NCBI GenBank assembly: GCA_002696315.1
Contig: NZRR01000042.1
Coordinates: forward strand, 4,293 to 57,304
Direction of reading: 5' to 3'
Length of the DNA stretch: 53,012 nucleotides
Source of the DNA: Methanobacteriota archaeon
Lineage (GTDB): Archaea; Thermoplasmatota; Poseidoniia; Poseidoniales; Poseidoniaceae
The notes under the pieces were generated by a model that searched no databases, was not told where the DNA came from, and worked only from the letters and a program-made list of their open reading frames with translations. A program made the translations under genes and the position numbers. Shown here piece by piece: positions 1-53,012 of this stretch (position 1 is the first letter of the stretch; every line of letters begins with the position of its first letter).

Positions 1-3000
1 GGCAGACATACATTTAATATTTGGATGAGGGAAGATGGTGTTATTATTGATAAAGTGGTATTACAACAATCTGGATCTACTCCTACGGGGTTAGGGCCTA
101 GTGGTTCAATGTCTACAACTGGGTTTAATTCTGGCTTAATGGCTGAATTCTTCGATAATGCAGGATTAGCTGTGAATACAAGTGGAATGCCAGATCTAAA
201 TGGAAGAATACCAGATTTCACTCGTATAGATCCAATGATAAATTATTCTAATTCAAATAATCAGCCTTGGCCAGGGTTAAGTTCATCATTTGCAGATGAG
301 TTTTCTTCTAGACATACGGGATATGTAAGAATCGATATTGCAGGGAATTATACATTTTATGTTAATTCTGATGATGGTTCAAAACTTTGGATAAATAATC
401 AAATAGTTGTTGAAAATATTGGTACACATGCAATTAGAGAAGAATCGGGTACTATTTACTTAGAACCTGGTTATCATAGTTTAAGATTGGAATTCTTTGA
501 AAACTTTGGATGGGCAGGATTGGAATTAAAGTGGGAGAGTGACATCTTTACTAAACAATATGTTCCACAAGGTTCTCTATTTCACGGATCAGGAGTTCCA
601 ATTAGACAGAGCGATTTAGTTTCATGGTGGCCTCTTGATGAGGCCAATGGAACTGAAATTAGTGATTTAATTAGCGGCTATGATTTAAATTTAAATGGTA
701 CAAATGGCACTAGTTGGGAAATGTGTCGAAGGGCATATTGTCATAATTTTGACGGAATAGACGACTTTGCAATTTATGATCTAAATTCAAATGAGGAATG
801 GAGCGGTGATTTCACAGTATCTTTGTGGGTAAAAGCTTCATCATTGGGACAATCTGATTTTTCTAGTATTTTCGCAATAGATAATTCTGGTGGAAATAAT
901 CGCTCATTTCAATTTATGGTTGATGGTAATAACCCCGGAAATTATCAATTTTATACTGATTCAAGATATGATTTAGGGCCAGTTAATGATAATTCTTGGG
1001 TTCATTTAGCTGCAACAATTTCAGGAAGTAAATCGAATATCCCATCTACTTCAACATTAAGGTTATATTACAATGGATTGCTTGCTAATACTGCTTCTAT
1101 AGATTCAGTTGATGCTAATAATTTCAAACTTTACAAATTGGGTGTAAACAGGGCTGGCAACTCATATTTTGCCGGATTAATAGATGATGTAAGGGTTTAT
1201 GATAAGCCTTTAGGGAGTAGTGAAATCTTAGCTATATACAATAATGATCAATTTCCAGATAATGGAGGAATAATTAGAGAAGCATGGTTGAATTTCAGTC
1301 AAGACCCAATTGAAGGACAACATGTTTTTCAAGCGAGTATCATTGATGTACATGGATTAAAAAATCAAACAAATGCTTGGCTAGTACATGATCATACAAA
1401 CCCTGAGCTTAGCGCTCTTGATTTACCATATTCTAATCTAACAAATTTAACTCAATTAGATTTGATTTTTGAAACTAATGAATTTTCATATTTAATGATT
1501 AATGGAATAATGGAGCCATGGCCAGGTATTGAATTTTGGACTACCTTTGATTTATTAGAAGGAGAAAATGAATTAATGATTAAAGCAATAGATAGGGCAG
1601 GTAATTGGGGTGAATTGCCATTAATAATTACTAGAGATACTATTTTACCAGCAATTTCATTATTCCCTTTACCTTCAACTCCCCAAAATATTTCTGAAAT
1701 AACAATTACTGGTTGGGTAGAGCATAGTTCTACGGCATGTTTAGGTGAATTGGTGTTTAGTAATCCAATTATTGGTAATATTTTGGCAGATTGCGATTTA
1801 AGGGTTAATCAAACTAGTTCTGATTCGCAAGGTTGGAGATTTAGTGTTAATGTTGATCTTTCTTATTTTGAAGATGGCGATTTAATTTTTGAACTTAATG
1901 CTAGAGATTGGGCCGGTAATTGGAATTCTGTTTCGATTGGTCTTGATTTAGATACAAAATCCCCCTCTATAGATTGGATTGCTCCAAGTAAAATTGAGAG
2001 TAATTTTGAACATCACCTGATTATGATTTCTTGGGATGTGGATGAAAACTCTAATCAATATCTATACCATAATGGTAATTTCATTACTGAGATTGATGGT
2101 TTTGGATTACAAGAATGGGATTTGCAGTTATCAAGAACTGGAACCCATGAATTCTGTATTTTTGCTATTGATCAAGCACAAAATTTTGCTGAAGAATGTA
2201 TTGAATCATATCTTTCTCCGGATGTTTATCTAACAGATGTATATGCTCCTTGGGATGGAACAATGATAAATGATGGAGAGGTAAGTGCAGAAGTAAACTC
2301 TGGACCTAATCAAACCGTGAGTTGGTCTAGGTTATATGGTAATAATTGGGTAGTTCAACAACAAGAAACCCCATTTGATGAATTTACAACAATTAATTTT
2401 AATTTAGATGAAGGAATTAATAATTTAAGAGTTTATGTATCAACGTTAGATGGATATGTGATACATGAATTATCAGTAATTCTTGACACAGAACAACCTA
2501 AATTGAATACGGATATTTCATTGAATAATTTTACAACCTCTAAAGAATTTATTGATATTACTGGAGACTGTGAGTCAGGGCTCATGGTAAATGCGCGTTT
2601 ACAAAATGATTTTTCAGAAGTAGAATGTAGTTCAATTGGTAGGTATTTAGTTACTTTACCTTTAAGTGGTTTTGAAGGTGAAAAAGAGATACTTATTTTT
2701 TCAGTTGATGAAGCGGGTAATGAAGTTGAAATCAATCTTGAAATTGTATATGATACAATCTCTCCAGATGTTTCGATAGATTTGATTTCGGGAAAATGCT
2801 CTGAAAGACCTATACCAACAATTTTTGATGGCAATAAACTCCCCGAATGTAACTTAAACGCGATGGCAACATTTTCTGGAGATGATATAGTTGAATGGAC
2901 TTTAATTGCATATTATGGAGGTTTGGAAGAAGATAGAATCTTTGGAACTACTAATAATGAAACATTCCAAGCAATTCTAGAAATCTCTAAAAATTCAAAA

Positions 3001-3600
3001 GAAGGGACTTGGATTTTTTCAGCTTGGGCTGTAGATGATGCAGGTAATTATTATGAGGATAGTAAAACTTTCATACTATCAAGTGAAGATTATTCAGGTT
3101 TACAACATGCTACAAAAATTGGTTCAAATCTTAATATAATTTTGTTATTATTTATCTTAATAGTAATGATAAGCATTATTTTCTATAAAAAACGTGAAAA
3201 TATGTTGATAGATGAATTTACTAATTCACCTTCCATTAATCCTGAAATGATGTTTGAAGATAATGATTTAATTTTAAATGAACTAAATAATGAAAAGAAT
3301 AATCAAGAAGAATTAGAACTTAATTTTGAGGAAAATTTGAAAAATAATAATTTAGAATTAGTTCCCACAAATCAAGAGAGTAAGAGTACTGATATAGATT
3401 CAATACAACAAGTATTGAAATCTGAAGAAATTCAAATAAATTCGGCAGAATCATTTGCAGAAAATAATGGAGTACTGATGGCTGCAGAGGGTACAATTCA
3501 AGGAAAAACGGGATGGTATTATGATCGGAATCAAAACCTTTCTTATTGGGATATAGATGATGATGGAAATTGGAAACGGATTGATACGGGGCTGAATTGA
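1..3600 (+). CDS. Large membrane-anchored surface protein with PA14 and LamG domains (5' end outside window)
   Basis: The reading frame is open from base 1, and the first in-frame ATG (position 25) lies inside a motif, WMREDGVIIDKVVL, that usually closes a carbohydrate-binding-like beta domain. The gene therefore starts upstream of the window. Numbered from position 25, a PA14-like domain covers about residues 38-190 (GLMAEFFDNAGL start, DDGSKLWINNQ core). A LamG/concanavalin-like domain follows at about 200-405 (WWPLDEANG start, GLIDDVRVYDKPL end). After that come several Ig-like beta domains containing repeated 'DxAGNW'-type turns. One hydrophobic span (LNIILLLFILIVMISIIFY) lies near residue 1035 and precedes an acidic, Asn/Glu-rich cytoplasmic stretch ending in an aromatic WYYDRNQNLSYWD motif. 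The likely role is binding or processing glycans or particles at the cell surface. No catalytic domain is visible. The 3' end overlaps the next start by one base (TGATG). Confidence 0.8.
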   Translation, partial: GRHTFNIWMREDGVIIDKVVLQQSGSTPTGLGPSGSMSTTGFNSGLMAEFFDNAGLAVNTSGMPDLNGRIPDFTRIDPMINYSNSNNQPWPGLSSSFADEFSSRHTGYVRIDIAGNYTFYVNSDDGSKLWINNQIVVENIGTHAIREESGTIYLEPGYHSLRLEFFENFGWAGLELKWESDIFTKQYVPQGSLFHGSGVPIRQSDLVSWWPLDEANGTEISDLISGYDLNLNGTNGTSWEMCRRAYCHNFDGIDDFAIYDLNSNEEWSGDFTVSLWVKASSLGQSDFSSIFAIDNSGGNNRSFQFMVDGNNPGNYQFYTDSRYDLGPVNDNSWVHLAATISGSKSNIPSTSTLRLYYNGLLANTASIDSVDANNFKLYKLGVNRAGNSYFAGLIDDVRVYDKPLGSSEILAIYNNDQFPDNGGIIREAWLNFSQDPIEGQHVFQASIIDVHGLKNQTNAWLVHDHTNPELSALDLPYSNLTNLTQLDLIFETNEFSYLMINGIMEPWPGIEFWTTFDLLEGENELMIKAIDRAGNWGELPLIITRDTILPAISLFPLPSTPQNISEITITGWVEHSSTACLGELVFSNPIIGNILADCDLRVNQTSSDSQGWRFSVNVDLSYFEDGDLIFELNARDWAGNWNSVSIGLDLDTKSPSIDWIAPSKIESNFEHHLIMISWDVDENSNQYLYHNGNFITEIDGFGLQEWDLQLSRTGTHEFCIFAIDQAQNFAEECIESYLSPDVYLTDVYAPWDGTMINDGEVSAEVNSGPNQTVSWSRLYGNNWVVQQQETPFDEFTTINFNLDEGINNLRVYVSTLDGYVIHELSVILDTEQPKLNTDISLNNFTTSKEFIDITGDCESGLMVNARLQNDFSEVECSSIGRYLVTLPLSGFEGEKEILIFSVDEAGNEVEINLEIVYDTISPDVSIDLISGKCSERPIPTIFDGNKLPECNLNAMATFSGDDIVEWTLIAYYGGLEEDRIFGTTNNETFQAILEISKNSKEGTWIFSAWAVDDAGNYYEDSKTFILSSEDYSGLQHATKIGSNLNIILLLFILIVMISIIFYKKRENMLIDEFTNSPSINPEMMFEDNDLILNELNNEKNNQEELELNFEENLKNNNLELVPTNQESKSTDIDSIQQVLKSEEIQINSAESFAENNGVLMAAEGTIQGKTGWYYDRNQNLSYWDIDDDGNWKRIDTGLN

Positions 3601-4169
3601 TGACTAACTCGAATAATATTGATCAAAATAAATTTTCTAATTACTTGAAAGATATTCCAGTTCCAGACGAAAAACCACGAATTTCGATAGAATTAAAATC
3701 AAATATTGAAAAATTAGCTGGTGAAGAAATCCCAAATTTATCTAATCTTTTTGAAAATATTGAATTAGATTGGTTGTTACCTAGTGATGATCGTTTAGGA
3801 GTTACAATTTTTTCAGGTGATTATAATGAAATTTTCCGTAAAAAACGTTTGAATTTACCATTGGGTAAAATAAAAATTGGCTTACACCCAATTTTGGTCG
3901 ATGATGAAAAACTTTACAACCATACTTTAGTACACGAAATTTTACACGCATCTGGAATGTTTGATCACAGTTCTCGGCACGATAAATTGACTAATGAAAT
4001 TGCTCCTCCACCTTCATTATCTGAATCTTTAGTATTGAAGTATTTACAAGCCATAGTTATTTCAACAACAGATGTACTGAGTTGGGAATGTAAAAATTGT
4101 AATTTTATTTGGACTCGGAATACATTTATCAGACCTAAAAAGTGTCCACGATGTAATGATTTCTTTTAG
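3600..4169 (+). CDS. HExxH zinc-metalloprotease-like protein with C-terminal zinc ribbon
   Basis: This is a soluble protein of 189 residues. A gluzincin/SprT-like motif HEILHASG lies near residue 115 and is followed by FDH, giving HExxHxxGxxxH. That spacing is one residue longer than the classic metzincin motif. The C-terminus has two CxxC knuckles (CKNC, CPRC) about 15 residues apart, which form a zinc ribbon. An HExxH core plus a zinc ribbon is the layout of SprT-like proteases, but the overall similarity seen by eye is weak, so the family name is inferred. ATG 3600 overlaps the stop of the upstream surface-protein gene; a TTG at 3597 is an alternative start. Translational coupling with that gene is likely. 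There is no signal peptide, so it should act in the cytoplasm. Confidence 0.65.
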   Translation: MTNSNNIDQNKFSNYLKDIPVPDEKPRISIELKSNIEKLAGEEIPNLSNLFENIELDWLLPSDDRLGVTIFSGDYNEIFRKKRLNLPLGKIKIGLHPILVDDEKLYNHTLVHEILHASGMFDHSSRHDKLTNEIAPPPSLSESLVLKYLQAIVISTTDVLSWECKNCNFIWTRNTFIRPKKCPRCNDFF

Positions 4170-4173
4170 TTAA

Positions 4174-4347
4174 TGGTGGGGGCACTGGGATTTGAACCCA
4201 GACCAGCGGATATCTTCTACGTATCAGTCTTCAAACAAGTCAGCGCTCCAGTTGGTCATCAGCAAAGCAGCTTTCCTCCTGTCTTCATTCCTGTTTGAAT
4301 CCCGTGCAACTGGAGCCCGCGATACTACCAGGTTATACTATACCCCC
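4174..4347 (-). tRNA. trnW: tRNA-Trp (CCA) with ~98-nt intron; 3' CCA encoded
   Basis: Read on the minus strand, the 5' acceptor GGGGGTA pairs with the 3' strand TGCCCCC, followed by discriminator A and an encoded CCA. The T arm (4185-4201) and the D arm are normal. The anticodon stem GCGGG (4316-4320) pairs with TCCGC (4206-4210). The spliced loop is CTCCAGA with anticodon CCA at 4311-4313. The two stem halves are separated by an intron inferred at 4212-4309, after base 37 as is canonical in archaea. Archaeal tRNA-Trp genes are known for an intron of about this size that acts as a box C/D guide. The mature RNA would be 76 nt including CCA. Confidence 0.9.
4212..4309 (-). ncRNA. Box C/D guide RNA inside the tRNA-Trp intron
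   Basis: On the minus strand the intron contains CTGATGA (4262-4256), a C or C' box, then a 12-nt stretch, then a D-type box CTGA (4243-4240). Within that stretch ACTGGAGC (4252-4245) is perfectly complementary to GCTCCAGT across the anticodon loop. Counting five bases upstream of the CTGA box puts the methylation target exactly on C34 of the anticodon. In euryarchaea the tRNA-Trp intron is known to guide 2'-O-methylation of C34 and U39. The guide for U39 could not be assigned with confidence. Further box-like elements are ATGAAGA (4289-4283), TTGAAGA (4234-4228) and a second CTGA (4227-4224). The exact intron ends are inferred from anticodon-stem pairing. Confidence 0.75.
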
Positions 4348-4428
4348 ATTGGTAACCATGCGAATCGCTCTAGGCTTATCAACACAACGCTGAAAATTTA
4401 AAAAATAAAAATTATAAAATGGCAAAAT

Positions 4429-4536
4429 TCAAACTTTAGCTTCTCTTCTTGCTCTTTTTCGACGCCTTAGTTTCTTTTTACGCCATTTCCATCTTTGATT
4501 CCCAGTTTTCTTCCAAGCACGAGAACCTCTCTTCAT
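4429..4536 (-). CDS. rpl41e: eL41-like ribosomal mini-protein (35 aa)
   Basis: The minus strand encodes a 35-residue, extremely basic peptide that starts MKRGSRAWKKTGN and continues with WKWRKKKLRRRKRARREAK. The second half matches the pattern of ribosomal protein eL41 (WRKKRxRRLKRKRRK), the smallest ribosomal protein, which is a single Arg/Lys-rich helix in the large subunit near the subunit interface. Relative to the usual 25-residue eL41 there is an N-terminal extension of about 15 residues. It sits between two minus-strand tRNA genes, so the whole stretch looks like a translation-related RNA/mini-protein locus. Its small size means automatic callers would probably skip it. The call rests on the composition and pattern match. 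Confidence 0.65.
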   Translation of the reverse strand: MKRGSRAWKKTGNQRWKWRKKKLRRRKRARREAKV

Positions 4537-4619
4537 GGTAACGGGTGCCCGACTTACTTCCTGTATATGAGTTTGCTCACTCAATAATTTACACAATTAT
4601 GAATAATTTTTGGTGTAAA

Positions 4620-4691
4620 CGGGCACACGGGGATTCGAACCCCGGTTGCCGGCTTAGAAGGCCAGCGTGATATCCACTACACTATGCGCCC
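4620..4691 (-). tRNA. trnR: tRNA-Arg (UCU)
   Basis: On the minus strand the acceptor GGGCGCA (4691-4685) pairs with TGTGCCC (4627-4621), with one G-U pair. A D arm with GTG/CAC, an anticodon stem CTGGC/GCCGG, loop CTTCTAA with anticodon TCT, and a T arm CGGGG-TTCGAAT-CCCCG complete the cloverleaf. The discriminator is G (4620). CCA is not encoded, unlike in the neighbouring tRNA-Trp. No intron is present. It decodes AGA/AGG, which are common Arg codons in this AT-rich sequence. Confidence 0.92.
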
Positions 4692-4713
4692 ATTTATGTC
4701 GCAGGATTACGGT

Positions 4714-4720
4714 CTTATAA
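4714..4720 (-). promoter_or_regulatory. Candidate TATA box for tRNA-Arg
   Basis: TTATAAG on the minus strand is centred about 26 nt upstream of the mature 5' end of tRNA-Arg, the usual archaeal TATA position for a transcript starting close to the mature end. A second AT-rich box (TTATACA) lies 10 nt further upstream. It was identified by position and sequence only. Confidence 0.4.
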
Positions 4721-4785
4721 CGATGTATAATTAGTCTCATCATCTACCCGTCAATTTGAAGTCTTGAAACACTCGGATAATATTC

Positions 4786-6933
4786 ATGGGACGCAGTATT
4801 GTTGCACTCAATATTTTATTTATTTTGATAGTACCTTCTTTGGCTGCTGCTATACCTGTAAATTCTGAGGTTCCAGATTGGCAAATTATTCAAGAGGGAT
4901 ACACATTTGAAATTCCAGAACAAATTCCAAATGAAAAATACCAAGAAACAGATTGGTGGTTAATTACGAGTTTAGATGAAAATAGGAATGGGATTCATGA
5001 TTCATTAGAATCTGTTTCTGAGCCCGTAAAGGTGGGAATATCATACAATCATGAGCCTACTATTGAAGATATTAATTCAATTATCGAATTAGGTTATTCT
5101 GTTAATCTTGAGGTTCCAGAAGTTAATGCATTATTAATTGGTTATGTTAATTCAACTGATATTATTCAACTTTCTAACTTAGATGGGGTAGTAATGGTGG
5201 AACGTTATGGTGAGGTAGTATTTTATGGAGATATTCAAACACCAGCAGTTAAAGCTAAAAATTCTAGTGTATATCCAAATGGAGCATGGGATTTCGGAGT
5301 CAGTGGCAAGGGTGTAAATATAGCTTTGACAGATACAGGAGTAGATAATGAACATCCTGGGTTGTCTGGAAAATTTGTTGCTGGATATGATGCTGTATGT
5401 TACATGCATACAGATTTCCATTCTTGTGCTTTAGCAGGTGGAAGAGAAACTGATGGTTCATTTGATCCTGATGATGGTAATCAGCATGGAACCGCATGTA
5501 TGGGGATGGCAGCAGCAACAGGAGTAGAAGCGGATGGTTCACAAAGTGATTTTTATGGATCTGCACCAGATGCATCTTTAGTAGATGTTAGAATTGGTAC
5601 AGATGTAGGTGCAGGACCTTTTGAAAATTATGTGATATCTCAGGATTTTTATGAATCTGCAATGAATGGAATTCAATGGATTATAGATAATAAAGATACA
5701 GCTTGGCCAGGTGTCGATGAATCATTGCACGGGATTGATATTATTTCTTTATCGTGGGGGATTACTAGTCATGAAAATGGAGGAAGTGATGGTGAAGATA
5801 TGTTCAGTCGTCTACTAGATGTTGCTATGGAGGAAGGAGTTACAGTCAGCGTTGCTGCAGGAAATGATGGTCCTGATAATGATGGATTGTCTGGAATGGG
5901 TTCCAGTAGTTTATCAATCACGGTTGGTGCTACCGATGATCAAAATACGATTGAAAGGGAAGATGATACTATTGCAGGATATTCTAGTAGGGGTCCAAGA
6001 AGGGATAATGGGAATAATAACCCTCTGGATGAATTTAAACCAGAAGTTAGTGCGCCAGGGTCTAATATTATTCAGGCAGAAGGTTGTGTGACTAGTGGCG
6101 GGTGCTCTAATATTATTGATGATGCTTCAGATAATACTTACACAGGAAGAGGTAGCGGTACCTCTTATGCAACTCCTGCTGTAACTGGGGTTATTGCATT
6201 AATGATGGAAGCAAACCCAGAATTAAATCCATTTCAAATTAAAGAAATCTTAAAACAAACTGCTGAAAGGAGAGGAGAACCATTCGATACTAGTATTGAT
6301 CCTTTTTGGAATGAGGATTTCGGTTGGGGTATGGTTGATGCGTATGAAGCAGTGAAATTATCTTTAGATTTACAAAATTCTGGTATTCCAATAGAAAGTT
6401 ACTCTCCTTATTTACAATTACATATTAGTTCTGTTACTCAAGATTTACAGAATTCGTCTACCATTATTAATGGTATTGCTTGGGCTCAACAAGGAGAAAT
6501 TTCAGCAATAGAGTATAATTTAGATGGTGGAGTATGGTTTGAAGCCACCTATGAAGAAATAAATAGTTCCTTAAATTTACCATTTAATTGGTCAATAAAT
6601 TTAGATCCGAGTAAATTGTCAGAAAAGAATCATACATTACAGATTAGAGGTGTTGGAGGCGGCGATTCAGCGGAACAATATTCATTACTCAGTATTGTAA
6701 TGGTGCAGGGGACTGGCAATTATGAAGAATCAAGTGGAAATTTTAATATCTTATTTATACTATTAATCATGATTTTATTTGCCATATTACTAATGTTTTT
6801 CATGGCCCAAATAAAACAACCTGAATATTTACCGTCTATTCAATTAGAAATAACTAAAGAAAATTTATCTGAAAATCAAATTTTAGAAGCTGAAATATTG
6901 GATGTTGTGGAAGATTTTGAAAAAAATACGTAA
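4786..6933 (+). CDS. Membrane-anchored subtilisin-like serine protease (S8 family)
   Basis: The protein has 715 residues. An N-terminal signal peptide (hydrophobic about residues 5-22) leads into a propeptide-like region. The S8 catalytic domain then has all three catalytic segments: Asp in LTDTGVDNEHP (about residue 184), His in HGTACMGMAA (about 237) and Ser in GTSYATPAVTG (about 458). The oxyanion Asn lies in AAGNDGPDNDG. A beta domain follows, and a C-terminal transmembrane span at about 650-675 anchors the protease on the outer face of the membrane, leaving a short acidic cytosolic tail. The role is degradation of proteins outside the cell, consistent with a protein-eating marine archaeon. 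ATG 4786 is chosen because the signal peptide starts there. It is monocistronic, divergent from the tRNA cluster. Confidence 0.93.
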   Translation: MGRSIVALNILFILIVPSLAAAIPVNSEVPDWQIIQEGYTFEIPEQIPNEKYQETDWWLITSLDENRNGIHDSLESVSEPVKVGISYNHEPTIEDINSIIELGYSVNLEVPEVNALLIGYVNSTDIIQLSNLDGVVMVERYGEVVFYGDIQTPAVKAKNSSVYPNGAWDFGVSGKGVNIALTDTGVDNEHPGLSGKFVAGYDAVCYMHTDFHSCALAGGRETDGSFDPDDGNQHGTACMGMAAATGVEADGSQSDFYGSAPDASLVDVRIGTDVGAGPFENYVISQDFYESAMNGIQWIIDNKDTAWPGVDESLHGIDIISLSWGITSHENGGSDGEDMFSRLLDVAMEEGVTVSVAAGNDGPDNDGLSGMGSSSLSITVGATDDQNTIEREDDTIAGYSSRGPRRDNGNNNPLDEFKPEVSAPGSNIIQAEGCVTSGGCSNIIDDASDNTYTGRGSGTSYATPAVTGVIALMMEANPELNPFQIKEILKQTAERRGEPFDTSIDPFWNEDFGWGMVDAYEAVKLSLDLQNSGIPIESYSPYLQLHISSVTQDLQNSSTIINGIAWAQQGEISAIEYNLDGGVWFEATYEEINSSLNLPFNWSINLDPSKLSEKNHTLQIRGVGGGDSAEQYSLLSIVMVQGTGNYEESSGNFNILFILLIMILFAILLMFFMAQIKQPEYLPSIQLEITKENLSENQILEAEILDVVEDFEKNT

Positions 6934-7025
6934 GAAATAATTTTTTTAATCAAAACTTTGGACACGAGGGATTCAATAATGAAAACAATGTGGGGTAGAC
7001 GTACGGGTTTTATGGGGTGTATGTT

Positions 7026-8171
7026 TTGAGTGAAGATTTTACAAAAAGAGTACGTTCGATTCAGCCTACTGGTGTACGTAAAATGTTTGATATGGCTGGA
7101 GGTGATGTCATTTCATTTGGTTTAGGTGAACCAGATTTTCAACCACCTCCTATTGCGATTGAGGAATTTCATAAAGCAATGTTGGATGGAAGAAATAAGT
7201 ATACTACAACAGCAGGTTTACCTGAATTAAGAAAAGTTATTGCCGAATCATGGTCGGATTATGATTCTAATTTAGATGAAAATAATGTATGTATGACGAT
7301 GTCAGGAACAAATGCACTATTCAATTGTTTTATGGCTTTAGTTGAGGAGGGAAATAACGTTTTAATTCCAGAACCATATTTCCCACTTTATGGTCCCGAT
7401 GTAACTTTAACAGGAGGAGAGGCTAGATATTATCCTTGTTTGTTTGAAAATGAATTTATTCCATTAGTTGAGGACTTAGAAAAGTTAGTCGATGAGAATA
7501 CCAAGGCTATACTTTACAACTTTCCTTCGAATCCTACAGGGGCAATGCTTTCAATTGAACAAAGAGATGAACTACTAAATTTTGCTATAAAACATAACCT
7601 TTGGATTATTTCAGATGAAGTTTATGATCGTATAATTTACGATGCAGAGCATGTATCATTTATCGGAACTGATTACGATCGAGTTTTACTAATTAATTCG
7701 TTTTCTAAAACATTTGCAATGACCGGATGGAGGATTGGTTATATTTTATCTCCTAATCTTGATGCAATGACACAAGTTATCAAATTACAATATTATTTAG
7801 CAGCCTGTTCAAACGATGGAATGCAATATGCAGTATTAGCAGCATTTCAAAAAGCAAGTAAATATCCTGAACAAATGGCTCTTGAATTTAAAGATAGAAG
7901 AGATTTAATTTGTCAAAGATTAAATGAAATGCCAGGTGTTTCTTGCCATGTACCAAAAGGTGCATTTTATGTGTTTCCTAAAGTTTCAATTGAGGGAATG
8001 AACTCTGAAGAATTAGCAATAGAATTACTGAAGGGGGGTGTACTTTGTTCTCCAGGTTCGGCTTTTGGGAAATCAGGTGAAGGTCACTTAAGATTCGCAT
8101 ATACAATTTCAAAAGAGGATATATCCAAAGGTATGGATAAAGTAGAAGCAGTACTCAAAAAACTTATCTAA
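7026..8171 (+). CDS. Class I/II PLP-dependent aminotransferase
   Basis: This aspartate-aminotransferase-like enzyme has about 381 residues. Visible fold-type I marks are the substrate-loop SFGLGEPDFQPP near the N-terminus, NPTGAML, the DEVYDRIIYD segment with the cofactor-binding Asp and Tyr, and the Schiff-base Lys in SFSKTFAMTGWRIGY. The C-terminal Arg that binds the substrate carboxylate is in HLRFAY. It transfers amino groups between an amino acid and a 2-oxo acid using pyridoxal phosphate in the cytoplasm; the exact substrate cannot be told. TTG 7026 is preferred because GGGGTG lies 7 nt upstream and the family start is close to SEDFTKRV. A GTG at 7017 would add three residues. The next gene follows after 15 nt. 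Confidence 0.9.
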   Translation: MSEDFTKRVRSIQPTGVRKMFDMAGGDVISFGLGEPDFQPPPIAIEEFHKAMLDGRNKYTTTAGLPELRKVIAESWSDYDSNLDENNVCMTMSGTNALFNCFMALVEEGNNVLIPEPYFPLYGPDVTLTGGEARYYPCLFENEFIPLVEDLEKLVDENTKAILYNFPSNPTGAMLSIEQRDELLNFAIKHNLWIISDEVYDRIIYDAEHVSFIGTDYDRVLLINSFSKTFAMTGWRIGYILSPNLDAMTQVIKLQYYLAACSNDGMQYAVLAAFQKASKYPEQMALEFKDRRDLICQRLNEMPGVSCHVPKGAFYVFPKVSIEGMNSEELAIELLKGGVLCSPGSAFGKSGEGHLRFAYTISKEDISKGMDKVEAVLKKLI

Positions 8172-8186
8172 TGAGGGTGTTTTAAT

Positions 8187-8822
8187 TTGAGTACTTTGAT
8201 GAACGGATTAATTTGGTTGATTCTCGGTGGAATTATAGGACATATTATTCCGAGGGTTCCAATTTTATTTTTCACTCGTTCTAAATCTCAAAACCTAATG
8301 TTTCCGTCACATCCTGAGCCTATGCCAATAACTGGTGAATTACTTGTTAGGATTTTAAATTTAAGAAGATTATATTGGATGTCAATTCTATTTACCTTGC
8401 CATCCTTAATTTTCGGATGGGTAATGATTACCTGGGCAGATTCAGCATTGGGTTTTGGATTATTTTTGTCTAGTGGGTGGACAATAATTTCTAGGTTATT
8501 ACCTGATAGTTCTGGTAAAAAATATAACTATCCATATTCATTAAGATTGATTTTTGATTTGAATTTATTGATAAATAGTGGTCGGTTAAAGGATGTTCTA
8601 GTTGAAGAAGGAATGGATATAAATAAATCCTTAATTTGTTGTGAATCTATTAATCCTCAATGGGAAGTTGAATGTGTAAGATGTACAAATTGTAGTCGAG
8701 TTTTATTAGATTATCCAAGACCAGATCTTGGAAGAATTCGTGTAGATGGTATATTGAAAGGGAGTATGAGACTACTTTTATTGGACAGTAGGCCCTTATT
8801 ATCATTAAAAGAAGATAAATGA
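8187..8822 (+). CDS. Small membrane protein with Cys-rich C-terminal domain, function unknown
   Basis: I do not recognise this 211-residue protein. Hydrophobic spans lie at about residues 5-30 and 63-105 (probably three membrane passes). A C-terminal soluble part contains a CC pair and a CxxC knuckle (CVRCTNC) that could bind zinc. The TTG start is supported by GAGGGTG 7 nt upstream. It follows the aminotransferase by 15 nt on the same strand, so co-transcription is likely, but no shared function is evident. Its stop codon directly abuts the stop of the next, convergent gene. Confidence 0.7.
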   Translation: MSTLMNGLIWLILGGIIGHIIPRVPILFFTRSKSQNLMFPSHPEPMPITGELLVRILNLRRLYWMSILFTLPSLIFGWVMITWADSALGFGLFLSSGWTIISRLLPDSSGKKYNYPYSLRLIFDLNLLINSGRLKDVLVEEGMDINKSLICCESINPQWEVECVRCTNCSRVLLDYPRPDLGRIRVDGILKGSMRLLLLDSRPLLSLKEDK

Positions 8823-9794
8823 TTACCATTGGTCTAGTAAATCCCTAACTTCTGGAATTGGTTCAGGTTTATCAGGCCTAATCCAATCATCATCAACTTT
8901 AAGCCATTGTGGTAATCCCTTATTTGCTCCTCCAAGTACTGTTAAGGTCGTAAATGCGGCAAGTGGTAGAACTGATAGAGCAGTCATTAAGTCCAAGAAT
9001 GAATTTTGCGGGACCGTAGCTCCGCCCATTAAACCTACTATTAGATCCTGTTCTGCAGTAATATCGATACTACTTCCAAGCATGCCAACAACTAATACAG
9101 TTGCAATTCTACCTAACATCCATAATACTAATATTGGGAAAAAGATTGATAATTTTGTCATCGAAACTAACCATCTTCTTGCAAATGTTGCAAAAGTAAT
9201 GAATCTTTCTGCTATCTTTGGAAAAATCCTTAATGAAATAATTAATACAACAAGATAACAAACAATAACCATCTCTAATAGTTGTCCACTTTCAGCCCAT
9301 GGTAGAATTATCATTAAGATTATCCATGGAATTACTACAACGATAAATTGGAATGGAATTGCTAATAATTGAAGTCCTCCAAAAATTGCAATAATACTTT
9401 TACCATCTCCATGTTGATCCGAAATTAATTTAATCATTTGTCCATATGGCGAATTTTTATGCCTTAATTTTGCTCTAGCAATAAGGTCGGCATCTCTCGG
9501 TTTATTTGATAATTTAAGTGTTGAAAGCCATCCGCCTTTTTTAACAATTATATTTGGAGAAAAACCACCTACAATTAATGCTAACGCTAGTGCAGTTAAA
9601 CCAGAATAAAATGAAGCACCAATAATCCAACGAAATAACTCATCTCTTATTTCTACTGAGAACACAAAAGGATTGAAATCTATGTTAAAATCGAATAAAT
9701 ATGTAATTGTAAATGCTGCTATTGGAGTTAGAACAATTTGACCAATGGCAACTATTGTTAACCAGATTCTTGGTAATAGATTTTTTGTTCCCAC
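8823..9794 (-). CDS. Multi-pass membrane protein, function unknown
   Basis: The protein has 323 residues with about five or six hydrophobic spans: near the N-terminus (IWLTIVAIGQIVLTPIAAF), about residues 55-78, 124-150, 157-180, 207-235 and 270-290. Between the second and third spans is a basic cytosolic loop (residues about 85-122). The layout resembles Yip1/DUF-type integral membrane proteins, but no diagnostic motif was seen and no function is proposed. It starts with ATG and is convergent with the upstream membrane protein, with no gap between the two stops. The 143-nt region between it and the next, divergent gene must hold promoters for both. Confidence 0.7.
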   Translation of the reverse strand: MGTKNLLPRIWLTIVAIGQIVLTPIAAFTITYLFDFNIDFNPFVFSVEIRDELFRWIIGASFYSGLTALALALIVGGFSPNIIVKKGGWLSTLKLSNKPRDADLIARAKLRHKNSPYGQMIKLISDQHGDGKSIIAIFGGLQLLAIPFQFIVVVIPWIILMIILPWAESGQLLEMVIVCYLVVLIISLRIFPKIAERFITFATFARRWLVSMTKLSIFFPILVLWMLGRIATVLVVGMLGSSIDITAEQDLIVGLMGGATVPQNSFLDLMTALSVLPLAAFTTLTVLGGANKGLPQWLKVDDDWIRPDKPEPIPEVRDLLDQW

Positions 9795-9937
9795 ATAAAG
9801 TCACGCTTAGTTATACACTTTTGCTTTTTAGTTTAATTTTTATGTTAAATGCCCCTTTGGTTAATATTATTTTTTTGTGGAGATTGTATTAATTATTTAC
9901 TAATCAAACTTTTTACCTGCTTCTTATTGGGGCGTAC

Positions 9938-12900
9938 ATGACAGTCTTAAGTAGCCGTATTCTCACTCTATTTGTAATAGGTATATTTCTAGTTTCAAGT
10001 CCTCTAGCAATATTGTCTGATGAATTAGAAATTGACAATTCAAATTCAGAAGTAAGCGGACGTGTTACCGTTGATTATTTGGTTGAATCAATTTCTTTTG
10101 GAAATGCTTCTTATCCCATGGAAAACTGGACTCAACCAGACAAATCAATTACAACTTTTTTAATCAGAGGAGTTCAAGTTGATATTGATGTTACAATCTT
10201 TCAAAATGCAGGTTCTTTAGGACAATTTTCTAACGCATACGTCCTTGTTGAAGCTTATCATCCCATCGGATATCTTGAGTGGAGTGAAACTTACACAGAA
10301 GTAATGACCAGGGGGATGCGTAATACTACAACTGTAAAATGGACACCTGAAGCAGCTCATAGCGAATTAAATAATGGTGTTTTATCCGGAGGATATACTG
10401 TTCGTGTTACAATTTCTAACGATAATATTGATACAGATACAGATACGTCAAACAATATTTTGGAATTAGAAGTCCCAGTCGCAATATGGAGAGATAAACT
10501 CGATGATACTAATGAAGCAGCATCGTATTTTTCAATGCGAGCCTATCAATATTCGAAAGATAGTGCTGATGGTCCAAGTGCTGTAGGAAAAGGATCTTGG
10601 CAATTAGAAGAAGATACAGGCATAGTTGGTAGAGATAATTATCGGCATTCAACCCCAGGGAATAATTATCCCGGAAATGCCTATGATCGGCTTGTCTGGG
10701 GTTTCCCTACTGAAACTCAGAATTCTGGATGCAGTAACCAACCTCTAGGCGTTAGAGGAAGTAATGAACTGGGCTGGTACACAGATGATGGAAGTTATTT
10801 TTGGCCTTGGTGCAATGCAAAATTAGATGGTAACCAATTTGTTTCATTGGATATTTCAACTCAGGTATGGGGAAATATTGGATTAGGTGACACAGTAGGT
10901 TTAGAATTATGGAAAGCGGGAGGAGGTACTCCTCAGACCTTAGTTCATGAATTTGAAGGCGTTAGTAGTTCTAATACTCAATGGACCCAAGTTTATTGGA
11001 AAGTTTCCGATGAAGAAATGAACAAGCTAGAATGGCATCTAGGGTTTATTTTTGAAAGTGATTCATCCAGTGCAACAGCAGGATATAATGTTGACGATTT
11101 TGTAATTTTTGCCATTGAAAATGTATCACGTTTTACTTTGGATGTTGATTGTAAAGATTTGATTTCGGGTCAGTATCCTGACCTAGGATTCAGTGTAATA
11201 CCTGACGATCCTAATCCTCCAGGGATGGAATGTTTAATCCATAATAATGGATATAAGGATGCTCATGTGAGCGTCATAAGTGAAAATAATAATGATACTT
11301 GGTTTGAACCAAGAGTAGATCATAGTTTGTCACAAACTTACGGCTCACAGGTATTTGTGATTATTCCTCCAGATGAAACAGCATCTTTTTGGATTAATCA
11401 ATCAATTATTCCAGCAGCAGAAGTAACAGATCCAAGCGATATTACTGTACTTAATATCACAGTTGTAGGGTCATTCACCGAAGAGGAACATTATTTTACT
11501 TCAATCCCGATTTCAGTCGGATATCATGATAATGCGCGTATAAGATCTGGAGCTTCTAATCCCGCATTTACATTGAATCCTGGTGGGACATCTACAGTAG
11601 AAGTAGAAGTAACCAATACAGGAAATAAAAATGGTAAGTTTGCTTTAACAGGTGCTTTTCCTAATGATAGGCCGCAATGGTTACCTTGGTTAGCAATCTC
11701 ATATCAAGATCAGTTCGGAATTGATATTCCTACTGTTAATGGTTTTCAGTCAATTGAATTAACGAAGGGAGAATCTATGGATTTAATATTGGAGTTAACT
11801 GCACCCTTAGAAACATTCCCTGGACTTTTTGATCTTGAACTACAGGTTAATGGAATAGAAGGGACTTCAACTCAAGCAACCTTCCCTCTTGGGGTTGAAA
11901 TAAGGACTGAATATGATTTACAAATGAGTACAGACTCTCAGACGATTAGTACTCCCGCAGACGGAGTGCAAGAAATTATCCCAGTCACCTTGACAAATTT
12001 TGGTAATACATTAGAGGTATTTGAGATGCAATTATTGGGAGATGCTTGGCTTTTAGGGGCTTATTTATCTTCAACTCAAACACAACCACTTTCTGCTTAC
12101 GGAACAGAATCCTCCGGTGTAAACTTAATTTTACCGATGTCGGAAGGAATACCTCCCGGTGATTATACTTTGATTTTAACAGCTAATTCCATAAATGATC
12201 AAAATTATAATGCTGAATTATATTTTACAATTACAGTTCAAGACACAAGAAAAGTCGAAGTTGAAAGTCGAGATTTGAGAGAGCAGAGTTACAGAGGAGG
12301 CCAACAAACAGAGTCTATAACTTTCCAGATAAATAATACTGGGAATATTGAAGATCAATATGTCATTGAATTGGATATTCCGGTTGGAATGGATGCTTAT
12401 GTAGAATCTACTGGGATGGATGGAGAAAAAACACCTTTAATTCAACCTGGTGCATCATTTAATGTAACGATTTCATTTACTTTTGATACTTTGGCTGAGG
12501 GGGATTTTAGTTTAGGAGTTACTGCTAAAAGTAGTGTCAATGAAAATGTTCAATTTACAGGAAATGCAAAATTTATTGTTGGTAATTTGGGGTGGATAAA
12601 ATTATTATTGTCTTCAGAAGATTTAGATACCGATTTAGATTCTGAAGAACCTGGTAAAATTTATGTCCTAACAGTGAATGATGATGGCGACTATGACTTA
12701 ATTTTACAGGTATTTAATAAACATTATACGGAGCAGGAAATAAGAATTGACTTCGATGATAAAGTTTCAGCAAGTTATTTTGGAATTCAGGTAGATGAAT
12801 ATACTAGTGCCTTCAATATTAGAGATAATGATAATGAAAATATTGCGCTTAAAGTGGAAGTGCCAAGAACAACATTGCTTTCATTACCTACAGAAACATA

Positions 12901-13393
12901 TATGGTAAATCTTACAATTTGGGTTGAATCAGATCTTGATGTTGCTCCTTTAATTTTGAGAGTAGATTTGGTAAGAGAATCACTTAATCAAGAAAGCTCC
13001 GAAGAAACTTCAGGAGACTTAGCAGGGGTAATTATTAACGGACTTTCAATTTTAGTCCTTGTAGGCATACTTGGTGGTTTGTTATTCGTTCTATGGAGAG
13101 AATTTTCTAAGGAAGAAGAGGAAGTTTCATACAATTATGATTCTAGTATAACGTCTAATGTTGGCGAAGATGGACGTCCAGTCCCCTCTGCAAATACTTT
13201 ACTGGGGGCTGATGAATCTTACCAACCAAGTAAGATAGTTCCGGAATTGCCTCCAGAATCAATTATTATTGAAGCACAAGCCCCATTAGATAATTCTAAT
13301 GGTCCACCTTTGCCAGAATCTGGACTTCCAGAAGGTTGGACTATGGAACAATGGCAACACTATGGTGAACAGTGGTTGAATCAACAAAAATAA
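9938..13393 (+). CDS. 1151-aa secreted, C-terminally anchored beta-domain protein
   Basis: The protein starts with a signal peptide (hydrophobic about residues 6-28) and consists almost entirely of extracellular beta domains. Repeated CARDB/NEW3-like segments (for example LNPGGTSTVEVEVTNTGNKNG and ITFQINNTGNIEDQYV) cover about residues 540-1000. The middle region around 180-390 looks like an immune-inhibitor/jelly-roll type domain with conserved Cys and Trp. One transmembrane span lies near residue 1030-1053 and is followed by a cytosolic acidic and proline-rich tail ending GLPEGWTMEQWQHYGEQWL. No protease or hydrolase motif was found. It is probably a structural or adhesive surface protein. 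The tail motif suggests a cytosolic docking point shared with other surface proteins of this lineage (inference). Confidence 0.8.
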   Translation: MTVLSSRILTLFVIGIFLVSSPLAILSDELEIDNSNSEVSGRVTVDYLVESISFGNASYPMENWTQPDKSITTFLIRGVQVDIDVTIFQNAGSLGQFSNAYVLVEAYHPIGYLEWSETYTEVMTRGMRNTTTVKWTPEAAHSELNNGVLSGGYTVRVTISNDNIDTDTDTSNNILELEVPVAIWRDKLDDTNEAASYFSMRAYQYSKDSADGPSAVGKGSWQLEEDTGIVGRDNYRHSTPGNNYPGNAYDRLVWGFPTETQNSGCSNQPLGVRGSNELGWYTDDGSYFWPWCNAKLDGNQFVSLDISTQVWGNIGLGDTVGLELWKAGGGTPQTLVHEFEGVSSSNTQWTQVYWKVSDEEMNKLEWHLGFIFESDSSSATAGYNVDDFVIFAIENVSRFTLDVDCKDLISGQYPDLGFSVIPDDPNPPGMECLIHNNGYKDAHVSVISENNNDTWFEPRVDHSLSQTYGSQVFVIIPPDETASFWINQSIIPAAEVTDPSDITVLNITVVGSFTEEEHYFTSIPISVGYHDNARIRSGASNPAFTLNPGGTSTVEVEVTNTGNKNGKFALTGAFPNDRPQWLPWLAISYQDQFGIDIPTVNGFQSIELTKGESMDLILELTAPLETFPGLFDLELQVNGIEGTSTQATFPLGVEIRTEYDLQMSTDSQTISTPADGVQEIIPVTLTNFGNTLEVFEMQLLGDAWLLGAYLSSTQTQPLSAYGTESSGVNLILPMSEGIPPGDYTLILTANSINDQNYNAELYFTITVQDTRKVEVESRDLREQSYRGGQQTESITFQINNTGNIEDQYVIELDIPVGMDAYVESTGMDGEKTPLIQPGASFNVTISFTFDTLAEGDFSLGVTAKSSVNENVQFTGNAKFIVGNLGWIKLLLSSEDLDTDLDSEEPGKIYVLTVNDDGDYDLILQVFNKHYTEQEIRIDFDDKVSASYFGIQVDEYTSAFNIRDNDNENIALKVEVPRTTLLSLPTETYMVNLTIWVESDLDVAPLILRVDLVRESLNQESSEETSGDLAGVIINGLSILVLVGILGGLLFVLWREFSKEEEEVSYNYDSSITSNVGEDGRPVPSANTLLGADESYQPSKIVPELPPESIIIEAQAPLDNSNGPPLPESGLPEGWTMEQWQHYGEQWLNQQK

Positions 13394-13474
13394 GATATTC
13401 AAATTAACCGTTGCGTTAAAATCAATTGAGGTTTCGGCTATCCGCGGGAGAATAGCGCAGACGAAGGTGATTAA

Positions 13475-15103
13475 GTGAATTCAGGAGGACAAGGACAGGG
13501 ACAAGCACCAATTTTCATTTTGAAAGAAGGTACTTCACAGACAAGAGGAAAAACGGCTCAAAGTAACAATATTGCAGCAGCAAAAGCTGTAGCTAATTCA
13601 GTTAGAAGTACTCTTGGACCTAAAGGTATGGATAAAATGCTAGTTGATTCTATGGGAGATGTAGTAATTACAAATGATGGTGCAACTATCTTGAAAGAAA
13701 TGGATATTGAACATCCAGCAGCAAAAATGATTATTGAAGTTGCAAAAACTCAAGAGCAGCATTGTTATGATGGGACAACAACAGCTGTTGTTTTGGCTGG
13801 AGAATTGTTGAAGAGAAGCGAGGATTTAATTGAACAGAATGTTCACCCTACTGTAATTTGTGAAGGTTTTAGATTGGCTGCAGAAAAAGCTATGCAGATA
13901 CTTTCTGAACACGGGATAGATGTAAACTCAGAACAATCAAAAATGTTGAATGAAGTTGCAAAAACAGCTTTAACTGGGAAAAGTGCAGGTGCTGTAAGAG
14001 AATTTTTAGCAGATATATGCGTTAGGGCAGTAATTTGTGTAGGTGGCGAAGAAGACGGTGAGAGGTATGTTGATCTTGATGATATTAAAGTTCAAAAGAA
14101 ACAAGGTGGTTCCATTAGAGATTCTACGTTGATTGATGGAATACTTCTTGATAAAGAAAGAGTGCACTCAGGGATGCCTAGAAGCGTTTCGGGTGCTTCA
14201 ATAGCATTGATTAATTCTGCTATTGAGGTTAAAAAAACAGAAGTAGATGCAAAAATTCAGATTACAAATCCAAATCAATTAGCATCATTTTTAGATGAAG
14301 AAGAAGGTTATTTAAGAGGATTAGTAGAAAAAATCGAATCTAGTGGTGCTAATGTTGTAGTTTGTCAGAAAGGAATTGATGATCTAGCCCAACATTACAT
14401 GGCTAAATCAGGAATTTTTGCTGTTAGAAGGGCTAAAAAAAGTGATATGGAAGCGCTATCTAAAGCTACTGGAGCATCAATTATTACCAATATTGATGAT
14501 TTAAATCCAGATGAATTAGGTCATGCAATGAAAGTTGAAGAAAAGAAAATAGGAGATTCTGATATGGTTTTTATCACAGGATGTGAATCAGCAAAATCAG
14601 TAAGTGTTCTATTGAGGGGTGGAACTGAACATGTTGTGGATGAAATCAGAAGAGCATTCGATGATGCTGTTGGAGTAGTTAGTGTTGCATGGGAAGATGG
14701 AACAGTTTTAACTGGAGGAGGTTCAGTACTTGCGGCATTATCTCGTGATTTAAGAAATTATGCAGAAGGTGTTGGCGGCCGTGAACAGATGGCTATTGAA
14801 GCATTTGCTGGAGCTTTAGAAGTAATTCCAAGGACTTTAGCCGAAAATGCTGGTTTAGATCCAGTAAATACAATAATTGAACTTAGAAAAGCGCATGCCG
14901 AAGGAAAAAGAAATTTTGGAGTAAATGTGTATGAGGGCGGCGTAAAAGATATGCTTGCTGCAAATGTAGTAGAACCACAAAGAGTTGTGGAACAAGCAAT
15001 TCAGTCTGCTACTGAAACAGCTACAATGATTTTGAGAATTGATGATGTTATTTCAGCAAAATCTGCCTCTGGTGGAGATATGGATGGAATGATGGGTTAT
15101 TAG
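13475..15103 (+). CDS. thsA: Thermosome subunit (group II chaperonin)
   Basis: This is a full-length group II chaperonin of 542 residues. It has the N-terminal [29 protein letters not shown] block, the ATP-binding NDGATIL and GDGTT-equivalent [14 protein letters not shown], the apical domain, and the C-terminal GG-containing block that includes [14 protein letters not shown]. The tail [11 protein letters not shown] is the usual Gly/Met-rich end. It folds proteins with ATP in a double-ring complex in the cytoplasm. The GTG start is supported by GGTGAT four bases upstream. The N-terminus carries a glycine/glutamine-rich leader ([11 protein letters not shown]). It is a single gene here, with no second subunit or prefoldin nearby. 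Confidence 0.97.
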
Positions 15104-15206
15104 GCATTTGTAATTTATTTTAACTCAATAATATCTTATTTGCGTTATATTCAAGAATCTCGTACTGTTGGAACATAATGTCCAGTCAAACTCGGACGGT
15201 GATATA

Positions 15207-17057
15207 ATGTCTAAACCGGTTTTAATTTTGTTCGGAACACAGTCTGGAAATTCAGAAGATTTAGCATCACAATTAGCAAAATCTGCATCATCTCATGGAT
15301 TAACTCCACAAGTAGTTGATATGGAGGCAGCTTCCGTAGAGCAAATGGCTCAATCTGAAAGAATACTAATTATTTGTAGTACTTGGGGTGAAGGAGATAT
15401 GCCTGATGCTGCTGAAGCATTATGGGATTCAATCAGTGCAGAAAGCGCTCCTAGAATGGAAAATACTCATTTTTCTGTTTGCGCATTAGGAGACACAAGT
15501 TACGAATTCTTCTGTCAATCTGGCATAGACTGGGATAATAGACTGGAAGAATTAGGTGCTAAGAGAGTATTCCCTAGAAAAGATTGTGATGTTGATTTTG
15601 ATGAACCTTATGCAGAATGGGCGAATGGAGCACTTCCTGCAATTTCTGCTGTCGTTGGAGTATCTGTTCCTGAACCAGAAAAAGAAGTTGATGCTGTAGA
15701 GGAAGTTTCTGTTAAAATAGAAGCGAATATCCCTGAGGAAAAAATCAATACTGAAAAGGAAGTTAAAACAAAAGAAAAAGATTCTAAGTGGAGTATGAAA
15801 AATCCATACATGACTACTATAAGTGAAAAAGACATATTAAACGGGCCTGGCGCAACAAAAGAAACTCGTCACGTAAGTATACTTTTAGGAGACAGTGGAC
15901 TAACTTACAGAGCAGGAGATGCTATAGGTATCATACCCGAAAACCCTGAAAGTACGGTGAATTCATTAATTGAATTACTAGGTTTTGATCCAGAACAAGA
16001 AGTTGAGTCTCATTCAGGTACTGTTACACTTTATGATGCTTTGAAGAAAGATTATGAAATTCACAGATTAAACAAAAAATTCGTTAAAGCAATGCCAGAA
16101 CTAGTTTCCGGAGGTTCTGAAACCACGATAGAAATTAAATTAGTAAGAAGCGAAAGAGCAAATGTAAGAAATGGCTCAAGTTTTGCTTGGGAATTAAAGC
16201 ATAAAACAGAAACATTACCTAAAAATTATCCAATTCAAAGTACGAATAACCCCTCGGCTAGGGCTGAAGAAATTTCAAAAGACAATGATACTATTGAAGA
16301 TTATATTTGGTCCAGAGATTATGTTGATGCACTTGAACAATTTCCCTCTTTGAAATTTGATAAGCCTGAAAAATTCTTGTCATATTTGGATAAATTGAAA
16401 GGTAGATTGTATTCTATTGCCTCATCACCCGATGCTCACCCAGGGGAGGTACAATTAACAATTGCAATTGTAAGATATAATCACCATGATCGAGATCGTG
16501 CAGGACTTTGTACTGGGTATCTGGCAGATGAAGTTGAGGTAGGAGATACACAATTTGGAGTCTATATGTCTCCAACCAAATCATTCTTACTTCCTGAAGA
16601 TCAATCTACAGATATTATCATGGTTGGTCCTGGCACTGGAATAGCTCCATTCAGAGCATTTGTTGAGCAAAGAGAATTTGATAAATCGACAGGTAGAAAC
16701 TGGTTATTCTTCGGAGATCAACATGAAGCTACAGAATACTACTACAAAGATCAAATTGAGACTTGGTTAGATGATGGAACATTATACAAATATACCACTG
16801 CATGGTCTAGAGATCAAGCAGAAAAAATCTATGTACAAACCAGAATGCTTGAACATGCAGAAGAGATTTGGGAATGGATTGATGGTGGCGCATATTTCTA
16901 TGTATGTGGAGATAAAAACTATATGGCTAAGGATGTACATGCTGCATTGATAAAAATTTGTTCAGAACAAGGTGGGATGGGATTAGAAAAAGCAACTGAA
17001 TTTGTCACTCAAACTTTAATGAAAGATGAGAAGCGTTACCTAAGAGATGTTTACTAA
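15207..17057 (+). CDS. CysJ-like diflavin (FMN/FAD) NADPH reductase
   Basis: The protein has about 616 residues. An N-terminal flavodoxin domain binds FMN (FGTQSGNSEDLA at the start, CSTWGEGDMPDAAE, LGDTSYEFFC). After a charged Glu/Lys linker (about residues 155-200) comes a ferredoxin-reductase module with the FAD motif RLYSIASSP and the NADPH motif GPGTGIAPFRAFVEQR, ending KRYLRDVY as in sulfite reductase alpha chains and P450 reductases. It passes electrons from NADPH to a protein acceptor. The usual CysI partner is not in the window. Possible acceptors are the BoxB-like epoxidase (27.4 kb) or the desaturase (30.2 kb), but this is only inference. ATG 15207, after GGTGAT, fits the family start better than the TTG at 15168. 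Confidence 0.9.
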   Translation: MSKPVLILFGTQSGNSEDLASQLAKSASSHGLTPQVVDMEAASVEQMAQSERILIICSTWGEGDMPDAAEALWDSISAESAPRMENTHFSVCALGDTSYEFFCQSGIDWDNRLEELGAKRVFPRKDCDVDFDEPYAEWANGALPAISAVVGVSVPEPEKEVDAVEEVSVKIEANIPEEKINTEKEVKTKEKDSKWSMKNPYMTTISEKDILNGPGATKETRHVSILLGDSGLTYRAGDAIGIIPENPESTVNSLIELLGFDPEQEVESHSGTVTLYDALKKDYEIHRLNKKFVKAMPELVSGGSETTIEIKLVRSERANVRNGSSFAWELKHKTETLPKNYPIQSTNNPSARAEEISKDNDTIEDYIWSRDYVDALEQFPSLKFDKPEKFLSYLDKLKGRLYSIASSPDAHPGEVQLTIAIVRYNHHDRDRAGLCTGYLADEVEVGDTQFGVYMSPTKSFLLPEDQSTDIIMVGPGTGIAPFRAFVEQREFDKSTGRNWLFFGDQHEATEYYYKDQIETWLDDGTLYKYTTAWSRDQAEKIYVQTRMLEHAEEIWEWIDGGAYFYVCGDKNYMAKDVHAALIKICSEQGGMGLEKATEFVTQTLMKDEKRYLRDVY

Positions 17058-17089
17058 AACTCATAGGCGGCCAATTATCTGAGCGTAAT

Positions 17090-18430
17090 ATGGGATTCAA
17101 ACGAATACTCATTGCCAATCGCGGTGAAATTGCTCTAAGGATACTTAGATCTTGCAGAGAACTAGGTATTGAGGCGGCAATAATTCATGGAAGAGAAGAT
17201 AGAACAAGCTTACCAGTACAATTATCTGATTATGCGATTCCAATCTATCGTAAAGAACCATTATCAAGTTATTTAGAAATAGATGCTGTAATTGATGCTG
17301 CAAAAAGTTTGGAAGTTGATGCAGTTCACCCTGGTTATGGTTTTCTTGCGGAGAATGCTTGGTTTGTTTCAAGATTAGAGCAAGAAAATATTACCTTCAT
17401 AGGACCTAACTCTGAAGTGATTTCATTACTGGGTGATAAAATTAGAGCTAGAGCCGCTATGAAAGAGGCTGGACTACCAGTAGCTGAAGGAAGCGATGAA
17501 CCAATAAAGAATGCTAATGAAGCAGCTGAATTAGCTGAAAAAATAGGTTATCCCGTGATCATTAAAGCCGCAGCAGGGGGTGGCGGAATAGGGATGCAAG
17601 TAGTCAATCAAAAAAGTGATTTTGAAAGTGCACTAAATCTATGTCAAAGTAGGGCCCAATCTGCTTTTGGAGATAATAGAGTATTTGTTGAGAAGTTTAT
17701 CGAAGGGGCTCAACATATAGAATTTCAGGTTTTGGCTGATGGCAAAAATGCAATACACTTTGGTGAAAGATTTTGTTCAATACAAAGACGACACCAAAAA
17801 ATCATTGAAGAGGGTCCATGGTTATCAGATGAAGAAAGAGAAAGAATAGGAAATCTAGTTTGCAAAGGTGCTGAAGCTGTTGGATACAAAGGTTTAGCCA
17901 CTTTTGAATTCCTTAGAGACAAATTTGGTGAATTTTACTTCCTAGAAGTTAATCCAAGAGTTCAAGTTGAGCATACAATTACTGAAATGATTTCCGGATA
18001 TAACCTAGTTGAATTAGGAATTAGAGTTGCGCAAGGAGAACCATTACCAATTACTCAAGAAGATGTGAAATTAAATGGTCACTCAATTCAATGTAGAATA
18101 AACGCAGAAAGTTCTGCAAATTTTGTACCATCTCCAGGAAGACTTTGGGATTGTCATTTCCCGAGTGGTTATGGAATCAGAGTTGATTCACACGCACACA
18201 TAGGTTATGATATGCCAAGATGTTTTGATTCGCTTTTAGCTAAAATAATTGTATGGGGCAAAACAAGAGATGAAGCGATTAGACGTATGCGCTCAGCGCT
18301 GAACGAAACCCGTTTAGAAGGAGTAGATACATTAATACCTCTACATCTAAGGATTTTAGATGAAAATGATTTCAATGCTAGAGATATTACGATACATTAT
18401 ATCGATGAACACAAAGAATTACTTAGGTGA
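17090..18430 (+). CDS. accC: Biotin carboxylase subunit (acyl-CoA/pyruvate carboxylase)
   Basis: This biotin carboxylase has 446 residues and typical length. It shows the N-terminal IANRGEIALRILRSCRELGI, HPGYGFLAEN, the ATP-grasp glycine loop AAAGGGGIGMQVV, and the catalytic segment EVNPRVQVEHTITEMISG. It carboxylates biotin on a carrier protein using ATP and bicarbonate, feeding an acyl-CoA carboxylase or pyruvate carboxylase. No biotin carrier or carboxyltransferase gene lies in the window, so the final substrate is unknown. It starts 32 nt after the diflavin reductase, and its stop is followed after 4 nt by the PfkB kinase start, so the three may form one operon. Confidence 0.95.
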   Translation: MGFKRILIANRGEIALRILRSCRELGIEAAIIHGREDRTSLPVQLSDYAIPIYRKEPLSSYLEIDAVIDAAKSLEVDAVHPGYGFLAENAWFVSRLEQENITFIGPNSEVISLLGDKIRARAAMKEAGLPVAEGSDEPIKNANEAAELAEKIGYPVIIKAAAGGGGIGMQVVNQKSDFESALNLCQSRAQSAFGDNRVFVEKFIEGAQHIEFQVLADGKNAIHFGERFCSIQRRHQKIIEEGPWLSDEERERIGNLVCKGAEAVGYKGLATFEFLRDKFGEFYFLEVNPRVQVEHTITEMISGYNLVELGIRVAQGEPLPITQEDVKLNGHSIQCRINAESSANFVPSPGRLWDCHFPSGYGIRVDSHAHIGYDMPRCFDSLLAKIIVWGKTRDEAIRRMRSALNETRLEGVDTLIPLHLRILDENDFNARDITIHYIDEHKELLR

Positions 18431-18434
18431 GAAA

Positions 18435-19394
18435 TTGAAATTATTAATCGTTGGAAGCCTTGCATATGATTCAATTAGTACTGAAGTTAACAAAGTTGAG
18501 AATACTTTAGGCGGATCTGCAGTTTATGCAGGAATTTCAGCTGCAGGACATTTGGAAAGAATATTCAACCATTCAAAAGAAGAAATAGGACTAGTAGGAG
18601 TCATTGGGAACGACTTTTTAGATTCTGACTTGAAGGTATTAGAAAAAAAGGGATTAAATATTTCAGGAATTAAAAAAGAAGAAGGTCTTACTTTTCGCTG
18701 GTCTGGAAGTTATTCTGGGGATATGAGTCAAGCAATTACGCACTCTACGGAATTAAATGTGTTTGAAACATTTTCTCCAATTGTTCCAAATGATCTTAGA
18801 ACTCCAGAAATAACATTTTGTGCTAATATGCACCCTTCAATTCAAGCGAGTGTTTTAGATCAAAGTAATCCAAAAAAATTTGCAGCAGTTGATTCAATGA
18901 ATTTATGGATAAATAATACCCCTAGAGAATTATCTGAAATTCTACGTCGGGTTGAAATGGCAATTCTAAATTCAGATGAAGTAATGATGCTTGCTAAATG
19001 TGAGGATTTGGTTCAGGCAGGGAATTTAATTCGAAGTGGTAAAGCATTATTTGATGATGGAACTTCTAGAAAAGGCCCTGAAATTTTAATTATCAAAAAA
19101 GGAGGAGAAGGAGTATTAGCTTTATTCAAGGATACCACAATTGAACTTCCAGCATTTCCAACATCAAAAATAATTGATCCAACTGGATGTGGTGATTCTT
19201 TTGCTGGAGCATTATTAGCACACTTATCTAATTCATCTAGTAAATTTCCAACAAAAAATGAATTGTACGAATCTCTAATTCATGCTAATGTAACTGCATC
19301 TTTTACTATTGAAGAAATGGGTGTCAATAGAATAAATTCTCTACAAAATGAAGAATACAATAAGCGTTATATTGAATATTTAGAATTAATCTAG
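18435..19394 (+). CDS. PfkB-family carbohydrate/nucleoside kinase
   Basis: The protein has about 319 residues. It starts KLLIVGSLAYDSI and has an early GGSAVYAG segment. The C-terminal signature DPTGCGDSFAGALLAHL contains the catalytic Asp and the anion hole GCGD. The family phosphorylates sugars, nucleosides or related alcohols with ATP; the substrate is not predictable here. TTG 18435, with GGTGA directly upstream, is chosen. ATG 18405 would overlap accC by 26 nt, and 18360 would overlap it by 71 nt. The 3' end overlaps the convergent membrane-protein gene by 9 nt. Confidence 0.88.
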   Translation: MKLLIVGSLAYDSISTEVNKVENTLGGSAVYAGISAAGHLERIFNHSKEEIGLVGVIGNDFLDSDLKVLEKKGLNISGIKKEEGLTFRWSGSYSGDMSQAITHSTELNVFETFSPIVPNDLRTPEITFCANMHPSIQASVLDQSNPKKFAAVDSMNLWINNTPRELSEILRRVEMAILNSDEVMMLAKCEDLVQAGNLIRSGKALFDDGTSRKGPEILIIKKGGEGVLALFKDTTIELPAFPTSKIIDPTGCGDSFAGALLAHLSNSSSKFPTKNELYESLIHANVTASFTIEEMGVNRINSLQNEEYNKRYIEYLELI

Positions 19395-21074
19395 TCTAAC
19401 TATTCCTGTAGAAGAAAGTGCATTGGAGTTTTCTTGATTGGAGGGCTTTAGTTCGTTAAATGATGAAGGTACTTTCTGAGGTACTAACTCTGGAGAAATA
19501 TCCTCGAGTAGGTTTTCAGTAGAATTATCCTCTTTACTATTCATTCTTCTTAGAGCATCTGCTAATTGAGCTTGATGAGTATGATGTGCTTGAATTTTTA
19601 ATGCATCCATAGTTCTATTAGATTCTAAAAATTTTGGATCATGAATAGGTCTTTTTTGCTTCAACATTCTTCTAAAGAAACTTGGTGTCTTAATTTTTGG
19701 CTTAAAAATATTTGATAAAGTTAAACGCTTTGTCTGATTATTATTTACCTTTAATCTCTTTAATTTCTTCTTTCCTTCTCCGAAAGTAATTCTTTTCAAA
19801 CCATCTATTTTCTTTGAATTTTGTATTTCAATATCTATTTCTTCTATTGCTCCTTTAGCCTGAGAAACTATTCCAGAAGATTGAATAATTTCAGGTTCTT
19901 CACTTATTATTTTTGGTTCAAATTTATGAATTTCTGTACCTAATTGATTTAATGGATTTGAATATCCTGTCTGTTGAAAACTATTGAAAAATGGCTTTTC
20001 AGGAGTCTCTTCTCTTTGGTAAACATTACGACCACTTGGGGGAATTACTGATTCTGGCATCATTGAAAATGATGATTTATTTTGATCTGTTTTTTCATAA
20101 TCATCATATGAATTTGTTGTTGTGCCAAAAGTGTCTCCAAACATGTTGAATGATTCATCTTTAGATTCTGATTCATCAAAATCAAATCCAAATAAGTTAA
20201 AAGATTCATCTGAATTTGTGGATGGAAAGTTTGTATTATCTTCATTATTTATTTGATTACTAAATTGTGGTCTATTAACCTCACTTTCATTCCTAAGTAA
20301 TTCCGTTCGATTAGCAATATTTGTCCATCCAGAATGTACTGGAGATGAACGAAGTTCTGAACGAACTTGTCTAGCCCGAGAAATTGAACCATGATGTAAA
20401 GGATCTCTTGATTCTGGTGGAATCTCTACATTAATATTTTCAATTATCTCAGACTCATCCATTTCATCATCAACTTTTGATTTATTTATCAAATCGGCCA
20501 TAGCAATTGTCAATGCATCATCACTTTTTTCGGATTCAACTTCAATACTATCAACTAATTCGTCAAAAATACTAGATGAAGGGTATTCAGATAGTATAAC
20601 CTCATCTAATCCTTCTCTAGCCTTGTCAAGAGATAAACCATCTTTGATTCTTTCAGCCAAAAGTCTGAATTTAATTAATTCACTAACTGAACCAAATAAA
20701 GTATATGTTCCAGTATCTCCACAATCTATTGTTAATGCTGATTTACGGAAACCAAGCCATGAAATTATTACGGCAGCACCAAAAATACCTGACCAAATTT
20801 GCATTTGTCCTGTCAACACTCGTAATGAAGCATAAATGAATAATCCACTAACTAATGCGCACCAATGTGGTATAATATGAAATTGATGGTGCCTCATCGC
20901 ATCAATCTTATTATATCCCAATCTCAAATAACTTCCACTTTTTAATTCTAATGTAACATGATCTTGTGTTAATACTGTTCGTAAATTACCACGAGATCCG
21001 GCCAATTTGAATGACGAGAGAACCTCTCCCTCCACTCCATCTGGCCGAGCCTTTTCTGGCTCAGTCGAGTACAT
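19386..21074 (-). CDS. 562-aa protein with N-terminal PH-like region, two membrane spans and a long disordered tail
   Basis: I do not recognise this protein. Residues about 20-60 are a short beta-rich segment (VLTQDHVTLELKSGSYLRLGYNKIDAMRHH). Two membrane spans follow at about 70-90 and 95-112. A soluble beta segment then resembles the second half of a PH/YdbT-like domain (SALTIDCGDTGTYTLFG). Residues about 150-460 are Ser/Asn/Asp/Glu-rich and probably disordered. Two basic patches (about 430-490, RITFGEGKKKLKRLKVNN and KPKIKTPSFFRRMLKQK) precede a helical end. It could be a membrane scaffold or nucleic-acid-contacting protein, but that is speculation. The ATG start is clear, and the gene is convergent with the PfkB kinase. 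Confidence 0.65.
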   Translation of the reverse strand: MYSTEPEKARPDGVEGEVLSSFKLAGSRGNLRTVLTQDHVTLELKSGSYLRLGYNKIDAMRHHQFHIIPHWCALVSGLFIYASLRVLTGQMQIWSGIFGAAVIISWLGFRKSALTIDCGDTGTYTLFGSVSELIKFRLLAERIKDGLSLDKAREGLDEVILSEYPSSSIFDELVDSIEVESEKSDDALTIAMADLINKSKVDDEMDESEIIENINVEIPPESRDPLHHGSISRARQVRSELRSSPVHSGWTNIANRTELLRNESEVNRPQFSNQINNEDNTNFPSTNSDESFNLFGFDFDESESKDESFNMFGDTFGTTTNSYDDYEKTDQNKSSFSMMPESVIPPSGRNVYQREETPEKPFFNSFQQTGYSNPLNQLGTEIHKFEPKIISEEPEIIQSSGIVSQAKGAIEEIDIEIQNSKKIDGLKRITFGEGKKKLKRLKVNNNQTKRLTLSNIFKPKIKTPSFFRRMLKQKRPIHDPKFLESNRTMDALKIQAHHTHQAQLADALRRMNSKEDNSTENLLEDISPELVPQKVPSSFNELKPSNQENSNALSSTGIVRLD

Positions 21075-21163
21075 CCTAGATTGTCAGGGAAACTCTTAGG
21101 TTATGAAGTTTAATACTATTTTTAAGTTGAAATGCCTCACTGAATAGGTTTTTTGATTTACCG

Positions 21164-22162
21164 TCAATCTATTTTTTTATATTCGATTGAATGGCCAATA
21201 ATACGTGGTTTTGCATCCAATTGACAAATTAATAAATGAGGGGAGCCATGCTTTCTTATCATCAAAGGAGATTCCCAATTTACAATAATTTTTTTATCTT
21301 CTACAGCATCTATTCTTCCAACAACAAATTGTAAGTCTATAGCAACATGTATCACCCCTCCAACTGTTGGAGAATATCTTGCAAATGCTGCTGATACGAA
21401 TTCTAATTCCGTTTTATTATGAACCTCAACAGATGTTTCAGCATCACTATGAACAATTAATGACCCCTGGGATAATGAGTTTTCATCAGCATTTCTTAAC
21501 GCTAATCCAACCTTGTCTCCAGCTTTAGCTTGTTCAACATCATCGTCCATAACTTGTAATGATCTTACTATTCCATTACCGTTTGAGGGTAATATTTTCA
21601 AATTATCATGTTTATTTACAAGTCCTGTTCTTACTCCCCCAATCACAACTAATCCTACTCCTTTAACATTGAAGAATTGATCTACAGCAATTACTAATGG
21701 ATCATTTAGTCTATTTTTCAATTCCTGCTCTTTTTTTGATAGATACTCTAACATCAATTCCCTCAAAGAAAGTGCGTCTAATTTCTTTATAGCCCAATGA
21801 CCTAATCCTGCTTGATTTACAAGTTGTGCTAATTGATCTTCATCAATCCATTGATCTGGGTTTGGCTTAGGAATTATTACACCATCAGAAATTCCTGAAC
21901 AACTACAAGCAACTAATAATTCTCCTAATCTTGCATCAATAGCATTTACCTCTAATACAACAAAGTCTCCAAGAGTTAATGAAGATGTTAATGGCTTCAA
22001 TCTCTCTGGATAAGTTACAGGTCGTACTAACGATAAAATCCTAACTCCTGAATCATTTGTTTCCTTGTAAACATAAGATTCTACATCTCTTGAATCCGAA
22101 GATTTCCCTATTTCTTTAGCTAAATCATCAGAACCAAGGAATGTTACATTTAGAACACTCAA
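21164..22162 (-). CDS. SelB-like (aSelBL) translation-factor paralog lacking GTPase motifs
   Basis: The protein has 332 residues and matches the EF-Tu/SelB layout. A degenerate G-domain (about residues 1-175) keeps the pattern of strand 'LGDFVVLEVNAIDARLGE' where EF-Tu has its VDG-xxPQ segment. There is no P-loop GHVDHGKT, no DxPGH (it reads VTYPERL) and no NKxD. Domain II (about 178-250, FFNVKGVGLVVIGGVRTGLV and AKAGDKVGLAL) and domain III (about 255-330) are intact. Archaea have a described family of SelB-like proteins with such decayed GTPase motifs, whose function is unknown. The TTG start follows AAAGGTG. The downstream minus-strand neighbour is the membrane protein; the upstream neighbour is the aldolase gene, 25 nt away. 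Confidence 0.75.
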   Translation of the reverse strand: MSVLNVTFLGSDDLAKEIGKSSDSRDVESYVYKETNDSGVRILSLVRPVTYPERLKPLTSSLTLGDFVVLEVNAIDARLGELLVACSCSGISDGVIIPKPNPDQWIDEDQLAQLVNQAGLGHWAIKKLDALSLRELMLEYLSKKEQELKNRLNDPLVIAVDQFFNVKGVGLVVIGGVRTGLVNKHDNLKILPSNGNGIVRSLQVMDDDVEQAKAGDKVGLALRNADENSLSQGSLIVHSDAETSVEVHNKTELEFVSAAFARYSPTVGGVIHVAIDLQFVVGRIDAVEDKKIIVNWESPLMIRKHGSPHLLICQLDAKPRIIGHSIEYKKID

Positions 22163-22187
22163 GAAATTTTCACCTTTAATAACTAAT

Positions 22188-23120
22188 TTAACTGTTGTAA
22201 ATTTTCAAAGCTTCTTCAACAGTCGCGCCATCACAAATTATCGCATGGCATGCAGCGCACATTTTTACTACTTCTTCTATTGTTTTTTGATGAATATTCC
22301 TTCCTGTTGCTGCTCCTCTTGCACCAGAAATATTGACTTGATCCCATAGACGTCCTAAGAATTCATCTGGAGGCAAGCTTCCACCACCTGAACAAATCAA
22401 ACCAGTTCTACCTGCTGATTCTACTGCAATTCCTAAACTTTCGGGGATTGTCATACCATCAAAGGGTGTTTTGGGATAATTTACTTTAGTGAAATCTGCG
22501 CCAATACAACATGCTAGCCCAGAAGCTCCTGAAATTAATTGTGGGTCAAATTCGTCTGGCACTGCGGAACCCCTCGGATAAATCCAAGTGACTGCAATTA
22601 AACCGTGTTGATGTGCCTCTGCAATTAACATTGCAGCTTCTGATAACATCTCTGGCTCATGCTCACTACCAAGATAAATCGTATATCCAATTCCAACGAC
22701 ATTTACTCCATTTAATCTTAAGTTGTTTACATCATCCATGTTACACATAGACATACTAATTGGTTCTCTTTGTGCTGTCTTAATAAGATGTGATTTGCTA
22801 TTCATTTTTATTAAATAAGGAATTTCTGGATAATCTTTAGCATAACGAGAAATTAATCCATATTGTCCTGCAAAAACACCAATAGTACCTTCTTTATGAG
22901 CTCTTGAACCAATTTCAAACAAATGTTTTGGATTATTTGAGGTTAAAGGTATTTTATTTCCACCGTCATAAAAATCATCATTTAGATGTTCAATTTTCTG
23001 ATCACATGCAAATAAATTCATTCTACCGGTTCCGTTTGTAGCAGCCATTAAATTTTGTAAAAAATCATCAACTAACTCTTCTGGAACATCTGCTGGAATA
23101 TAAGCTTCTATCGGTTCCAT
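22188..23120 (-). CDS. Class I fructose-bisphosphate aldolase, DhnA/archaeal type
   Basis: The protein has 310 residues. It opens with ATNGTGRMNLFACDQKIEHLND, the typical start block of DhnA-type class I aldolases. A Schiff-base Lys is expected in GADFTKVNYP, and the phosphate-binding glycine turn is LICSGGGSLPPDEFL, with SGARGAATGRNI near the end. It makes fructose 1,6-bisphosphate from triose phosphates in gluconeogenesis, or cleaves it in glycolysis. The upstream gene on the same strand encodes GlpX, which uses the product, so the pair supports gluconeogenesis. A related family makes an early precursor of archaeal aromatic amino acids; the sugar-phosphate context here favours aldolase. Confidence 0.88.
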   Translation of the reverse strand: MEPIEAYIPADVPEELVDDFLQNLMAATNGTGRMNLFACDQKIEHLNDDFYDGGNKIPLTSNNPKHLFEIGSRAHKEGTIGVFAGQYGLISRYAKDYPEIPYLIKMNSKSHLIKTAQREPISMSMCNMDDVNNLRLNGVNVVGIGYTIYLGSEHEPEMLSEAAMLIAEAHQHGLIAVTWIYPRGSAVPDEFDPQLISGASGLACCIGADFTKVNYPKTPFDGMTIPESLGIAVESAGRTGLICSGGGSLPPDEFLGRLWDQVNISGARGAATGRNIHQKTIEEVVKMCAACHAIICDGATVEEALKIYNS

Positions 23121-23186
23121 TTAATCCCCTTGTTACGTTCAATTGTTTGATTCTAATAATCTTATTCAAAGAAAAAAATTATAAAT

Positions 23187-24134
23187 TTAATGATGATTAG
23201 TAATTAATTTTATTTCTTTATTGTATACATCTATAATTTGAGATGTTGTTTTAGTTCCTTTTTCAGTAACTTCTACACCTGGAAGATAGCCAGTACAAAC
23301 TCCAGTTGCAACAAATAATGCGTCATCACTCTTACACAGTTCATTAGACTTCCAAACCTTGTGTAAATCGTCATCAATCATTTTAGATGCTCTATGTTCT
23401 TCTTCAATATCTTTGAATTTTAAACGACCTTCAAATATACCACCTATTCCTTCAATGGCTGTAGCTGTAATTACCCCCTCTGGTGCAGCACCTATACCTA
23501 ATAATAAGTCATAGGGACCTGACGGTTCGGCGGCCCAAAGTGCTGCTGAAACATCTCCATCAGACATTAGATGTAATTTTGCACCTACATCATTAATTTC
23601 TTTAAACAATTGATTATGTCTTTCTCTATCTAATGCGACAACATTCAATTCAGATATTGGTTTATCTAATTTTGAAGCAGCTTGTTCTAAATTCCAAGAC
23701 ACACTACCCTCCAAAGAAATCTCTCCGATTAATTCTGGTCCTGCAGCAATTTTATCCATATAGCAATCAGGTGCATGTAGTAAAGTCCCTCTAGGTGCTG
23801 CGGCTAAAACTGAAATAGAATTGGGTGAATTTGTAGCACAATTTGTAGTACATTCTAATGGATCAACCGCAATATCTACCGCTAAGGCATCCAAGTCGCC
23901 TTGCATTGAGCCAAGCGGTTCCCCAATCCACAACATAGGAGCTTCGTCTCTTTCACCTTCACCTATAGCCACTCGACCATTAAATGGAACTTTGTCAAAG
24001 GTCTTCCTCATAGCTTCTACTGCCGCTGCATCAGCAGCTTTCCCATCACCTTTACCTCTCCAATCAGCACTTGCTATAGCTGCTTGTTCACACGCTTCTA
24101 AAAAATAATTTGACAGTCCGCTAACTAAGGCCAT
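23187..24134 (-). CDS. glpX: Class II fructose-1,6-bisphosphatase (GlpX)
   Basis: The protein has 315 residues, the normal size for GlpX. Marks include the N-terminal ACEQAAIASADWRGKGDGKAADAAAVEAMR, NGRVAIGEGERDEAPML with metal-binding Glu, the lithium-sensitive phosphatase motif region VDPLECTTNCA, and LLLGIGAAPEGVITATAI. It removes the 1-phosphate from fructose 1,6-bisphosphate in gluconeogenesis with Mg/Mn. The usual DP(I/L)(D/E)GT motif reads DPLECT, with Cys in place of Gly. The rest of the protein is intact, so it is probably active, but this is worth a check. It is transcribed just ahead of the aldolase gene (66-nt gap). Confidence 0.93.
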   Translation of the reverse strand: MALVSGLSNYFLEACEQAAIASADWRGKGDGKAADAAAVEAMRKTFDKVPFNGRVAIGEGERDEAPMLWIGEPLGSMQGDLDALAVDIAVDPLECTTNCATNSPNSISVLAAAPRGTLLHAPDCYMDKIAAGPELIGEISLEGSVSWNLEQAASKLDKPISELNVVALDRERHNQLFKEINDVGAKLHLMSDGDVSAALWAAEPSGPYDLLLGIGAAPEGVITATAIEGIGGIFEGRLKFKDIEEEHRASKMIDDDLHKVWKSNELCKSDDALFVATGVCTGYLPGVEVTEKGTKTTSQIIDVYNKEIKLITNHH

Positions 24135-24158
24135 GAATAGCGCACAGGATGAAGGCTT

Positions 24159-24629
24159 TCAAAACTCGCTTTTTTCCTTTATTTTACTCAGTACTTTTAT
24201 TTCTTTAATCTGAGCTTCTGGATATTGCCCTAAATTATTTTTTTCAAACGATTTTACCATATCAAAAACACATAATAATCCCGCAGAAACACCAACTAAT
24301 GCTTCCATTTCTACACCCGTTCTATAATGAGCAGACACTTCAACAGTACATCTTAAATTTCTTCCTTCAAAATTCCAATCCACTTTGCAACCTTCGATTG
24401 GAACAATATGGCAATGTGGAATAATCCTAGGGGTGTCTTTTACGGCTTGAATTACGGCAACTGTAGATGCTTCTAACACGTCACCCTTAGAAATTTGGTT
24501 ATTTTCTATAGCATAAATTGTTTTTTCTTGAAGGTAAATTGTTCCAGTGGCTACAGCTTCTCTTCTCATAATTGGTTTTCCGCCTACATCAATTATTGCT
24601 TCTATTTTATTTTCATCATTTCCATTCAT
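24159..24629 (-). CDS. moaC: Cyclic pyranopterin monophosphate synthase MoaC
   Basis: The protein has 156 residues, typical for MoaC. It has the REAVATGTIYL start, KDTPRIIPHCHIVPI with the active-site CH pair, and the C-terminal YRTGVEMEALVGVSAGLLCVFDMVKS block with the catalytic Asp and Lys. With MoaA it converts GTP to cyclic pyranopterin monophosphate, the first step of molybdopterin synthesis. It lies immediately after moaE (the ATG follows the moaE stop with no gap), so the two are co-translated. MoaA, MoaD and MoeA are not in the window. Confidence 0.95.
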   Translation of the reverse strand: MNGNDENKIEAIIDVGGKPIMRREAVATGTIYLQEKTIYAIENNQISKGDVLEASTVAVIQAVKDTPRIIPHCHIVPIEGCKVDWNFEGRNLRCTVEVSAHYRTGVEMEALVGVSAGLLCVFDMVKSFEKNNLGQYPEAQIKEIKVLSKIKEKSEF

Positions 24630-25052
24630 TTAACCCAACCCCGATTTCCATTTTGCTCCTGACTCTGTAACTTCCTTCTTCCACAATGGTGCTTGTATCT
24701 TAAGTTCATCAATAATTTTACTACACGCTAAAAATGCCTCTTTTCGATGTGGTGAACATACATGAATTGCAACAATATTTTCTTGGGGACCAACCACACC
24801 AACTCTGTGTGAAATTGCAATACCACTTACTCCAAATTCTTCTTTAATTGTTTCTGCAATTCCACTTAAGGTAGGTTTTAATTGTTCAATCCAAGCATCG
24901 AATTCTAGTTGTAAAACACGCTCTCCACCTTCTAAGTCTCTAGTTATTCCAATAAAAGAAACTACAGCCCCACAACCTTCAAAATTTAATTTATTTTTCA
25001 ATAATTCGGCATCAAGTTCAGATTCTGAAATCTCGATGATGATGTTATTCAT
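24630..25052 (-). CDS. moaE: Molybdopterin synthase catalytic subunit MoaE
   Basis: The protein has 140 residues with the MoaE marks: GAVVSFIGITRDLEGGERVLQLEFD, HRVGVVGPQENIVAIHVCSPHRKEAFLACS, and the catalytic lysines in HRKEAF and PLWKKE. It inserts two sulfurs, carried by MoaD, into cyclic pyranopterin monophosphate to form molybdopterin. ATG start with GGTGACAC just upstream. It is the first gene of a moaE-moaC pair on the minus strand and is divergent from the flavoprotein gene that begins at about 25.16 kb. Confidence 0.95.
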   Translation of the reverse strand: MNNIIIEISESELDAELLKNKLNFEGCGAVVSFIGITRDLEGGERVLQLEFDAWIEQLKPTLSGIAETIKEEFGVSGIAISHRVGVVGPQENIVAIHVCSPHRKEAFLACSKIIDELKIQAPLWKKEVTESGAKWKSGLG

Positions 25053-25161
25053 TGTGTCACCTATTTCATTGCAATAATACTGACAATATATGAACTGTGG
25101 TAAAATTTTAATTCATGAAAGTAACGAATCTTTCAAACGAATAATAATACTCGCACCTACA

Positions 25162-26433
25162 ATGGCAAATGAGTCAAAGCCGATCGTAATTATGGGAGCA
25201 GGCCTTTCTGGGCTTGCTGCATCAATAATTTTAGCAAAAGGCGGGAGAAAGGTTATCATTCATGATATCAGAGAAAATTCTGGTGCTAGATTTGATGGTG
25301 ATTTTCAAGGTTTAGAAAATTGGACAACAGGTACCGATTTTTTTGATGAATTGAGAGAATGGGGAATTGATCCTGAAGAATTTAAATCTACAGACTTTCA
25401 TGAAGTAGATTTGGCTCATCCAGACGATGTCATAACCAAACCTTGGAGTTCAAGAGTGGCATTTCGAGTTGTAGAACGCGGAAGTGATGAACATACAATA
25501 GATCAAGGACTTAAGCGCTTAGCTTTGAAAGAAGGAGTAGAAATAAAATACAAATCAAGAATTAAACCTAAAGACTGTGACATCATTGCTGCGGGACCAA
25601 AAAAGACATCTGCTGTTGCTTATGGTGAGGTGTTTAAAACAAACTTTCCAAATCATGTAACATTACAATTAAATGATAAATTAGCTCCTGGCGCATATTC
25701 ATATCTTATCGTAATTGATGGAATCGGGTTAATTTGTACGTGTTTGTGGCGTCAACAATCTAAATCTGATCGGTTTCTAAATGAAACAATAAATTGGTAT
25801 GAAAAAAAATATCCTGAACTAGATAGAGTTCCTATCAAAAGAGTTGGTGGAAAAGGAGATTTTGCAATTCATTCTTCATACAAGTCTGACGGACGATATT
25901 ATGTAGGCGAGGCAGGTGGTTTACAAGATTTCATGTGGGGTTTTGGAATGAGGTATGCTATTACAAGTGGAGTCTATGCTGCTAAAGATATTCTAGGGGA
26001 ATCAGATTATGAATTAGAAATTAAATCTAAATTGCTACCAAAACTAAAGACATCTGTTGTGAATAGATTCCTGATGAATAGAATTGGTGATAGAGGATTT
26101 AAACAAGTTGCAAAATATTGGATGAGACATCAAAAAAAGCATGGAGACGGTTTACTTTTCATTGAAAAAATCTACAATTGGGGTATTTTTAGACGATTTA
26201 TCTTTTTCTTTGCCAATTTGGGAATGTTGAAGAAAACAATAACTAAAGATGGCAGAAAAATGAGAAGAATGCCATTTCGAGATCCTCTTAAAAGAGATGT
26301 TTGGAGTCCGAGCGAAAGAGCCATAGAAATAGGAAAAGAATGGGAGCAAATTAAAAAAAGTGGTGGAAATATTAGTTTCTCAAATGACTCTGATTCTGAA
26401 ACAATTCCAGATAAGTTAGAAGCGAGTGATTGA
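25162..26433 (+). CDS. FAD-dependent oxidoreductase of geranylgeranyl-reductase type
   Basis: The protein has 423 residues. The N-terminal Rossmann FAD motif is IVIMGAGLSGLAASIILAKGG, and the second FAD-contact block is YYVGEAGGLQDFMWGFGMRYA, which is characteristic of the geranylgeranyl reductase/FixC-like group. The C-terminal region is Lys/Arg-rich with a hydrophobic patch (RRFIFFFANLG) that may touch the membrane. Family members saturate isoprenoid chains of archaeal lipids, but related flavoproteins are hydroxylases or electron carriers. As the first gene of the plus-strand run that includes the BoxB-like epoxidase, it could instead belong to that pathway (inference). ATG 25162 is preferred to the upstream ATG at 25090, because the latter adds a non-conserved leader. 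Confidence 0.8.
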   Translation: MANESKPIVIMGAGLSGLAASIILAKGGRKVIIHDIRENSGARFDGDFQGLENWTTGTDFFDELREWGIDPEEFKSTDFHEVDLAHPDDVITKPWSSRVAFRVVERGSDEHTIDQGLKRLALKEGVEIKYKSRIKPKDCDIIAAGPKKTSAVAYGEVFKTNFPNHVTLQLNDKLAPGAYSYLIVIDGIGLICTCLWRQQSKSDRFLNETINWYEKKYPELDRVPIKRVGGKGDFAIHSSYKSDGRYYVGEAGGLQDFMWGFGMRYAITSGVYAAKDILGESDYELEIKSKLLPKLKTSVVNRFLMNRIGDRGFKQVAKYWMRHQKKHGDGLLFIEKIYNWGIFRRFIFFFANLGMLKKTITKDGRKMRRMPFRDPLKRDVWSPSERAIEIGKEWEQIKKSGGNISFSNDSDSETIPDKLEASD

Positions 26434-26459
26434 AGAACTGGTTACCAGTGGGCCTGAAC

Positions 26460-27311
26460 ATGAGCCTTGAATTAGAAGCCATGCCAAACAACCTTGTGAA
26501 TTATGGTGTAACCGAAAATGGAATCGCTATAATTGAACTATCCTCAGATTCTGATGGTAAACCACTAACTGATGGAAAAACACCTGTAAACACATATACT
26601 CGTGAAATGTGGGAAGATATAGATACTGCAATTCTAAATGCACGTTTTGATGACAAAGTAACTGTAATATTAGTTACTGGGAAAGGAAATAATTTCTTTT
26701 CTGCAGGTGCAAGTATAAATTATTTGAATAGTCTTTCCCCGAGATATAAATATTTCTTTTGTTTACATGCAAATGAAACTCTATCACGTCTTGAGCAAAC
26801 TCCAAAATTAGTTATTGCAGCATTAAACGGCCATACCGTTGGTGGTGGTTTAGAAATTGCAATGGCAGCAGATATGAGAATTGCAAGGAAAAATGCAGGG
26901 AAATTAGGATTACCAGAAATTAATCTGGGTGTATTAGCAGGAACTGGCGGTACTGCAAGATTAACTAGACTTATCGGAAAAGCAAAAGCATTGGAATTAA
27001 TGGTTACTGGAGAATTAATTTCATTCGAAGATGGGGATGATATGAATTTAGTTAACCAAATTTTTGATAGTGATGCTGAAGACTTTAGAAGAGATGTTTT
27101 AGATTGGGCAGGTCAATTCACTTTACCAAATAAAGCAGTTAAAGCGGTTGGAAATATCAAAAGAAGTGTACAAAGTGGAATTGAATTACCACTTGAATAT
27201 CATCTTGCACTAGAACGAGAATTACAATCAGATCTATTCCAGTCTAATGATGCTAAAGAAGGAATTGCTGCTTATGTAAATAAAAAAGTTGCTAACTTCA
27301 CTGGAGAATGA
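26460..27311 (+). CDS. Enoyl-CoA hydratase/isomerase (crotonase fold)
   Basis: The protein has 283 residues from ATG 26460 (a second ATG at 26481 is possible). The oxyanion-hole segments are GNNFFSAGASINYL and AALNGHTVGGGLEIAMAADMRIA. Both glutamates used by hydratases are present: GGGLEIA and LPEINLGV. It should add water across a 2,3-double bond of an acyl-CoA, or work on a ring-derived substrate. It lies 26 nt after the flavoprotein gene and 61 nt before the BoxB-like gene on the same strand. In box and paa clusters crotonase-fold proteins act right after the epoxidase, which makes that a reasonable role here. Confidence 0.9.
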   Translation: MSLELEAMPNNLVNYGVTENGIAIIELSSDSDGKPLTDGKTPVNTYTREMWEDIDTAILNARFDDKVTVILVTGKGNNFFSAGASINYLNSLSPRYKYFFCLHANETLSRLEQTPKLVIAALNGHTVGGGLEIAMAADMRIARKNAGKLGLPEINLGVLAGTGGTARLTRLIGKAKALELMVTGELISFEDGDDMNLVNQIFDSDAEDFRRDVLDWAGQFTLPNKAVKAVGNIKRSVQSGIELPLEYHLALERELQSDLFQSNDAKEGIAAYVNKKVANFTGE

Positions 27312-27372
27312 TTTGTAATAATTTAATTCTTTAATACACAAACTCAAATACGTTTACTTGCAGGTCCTTTGT

Positions 27373-28536
27373 ATGGGGAAACTACCGACCACTTTTGATG
27401 AATGGGTAGCAAATTTTGAATTATGGAGAGAAAATGTCGGCTTTGATGCAAAGTGGGCTGGAGATTTTGAATTAAAACCGCTTTTTGATTGGGAAAGAGC
27501 TGGAGAAACAATTGAATTTGGTGATTATGCGGGAAGACCAAAATGGGAAAGATCGTTACAAATACCTCACCAAAATATCCGTGACTCGTTACTATCGATG
27601 ATTACTGTCCAGGGCGATACAGAATTTGCATCTGTGGAACAACAAAAACATTTGTTAGAATCTGCACCTACAGATTATGATAGATATGCTGCTGCAAGAA
27701 TAATGGTTGAAGAACAACGGCATGGGTGGCAAATGTGCTATTTGTTAATGACTTACTTTGGTAAACAAGGTGCGCGTGAGGCACAAAAACTCCTTGAAAG
27801 GAATGCACAGACTGGAAGTAGACTTCTAGGAGCATTTAATGAACCAATGGAACATTGGTTAGACTTTTTCTGCTACACAATGTTCGTAGACAGGGACGGT
27901 AAATTCCAATTAGGCATGCTGTCAACATCAAGTTTCAAACCATTAGCTGCAAGTATGGGCCCAATGCTGAAAGAAGAAGCATTCCACCTTGGAACTGGAG
28001 CCAATGGTTTACGTAGAATTATCAAAGCAAATGTAATCCCAAGAGATTTATTACAAAGATACATGAATAAATGGGTCTCAACTGCTCATGATTTATTTGG
28101 TACTGATAACTCATCTAGCGCTGAGTGGGCATATGTTTGGGGTATCAAAGGTAGATGGGACGAAAGAAAGAAACTGAAAAAGGGTCAAGAAGTAAATAAA
28201 GAAAACCTAAATGAAGAGTCAAGAGGACATTATCATGATGAAATCGTCCGTGAAGTTGAAGATAAGTTCAACAAGTTGATTTCAGAAGATGAAACTCCAT
28301 TTTATGTTGCTGATGAAAAATTCAACAGAAGTATTGGAACCTATGCAGGTAAGCAATACACTGTTGAAGGTGACGAATGGGGCGAAGATGATGGAAGTTA
28401 TGCAGAATATTGTGAAAAATTCCTACCAACCGATAAAGATGAAGAAACTCTGAAAGAATTGTTCAAACAAGAATGGATAGAACATAGAGCAGTTACACAA
28501 AGAATGATTGATTCTGGTATCGGTCAATTACAATAA
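27373..28536 (+). CDS. BoxB-like di-iron aromatic-CoA epoxidase subunit
   Basis: The protein has 387 residues and is ferritin-like. Candidate di-iron ligands are E84 in QGDTEFASVEQQ, the glutamates and H117 in VEEQRHGWQM, E157 in GAFNEPMEHW, and the EEAFH pair near 202-205. The blocks TVQGDTEFASVEQQ, FFCYTMFVDRDGKFQLGML and PMLKEEAFHLG match BoxB, the oxygenase subunit of benzoyl-CoA 2,3-epoxidase, better than PaaA. The reaction would be O2-dependent epoxidation of an aromatic acyl-CoA. The protein is shorter than bacterial BoxB (about 470 residues). Neighbours are an enoyl-CoA hydratase upstream and a 3-hydroxyacyl-CoA dehydrogenase downstream. No BoxA-type reductase is adjacent. ATG 27373 is chosen over TTG 27358. 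Confidence 0.82.
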   Translation: MGKLPTTFDEWVANFELWRENVGFDAKWAGDFELKPLFDWERAGETIEFGDYAGRPKWERSLQIPHQNIRDSLLSMITVQGDTEFASVEQQKHLLESAPTDYDRYAAARIMVEEQRHGWQMCYLLMTYFGKQGAREAQKLLERNAQTGSRLLGAFNEPMEHWLDFFCYTMFVDRDGKFQLGMLSTSSFKPLAASMGPMLKEEAFHLGTGANGLRRIIKANVIPRDLLQRYMNKWVSTAHDLFGTDNSSSAEWAYVWGIKGRWDERKKLKKGQEVNKENLNEESRGHYHDEIVREVEDKFNKLISEDETPFYVADEKFNRSIGTYAGKQYTVEGDEWGEDDGSYAEYCEKFLPTDKDEETLKELFKQEWIEHRAVTQRMIDSGIGQLQ

Positions 28537-28550
28537 GATGGTGAATCTAA

Positions 28551-29108
28551 TTGATTCCTACATCATTATTTGGAATTGATGCAAAAGAATGTGATGATTT
28601 TTTTGATTCATTACCTGGGCTGTTAGAAGTTTCTGAAATAGAGGACCCAACATATGAAAGAATGCTATATGACACCTTAGAATTAGAAGGCTATAATCAA
28701 ATTAAAAAAATTAACAAATATATTGGATTTAAAGAACAAGATTGGAACGAAGAAATTTGTCAAGAAATTATTTCAACATTAGAAATAACCAACTATCCAG
28801 ATATTTCAATGATAGAAAACTTACTCTCTATTGATAAGGTAGATTGTACATTATTATCTTATTGGCTTCATTTTCTAAAAAATATACATCCAATTTATGA
28901 TCAAAAAGCTTGTTTAGCATTAGAATTAATGAATTTGAATGTTCCTTTTGATCCAGACGATTTAACATGTTATTCTAGATATGTATCTGTGATTGAAGGT
29001 CTAAAACTATACGCACCTGCCGAAGCTTTACCTGAATATGCTCTACCTAGACAAAGATTACTACAGTTAGGTCTAGCAGAATGGTATTCTCAAAAAATGA
29101 AAGGTGCT
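28551..29108 (+). CDS. Uncharacterised acidic helical protein encoded between epoxidase and dehydrogenase genes
   Basis: I do not recognise this soluble protein of about 186 residues. It is acidic, predicted mostly helical, and has a central DCTLLSYWLHFLKNIHPIYDQKACLALELM segment (about residues 98-125), while its conserved-looking tail holds LPEYALPRQRLLQLGLAEWYSQK. No signal peptide or metal motif is seen. The TTG start is backed by GGTGA 7 nt upstream. It starts 14 nt after the BoxB-like gene and ends just before the dehydrogenase start, so it is firmly inside the operon and may be a partner or accessory subunit of the epoxidase (inference). Confidence 0.7.
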
Positions 29109-29116
29109 TAAGTTGG

Positions 29117-30025
29117 ATGGCTTGTGATAACTTGGAAATTAAAAAAATTACTGTAATTGGTTCAGGGACAATGGGTGCTGGAATTGCTCAAGTTTGTTGT
29201 GAAAGTGGTTTTCAGACTATTCTTTTTGATAAATATCCGGAAAGTATCAAGAATGGAATAGAGAAAATAAATTCATTTTGGGACAAAGGGATAAGTAAAG
29301 GAAAAACAACAATTGAACAAAAAGAAGAATGGTCTTCATTATTAAGCACTTCAGATAAATTAATTTCTGCCGTATCAGATGCAGATTTAGTGATTGAAGC
29401 AGTACCTGAAATAATTGATTTGAAAATTCAAATTTTCCAAGAGCTTGATGATTTAACAAAATCTAATTGCATTTTAGCTACAAATACTTCAAGTCTCTCA
29501 ATAACAAAAATTGCAAAATCTACAAAAAACCCTAATCGTGTTATTGGAATGCATTTTTTTAATCCTGTTCCTTTAATGAAATTACTTGAAATTATTAAGC
29601 ATGAGGATATCTCAAATGAGACTGTGGAAATTACAAAAAATATAGCAAATTCTATGAATAAAACTGCCATTATCGTAAAAGATAGTCCTGGGTTTGCAAC
29701 TTCTAGATTGGGGGTTGTATTAGGTAATGAAGCAATTAGAATGCTTGCAGAAGGAGTGGCTAGTGCATCAGATATTGATTATGCTATGAATTTAGGGTAT
29801 AGACACCCGATGGGGCCACTCGAACTTACAGATTTAGTTGGTTTAGATGTTAGAAGAGATATTCTAATCGGTCTTGCTGAAGCAACTGGTGATTCTTCTT
29901 ACTTACCACATCCATTGTTGGAAAAATTAGTAGAAAAAGGAGAATTGGGAAAAAAAACCAATAAAGGAATTTATAATTGGATAAATAATGAAAAATCTGA
30001 AAGAAATGATTTGCCATTAAATTAA
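29117..30025 (+). CDS. 3-hydroxyacyl-CoA dehydrogenase
   Basis: The protein has 302 residues. The NAD-binding motif ITVIGSGTMGAGIAQVCCESG is followed by the DLVIEAVPE block and the catalytic HFFNPVPLMKLLEII. The C-terminal domain has DSPGFATSRLG and the helix-turn GYRHPMGPLELTDLVGLD. It oxidises (S)-3-hydroxyacyl-CoA to 3-oxoacyl-CoA, as in beta-oxidation, butanoyl-CoA pathways or PaaH of phenylacetate breakdown. Its position as the last gene of the run with the BoxB-like epoxidase and crotonase fits an acyl-CoA degradation operon. ATG 29117 is preferred, because the open frame upstream overlaps the previous gene. Its stop shares four bases (TTAA) with the convergent zinc-ribbon gene. Confidence 0.93.
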   Translation: MACDNLEIKKITVIGSGTMGAGIAQVCCESGFQTILFDKYPESIKNGIEKINSFWDKGISKGKTTIEQKEEWSSLLSTSDKLISAVSDADLVIEAVPEIIDLKIQIFQELDDLTKSNCILATNTSSLSITKIAKSTKNPNRVIGMHFFNPVPLMKLLEIIKHEDISNETVEITKNIANSMNKTAIIVKDSPGFATSRLGVVLGNEAIRMLAEGVASASDIDYAMNLGYRHPMGPLELTDLVGLDVRRDILIGLAEATGDSSYLPHPLLEKLVEKGELGKKTNKGIYNWINNEKSERNDLPLN

Positions 30026-30123
30026 GGAATTATCAATTCACCACATTCAGGACATTCCATTCCTGGAATAAATATTCCAATAGTAAAACCACATTTTTGA
30101 CAAATTGAGATTATTTCATCCAT
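30022..30123 (-). CDS. 33-aa zinc-ribbon mini-protein
   Basis: The minus strand encodes a 33-residue peptide starting MDEIISICQKCGF and ending MECPECGELIIP. Two CxxC knuckles (CQKC and CPEC) 13 residues apart make a complete one-zinc ribbon. Nothing else is in the protein. The stop codon overlaps the end of the dehydrogenase gene. Such tiny zinc ribbons in archaea are often missed; they may bind RNA, DNA or a protein partner. The regular Cys pattern and the sense fit over the full length support a real gene, but no function is assigned. Confidence 0.55.
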   Translation of the reverse strand: MDEIISICQKCGFTIGIFIPGMECPECGELIIP

Positions 30124-30232
30124 GTATTTCAAAACTAAAAACTCAATCTATAATTTAAAATTATTGTAAATTCTCTTGAATTGATTTAGAAAATCCGACA
30201 AAGTCAATAACGGCATTGCGTTAGCAACCAAC

Positions 30233-31405
30233 ATGAGTGATATGTCAGAAAAGCCTGAATGGAAATTAGATATTTTGAATGCATCATTCTTATGTGGAAC
30301 TCCTATCTTGGCAGTGATTGGTGCATATTGGTATACTGTAAATTTTGGAATCTCTTTAATTGAAATTGGAATTTTATTCTTAATGTATATTGCTAGTGGT
30401 TTATCAATCACAGCAGGATATCACAGATTATTTAGTCATAGATCACATTCTGCATCATGGCCTTTAAGATTATTCTATGCAGTTTTTGGGGCTGCAGCGT
30501 TCCAAAATTCGGCTATTAAATGGTGTAGTGATCATAGAAGACATCATCTTAAAACAGACACAGAAGAAGACCCTTACACAATTATGAGAGGTTTTTTTTG
30601 GGCTCACATGGGATGGGTAATGATATCTGAAAAAGAGCAACAAATTGAACATGTTAAAGATTTACAAGCTGATCCAATTCTTGTTTGGCAAGACAAACAT
30701 ATTTTCAAAATCGGAGCTTTTGCTGGAATAATATTTCCAGGATTAATAGGATTATTACTGATCGGAGGATTTTCTGGATTTTTAGGTGGATTAATTTGGG
30801 GTGGATTGGTACGTCTAGTAATCGTCCATCATGGGACGTTCTTGATTAATTCCGGAGCGCATTATTGGGGAAAACAAAACTACTCTACTAAGAATACCTC
30901 CAGAGACTCTCCGATTCTATCATTACTTACATTTGGTGAAGGATACCATAATTTTCACCATACATTCCAATCAGATTATAGAAATGGACACAGATGGTAC
31001 CATTGGGATCCTACAAAATGGTGGATAAAGATTTTCTCATTTATAAAAATAACAAAAAATTTGAACAAAGTTCCAAACTGGTCTATTGAAAATGCCAAAA
31101 TGAAAACTTCTTACGAACATAAAGAAAATTCTCTTAATCAGAATGTAAAAGAACAATACAATGAAAGATTGAAAAATTGTACAAGACAAATTAGAAATTT
31201 ATTAAAAGAACTCAAAAAGAAAAGAATAGAGTATAAAGATGCCAAAAAGAATAGAAAAATATTACTTAAAGAAACGTGGAGACAAAAAAGAATTGATATG
31301 AAAATGAAAATCAGAGAAGTAAAAAGTAATATTGCTATTGTCAGATTAGAATTTAGAATCTTAATTAAAGAGATGAAAAAGCAAAATAATGCTATTTCAG
31401 CCTAA
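30233..31405 (+). CDS. Membrane acyl desaturase (delta-9 desaturase-like) with basic coiled-coil tail
   Basis: The protein has 390 residues. Three histidine boxes of the membrane fatty-acid desaturase family are present: HRLFSH (H64, H69), HRRHH (H101, H104, H105) and HNFHH (H239, H242, H243). Membrane spans lie at about 22-60 and 160-200. The family uses a di-iron centre, O2 and an electron donor to insert a double bond into an acyl chain. Residues about 300-388 form a Lys/Arg-rich coiled coil not usual for the family. Archaeal lipids are isoprenoid, so the substrate is unclear. The ATG start lies at the beginning of the conserved region. The stop shares CTAA with the convergent crotonase gene. 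Confidence 0.9.
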   Translation: MSDMSEKPEWKLDILNASFLCGTPILAVIGAYWYTVNFGISLIEIGILFLMYIASGLSITAGYHRLFSHRSHSASWPLRLFYAVFGAAAFQNSAIKWCSDHRRHHLKTDTEEDPYTIMRGFFWAHMGWVMISEKEQQIEHVKDLQADPILVWQDKHIFKIGAFAGIIFPGLIGLLLIGGFSGFLGGLIWGGLVRLVIVHHGTFLINSGAHYWGKQNYSTKNTSRDSPILSLLTFGEGYHNFHHTFQSDYRNGHRWYHWDPTKWWIKIFSFIKITKNLNKVPNWSIENAKMKTSYEHKENSLNQNVKEQYNERLKNCTRQIRNLLKELKKKRIEYKDAKKNRKILLKETWRQKRIDMKMKIREVKSNIAIVRLEFRILIKEMKKQNNAISA

Positions 31406-32181
31406 CTAAAATCTGCTTTTCTTTTCTCTAAAAAAGCATTAACTCCTTCTGAAAATTCGGGTGTAAACCCTGCATCGATAATTCTTCTTTGTTCTAATTT
31501 TAAATGCGATTCTAAATCATTATTTTCTTGGTGATCTAACAAATCTTTACTAGAACGACTTGCTTTTGACCAACTTCCCCAATCATTAGCTTTTTTTATT
31601 GATTTTTCAATTAACAATGAATCTTCCACTAATTCATCAACTGCTCCATATTCTAAACACATCTCTGCAGACCAAACTTGGTTTTCAAAGAAAAAAATTC
31701 TTGATTTTTGTGAACCAACTAATCTTGGTAATAACCAACTAGTTCCTCCATCAGGAGAAAGGCCTAATGAAAAATATGATGCCGCAAATTTTCCTCCTGG
31801 TGAAGCAATACGATAATCTGCAGAAAGTGCCAACCCCAATCCGGCTCCTGCTGCTGCACCATTAACCGCAGCAATCATAATCGTGTTACTATTTCTTATT
31901 TTTAGTATCAATGGATGTAAAATATCAGTCATTTGTTTAATCCATTTTCCAATTGTTCCTTTATCATAATGTTTTCTAAATTCATTAATGTTAGCGCCAG
32001 CACAAAAGAATTTTTCTGTTCCTGTCAAAATAAATGAATGAATTTTTTCGTCATCAATTATTTGTCTTAATTTTAAATCTAATTCAGACATAAATTCAGG
32101 ATCAAATGCATTGGTTGCTGATTCATCAGTTAATCTAACAAGTATTGTTTTATCTGATATTGGCTCAAGTTCTACTGGCAT
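31402..32181 (-). CDS. PaaG-type enoyl-CoA isomerase (crotonase fold)
   Basis: The protein has 259 residues with a crotonase fold: GTEKFFCAGANINEF and AAVNGAAAGAGLGLALSADYRIA form the oxyanion hole. The usual first hydratase glutamate is replaced by Gly (AGLGLA), and the second site reads LGLSPDGGTSWLLPRLVG. The Asp in PDGG is the catalytic acid of the PaaG group, which isomerises ring-epoxyphenylacetyl-CoA and shifts double bonds of dehydroadipyl-CoA. It is on the opposite strand but directly next to the operon with a BoxB-like epoxidase and a 3-hydroxyacyl-CoA dehydrogenase, so a role in the same aromatic-CoA pathway is plausible. A simple enoyl-CoA isomerase is the alternative. Confidence 0.85.
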   Translation of the reverse strand: MPVELEPISDKTILVRLTDESATNAFDPEFMSELDLKLRQIIDDEKIHSFILTGTEKFFCAGANINEFRKHYDKGTIGKWIKQMTDILHPLILKIRNSNTIMIAAVNGAAAGAGLGLALSADYRIASPGGKFAASYFSLGLSPDGGTSWLLPRLVGSQKSRIFFFENQVWSAEMCLEYGAVDELVEDSLLIEKSIKKANDWGSWSKASRSSKDLLDHQENNDLESHLKLEQRRIIDAGFTPEFSEGVNAFLEKRKADFS

Positions 32182-32258
32182 GTACTCCGGATAAAGTAAT
32201 ACCTTTTGGATATGTGAGGTACTAAGAGAAAATCAAAAGAGTGAATACTATTACCGAT

Positions 32259-32268
32259 GTATATATTT
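32259..32268 (+). promoter_or_regulatory. TATA box for the 2-phosphoglycerate kinase gene
   Basis: GTATATATTT is centred about 26 nt upstream of the ATG at 32289. At that distance transcription would start at or very close to the start codon, so the mRNA is probably leaderless. No ribosome binding site precedes the ATG, which agrees. Confidence 0.5.
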
Positions 32269-32288
32269 AATCAATTAGGTGCAAATTC

Positions 32289-32915
32289 ATGGAAAATTCT
32301 CGTAGACCAAAATTACTACTACTTGCGGGTGTAAATGGCGTTGGAAAATCCACACTTTCAATGGAAATTGCTAATTTTTTAGGAATAAAAAGAGTAGTTT
32401 CTACTGATTCAGTACGTGAGGTTTTACGCTCAAAAATTGATTCACTAGAATCTCCGGAATTACACAGAAGTACATTTAGTGTTGGAAGACACAAACATCC
32501 GGTTTATGATTGGGAAGAATGTAGTAATATTCTTTCAGAGGGTATTAATTCAATTATCGACAAATCAAGAAGAGAAGGTGTAGATTTAATTTTAGAAGGG
32601 GTACATCTTAAACCCAATAATGAAATTATTAGAAAATGGGAAAATGCAGGAGGAGTAGCAATTGGTACAATTCTTTACGTACATAATGAAGAAAATCATA
32701 AACAAATGCTAGTTACTAGAGAAAAATACACATGGAGAAATGCTGAAAGATATCTAAGTTCTTTTAAAACAATTAGAGAAATTCAAAATGGAATTCTTGA
32801 AATTGGTAAACCATTGAACTGGAAAACTATTGATTTATCAACAGGAATAAATGCTGTAAACGAAATCGCACATTGGTTTGATTTAGAATGGAATCGTGCT
32901 GAACAAAATCTATGA
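32289..32915 (+). CDS. 2-phosphoglycerate kinase-like P-loop kinase
   Basis: The protein has 208 residues. The Walker A is AGVNGVGKSTLS, followed by VVSTDSVREVLRS and the conserved HRSTFSVGRH, with LILEGVHLKP acting as Walker B. This matches the archaeal 2-phosphoglycerate kinase group (COG2074), which makes 2,3-diphosphoglycerate, precursor of the cyclic compatible solute in some methanogens. The N-terminal ATP-cone found in longer members is absent. No cyclic 2,3-diphosphoglycerate synthetase is in the window, so the physiological product is uncertain. The 3' end overlaps the convergent pilin-like gene by 6 nt. Confidence 0.8.
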   Translation: MENSRRPKLLLLAGVNGVGKSTLSMEIANFLGIKRVVSTDSVREVLRSKIDSLESPELHRSTFSVGRHKHPVYDWEECSNILSEGINSIIDKSRREGVDLILEGVHLKPNNEIIRKWENAGGVAIGTILYVHNEENHKQMLVTREKYTWRNAERYLSSFKTIREIQNGILEIGKPLNWKTIDLSTGINAVNEIAHWFDLEWNRAEQNL

Positions 32916-33344
32916 AATGGTATAACTCGCTGATAGAGGTAATTCTATTATCGAATCAGAAACAACATTTAAGATAATATTTACTGTAACATTATTTTCA
33001 TTTACAATTATTTCCTTTTCAGAAAAACTAAATTGAATTCCTCTCAAAATTCCGTGATTTTTAATATCTGATTCTATTGTTTCTAGAGAATCTAATGTTG
33101 CATCATTCAAATTCATTCCTGTGTCAAATCGTATCTGAGTCCTATTTTCCAAAATTGGTAAAAACATAGATTCAACCTCTTCAGTGGCATCTAATACGTC
33201 ATTAACATCGCTGGTTCTTGGTAAATCGTAGCCTGCAACCTTAACTCCGTACAAAGACATTGATAGTAGACTCATCAATAGAACTAAACCTGCTGCTAAT
33301 AACATTTGGGCTGATTCGTCATTAAACAATTCTTTTTTCTTCAT
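32910..33344 (-). CDS. Pilin-like membrane protein, last gene of pilus operon
   Basis: The protein has 144 residues. It starts MKKKELFNDESAQMLLAAGLVLLMSLLSM: a short basic head, then one N-terminal hydrophobic helix, then a soluble extracellular domain of about 110 residues rich in Asn and beta strands. This is the shape of an archaeal type IV pilin-like or minor pilin protein, although a clear prepilin peptidase site is not evident. The start is fixed by a strong AAGGAGGTGGAG site and by a 4-nt ATGA overlap with the gene before it. The operon context with the pilus ATPase and TadC-type proteins supports the call. Confidence 0.65.
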   Translation of the reverse strand: MKKKELFNDESAQMLLAAGLVLLMSLLSMSLYGVKVAGYDLPRTSDVNDVLDATEEVESMFLPILENRTQIRFDTGMNLNDATLDSLETIESDIKNHGILRGIQFSFSEKEIIVNENNVTVNIILNVVSDSIIELPLSASYTIS

Positions 33345-33799
33345 ATTGCTCCACCTCCTTGGCTCCATACATCAAGAGCAATACTCCAAATAATTCCTGT
33401 GTCTTGAATAATAAGATATGATGTTACACTATTTCCAATAGGAGAGCCACTAAATCCAGAAATATCCATAGATCCACTATTTTGAGCCACCCAACAATTC
33501 GCTTCATATGTTGAAGGCAATCCTTGTTTTATGAAATCACAAGCATTATTATAATCATCTAAAGATAATAATTCTGTTAATTTAGAAGAATGATTTGTTG
33601 AATCAATGGCTGGTTCACTAGCAGCCAAATCAAGTGCATCTCTACCTGCCATAGATAATGATGCATCAATTATTTCGGAATTCGAATCAGGAACATGAAT
33701 ATTTATTACAAACATTGCAGACATGAAAAATAACCAAAATAATGTTAACATTTCAATAACATGTACTTGAGCACTTGTATCTGAAGAAAGCTTACGCAT
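33341..33799 (-). CDS. Pilin-like membrane protein (DUF7288-like)
   Basis: The protein has 152 residues. After MRKLSSDTSAQVHVIEML comes a hydrophobic helix (about residues 14-32, TLFWLFFMSAMFVINIHV), then an extracellular domain with two cysteines (CDFIKQG and CWVAQN, 15 residues apart) that may form a disulfide. The SAQVHVIEM head resembles small proteins coded beside archaeal pilus motors in other euryarchaea. It is likely a pseudopilin or scaffold of the secretion apparatus. ATG start, 16 nt after the TadC-type gene; its stop overlaps the next start. Confidence 0.65.
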   Translation of the reverse strand: MRKLSSDTSAQVHVIEMLTLFWLFFMSAMFVINIHVPDSNSEIIDASLSMAGRDALDLAASEPAIDSTNHSSKLTELLSLDDYNNACDFIKQGLPSTYEANCWVAQNSGSMDISGFSGSPIGNSVTSYLIIQDTGIIWSIALDVWSQGGGAI

Positions 33800-33815
33800 A
33801 TCTACCAGCCATCCG

Positions 33816-35387
33816 TTACGTTATCCTCAACATTCCAATCGATGGATTCAAACCTGGACTCGATGGAACTCCAATCAAAGAAGGGATGAATGAAATAAAC
33901 GTAAACGAAACTATTGCTAAAACTAACATCATTCCTGCATGTTTAAACCCTGAGCTTAATCTTCCATTCGCCATTAGACCAGCCATTGCCCCATTTCCTA
34001 ACGCTTGCATAGTAACTCCATAAAAGAAAACTACCAAGAATAATAACGGATCTATAGCTCTAATTTGCATATTTCCAATCTGTGCTGATGAATCTCCTCC
34101 AGAACCAGTATTTGATTCTGCAATAGCGGGAATAAATACTCTGGAAAGAATAACAATAACAATCATGAAAACTAAATAAGATACCCAAATTACTGCAATA
34201 TAAGACGAAATAGTCCTACTTCTCTCACCTTCTAAGAATTTAATTTCTCTACTATCACTTGCAGCTGTTACAAGAATATCTGAAATTTTACCACCTGCCT
34301 TATTCGCTTCGGAAATCAGAGAGACCGCTCTTTTAACCAATGGTGTATTTACTCTTGCTGCGAATAATTCCAATACATCTCCAAACGCTACACCCCAACT
34401 AATTTGATTAGACATCTTCTTTACATCATCATTTAATGCACCGTATTCAGAGTTAGCAAGTGATGTAACCGCAACTGTCATCGATAAACCTCCTTTCCAA
34501 TATTCTGCTAAATCTCTTAAGAAATCTGGAAACTTTTCTTCCCTTGCGTTAATATTTCTTTGGACTCTATCCCAATAAACTGAAGCGGGATATATCATCA
34601 AAAAGAAGGCAAAGCCAAAGAAATTGATATAAATCGTAGGATGTAATGAGAAACCACCTAATTTTACTTCAGGACCTATCCATTGTGATTTATTGTTCAT
34701 ATAGTTTGGAACTCCATCATAAACCATTGCAGTAACTGTAAAACTAAATTCAAAGTCTGGAGCAGAAGTTACACCTTCAGGCCATTCTGGAATTAATCTA
34801 ATTTGATACTCTCCAGGATCTGCATGTTCAATCAAAATACTGCAATCATCATCGTTAGCTCTGCCAATATGTCTCCAACTATCACCAGGTAATTGTTCAT
34901 CTTCATCCAAGATACTGACTGTATATTCTAAAGAAGGGTAATCTAATGATTCTGCGGTACAATCAACTCTTAATTCTTGTAATGGATGAGATTTACCAGC
35001 AAGCTGTGAATCTTTTAATCCAGGAACCTGAAAAGCCCTAGCCTTTCCATCCATTCCTTCCCACGGATCATCTAAAACCCACTCAGCGGGTGAGGGTGAA
35101 TCTGTTAAAATTGAACATGTTTCGTTATCTTTGTATGATGTTTCTAACCCTAACCTAGCATTTGCAAATGGTTCAGGGTTTGGATTACCAAATTCATCTT
35201 GAGCTGTTGCTTGACAATAAGTACTTACAAAAAATGGTAAAGCCGCATCATCATTTCCAGGCATAAAATTACTATTTGTAAACCAAAAACCCATACACAT
35301 TAATCCAAGAATAATTGAAACTGTACAAATCAAATAGAAATAAGTCATGGTTGTATCATCTTTAGGAAGATCCAAATCAACCTTCAA
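33816..35387 (-). CDS. TadC/GspF-type pilus assembly membrane protein with extracytoplasmic insert
   Basis: The protein has 523 residues. The C-terminal half (about 265-520) is a type II secretion F domain: a cytoplasmic helical bundle with DRVQRNINAREEKFPDFLRDLAEYWKGG and the LISEANKAGGKISDILVTAA segment, flanked by hydrophobic spans near 250-270 and 400-425, plus further C-terminal spans. Between the first span (about 13-32) and the F domain lies a soluble region of about 200 residues with cysteines, predicted outside the membrane. That insert is not part of normal TadC or ArlJ proteins. It should form the inner-membrane platform turned by the ATPase. The start is TTG 35387. No ATG or GTG exists in frame upstream, where the frame is closed by a TGA, so the start is not fully certain. 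Confidence 0.82.
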   Translation of the reverse strand: MKVDLDLPKDDTTMTYFYLICTVSIILGLMCMGFWFTNSNFMPGNDDAALPFFVSTYCQATAQDEFGNPNPEPFANARLGLETSYKDNETCSILTDSPSPAEWVLDDPWEGMDGKARAFQVPGLKDSQLAGKSHPLQELRVDCTAESLDYPSLEYTVSILDEDEQLPGDSWRHIGRANDDDCSILIEHADPGEYQIRLIPEWPEGVTSAPDFEFSFTVTAMVYDGVPNYMNNKSQWIGPEVKLGGFSLHPTIYINFFGFAFFLMIYPASVYWDRVQRNINAREEKFPDFLRDLAEYWKGGLSMTVAVTSLANSEYGALNDDVKKMSNQISWGVAFGDVLELFAARVNTPLVKRAVSLISEANKAGGKISDILVTAASDSREIKFLEGERSRTISSYIAVIWVSYLVFMIVIVILSRVFIPAIAESNTGSGGDSSAQIGNMQIRAIDPLLFLVVFFYGVTMQALGNGAMAGLMANGRLSSGFKHAGMMLVLAIVSFTFISFIPSLIGVPSSPGLNPSIGMLRIT

Positions 35388-35423
35388 TTTATTTTTCTTT
35401 TTCCTAGCGATTTCATCACCCCC

Positions 35424-36479
35424 TCACATATTTTGATCTGCCGACATCGCCCAAACTAAATATCCATAAGCGATATGAATCATTGGTAAAAATCCTAACA
35501 CAATAAAGTAAAGCGTACTTTCATCCATTGTAGAACCAGAACCACTTACCCAAAACATAATTACAAGCATTACCAATAAAAACAGAGGCATAGCTACTGC
35601 GACAACTACATACGATTCAGCAAGCATCGCTAATGTTTCTAAAAATACATGTAATCTTGTTCTATTTTCTCTCATATAGTGTTCGGCGCGATTTAAGAAA
35701 TATATCTTAAGATTACCACCTGCCGTCAAGGTACCTTCCATTCCTTGAAAGAACTCAGTTAACCAAGGAGATGCTGCTCTTCCTACAGACATTTTAATAG
35801 CGGTAACTAAATCATACCCTAGAAGATTAGTATCTCTATATATTTGTGCGGAATCATGAGAAATCTCCCCATAAATTTCCTTATTCTGCGCTAATGAACG
35901 GAAAATTTTCTGAGGAGTAGCATTAGCTGCAGACATTGCAGCTGTATATGATGCGGCATAAGGAAGATATTTTTCAATATCTTTTGATCTCATTTCTGCT
36001 GCTCTTTTTGCACCGCCCATGAAAGTTCGATATGCCAACAATGGACCTAAACCAAGGGTCAATACAGGAATCATTATTTTCAAAGCAGCTGGGAAAGATT
36101 TAGTTGCGTAGTAGGGGCATCCACCATATTGTACTTCTCCGAACTCGTCAGAATTTACCCCCCAATTAAGGTTATAATCAATCTCATCTGAATGCCAATA
36201 TGCCCAATCTACACAAAGAGGTATTGAAACTGGATCTTGAATATTTTCGTATAAGGCAACACCCCCTATTCCAGGCATGAAAACCAAAGCGTTTATTCCA
36301 ACGATTATTCCTATTGTTGCAATTGTAGACAATATACTTGTTGCCATAAATACTTCTGGCATTATATTTAAATTTCCTTTTTCAATATTGCCGGATAATT
36401 CTTTATCTCCTCTAGCCCTTTTTCTTAAAAGACCACCTAAAAGGCGATGGCCTATCTTCTGCCAGGCATTTAATTCCAT
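35424..36479 (-). CDS. Second TadC/GspF-type pilus assembly membrane protein
   Basis: The protein has 351 residues. Membrane spans lie near 42-72, 135-155, 284-310 and 322-345. The cytoplasmic F domain includes MRSKDIEKYLPYAASYTAAMSAANATPQKIFRSLAQ and FFQGMEGTLTAGGNLKIYFLNRAEHYMRENRTRL. A loop of about 60 residues (about 75-135) with two cysteines sits outside the membrane. Together with the next gene it supplies two platform subunits, as in Tad systems (TadB/TadC). The ATG is preceded by AAGGAG. It starts 10 nt after the ATPase gene. Confidence 0.85.
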   Translation of the reverse strand: MELNAWQKIGHRLLGGLLRKRARGDKELSGNIEKGNLNIMPEVFMATSILSTIATIGIIVGINALVFMPGIGGVALYENIQDPVSIPLCVDWAYWHSDEIDYNLNWGVNSDEFGEVQYGGCPYYATKSFPAALKIMIPVLTLGLGPLLAYRTFMGGAKRAAEMRSKDIEKYLPYAASYTAAMSAANATPQKIFRSLAQNKEIYGEISHDSAQIYRDTNLLGYDLVTAIKMSVGRAASPWLTEFFQGMEGTLTAGGNLKIYFLNRAEHYMRENRTRLHVFLETLAMLAESYVVVAVAMPLFLLVMLVIMFWVSGSGSTMDESTLYFIVLGFLPMIHIAYGYLVWAMSADQNM

Positions 36480-36489
36480 TTTAATCTCC

Positions 36490-38022
36490 TTACACTAAAC
36501 CATCTACACGAGCGAGAACTTGTTCAGGTCTAACATAATATTCAGTTATAATTTGAGATACCTGATCTGATTTTCTGATGTCATTTAACACCATCCAGTC
36601 GAGTACACGCTTTCGAGTACGTAATTCTCTACGCATTTCATCTTGTGAATAATTGATTTTAACCATTATTTTCTCTAAAACATAAGATTTACCACTAAAG
36701 TCGAAGTCATCCCTTGATGGATCCCATTTGAAAACTTCATTAGTGATTACTTCCATTGAATTAGGGTCTATACCTACAATTTCCACAAGTTGTTTACAAC
36801 GCCTAACACGTTTACCATTTATTCTAGTTTGAATTTGAATTGCACATGCTTCCAAAGCAGGAAGAAGAACACGCGGAATATCAATTGGTTTATTTTCTAA
36901 TCTGTGAACTAGAGAAGGTACAGAATCTGCGTGTACTGTTGAATAAGCACAGTGTCCTGTAGCCATTGCTTGGAACAGTACGTATGCTTCAGCACCACGA
37001 ATTTCTCCCACGATGATATATTCTGGACGTTCTCTAAGAGCTGCTTTTAATAGTTCGAATTCTCCAATCTCTCCTTCATTAGATTCTCCACCAAAACCTT
37101 GACGAGTTAATCCAGGAATCCAATTAGGTTGTGGTATGTTAACTTCTCTAGTTGATTCAATACTTACAATCTTCATTTGCCAAGGTATAAAAATACACAT
37201 AGCATTTAATGTTGTAGTCTTACCTGAAGCCGTACCACCCACATATAGCATAGAAACGCCTTGTTGGAAAGCCACCCACAAATAAGCCACCATTAAACTG
37301 GTCATTGTTCTAAATGCAATTAGATCACAAGGTGAAAATGGATCATCACGGAAACGTCTAATACAGAATGTTGAACCTCTTGTTGAAATTTCATGTCCTA
37401 ATTTCATTACAATTCTAGAACCGTCCATTAATGTTGCATCTAATAGGGGTTCAGCTACAGAAATGTGTTTTCCACAACGTTGAGCAAGTTTAATGATATA
37501 CGCTTCTAATTCTTCATCTGTCTCCCATTTAATTGTGGTTTCAACAGACTCAAACTTTCTATGGTATCCAAAAATTGGAATATTTACTCCATCTAATGAA
37601 ACATCCTCAATATTAGGATCTGACATTAAAACATCCATTTTTCCATATCCTAGTAAATCCCTACGTAGATAATAGAATAGTTTAGATTTTGATTTTTTAT
37701 TAATTTTCATACCATATGATTTGATAACTTTATCCATAGATGTTCTAAGATATGCAGCAGCATCCGCTTCAATATCTTCAATACTAGCATTCAAACTTTT
37801 CACAAAAATATCCATAATTTCTTGACGATATTTTTCTTCTTTTTTGGATAGTGGTGGTTCGATTACTTGGTATAAAATATTCAATGAACGTCTATCACGT
37901 ACAACCCTAGCAAAGGCATGTGGCGGCCTTACAGGATACTTGTCTAATTCATCATAATTTCTTTTATCTGCACCGGCATTTTTTCTTCGCCTCTGGCCCT
38001 TCCCACGTCTCTTCCTAGCCAA
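36490..38022 (-). CDS. Type II/IV secretion-pilus ATPase (TadA/ArlI/GspE family)
   Basis: The protein has 510 residues. A basic N-terminus (ARKRRGKGQRRRKNAG) is followed by the N-terminal domain and the RecA-like motor. The Walker A is YVGGTASGKTTTLNAM (about residue 260), the Asp box lies just after it, the Walker B is RPEYIIVGEIRGAEAYVLFQAM, and the His box is ATGHCAYSTVHADS. It hydrolyses ATP in a hexamer to drive pilus assembly or protein secretion across the membrane. It is the first gene of the motor operon, followed by two TadC-type proteins and two pilin-like proteins. TTG start with GGGGTGAT 4 nt upstream. No archaellum-specific genes (arlH, arlB) are present, so a pilus or Tad-type adhesion role is favoured over motility. 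Confidence 0.93.
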   Translation of the reverse strand: MARKRRGKGQRRRKNAGADKRNYDELDKYPVRPPHAFARVVRDRRSLNILYQVIEPPLSKKEEKYRQEIMDIFVKSLNASIEDIEADAAAYLRTSMDKVIKSYGMKINKKSKSKLFYYLRRDLLGYGKMDVLMSDPNIEDVSLDGVNIPIFGYHRKFESVETTIKWETDEELEAYIIKLAQRCGKHISVAEPLLDATLMDGSRIVMKLGHEISTRGSTFCIRRFRDDPFSPCDLIAFRTMTSLMVAYLWVAFQQGVSMLYVGGTASGKTTTLNAMCIFIPWQMKIVSIESTREVNIPQPNWIPGLTRQGFGGESNEGEIGEFELLKAALRERPEYIIVGEIRGAEAYVLFQAMATGHCAYSTVHADSVPSLVHRLENKPIDIPRVLLPALEACAIQIQTRINGKRVRRCKQLVEIVGIDPNSMEVITNEVFKWDPSRDDFDFSGKSYVLEKIMVKINYSQDEMRRELRTRKRVLDWMVLNDIRKSDQVSQIITEYYVRPEQVLARVDGLV

Positions 38023-38134
38023 TTAATCACCCCGATACATATAGCGCACCCATCCAGTCCCACTATAACCTTTAGTTGAAATTTAAACAATTGACACCTT
38101 GATTGAGTATTTTTGAATACCTTCAAAGTATCAA

Positions 38135-41100
38135 TCAATCATATTCCCAAAGACCATCCTCCTGTTCCATTTTCTGTCTGTAAATTCTTTTTTCTTCTTC
38201 TGTTACGAACCCATCTCCATCTAGATCAGCAGGATGTAAAGAAGGTCTTCTTGGACCACCAGATTGTTGCATTCTATACCCTGAATCATTACCACCTCTT
38301 CTACGTGGAGGGCCTTTGCGTTTACCTCTGCCAGGTGGACCTTTTCGACGCATTTGGGATAATTCTTCTTGTAAGCCTGCAACTGCCTCTCTAGTACCTT
38401 CCATTTCTTCTAACATTTTTTCATGTGATTCTACTAAATCCATTTCTGCAGCTGTTTCACGTACTTTTGTGGCCATATCCATTTCCCCAAGTTCGATAGC
38501 TCTTGTTTCTATTAGTTCCATCAAATCTCCAAATCCTCCTGGTGGTAATAGTTTCTTTTCGTTATCTTTTGTTATTCTTTTTTCAAGATTCTCTAATTCT
38601 CTACGACTTCTTGCTAATCTTATTTCTGAAGCATATTTTTCAACACGTTTAGATTTCCCTGCTAATGTTCTTTTACCAACGAATCTAATTACACCAAACA
38701 TCATACCTAATGCTGCAAACATAATTTCTAATGTTCCATCTGGAAGACCAAGTAATGAGTCAATATTCAGAATGAAATCTAATGCAGCGGCTAATTCTGG
38801 AGGAAGAGCGTCTAAGGTTGTACAACCAGTTTCATCAACATCTACTCCCTCATCGGTATCTGGACATTTATCTAAAATTGAACCATCTTCATTGAAATCA
38901 TTAACTCCATCCCCATCTGAATCAATAGCAGTTTCATTTGCAGTTTCATTTGCAGTCTCATTTAATGTGTCATTATTTGTTTCATTTAATGTATCGTCTG
39001 GTAAAATGACAGTGCAGCCGCTGGAATCTACAAAATCACCAGACGTTGTATTTGGACATTCATCCGCATTGTTTCCAATGCCATCATTATCATCATCGTA
39101 TTGTTCTGAAGGGTTATTAGGAAATGCATCTTCATTGTCACTAATACCATCTCCATCTGAATCAAAAAATAACGGACAACCATTGAACATATCTACTTCA
39201 GTACCATTTGGAGTTTCGGAACATTGATCATAAGAATCAGCTACTCCATCTCCATCACCGTCATCAAAAGAAATCTCACAACCATCAAAGTCAACTCCTG
39301 CTCCAAGTCTTGTTAGTAAACATGTATCATTAGAATCTGGTATGCCATCTGCATCGTCATCCCAGTCTTCAGTTTCATCAAAACAGCCATCATGATCATA
39401 ATCTGTACCCTCATCCCAAGAATTCCAATTAAATTGGCCTTTAGGACAAAGATCATTCTCATCGTGAATATTATCATTATCGTCGTCCCAATCTTCAATT
39501 TCATCATTACATCCGTCATTATCATGATCTGTTAATGGATTTGAAGACCATCCAGGGTAACCGCTTATACAATAATCATTACCATTATTTATACCGTCAT
39601 TATCAATATCAAATTCATGCCAATTAGATTTAGCCTCAAAAATTTCTATTTCACTAATTTTTAAATTAAAATCTAAATCAAGACATCTGAACATAATCTT
39701 TTGTCCGTGTTCAGCATGGAAATGGTATAATTCTGGGTTTTCATTTATTGGATGATACATATTCATTACAGTAATCCACCCATTTTGCTCATTCCATATT
39801 CTAATTTCTCCGCCAATATGTTTATTCGCATCATATGATGAAAATCCCCAAGTTATTTTCATAGCACCAATATAATATTCCTGTCCGAAATCAATCATGA
39901 TATCTTGATTCGAATCTTCACATGAATTGGCAGATTCCCAAATAGAGTTGAAATCATTATCAATCGCTTTCGGACCTGAATTTGTTTCCCACTCACTACT
40001 AACGTAAACATTCGCACCATCTGAGATGTCATTTGGGTAATAAGCATCCATCATACCTCCATTCCCAGAATTAGAGCTTTGCCATTTATGGATTTGGATT
40101 TCAGCTAATCCGACCGTTATATCCTCGGAATGTGAACATCTTACACTAATTCTACTGGCTTCTATTTTATCGAAAACATGAGGTATATTTCTACTCCAAT
40201 AATCAAGTTCTAAATATTCTGCATGTACATCTGAAACTAATTCCCAAGAATTATTTGAAGTCCAAGCCAAAATCTCATACCTTAGAGGAATATTGGGTGG
40301 ATTTATCCACTCTAAACTTACCCCTGAAACTAAATGGAAATTTCCACTATCATAACCGGGAAGATTAATGATTATTTCTTGTGAATCAACTTGACAAGAT
40401 TCTCCAGATTCCCAAAATGTATCGTAATTATCATCTACAGCTAAATGTCCTTCATTACCCTCTATTGCTGAAGAGACCCATGTTGAACCTGTTTCTAAGT
40501 TAGAACTCCATTCTACCTCGGAACGATCAACTACATTATCTGAAAGATATAAACAACCAATTTTATCGTCGAAAATGTTAGCATCTAAATCCCTCAATTC
40601 TAGTTCTATACACCACGTTTCGTATCTAACAATTGAATGGAAATCTGCAAAATCAAGATTATAATTTACTATATTTTCAGAATTTAATGATAATAATGGA
40701 GTAGTTCCTGTGATAATATTTCCACCATTAGATCGAGTAACTCGATAATCAACCTTCACCGTTGATACCCCTTCTATGTTAACTGATGCATGTAAAAATA
40801 GTTCGAGACTTCCATATTCAGAGTCTTGATAAGGATTCCAAATTATATTTGAATTAAGATAAGTATCACCCTCACCAGAATTATCATCATTAGAAGCATC
40901 TTCAACATTTAAAAATTCACATATCCCATCTAAACTGACTGTATCTGTAGAAGCTTGCTCTCTAATATCAACATAAATACAATATTCAAGTTCACCAGTT
41001 GGGAAATTCATTTCGATTAATTCTCCTATACCTAGTACATTTGTTTCTAAATCAATCGTTAAATGTCGGCTATATGAAGAAAAAGGTTGATTATTTCCAG

Positions 41101-44100
41101 GATTAAAGATTTTTACATAATAATTGAATTCATGTAAGCCACCATACATAGACTCTCCATTCTGCAACGGCAAATCAACGAAAATTTCTAAATTTGCTTC
41201 GTCAATTCCATCATTATTGAAATCACCCCACTCCCAATTAAGTGAAATAGCTAAATTTTTCAATTCATCTGTTGACCACATAAATCCTGCATCTATACAA
41301 GTAGCTTCAGTAACAAAAGAAAATTCAATATCCTTTTCAAAATAATCATAACAGAAATGAATTTCATTATCATCATGTTCAGAACCTGTATAATGGACTT
41401 CATCAACCTCTAAGGGTATTTTATAGCTCGTTCCAGGATAAGGCTCCCATTGAGACATTACTCCTAATGATGTATAATCTTCAGATGTTACCCAAGCGAA
41501 ACTTTTCCCATCAAGAATATCATAATCTGAATCATCTAGAGCATTAATAACTTGTTCAGTGTCATACCATGTGTCTTCACCATTCAAATGATAAGCCATC
41601 CAAAAACCATTAATACTATCCCATGCTATCAAATAATTATTATCCTCATTCCAATATGAATAATAATCTCCTCCAGCTTGAATAGTTCTAGAGTATCCTG
41701 ATCCTGTTACGTAAAAAGGTGACTTAACTACATCATACACTGCATTAAATTTCTCTGGACCTCCATTTCCAGATAATGTTAGTTCATCTTGGGCATAACC
41801 TCCACCTACGCAGATTCCACCTTCATTGATTTCCCAAAGGTCTGGATTTAAAGGATCGCAATCAATTGCATCTAAAATTCCATCGTTATCATCGTCTAAA
41901 TCTTGATTATCACACAAATCGTCTTGATCGAAATCTGACCATTCTGAACCATCAACTGGACAATGGTCTTGGAATAGAGCGTATCCATCTCCATCTATAT
42001 CTTCGTAAATATCTACAAATGAAATATCCATTTTAACTCCAGAACTATCAAACATTCCAAGCCAATCATCCTCTTCAAATACTAAATCATAAAATACTTC
42101 CAAGTTAGATGTTTTAACTATTTCAATTAATGAACCACAAAATTCAGTAATAGGTCCATAACTAGTATTTTGAGTGCCCTCAATAAGTCCAGATGCACCT
42201 CCTAGAAAACCATAATGTCCTGCATCTACCCATTCTCCTCCAATAACAATATCAGTGTTATAATCTAAATCAGGAGGGTTGTCATATGCTCCAGGTGTAT
42301 CAAAAGCAAAACTTCGAAAACTCTGATTTACATTATAATGGATTTCAAATACTGAATCGACTTGACCTTGATGTACCATTAGTCCTACAGAGTTCATTGG
42401 AAGATAATCGCACGGATCAATTATTTCTATATCATTATTCTCTCCATTATTGGGGTCATTAGGATGCGAGTCAGTGCCATCGGGAATACCGTCCCCATCA
42501 GTATCAATTTCGTTAGGGTTAGTTCCCAATTCATATTCTTCAAAATTTGATAAGCCGTCTCCATCCATATCTTCGACATCGTCTCCAATTCCATCACCAT
42601 CTGTATCTGGAGATGTTGAACTAATGTCGTTGAAGCTATCTTCCCATGAATCTGGTAAACCATCACCATCAGAATCTAATGGACCTGATGTAAAACCATT
42701 AGAAGGTAAAGCAGTAAATCCTGAAGGTACAGAGTATTCAACTTCACCAGAAGTTAAGATACGATATGTATGTCCTCTATTATTAGAAGAATCTGTAACT
42801 GCAGGATATACTGTAGTATTTGCTAGACCGTTACTACCGTATTCAGAATCCCAAGCTGCTAAATTTCCATTAGAATCTTCTCCAAATATTGGTATTGCAC
42901 CAGTACTAGGTTCTAGATTAGAAGTACCAGCAGGAGCAATCCATTGACCGTCAATAGAATACCACATATTTCCTGCTTCATTATCAAGTGCTATTCCTAT
43001 ATTTCTAAAATCATCATGTGACCAGTTTGTTAATGCATCTATTCCCGAAGTTGGATTTTGTGCTTCATTGTGATATAAGTGACCTGCATCATCTAACCCC
43101 CATCCATTAACATCCGTGCCAAGTCCCATTGGCGCTAGGGCTGCAGATCCTGTATGAACTCCAATTATATTCCACATCTCATTACTTCCATCTACTTGAA
43201 TTTCGAATTCCCAGTACCATTTGCCTGGAGGAATTCCGATATTCATGATGGAACTTCCTGAACCTGAACCAGACGTGGTAGATTCGGGATCATCAAAATA
43301 TGAGATATATTCTCCATCTGTGCTGAAACTAAATCCATTACCAATAGATTTTTGATTATCCCAACACCATTCATTAGAATCACAACCTGAAAAACCTGAA
43401 GCTGGACTAAAAATTGTTTGAGCAGCTGTGTAAGCATTGCTATCTTGAGCCGCTTCTTGAAATTGGACATCATAGCAATAATATTGACCGTATTGTAATT
43501 CTACAGGATATGCAAAAGGATCATTACTACCAATCAAGAAATCTTCAAGCATTATGGGATTCCCATTGTAAGCACCACCAACATAAAGACTGGCATCTTC
43601 GTGATGCAAGTGACCTCCAGATTGATCACAAATTGAGGAATTAGCTGTAACAATCGCAGGGTAAAGATATTGATCATAATTATAAGCAGTATTTGCAGTA
43701 AGATTTGTTACTTGAGTTTTACCAATATGTAGACCTGTTTGTGGGTGAGGAGGATATACAGCATGAGAAGAAATGGTTGGACCTGAAGTCGGCGGATTAT
43801 TTCCTCCTGAATTACCTGGCGGCGGACCAGTACAGGCTGTATCAAATGTCGTTAATACAGAACCTGTATCTAAATTAGTTAATGCTACCTCAATAAAGTA
43901 ATCCCCTGTTAAATATTCTCTAAAGGCCATAGAATATTCCCATTCTGTTGAAGAAGCAATCCATTCTAAGTATCCATCTGTTACTGTAGTGTTAGAAGGA
44001 CAATCTATTAGCCACCAATTGACTCGGTAGTGTGTTCCAACTACAGCATTTTCTAAATCAAGTTCTATAGTAGGCATAGTATCTACACTAAAACTGTCTA

Positions 44101-44587
44101 CGGAACTATTCTCACACCAAGAATAAAAATATGGAGATGAATCTGATTGATGTCCTGGTGAAGGAGCATCTCCATTACCAGTATTGAAACTATCATATAA
44201 ACAAAAGTTAGAACTATTACCATCGTAAGCTCTTATATCACCATTGTAATATCCCCAATTCGATGATGAATTAATTTGATGAGTATCCATCCAAAGTAGT
44301 GTTTTATCTTTATATTGGTTATAGAAGATTCCTTTTTCTGAAGGATCCATACCATTAATTTGCTGATTGTAACTTAGTTCATGCCAAATCTTAGTATAAT
44401 TTCCTGTAATATCTTGGGCATCAGAAGCATAATCAGTTACTGAAATCTCTGATACTCGATTCTCCCAAGTAACACTTGCGAACATAATTTCAGCCCTTCC
44501 CTCTGTAGCACTAGCCATAGGGGTTAAAGGAGTGAAAATCATTAAAAAAATTACAAAAAATAGCGTCGGAACTCTGGAACGTTTCAT
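38135..44587 (-). CDS. Giant secreted adhesin-like protein (2150 aa) with SPRY, TSP3 and discoidin domains
   Basis: A signal peptide (residues about 8-28) leads into beta domains. A SPRY/B30.2-like domain lies near 420-600 (GKWYWEFEIQVDG, NIGIALDNEAGNMWYSIDGQW). Thrombospondin type-3 calcium repeats (DxDGDGxxD) follow at about 640-720 and 850-920. Two F5/8 type C (discoidin) domains occupy about 1365-1505 and 1520-1660, and more type-3 repeats lie at about 1665-1930. A short NETA repeat near 1885 precedes a transmembrane span at about 1950-1970. The cytosolic end has a Glu/Arg-rich coiled coil (about 1990-2085), an RKGPPGRGKRKGPP stretch and an EF-hand-like loop DLDGDGFVTEEE (about 2126). It probably binds glycans and calcium at the cell surface. 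The pilus ATPase gene starts 112 nt downstream on the same strand. Confidence 0.88.
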   Translation of the reverse strand: MKRSRVPTLFFVIFLMIFTPLTPMASATEGRAEIMFASVTWENRVSEISVTDYASDAQDITGNYTKIWHELSYNQQINGMDPSEKGIFYNQYKDKTLLWMDTHQINSSSNWGYYNGDIRAYDGNSSNFCLYDSFNTGNGDAPSPGHQSDSSPYFYSWCENSSVDSFSVDTMPTIELDLENAVVGTHYRVNWWLIDCPSNTTVTDGYLEWIASSTEWEYSMAFREYLTGDYFIEVALTNLDTGSVLTTFDTACTGPPPGNSGGNNPPTSGPTISSHAVYPPHPQTGLHIGKTQVTNLTANTAYNYDQYLYPAIVTANSSICDQSGGHLHHEDASLYVGGAYNGNPIMLEDFLIGSNDPFAYPVELQYGQYYCYDVQFQEAAQDSNAYTAAQTIFSPASGFSGCDSNEWCWDNQKSIGNGFSFSTDGEYISYFDDPESTTSGSGSGSSIMNIGIPPGKWYWEFEIQVDGSNEMWNIIGVHTGSAALAPMGLGTDVNGWGLDDAGHLYHNEAQNPTSGIDALTNWSHDDFRNIGIALDNEAGNMWYSIDGQWIAPAGTSNLEPSTGAIPIFGEDSNGNLAAWDSEYGSNGLANTTVYPAVTDSSNNRGHTYRILTSGEVEYSVPSGFTALPSNGFTSGPLDSDGDGLPDSWEDSFNDISSTSPDTDGDGIGDDVEDMDGDGLSNFEEYELGTNPNEIDTDGDGIPDGTDSHPNDPNNGENNDIEIIDPCDYLPMNSVGLMVHQGQVDSVFEIHYNVNQSFRSFAFDTPGAYDNPPDLDYNTDIVIGGEWVDAGHYGFLGGASGLIEGTQNTSYGPITEFCGSLIEIVKTSNLEVFYDLVFEEDDWLGMFDSSGVKMDISFVDIYEDIDGDGYALFQDHCPVDGSEWSDFDQDDLCDNQDLDDDNDGILDAIDCDPLNPDLWEINEGGICVGGGYAQDELTLSGNGGPEKFNAVYDVVKSPFYVTGSGYSRTIQAGGDYYSYWNEDNNYLIAWDSINGFWMAYHLNGEDTWYDTEQVINALDDSDYDILDGKSFAWVTSEDYTSLGVMSQWEPYPGTSYKIPLEVDEVHYTGSEHDDNEIHFCYDYFEKDIEFSFVTEATCIDAGFMWSTDELKNLAISLNWEWGDFNNDGIDEANLEIFVDLPLQNGESMYGGLHEFNYYVKIFNPGNNQPFSSYSRHLTIDLETNVLGIGELIEMNFPTGELEYCIYVDIREQASTDTVSLDGICEFLNVEDASNDDNSGEGDTYLNSNIIWNPYQDSEYGSLELFLHASVNIEGVSTVKVDYRVTRSNGGNIITGTTPLLSLNSENIVNYNLDFADFHSIVRYETWCIELELRDLDANIFDDKIGCLYLSDNVVDRSEVEWSSNLETGSTWVSSAIEGNEGHLAVDDNYDTFWESGESCQVDSQEIIINLPGYDSGNFHLVSGVSLEWINPPNIPLRYEILAWTSNNSWELVSDVHAEYLELDYWSRNIPHVFDKIEASRISVRCSHSEDITVGLAEIQIHKWQSSNSGNGGMMDAYYPNDISDGANVYVSSEWETNSGPKAIDNDFNSIWESANSCEDSNQDIMIDFGQEYYIGAMKITWGFSSYDANKHIGGEIRIWNEQNGWITVMNMYHPINENPELYHFHAEHGQKIMFRCLDLDFNLKISEIEIFEAKSNWHEFDIDNDGINNGNDYCISGYPGWSSNPLTDHDNDGCNDEIEDWDDDNDNIHDENDLCPKGQFNWNSWDEGTDYDHDGCFDETEDWDDDADGIPDSNDTCLLTRLGAGVDFDGCEISFDDGDGDGVADSYDQCSETPNGTEVDMFNGCPLFFDSDGDGISDNEDAFPNNPSEQYDDDNDGIGNNADECPNTTSGDFVDSSGCTVILPDDTLNETNNDTLNETANETANETAIDSDGDGVNDFNEDGSILDKCPDTDEGVDVDETGCTTLDALPPELAAALDFILNIDSLLGLPDGTLEIMFAALGMMFGVIRFVGKRTLAGKSKRVEKYASEIRLARSRRELENLEKRITKDNEKKLLPPGGFGDLMELIETRAIELGEMDMATKVRETAAEMDLVESHEKMLEEMEGTREAVAGLQEELSQMRRKGPPGRGKRKGPPRRRGGNDSGYRMQQSGGPRRPSLHPADLDGDGFVTEEEKRIYRQKMEQEDGLWEYD
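38929..38992. repeat. Tandem 12-nt-type repeat coding NET(A/N)
   Basis: About 65 bases within the giant gene consist of near-identical 12-nt units (agtttcatttgc on the plus strand) that decay at one edge into related units (tgtttcatttaa). They encode a chain of NET triplets, each a possible N-glycosylation sequon, just before the last calcium repeat. Coordinates are approximate. Confidence 0.55.
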
Positions 44588-44613
44588 TTTATGGCACCTG
44601 CTGATACGGGATG

Positions 44614-44636
44614 AGGGATAGTCCCTTCTATAACCT
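44614..44636 (-). promoter_or_regulatory. Candidate promoter with operator-like inverted repeat for the giant adhesin gene
   Basis: On the minus strand GGTTATAGAAGG (44636-44625) contains a TATA-like core. It is directly followed by the inverted repeat AGGGA-CTA-TCCCT (44626-44614). The ATG lies 27 nt further on. A repeat between TATA box and transcription start is where archaeal repressors commonly bind. Promoter and operator are both inferred from position. Confidence 0.35.
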
Positions 44637-44654
44637 TCTATTACAAAGTTTACA

Positions 44655-45230
44655 TCAAATCATAGATTTAATTGTTTGTAAACAGGATTTAAATTCTTTT
44701 TCTAAATCTTCTAATGTAGAATTATTGTCTACCTTGAATTCTGCGGACTCAATTAACTCCCCTAATCCCCATTTTCTTTCTCTAGTATTCCTCGTAGCAA
44801 AATCTTCTCTGTCTCCATCCTCTCCTCTACCTCTCTTCAAGATTCTTTGCCATCTAATTTCCTCTTCCGCAAGTATTGCTAATAGTGAAAATTTTCGACC
44901 CCATTGGTTTTTGAAAATTTCTGCTTCGGCTGTTCCTCTGATTCCCTCGATAATTATTATCGGAACGGAAGTGTATGATAATGTCTCTACTGAAGGAACT
45001 AATCTTTCGGCTAAAACCTGTTCACCAAATTGACTACGCAAGGATACAACAACTAAGCCAATATTTCCTGGTGTTTCCTCTAAACCTCTATTTTTTGCTT
45101 CTGCCCTAATCATATCTCCCATACTTAAAACAGGGATTCCATTTTCATTTGCGATTCTACTTAATTCGCCTTTTCCTGAACCGGGCATTCCACAAATTGC
45201 AATAATTTTTGAATCCAAACTAGTCCCCAT
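44655..45230 (-). CDS. UPF0200-type P-loop nucleotide kinase
   Basis: The protein has 191 residues. The Walker A is AICGMPGSGKGELS, followed by GIPVLSMGDMIRAEAKNRG, a pattern shared with adenylate/dephospho-CoA kinases, and IIIEGIRGTAEAEIF. The lid region is RILKRGRGEDGDREDFATRNTRERKWGLGE. This is the archaeal UPF0200 family, nucleotide-kinase-like proteins without a settled substrate. ATG 45230 is chosen. The longer reading frame would overlap the upstream ABC permease gene and add a non-conserved leader. It is the last gene of a minus-strand run with the ABC transporter. Confidence 0.82.
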   Translation of the reverse strand: MGTSLDSKIIAICGMPGSGKGELSRIANENGIPVLSMGDMIRAEAKNRGLEETPGNIGLVVVSLRSQFGEQVLAERLVPSVETLSYTSVPIIIIEGIRGTAEAEIFKNQWGRKFSLLAILAEEEIRWQRILKRGRGEDGDREDFATRNTRERKWGLGELIESAEFKVDNNSTLEDLEKEFKSCLQTIKSMI

Positions 45231-45255
45231 TTGAACTGTGTAACAATCAAGGCCA

Positions 45256-46959
45256 TTAACTTTCAAAGTTTTCTTTACCCCATTTATAATCAATTAATCT
45301 AAGTAAACCCGCACCCAATAATGTAATTCCTGCCGAAATAGCAAATATTGCACCGAAACCTGCTCTTGTTTCTACTGAAACATCAAGAGGTCCCGTACTA
45401 TTTGCATTGATTCCTTCAGCACGAATTGTTTCAGCCCAATTTTGAATAAGTGCAGTATCTCCTTGAGTAAATGATAATACAAATAAAAGTAATAATGGGA
45501 TCACAGTTCCAATCCAAAACCAAAACATGATTGAGGCGTCAAAAATAGATTTATTTGGTTTTAAACCCATTAGAAATGCAGTCAAGGCTACGATGTAAAT
45601 ACTATTTGCAATCATTACAACAAATGCCCCGGGTAAAGTCCACCAAGCATCTAAATTCCAAGCCATCAATACTAGGAAAATTATTGATATCCAAGTTGTT
45701 GAAAGAAAATAAACTGTTACTTTTGCACGAATTACTTCTGGAACACTGACTGGTAATCCATCATAATGTGCAGGTGAGTCAATAGCAGTTAACCAAGAAT
45801 AGAAATTGAATCCAAAAAAACCTAAAAATGGGGCATAAGATAGTAAATTAACAGGAATTGGTGCTTCAGCAAAATCAACAGCCCAAGCCATCAAAAGTAG
45901 TACAGCTAAAGGAACAGAATAAGAAATTACCATTTTTTTAACTGTTCCACTTCTAATCAATTCAACAATTTCTTTAGTTACAAGTAATCTTAACTTTGTA
46001 TTTTTTTTACCACTTCTAATTAATCCGAAAGTTATCCATCCTATTGGACCCCAGTCTAGAAAGCTCAACCTTTTGTGAACTGGTAAAAATAACTCCTCTC
46101 TTTCAATAATTTGGTGTTCGAAATCATTAGAAACCAAAAAAGAACCTAGTAATGCTAAAAAAATACTGATAAATATGCCAATTGGAATATAGATTAATTC
46201 ATGAGTATATTGCCACTTTAAACCAATAATTAAAGTTTCAAATGGTATCATATTTAACGCAAAAATTAATGCTGCAAAGATTGCAATAAGTGGAACTAGT
46301 TTTGAAAAATAACCCCCTCTTGTCCATAGAGCAGATCCCAAAAATGAAAGCGCTAAACCTTGAGATAATGTCAAAATCATGGCAATTAAAGTAACATATA
46401 ATGATTCAGGCTTTATGGGGAATAATCCTGTTTGAGAAGTTGCAAAAATCGCTATTCCCATTCCTGTAACTACTGGAATTAAAACCAGTAAAATGTAAAA
46501 TGTAACTTCTTTTAGATAATATGAGAAATAATTTACAGATTGCCTTAATGGTTGGAGAGCTGGTGCTGCCAATAAATAGTTCAATCCACCAGCCCTTTGA
46601 GATATCATGACTCTACCTAAAAAAGCGAATGAACCCATTCCTAAACTGAACATGAATAACGGAACGTGTAATGCTTGCTTCATTTCATCCCAACTAAATG
46701 CACGATTTTCTTGTACCGGGTTTATTGAATCTGGTACCCCTTCACCAACTAAAAACGGAAAACCTAATGTTACCAACATAGAAAATAAAGATAATAAAGC
46801 AGGAAAAAGAAGTACATGTCTTTTCTTTGCAAAGTCGATATTTTGACGCCATTCTTCTCTAAACATCATTTTGTATGTTATTCCCACAGAATTAAATAAA
46901 CTAGGCTCAAAATATTTCGAAAATTTAGGTTTATCTTCAACCTCTATCGATTGAGACAA
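45256..46959 (-). CDS. ABC-2 type transporter permease
   Basis: The protein has 567 residues with around twelve hydrophobic spans in two sets, separated by a cytosolic part at about 285-330 (EHQIIEREELFLPVHKRLSFLDW). It is paired with the ATPase gene directly upstream, which ends two bases before this start. Its TTG start is served by a GAGGAG site that lies within the end of the ATPase gene, so translation is coupled. It is an exporter-type permease, and the substrate is unknown. The overall layout fits ABC-2 permeases that span the membrane as single long chains. Confidence 0.85.
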   Translation of the reverse strand: MSQSIEVEDKPKFSKYFEPSLFNSVGITYKMMFREEWRQNIDFAKKRHVLLFPALLSLFSMLVTLGFPFLVGEGVPDSINPVQENRAFSWDEMKQALHVPLFMFSLGMGSFAFLGRVMISQRAGGLNYLLAAPALQPLRQSVNYFSYYLKEVTFYILLVLIPVVTGMGIAIFATSQTGLFPIKPESLYVTLIAMILTLSQGLALSFLGSALWTRGGYFSKLVPLIAIFAALIFALNMIPFETLIIGLKWQYTHELIYIPIGIFISIFLALLGSFLVSNDFEHQIIEREELFLPVHKRLSFLDWGPIGWITFGLIRSGKKNTKLRLLVTKEIVELIRSGTVKKMVISYSVPLAVLLLMAWAVDFAEAPIPVNLLSYAPFLGFFGFNFYSWLTAIDSPAHYDGLPVSVPEVIRAKVTVYFLSTTWISIIFLVLMAWNLDAWWTLPGAFVVMIANSIYIVALTAFLMGLKPNKSIFDASIMFWFWIGTVIPLLLLFVLSFTQGDTALIQNWAETIRAEGINANSTGPLDVSVETRAGFGAIFAISAGITLLGAGLLRLIDYKWGKENFES

Positions 46960-46961
46960 AA

Positions 46962-47714
46962 CTACTCCTCCTCATCTTTTAGTTGTCCTACTAAACGAAT
47001 AAATACATCTTCTAATGTTTCAGACTCTGATTCTTTAATATCAGAAATTTTTCCGCTAGCTAATACTTTACCATGATCGATTATTGCTAAACGTGTACAC
47101 AACCTTTCTGCAACCTCAAGAACGTGACTACACATGAAAATAGTTCCACCTTTAGCGACATGAGCAAGTAACCATTTCCTACATTTACGCTGATAAATAG
47201 GATCTAAATTGGCAAAAGGCTCATCTAAAAATAATAATCTAGGTTCATGAATAAATGCACAAGCAAGCATTACTTTTTGGCGTTGTCCTTTTGATAAATC
47301 CTTACACATTGTATCTCTTTTATCGGTCATTCCAAACCAATCAAGCCAATATAATACTTTATTTGACAAATCATCTAATCTTCTCAACCTGCCTACAAAA
47401 TAAAGATATTCATAAGGAGTCAGATAAGAAGGTGGTGATTCTGATTCCGGTACAATTCCAATATTTGCCTTAAGTCTTTGAGGCATTTTTTTAACATCAA
47501 TTCCTAATACTTCCACAGAACCAACTGTACTTTGTAATTGTCCAGTTAACAATCTAATAAATGTGGATTTTCCAGCCCCATTAGGGCCAAATACACCAAA
47601 AAATTCTCCAGCGAACACTTTTACATTCAATGGATGTAATGCGACAAAATCTCCAAAAATCTTACTGAGATCTTCGGTAATTACCAATGGCTCTTCTGTA
47701 TTAATATCCCTCAC
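46962..47714 (-). CDS. ABC transporter ATP-binding protein
   Basis: The protein has 250 residues. The Walker A is GPNGAGKSTFIRLL, the Q-loop is at IVPESESPP, the signature is LSKGQRQKVMLA, the Walker B is RLLFLDEPFANLDP, and the switch His is in FMCSHVLEVAERL. It energises the adjacent ABC-2 permease, most like CcmA-type exporter ATPases. The GTG start directly follows the enoyl-CoA hydratase stop. The C-terminal acidic end (LKDEEE) also encodes the ribosome binding site of the permease gene. Confidence 0.95.
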   Translation of the reverse strand: MRDINTEEPLVITEDLSKIFGDFVALHPLNVKVFAGEFFGVFGPNGAGKSTFIRLLTGQLQSTVGSVEVLGIDVKKMPQRLKANIGIVPESESPPSYLTPYEYLYFVGRLRRLDDLSNKVLYWLDWFGMTDKRDTMCKDLSKGQRQKVMLACAFIHEPRLLFLDEPFANLDPIYQRKCRKWLLAHVAKGGTIFMCSHVLEVAERLCTRLAIIDHGKVLASGKISDIKESESETLEDVFIRLVGQLKDEEE

Positions 47715-48563
47715 CTAACATCCTTTCCAATGCGGTGTTTTCTTTTCTAAAAAAGCATTAACACCGATTTCCTTATCCTCAGTATCAAATAGGTCTGAAA
47801 ACACCCTTAATTCTTTTTGTATTCCCTCATCTATTGGTGAATTTAATGCAATTCTAACTGCACTTTTAGCAATTTTAAGTGTATGACTCGATTTAGAACC
47901 AATTGTTTTTGCTAATTCAATCGTTTTATTTCTTAACTCATCGGGTGAACAAATATGATTGATTAATCCGAATGAAAATGCTTCTTCTGCATCAATAAAA
48001 TTGCCTGATAAAATTAATTCTAATGATTTCCCATAACCGACTAAATGTGTTAATCTTTGGGTTCCACCTCCTCCCGGTATTAATCCCAAATTAATCTCTG
48101 GTTGCCCAAACATGGATCTATCTGTTGCCATTCTAATGTCACAAGACATGGCTAATTCGCATCCACCTCCCAAAGCAAATCCATCAATCATTGCAATAGT
48201 TGGTTTTTCAATTTTCCAAACTGCTTCCCAACAATTATCTGAAAATATTTCAAATATTTCTTCTGATTTTTTACCTTTAAATTCTGAAATATCCGCACCA
48301 GCCACAAAAGAATTTGGCTTACTTCTCTTTCCTTCGAGAGGTTTATTTGGTGGAGCTCCTGCAAAAATTGCTACTCTTATTGAATCATCAGACATTACTC
48401 TAGAAGATGCTCCTTTAATTGCTTCAACCACTGAATTATTTAATGCATTTAACTTGTCTGGACGATTAATAGTAAATATGACTACCTTGCCTTTATTTTC
48501 GTCATCTTCATCAATTAATATCAATTCTTCTAATAAAATATCCTGCGCTAATTCTCCACCCAT
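47715..48563 (-). CDS. Enoyl-CoA hydratase (crotonase family)
   Basis: The protein has 282 residues with canonical crotonase marks: VVIFTINRPDKLNALN near the N-terminus, FVAGADISEFKG for the first oxyanion segment, FALGGGCELAMSCDIRMA with the first catalytic Glu, and FGQPEINLGLIPGGGGTQRL with the second. Both hydratase acids are intact, so a true 2-enoyl-CoA hydratase is likely. It is the third crotonase-fold gene of the window. It sits at the head of the ABC-transporter run without an obvious functional link. Confidence 0.93.
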   Translation of the reverse strand: MGGELAQDILLEELILIDEDDENKGKVVIFTINRPDKLNALNNSVVEAIKGASSRVMSDDSIRVAIFAGAPPNKPLEGKRSKPNSFVAGADISEFKGKKSEEIFEIFSDNCWEAVWKIEKPTIAMIDGFALGGGCELAMSCDIRMATDRSMFGQPEINLGLIPGGGGTQRLTHLVGYGKSLELILSGNFIDAEEAFSFGLINHICSPDELRNKTIELAKTIGSKSSHTLKIAKSAVRIALNSPIDEGIQKELRVFSDLFDTEDKEIGVNAFLEKKTPHWKGC

Positions 48564-48617
48564 ATACTAGCGGAACGGGTAGGGGTTTGAATATCATTGC
48601 CTTTAGCCAAAAAACAA

Positions 48618-49547
48618 TTATTTCAAAGGTGGAAGAGGAGGTAGGCCCTCAATTGGTGGTAAATCTGCTAAATCTAAAGGTGGAAGGCCTTCAATAGGAG
48701 GTAATTGGCCATCAATCAAAGGTAATGGAGGTAAATCTGGAAGTTCTAATTTTTCTTGAACTTTTGAGTCAACTTTTCTAAATCCATCATCTAGAGGGAA
48801 TCTCAATTTCAAAATTTTACTTTCATCAATTCTGATATAAGTTGCTCCATAAGGCCTTCCTGGAGTAACTTTTTCAGGTTCTGATAATACTGTTAGACCG
48901 TGACCTTCACGTGATAAAATTACAGTTAAGTCCTCACGCTTATCCTTTTCATTCCACATTCTAGCTTTAGACGCTCTAATTTCTGCCATTTGGTTACGTC
49001 TTCGTTCTTCTATTCTCTTACGAATTCTATCATGAACACTACGTCTTTCTCCGACTGCATTAACAATCTCAATATCTTCCATTGTATCTGCATCAACATC
49101 AATTACATATTCGCTAGCAACGGAATATTCTTCTTCTTCTTCTTCTTCAATTATCTCTACTACTTCGATTTCTTCTAAATCAATTTCTTCTTCGATTTCT
49201 GCTTGTGCCAAAGCATTTTTATTCGCAATTTTCGCTAATTTTAATTCTCTTAATGTTTTAGCATCTTGATTTTTTGTAGTAACTGGTTCTGGTAATTCGT
49301 CTTCTTCATCTTCTTCAAATTGAATTTCTTCGGACTCGGAAATGGAATTATTCTCTAAGTTTTTCGTCTTTCTAACCATTTTTCTTTTTGGTTTTCCTGT
49401 CGGTCCAAAGAAAAGTAAACCTGCACAAAGAATAATCCATCCTGCGAATAATAATTTAGCATCATCAACCCAATTTTCTTTGTTAATTAAAAAATAAACT
49501 ATTGAAATAACCAATAAAAAAAACAAGATGACTCGTCTTCGTGCCAT
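48618..49547 (-). CDS. Membrane protein with acidic linker and proline-rich C-terminal repeats, function unknown
   Basis: I do not recognise this protein of about 309 residues. Two hydrophobic spans lie at the N-terminus (about 5-22 and 32-48). A strongly acidic stretch (Glu runs, about 70-145) is followed by a basic helical segment rich in Arg (about 165-200) and a small beta region. The tail repeats LPPIEGLPPL twice and ends PPLPPLK. This looks like a membrane-tethered scaffold with a binding tail. ATG 49547 is chosen; it precedes the basic MARRR head. The same tail type is not seen in the other membrane proteins of the window. Confidence 0.65.
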   Translation of the reverse strand: MARRRVILFFLLVISIVYFLINKENWVDDAKLLFAGWIILCAGLLFFGPTGKPKRKMVRKTKNLENNSISESEEIQFEEDEEDELPEPVTTKNQDAKTLRELKLAKIANKNALAQAEIEEEIDLEEIEVVEIIEEEEEEEYSVASEYVIDVDADTMEDIEIVNAVGERRSVHDRIRKRIEERRRNQMAEIRASKARMWNEKDKREDLTVILSREGHGLTVLSEPEKVTPGRPYGATYIRIDESKILKLRFPLDDGFRKVDSKVQEKLELPDLPPLPLIDGQLPPIEGLPPLDLADLPPIEGLPPLPPLK

Positions 49548-49607
49548 ATTCCCCAACTGTTAGCCCTAGTACACTAAAGGTTTTGACTTTGACGCACATA
49601 ATTTAAT

Positions 49608-50204
49608 TCAATTTTTAAAACTTAAAAGAATTCCATCTAATGCTTTTTTTCTATGTGAAAATTTTTCTTTAATAGAGATTTCAACTTCACCAAAAGTTAA
49701 TCCTTCTGTTGAAAAACCTAAATAATCTGAAGGAACAAATATTGGATCATAACCAAAACCAAAATTTCCACGAATACTGTCAACTATTGTGCCTGGACAA
49801 ATACCACTACCTTTGTGTACTTTCTGACCATCCCAGAAACGTGCAGAGGCTTGAAATGATGCTTTACGAATATTTTTACCCATAATTTTCAAAATTCCTT
49901 CGCAACCAATTTTATCTAGCACGTATGCACTATAAACTCCAGGAAACCCACCTAACGAATCAATAAATAACCCTGAATCCTCAACTAATAACGCATCATT
50001 TTCTCTTCCTATTTTTTTCAATAATTTTATTCCTTGAGATAATTTAGAATCTGCAACTTCATCTAATGTGTCACACTGAGGTTCGATAATTTCTGGAACC
50101 TTGCCATCGATTAAAAATTGTTCAACATTAAATCCAAAAGGAGAAAAGGCATGTTTTGCTTCGAGTAATTTACCTTTATTTCCTGTCATAAACCATAGTT
50201 GCAT
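49608..50204 (-). CDS. rdgB: XTP/dITP diphosphatase (RdgB/HAM1 family)
   Basis: The protein has 198 residues. The family start LWFMTGNKGKLLEAK with the substrate-binding TGN-K, then LLVEDSGLFIDSLGGFPGVYSAYVLDKIG, SGICPGTIVDSIRGNFGFGYDPIFVPSD, and FSHRKKAL at the end, are all present. It hydrolyses non-canonical purine triphosphates such as ITP and XTP to monophosphates and keeps them out of nucleic acids. ATG 50204 is chosen. The longer frame from 50270 would add a hydrophobic 22-residue segment and lie 12 nt from the divergent crcB start, which leaves no room for promoters. Confidence 0.92.
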   Translation of the reverse strand: MQLWFMTGNKGKLLEAKHAFSPFGFNVEQFLIDGKVPEIIEPQCDTLDEVADSKLSQGIKLLKKIGRENDALLVEDSGLFIDSLGGFPGVYSAYVLDKIGCEGILKIMGKNIRKASFQASARFWDGQKVHKGSGICPGTIVDSIRGNFGFGYDPIFVPSDYLGFSTEGLTFGEVEISIKEKFSHRKKALDGILLSFKN

Positions 50205-50282
50205 TATTATGTGCAAAACAATTAGGCTGATGAATAAACCGATTATGGAATAGATTATTGAATAATTCATTTTCGACTTGTC

Positions 50283-50666
50283 ATGGACCCCAAAAATTTG
50301 TTGATTGTAGCATTTGGGGGTGCTTTGGGTGCATGCCTAAGATATCTAGTCATTATTTGGATACCTCCTGAAGGTTTCCCTTGGTCTACTCTAAGTGTTA
50401 ATCTACTTGGGTCTTTAATTCTGGGAATTATAATTGGACTGAGTTCAAATAATATTCTGGATGAGAAAATCACATTACTTCTAGCCACTGGACTATTAGG
50501 AGCTTTTACTACAATGTCCACTTACAGCATAGATACTATCTCTTTATGGGAAAATGATAAAATATTAGCAATTATTTACATTTTTTCTACTGCAATTATA
50601 GGTCCTATACTAGCTTTAATTGGAATTGAATCGATTAATTCAGGTATTATTTTGAATAAAAATTAA
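50283..50666 (+). CDS. crcB: CrcB/FluC fluoride ion channel
   Basis: The protein has 127 residues and four hydrophobic spans. CrcB marks are GGALGACLRYLV, NLLGSLILGIIIG with the conserved Asn, and LLGAFTTMSTYSIDTI with the phenylalanine and threonine-rich region that lines the pore. It exports fluoride as a dual-topology dimer. No fluoride riboswitch was seen in the short upstream region. Its stop shares TTAA with the convergent bud32 gene. Confidence 0.93.
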   Translation: MDPKNLLIVAFGGALGACLRYLVIIWIPPEGFPWSTLSVNLLGSLILGIIIGLSSNNILDEKITLLLATGLLGAFTTMSTYSIDTISLWENDKILAIIYIFSTAIIGPILALIGIESINSGIILNKN

Positions 50667-51349
50667 TCGTGATACCTAACTCTGCTCTTAATTTGTTCAA
50701 ATCTTGAAATAATTTCTTCTGATTTAGGAATTGTACCACCTTCGAATTGAATTTGTGATTTAGAATCATCATAATCTAAGTAAGATTCTACAATTTGGTT
50801 CATTGCTTCTGGAAAATTAGGATGTGTTGCTTGTAAACACTCGTATAATACATGGAAATCCAAACCATATGATTCCACTTCAAATGTAGATTGAGATAAT
50901 CCATAATCGATTAATACTAATCTATCTTCATTCAAAATAATATTTGTTGTTGTCAAATCTCCATGAGTAATACCGCACAAATGTAATCTTCTCAATAATG
51001 CTCCTAATTTTGAAAATATTTCTTTTGAGTCAATTAATGATAATTCATTTTTCAATTTTATAACTAATGTATCTCCTTCAACTTTTTCCATAAACATTAT
51101 TCCATTTTTTAAATCAAGATTGAAAATAGAAGGAGTAGGGAAGTCTAATTGTTGTAATTTTAATAATGTCCTAACTTCGCTAGTTAACCTAGATTTTGTT
51201 AATCTGCTATCTAATTCTGGATGACGCCATTTTCTAGGGCGCCTAAATTTCTTAATTGCTGGTTTTCCTAACCAATATCCACTTGTAACTATTGCTTCTG
51301 CACCTTCATGTAATTTTTTTTCCTCAATCCACACTTGCAAGCGACTCAC
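50663..51349 (-). CDS. bud32: Bud32 kinase/ATPase of the KEOPS complex
   Basis: The protein has 228 residues, an atypical small protein kinase: the glycine-rich region EGAEAIVTS, the Lys in AIKKFRRPRKWRHPELD, the catalytic loop HGDLTTTNIIL and the metal-binding LIDYGLSQ. This set, including the KxxRxxxxYRxPxLD-type block, is diagnostic of Bud32. It works with Kae1, Cgi121 and Pcc1 to make the t6A modification of ANN-decoding tRNAs. In many archaea bud32 is fused to kae1; here it is free-standing and kae1 is not in the window. GTG start. Confidence 0.92.
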   Translation of the reverse strand: MSRLQVWIEEKKLHEGAEAIVTSGYWLGKPAIKKFRRPRKWRHPELDSRLTKSRLTSEVRTLLKLQQLDFPTPSIFNLDLKNGIMFMEKVEGDTLVIKLKNELSLIDSKEIFSKLGALLRRLHLCGITHGDLTTTNIILNEDRLVLIDYGLSQSTFEVESYGLDFHVLYECLQATHPNFPEAMNQIVESYLDYDDSKSQIQFEGGTIPKSEEIISRFEQIKSRVRYHD

Positions 51350-51387
51350 CCTATACCACCCCTAGAGGCGATGTATTCAAAGCAGTG

Positions 51388-52572
51388 ATGCTTCAGCATA
51401 TTACTGGTGAAAGTATGGGAATAAGCCTTCCTATGTGTGAAATTGATCCTTTAGAGCGTAGTCGTGGCTTAAAAAATAGTGAAATAGCTGAAAGAATTTC
51501 TTCAGTCAAAAAAAGATTAGGAGATAAATTACTTATTCTTGGACACCACTACCAAAGAGATTCAATAATAGAACATACCGATTTAATTGGTGATTCATTC
51601 CTTCTTTCAAAAATGGCTGCAGAATCATCTAGTGAATATATTGTATTTTGCGGAGTACACTTTATGGCTGAAAGTGCTGACATTCTAACAAATAAAGATC
51701 AAAAAGTAATATTGCCAAATCTTAGAGCGGGATGTTCAATGGCTGATATGGCTAATCTGAAGGATGTAACTGTTTGCTGGGATTCACTTATCGAAAAATT
51801 TGATCTATTAGATCCAATGAATAGAGAAGATCCTAATCTACCTGCTCCTGAAGGAGAAAAATATCTTATTCCTGTAACTTATATGAATTCTAGTGCATCT
51901 CTGAAAGCCTTTGTAGGATTACATGGAGGTGTTGTATGTACTTCTTCAAATGCAGAAGGTGTTTTGCAATGGGCTTTTGAAAGAGCGGGCCCTGATGGAA
52001 AAGTTCTTTTCTTTCCCGATCAACATTTAGGAAGAAATACAGGCTTAGAAATGGGTTTAAACCATTCAGAAATGTCAACCTGGACTCCGAATAAAGACCA
52101 TGAGTGGGATAAATTAAATGATGCACGGATTATTCTTTGGCATGGTTATTGTTCTGTACACAGAAGGTTTTCAACTGAACAAATTTCAAATTTAAGAAAA
52201 GAAAGTCCAGATGCATTAATTGTTGTACATCCAGAATGTAAAACAGATGTTGTAAAAGCAGCAGATGAATTTGGAAGTACAGAATTCATCAGAAATTACG
52301 TTAAAAATGCTCCAGAGGGTTCTACAATAGGCATTGGTACTGAAATTAATATGGTTCAACGCTTAAATGATGAATATCCAAATAAGAATATAGTATGTCT
52401 TGATTCTTCAATTTGTCCTTGTTCAACAATGTACATGATTCATCCAATATATCTATTAGATGTTCTAGAAAGATTAGAGGAAGGTGAAATACCTAACCAA
52501 ATTATCGTTCCTGAAGAAGAAAAGAAACTGGCCTCAATCGCATTGAATAGAATGTTAAGTATCCTAAAGTAA
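51388..52572 (+). CDS. nadA: Quinolinate synthase NadA
   Basis: The protein has about 394 residues from ATG 51388 (ATG 51415 is also possible). It contains LILGHHYQRDSIIEHTDLIGDSF, CGVHFMAESADIL, and three cysteines expected to hold a 4Fe-4S cluster: GCSMADM, GVVCTSSNAEGV and ICPCSTMYMI, together with FFPDQHLGRNTG. It condenses iminoaspartate with dihydroxyacetone phosphate to quinolinate for NAD synthesis. NadB and NadC are not in the window. Frames further upstream overlap the divergent bud32 gene and are rejected. Confidence 0.95.
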   Translation: MLQHITGESMGISLPMCEIDPLERSRGLKNSEIAERISSVKKRLGDKLLILGHHYQRDSIIEHTDLIGDSFLLSKMAAESSSEYIVFCGVHFMAESADILTNKDQKVILPNLRAGCSMADMANLKDVTVCWDSLIEKFDLLDPMNREDPNLPAPEGEKYLIPVTYMNSSASLKAFVGLHGGVVCTSSNAEGVLQWAFERAGPDGKVLFFPDQHLGRNTGLEMGLNHSEMSTWTPNKDHEWDKLNDARIILWHGYCSVHRRFSTEQISNLRKESPDALIVVHPECKTDVVKAADEFGSTEFIRNYVKNAPEGSTIGIGTEINMVQRLNDEYPNKNIVCLDSSICPCSTMYMIHPIYLLDVLERLEEGEIPNQIIVPEEEKKLASIALNRMLSILK

Positions 52573-52573
52573 A

Positions 52574-52933
52574 TTACCAGGCACCATGAACATATGGCTT
52601 CCCATCATCTGGATTTTCTTCATTACAGAGGCGAAATAAGCGTTCAAATGTGAAAATTCCACTATTGCAACCATCAGAAAATTCAAATTTTAAAGCGTAT
52701 CTTCCAACCTTACTAACCTGAGGTTTACTTAGTAAAAGCTTTTCAATTTCTGATTCTAACTCAGATGCCGTATCTTCATCATCTCTTAATGGTGAACATT
52801 TTGCACATGGGCACCAGTATAGTAAAGTTCGATAGCTAAGCTCAGATTCAAGTTTATTGGACCAAGTTAGCAACATACTTTCTTCCTTTCTTTCTAAACG
52901 ATTTAATTGAGGCAAATCATCATTTTTAGACAT
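52574..52933 (-). CDS. DUF971 / GBBH-like N-terminal domain protein
   Basis: The protein has 119 residues. It shows the DUF971 pattern: LTWSNKLESELSYRTLLYWCPCAKCSPL with three cysteines, and SKVGRYALKFEFSDGCNSGIFTFERLFRLC. The family occurs as a stand-alone protein next to iron-sulfur assembly genes, or as the N-terminal domain of gamma-butyrobetaine hydroxylase, and it probably binds a metal or helps Fe-S assembly. The start ATG is preceded by GAGGTG. It lies 9 nt after the partial gene at the window edge, and convergent with nadA, an Fe-S enzyme. Confidence 0.8.
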   Translation of the reverse strand: MSKNDDLPQLNRLERKEESMLLTWSNKLESELSYRTLLYWCPCAKCSPLRDDEDTASELESEIEKLLLSKPQVSKVGRYALKFEFSDGCNSGIFTFERLFRLCNEENPDDGKPYVHGAW

Positions 52934-52942
52934 TTAAACACC

Positions 52943-53012
52943 TCAAATTATTTCTAATTCTGAATTATCATTATTTGAATTTAAGATTTTATTAAGATTT
53001 TCAACTACTTTT
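52943..53012 (-). CDS. C-terminal end of an unidentified gene (rest outside window)
   Basis: On the minus strand an open frame enters from the window edge and stops at TGA 52943-52945. It encodes the last 22 or so residues, KVVENLNKILNSNNDNSELE and two isoleucines. Its stop is 9 nt before the DUF971 start and overlaps its ribosome-binding region, as expected of an operon partner. Too short to assign. Confidence 0.5.
   Translation of the reverse strand, partial: KVVENLNKILNSNNDNSELEII

Follow-up and report, generated by a model that had tools for sequence, protein, structure and literature searches.

Assembly platforms of type IV filament machines that are split over two genes are already known, among them that of Cuniculiplasma divulgatum, a Thermoplasmatota archaeon. 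Its operon encodes two ATPases and two platform proteins, CdiPFa and CdiPFb, which correspond to the two halves of AapF, N- and C-terminal respectively (PMC12448462). The bacterial Tad pili likewise have two single-domain platform proteins, TadB and TadC, described as products of gene fission (PMC10191384). Platform proteins in general are described as having GspF domains that face the cytoplasm and a small external loop (PMC10191384), and for AapF short periplasmic loops are predicted (PMC11178815). In one model, a platform trimer holds the pilin in a hollow shaft and passes on the motion of the ATPase (PMC10191384). These proteins have been called the most poorly characterized core part of type IV filament machines (PMC10191384). 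Here we describe a split platform whose new part is a domain predicted to fold and to lie outside the membrane.

The locus lies in a window of 53,012 nucleotides, i.e., the whole stretch of DNA analyzed, on contig C30 of a member of the Poseidoniales (Marine Group II), a group that has been described as outnumbering all other planktonic archaea in ocean surface waters and discussed in connection with particle attachment (PMC6461757). Five genes follow one another on the minus strand in the order ATPase, P0002, P0001, and two pilin-like genes, as follows.

36490..38022, minus strand: assembly ATPase (T2SSE, FlaI/PilB3-like), first gene of a conserved five-gene block (Pfam, NCBIfam, neighborhood)
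35424..36479, minus strand: P0002, N-terminal-half (TadB/CdiPFa-like) platform protein, 351 aa (ORF list, T2SSF, alignment to the N-terminal half of ArlJ)
33816..35387, minus strand: P0001, C-terminal-half (TadC/CdiPFb-like) platform protein, 523 aa (ORF list, T2SSF, alignment to the C-terminal half of ArlJ)
33341..33799, minus strand: pilin-like protein with a single TM segment, a conserved [AG]Q[IV]H..E motif at the TM start, and two cysteines (neighborhood, comparison of relatives)
32910..33368, minus strand: second pilin-like protein with a single TM segment and a conserved [AG]QMLL motif at the TM start (neighborhood, comparison of relatives)

ATPase and platform genes were both found, as in operons of the type IV filament kind, with a single ATPase where the C. 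divulgatum operon has two. The ATPase scores below the curated cut-offs of the FlaI and PilB3 models. The pilin-like status of the last two genes rests on their position and on the N-terminal motif, which we take to resemble that of haloarchaeal minor pilins. Neither protein matched a Pfam or NCBIfam family; one of five pilin-like proteins gave a weak match to DUF7262 (E = 0.03, below the cut-off), and no major pilin was recognized in the locus. The listed TTG start of P0001 probably does not represent the true one: judging from four relatives, translation would begin eight codons upstream, at an ATC (35409-35411) where close relatives have TTG or ATG, giving a protein of 531 aa. Conservation of the block was assessed in 80 loci chosen by their P0001 match, the best 80 of 211 found. 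In all 80, P0001 is found together with P0002 and both pilin-like genes, and 76 also have the ATPase gene; the other four (L067, L083, L096, and L145) begin within P0002. Among the ten ORFs scanned with Pfam there was no match to the Tad companions TadZ, TadV, and the RcpA secretin, and the Pfam scan of the locus gave none to PilMNOP.

P0001 and P0002 are GspF/T2SSF platform proteins, the two halves of one split platform. Each contains one T2SSF stretch (47.8 and 46.1 bits for the pair, against a curated cut-off of 25.2).

35568..35948, minus strand: cytoplasmic GspF (T2SSF) domain of P0002, aa 178-304 (Pfam)
34146..34523, minus strand: cytoplasmic GspF (T2SSF) domain of P0001, aa 289-414 (Pfam, match to PilC 2whn)

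By structure comparison with VIA-align, the cytoplasmic core of P0001 is closest to PilC (2whn_B; Z 13.4, 2.3 Å over 102 residues), and the GspF domain of P0002 gives a weak match to 3jc8_Ca (Z 5.2). On the 555 positions of the NCBIfam ArlJ model NF004704, P0002 aligns to 45-225 and P0001 to 313-543. Both remain far below the ArlJ cut-offs, with a single domain each and best scores of 61.3 of 400 bits for P0001 and 59.7 of 550 bits for P0002. The observation that the two proteins align to the N- and C-terminal parts of the model at such scores indicates a split platform rather than ArlJ itself. They belong to the same GspF superfamily as ArlJ/FlaJ and AapF and correspond to them half by half, but those proteins are fused. 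The pair differs from TadB and TadC by large insertions between the first two TM segments. CdiPFa and CdiPFb can be set beside P0002 and P0001 by description only, and the accessible text of PMC12448462 mentions no extracytoplasmic domain for them.

By hydropathy, the first two TM segments (TM1 and TM2) span aa 19-37 and 252-270 of P0001 and aa 49-67 and 131-149 of P0002. The short external loop between TM1 and TM2 that is typical of platforms is found in neither protein, the region comprising approximately 213 residues with four cysteines in P0001 and approximately 62 residues with two in P0002.

34638..35276, minus strand: insert of P0001, aa 38-250, with C58, C91, C143, and C182 (hydropathy, model, alignment, charge, insert profile)
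36090..36275, minus strand: insert of P0002, aa 69-130, with C89 and C121 (model, alignment, charge)

The initial annotation had described cysteine-bearing insertions of about 200 and about 60 residues, in good agreement with these values. We compared orthologs in non-redundant alignments composed of the window's protein with 44 of 74 full-length P0001 orthologs (45 rows) or with 37 of 73 P0002 orthologs (38 rows). The P0001 insert measures 183 to 215 aa across all 45 rows, and the TM1-TM2 stretch of P0002 53 to 65 aa across all 38. The number of cysteines is even in every P0001 insert, with four in 43 rows and two in the remaining two. The positions of all four are shared by 34 rows; 9 of 45 rows have a new cysteine 6 to 8 residues before C182 in place of C143, and in the two others (L142 and L103) C143 and C182 are both absent. 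In P0002, C89 and C121 are kept in 38 of 38 rows. Conservation of length and of an even cysteine number across orthologs argues that the inserts have not arisen by chance. Two disulfides in the P0001 insert and one in that of P0002 are likely, a well-supported prediction from these patterns. Two of the loci, L101 and L104, carry a further platform extension at the C terminus, also predicted to lie on the outer side.

The distribution of charges points to the side of the membrane on which the inserts lie. Lysine and arginine amount to 5.4 per 100 residues in the P0001 insert, compared with 30.3 in the N terminus and 25.0 in the 15 residues after TM2; in P0002 the corresponding values are 3.8, 20.1, and 30.4. 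Since the GspF domains face the cytoplasm, the TM1-TM2 loop upstream of them should be outside. Taken with the paired changes of the cysteines, this makes an extracytoplasmic location of both inserts, as originally proposed, a well-supported prediction. N-glycosylation sequons are less informative. Two are conserved in the P0001 insert, N88 in 45 of 45 rows and N232 in 43 of 45, and the genome contains an STT3-type gene. However, sequons in the cytoplasmic GspF domains are equally conserved (N186 of P0002 in 38/38 rows, column 377 of P0001 in 42/45), and the P0002 insert has none in any of 38 rows, so that the sequons do not prove location, and we set them aside as proof.

Structure prediction of each protein, a check proposed in the initial annotation, yielded a beta-sandwich for the P0001 insert and helices with a hairpin for that of P0002. 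The AlphaFold2 model of P0001, built from the 45-row alignment, has a mean pLDDT of 76.4 and a pTM of 0.65.

34719..35099, minus strand: predicted beta-sandwich within the P0001 insert, aa 97-223 (AlphaFold2, VIA-align)
34671..34718, minus strand: membrane-proximal motif, aa 224-239, consensus D-G-[IV]-P-x-x-M-N-N-K-S-x-W-[IL]-G-P (alignment; low-confidence model)

In this model the insert consists of an N-terminal helical part followed by eight strands between residues 99 and 222. Block means of pLDDT are 79 to 89 for aa 51-200, 74 for 201-210, and 88 for 211-220, and the segment just before TM2 is modeled poorly (56 to 70 for 221-250). The best VIA-align matches were to the subtilase domain of Tk-SP (Z 11.6 and 11.5, 2.7 and 2.1 Å over 103 and 100 residues), matches that also include a few residues beyond the insert (model ranges up to 516). 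The GOLD domain of TMED1 followed (Z 9.9, residues 99-222), and many beta-sandwich chains scored lower. That most of the P0001 insert is a beta-sandwich is thereby a well-supported prediction. It has this fold in common with the Tk-SP subtilase, GOLD, and collagen-binding domains (Z 8.3 to 11.6), but no sequence relationship to them was detected and a shared fold shows no function. In Foldseek searches with P0001, beta-sandwich chains appeared from E = 1e-3 down; Wntless, the sole match at E ≤ 0.001, was taken as spurious (TM-score 0.14). It was the VIA-align comparison that told the domains of P0001 apart. The P0002 model is less complete (pLDDT 75.0, pTM 0.48), with parts of the GspF domain under 60. 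Its insert is modeled as two short helices and a hairpin with block means of 81 to 86, and the protein gave no Foldseek match at E ≤ 0.001 and no VIA-align match at Z ≥ 8. A known Pfam family could not be assigned to the P0001 insert, as 40 inserts gave scattered weak matches, the best at 1e-4 (Glyco_hydro_32C, one member). A PDB sequence search with the insert returned nothing below 0.12, and the insert of the window's P0001 had no match in NCBIfam.

Conservation is uneven along P0001. Mean pairwise identity is 77.6% for TM2, the GspF domain, and TM3 and 39.9% for the insert, within which the helical part reaches 47.7% and the sandwich 30.5%. No other part measured evolves as fast as the sandwich, whose median distance is 1.33 (P0001 core, 0.31). 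By comparison, the 27 residues immediately before TM2 (aa 224-250), which include the DG[IV]PxxMNNKSxW[IL]GP motif, are 69.0% identical. A conserved segment at the membrane together with a fast-evolving sandwich suggests a fixed base whose membrane-proximal contact is constrained and a variable head whose outer surface would change with a partner or with the environment.

We determined how widely such platforms occur. At E < 1e-30, P0001 and P0002 each have a match in 80 of 145 genomes of the order, a few of them partial. The P0001 matches divide between 66 of the 72 genomes of the window's family and 14 of the 73 of the second family, to which 27 unlisted genomes without a match are counted, as the order of the list implies. 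Another 18 genomes of the order match P0001 weakly, in most cases at open frames as long as ArlJ (about 600 aa). At the level of the phylum, whole-protein profiles match 200 of 292 genomes for P0001 and 200 of 284 for P0002. The P0001 insert profile, in contrast, matched 49 of 284 Thermoplasmatota genomes, all of them Poseidoniales, once each and at the P0001 gene; in the 284 genomes the domain was found neither elsewhere nor free-standing. In the genomes searched, the P0001 insert is restricted to the order, which answers the earlier suggestion to look for it in other archaeal pilus loci. It might serve as a taxon-specific marker for the pilus locus in metagenomes.

Outside the order, the listed P0001 matches begin past the insert, at about position 224 to 275 of 529. 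Hydropathy profiles of 33 P0001-type relatives from outside the order show a polytopic N-terminal part in 14, a loop of 4 to 35 aa in 10, and a single loop of 53 to 86 aa in 7; two were not classed. The very long relatives do not carry large soluble ectodomains, as the 14 polytopic proteins have 10 or 16 TM segments through TM2. Homology of the insert to the loops of 53 to 86 aa was not supported, with an hhalign probability of 0.1 for five of the seven. Among P0002-type relatives, 32 of 33 align in two pieces, the 33rd being a fragment; in these 32, a median of 17.5 residues takes the place of positions 45 to 77 in number of the Poseidoniales model. Within the same genome, ArlJ on contig C19 has no insert, and a TadB/TadC-like pair on contig C44 shows none in a sequence that holds ambiguous residues. 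The claim in the initial annotation that normal platform proteins lack such regions thus held for the genome's own ArlJ, for the 32 P0002-type relatives, and, in the accessible text of PMC11178815, for AapF; it did not hold for the seven P0001-type relatives with loops of 53 to 86 aa, which show that an enlarged loop is not unique in kind. Short loops in relatives indicate in turn that platforms in general can work without these domains. Such inserts are undescribed in the accessible text of the open-access literature searched, which included PMC6461757, PMC4858521, PMC8978795, PMC10191384, PMC12448462, and PMC11178815.

The best explanation, to which we give about an even chance, is that the inserts form a collar that guides or anchors the base of the filament. 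The GspF domains would couple, on the cytoplasmic side, to the ATPase encoded just upstream, and pilin-like subunits would exit the membrane at the TM helices of the platform. In its TM1-TM2 loop, each half would have gained an extracytoplasmic domain, that of P0001 comprising a small helical part and a beta-sandwich, with two conserved N-glycosylation sequons and a strongly conserved segment joining it to TM2. The collar is favored because domains anchored by TM1 and TM2 in each half would surround the pilin exit. It would sit on the outer face of the platform, surrounding, guiding, or steadying the base of the emerging filament and perhaps contacting the cell coat.

Archaeal pilus clusters are reported, in the accessible text of PMC11178815, to be devoid of a PilMNOP-type alignment complex such as that of bacteria, which also speaks for a collar. 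A bolder version of the collar, which we offer only tentatively and regard as somewhat doubtful, is that the two inserts make up a platform-encoded ring around the filament base, a functional counterpart of PilMNOP or ArlF/G. The platform would then be the first recognized, within the literature searched, with a folded ectodomain of its own. A platform with a folded external domain would offer a way to study events on the outer side of the machine, at which subunits are added to the filament, and would also bear on how archaea with no known alignment complex steady their pili.

Alternatively, the inserts might serve as an anchor or stator, a link between motor and S-layer having been suggested in the initial annotation. 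By fastening the platform to an S-layer or a different glycoprotein coat, they would let the envelope bear the force of the pilus, as ArlF and ArlG do for the archaellum, which they anchor to the S-layer (PMC8978795). The five operon genes have no match to ArlF/G in Pfam or NCBIfam, and the genome has a separate archaellum operon with an ArlG match below its cut-off. Thermoplasmatales make pili although they have no S-layer (PMC12448462), which makes other anchoring devices conceivable. Many relatives, however, manage without such inserts, and we consider this explanation unlikely.

A role in pilin docking, raised in the initial annotation as well, by which the insert would transiently bind the ectodomain of a pilin-like protein and feed the subunit to the filament, is suggested by the two pilin-like genes that adjoin the platform pair in all 80 loci (the best 80 of 211) and by the proximity of the inserts to the presumed exit site. 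An initial co-evolution test on 57 loci also pointed to it, the P0001 insert correlating with the ectodomain encoded at 33341 (partial r 0.40, 0 of 500 permutations). With the ATPase and the cores as a quadratic control (39 loci), partial r for the insert and the two pilin-like ectodomains was 0.27 and 0.26, similar to the 0.24 obtained with an unrelated neighbor gene, and adding neighbor genes as a control in the 39 loci lowered it to 0.12 and 0.15. Co-evolution was therefore set aside as evidence for pilin contact, and docking appears rather improbable. For the two platform inserts, P0001 against P0002, the 39-locus analysis still gave correlations of 0.28 and 0.22, taken here as descriptive values.

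There is a slim chance that the P0001 domain is a surface decoration devoid of any assembly role, either a module that binds sugars, ions, or surfaces or a fast-evolving shield. Among its fold matches are collagen-binding domains and a domain from a secreted subtilase, the sandwich evolves faster than any other part measured, and the C-terminal extension of L101 and L104 would add to the outer side. The strong conservation of the pre-TM2 segment and the presence of the domain in 45 of 45 aligned rows argue for more than decoration. Finally, the seven of 33 relatives with loops of 53 to 86 aa might suggest that the insert is no more than ordinary loop-length variation among TadC-type proteins. 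This is very improbable, given the hhalign probability of 0.1 against five of those loops and an insert with a predicted fold, paired cysteines, and a length held at 183 to 215 aa.

Among 33 P0001-type relatives (P0001 being the platform protein) from other Thermoplasmatota, 14 (loci L181, L183-L185, L188-L191, L197, L200-L202, L204 and L205) are gene fusions in which a region with numerous transmembrane (TM) helices precedes the TadC-like part. Counted through TM2, these proteins have 10 or 16 TM segments. Searches of five fusion proteins against Pfam yielded no clear family for the N-terminal region.

In two loci, P0001 carries a C-terminal extension of approximately 90 residues:

L101:5319-5663, C-terminal extension of P0001
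L104:11477-11821, C-terminal extension of P0001

The extension is predicted to lie on the outer side and by eye looks like an Ig-type surface domain; Pfam gave no match above the cut-off. Inspection by eye also revealed a loop motif, approximately DxDxDGxxDNPxxxxDGPFTI, common to the P0001-type relatives in L176-L180, which come from one family of the same class and two other families. The motif sequence is suggestive of calcium binding.

Upstream of the assembly ATPase gene, a large gene is located between the latter and a kinase-like gene:

38135-44587, surface-type protein of 2150 residues with F5/8 type C and SPRY matches and a weak TSP3 match

Among the best 80 of the 211 related loci, a relative of this protein occupies the same place in three loci that are close relatives of the window (L066, L068 and L069), two further loci have short matches only, at other places, and in many others the kinase-like gene is directly upstream of the ATPase gene.

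P0001 probably starts with ATC at 35409-35411, which by eye is preceded by a ribosome-binding-like stretch. The equivalent position in four close relatives is TTG (L066) or ATG (L067-L069). The ATC would be a rare start codon or a sequencing error.

Two more filament loci (L207 and L208) are present in the window's genome, which harbors an archaellum operon, with FlaI above its cut-off and ArlG, ArlH and full-length ArlJ matches each below their own, and a TadA/TadB/TadC-like locus whose sequence contains ambiguous residues. The same genome has an STT3-type match:

L212 (G000:C17:14399-15184), STT3-type match within an open frame of 3250 residues

This frame is very long for an oligosaccharyl transferase.
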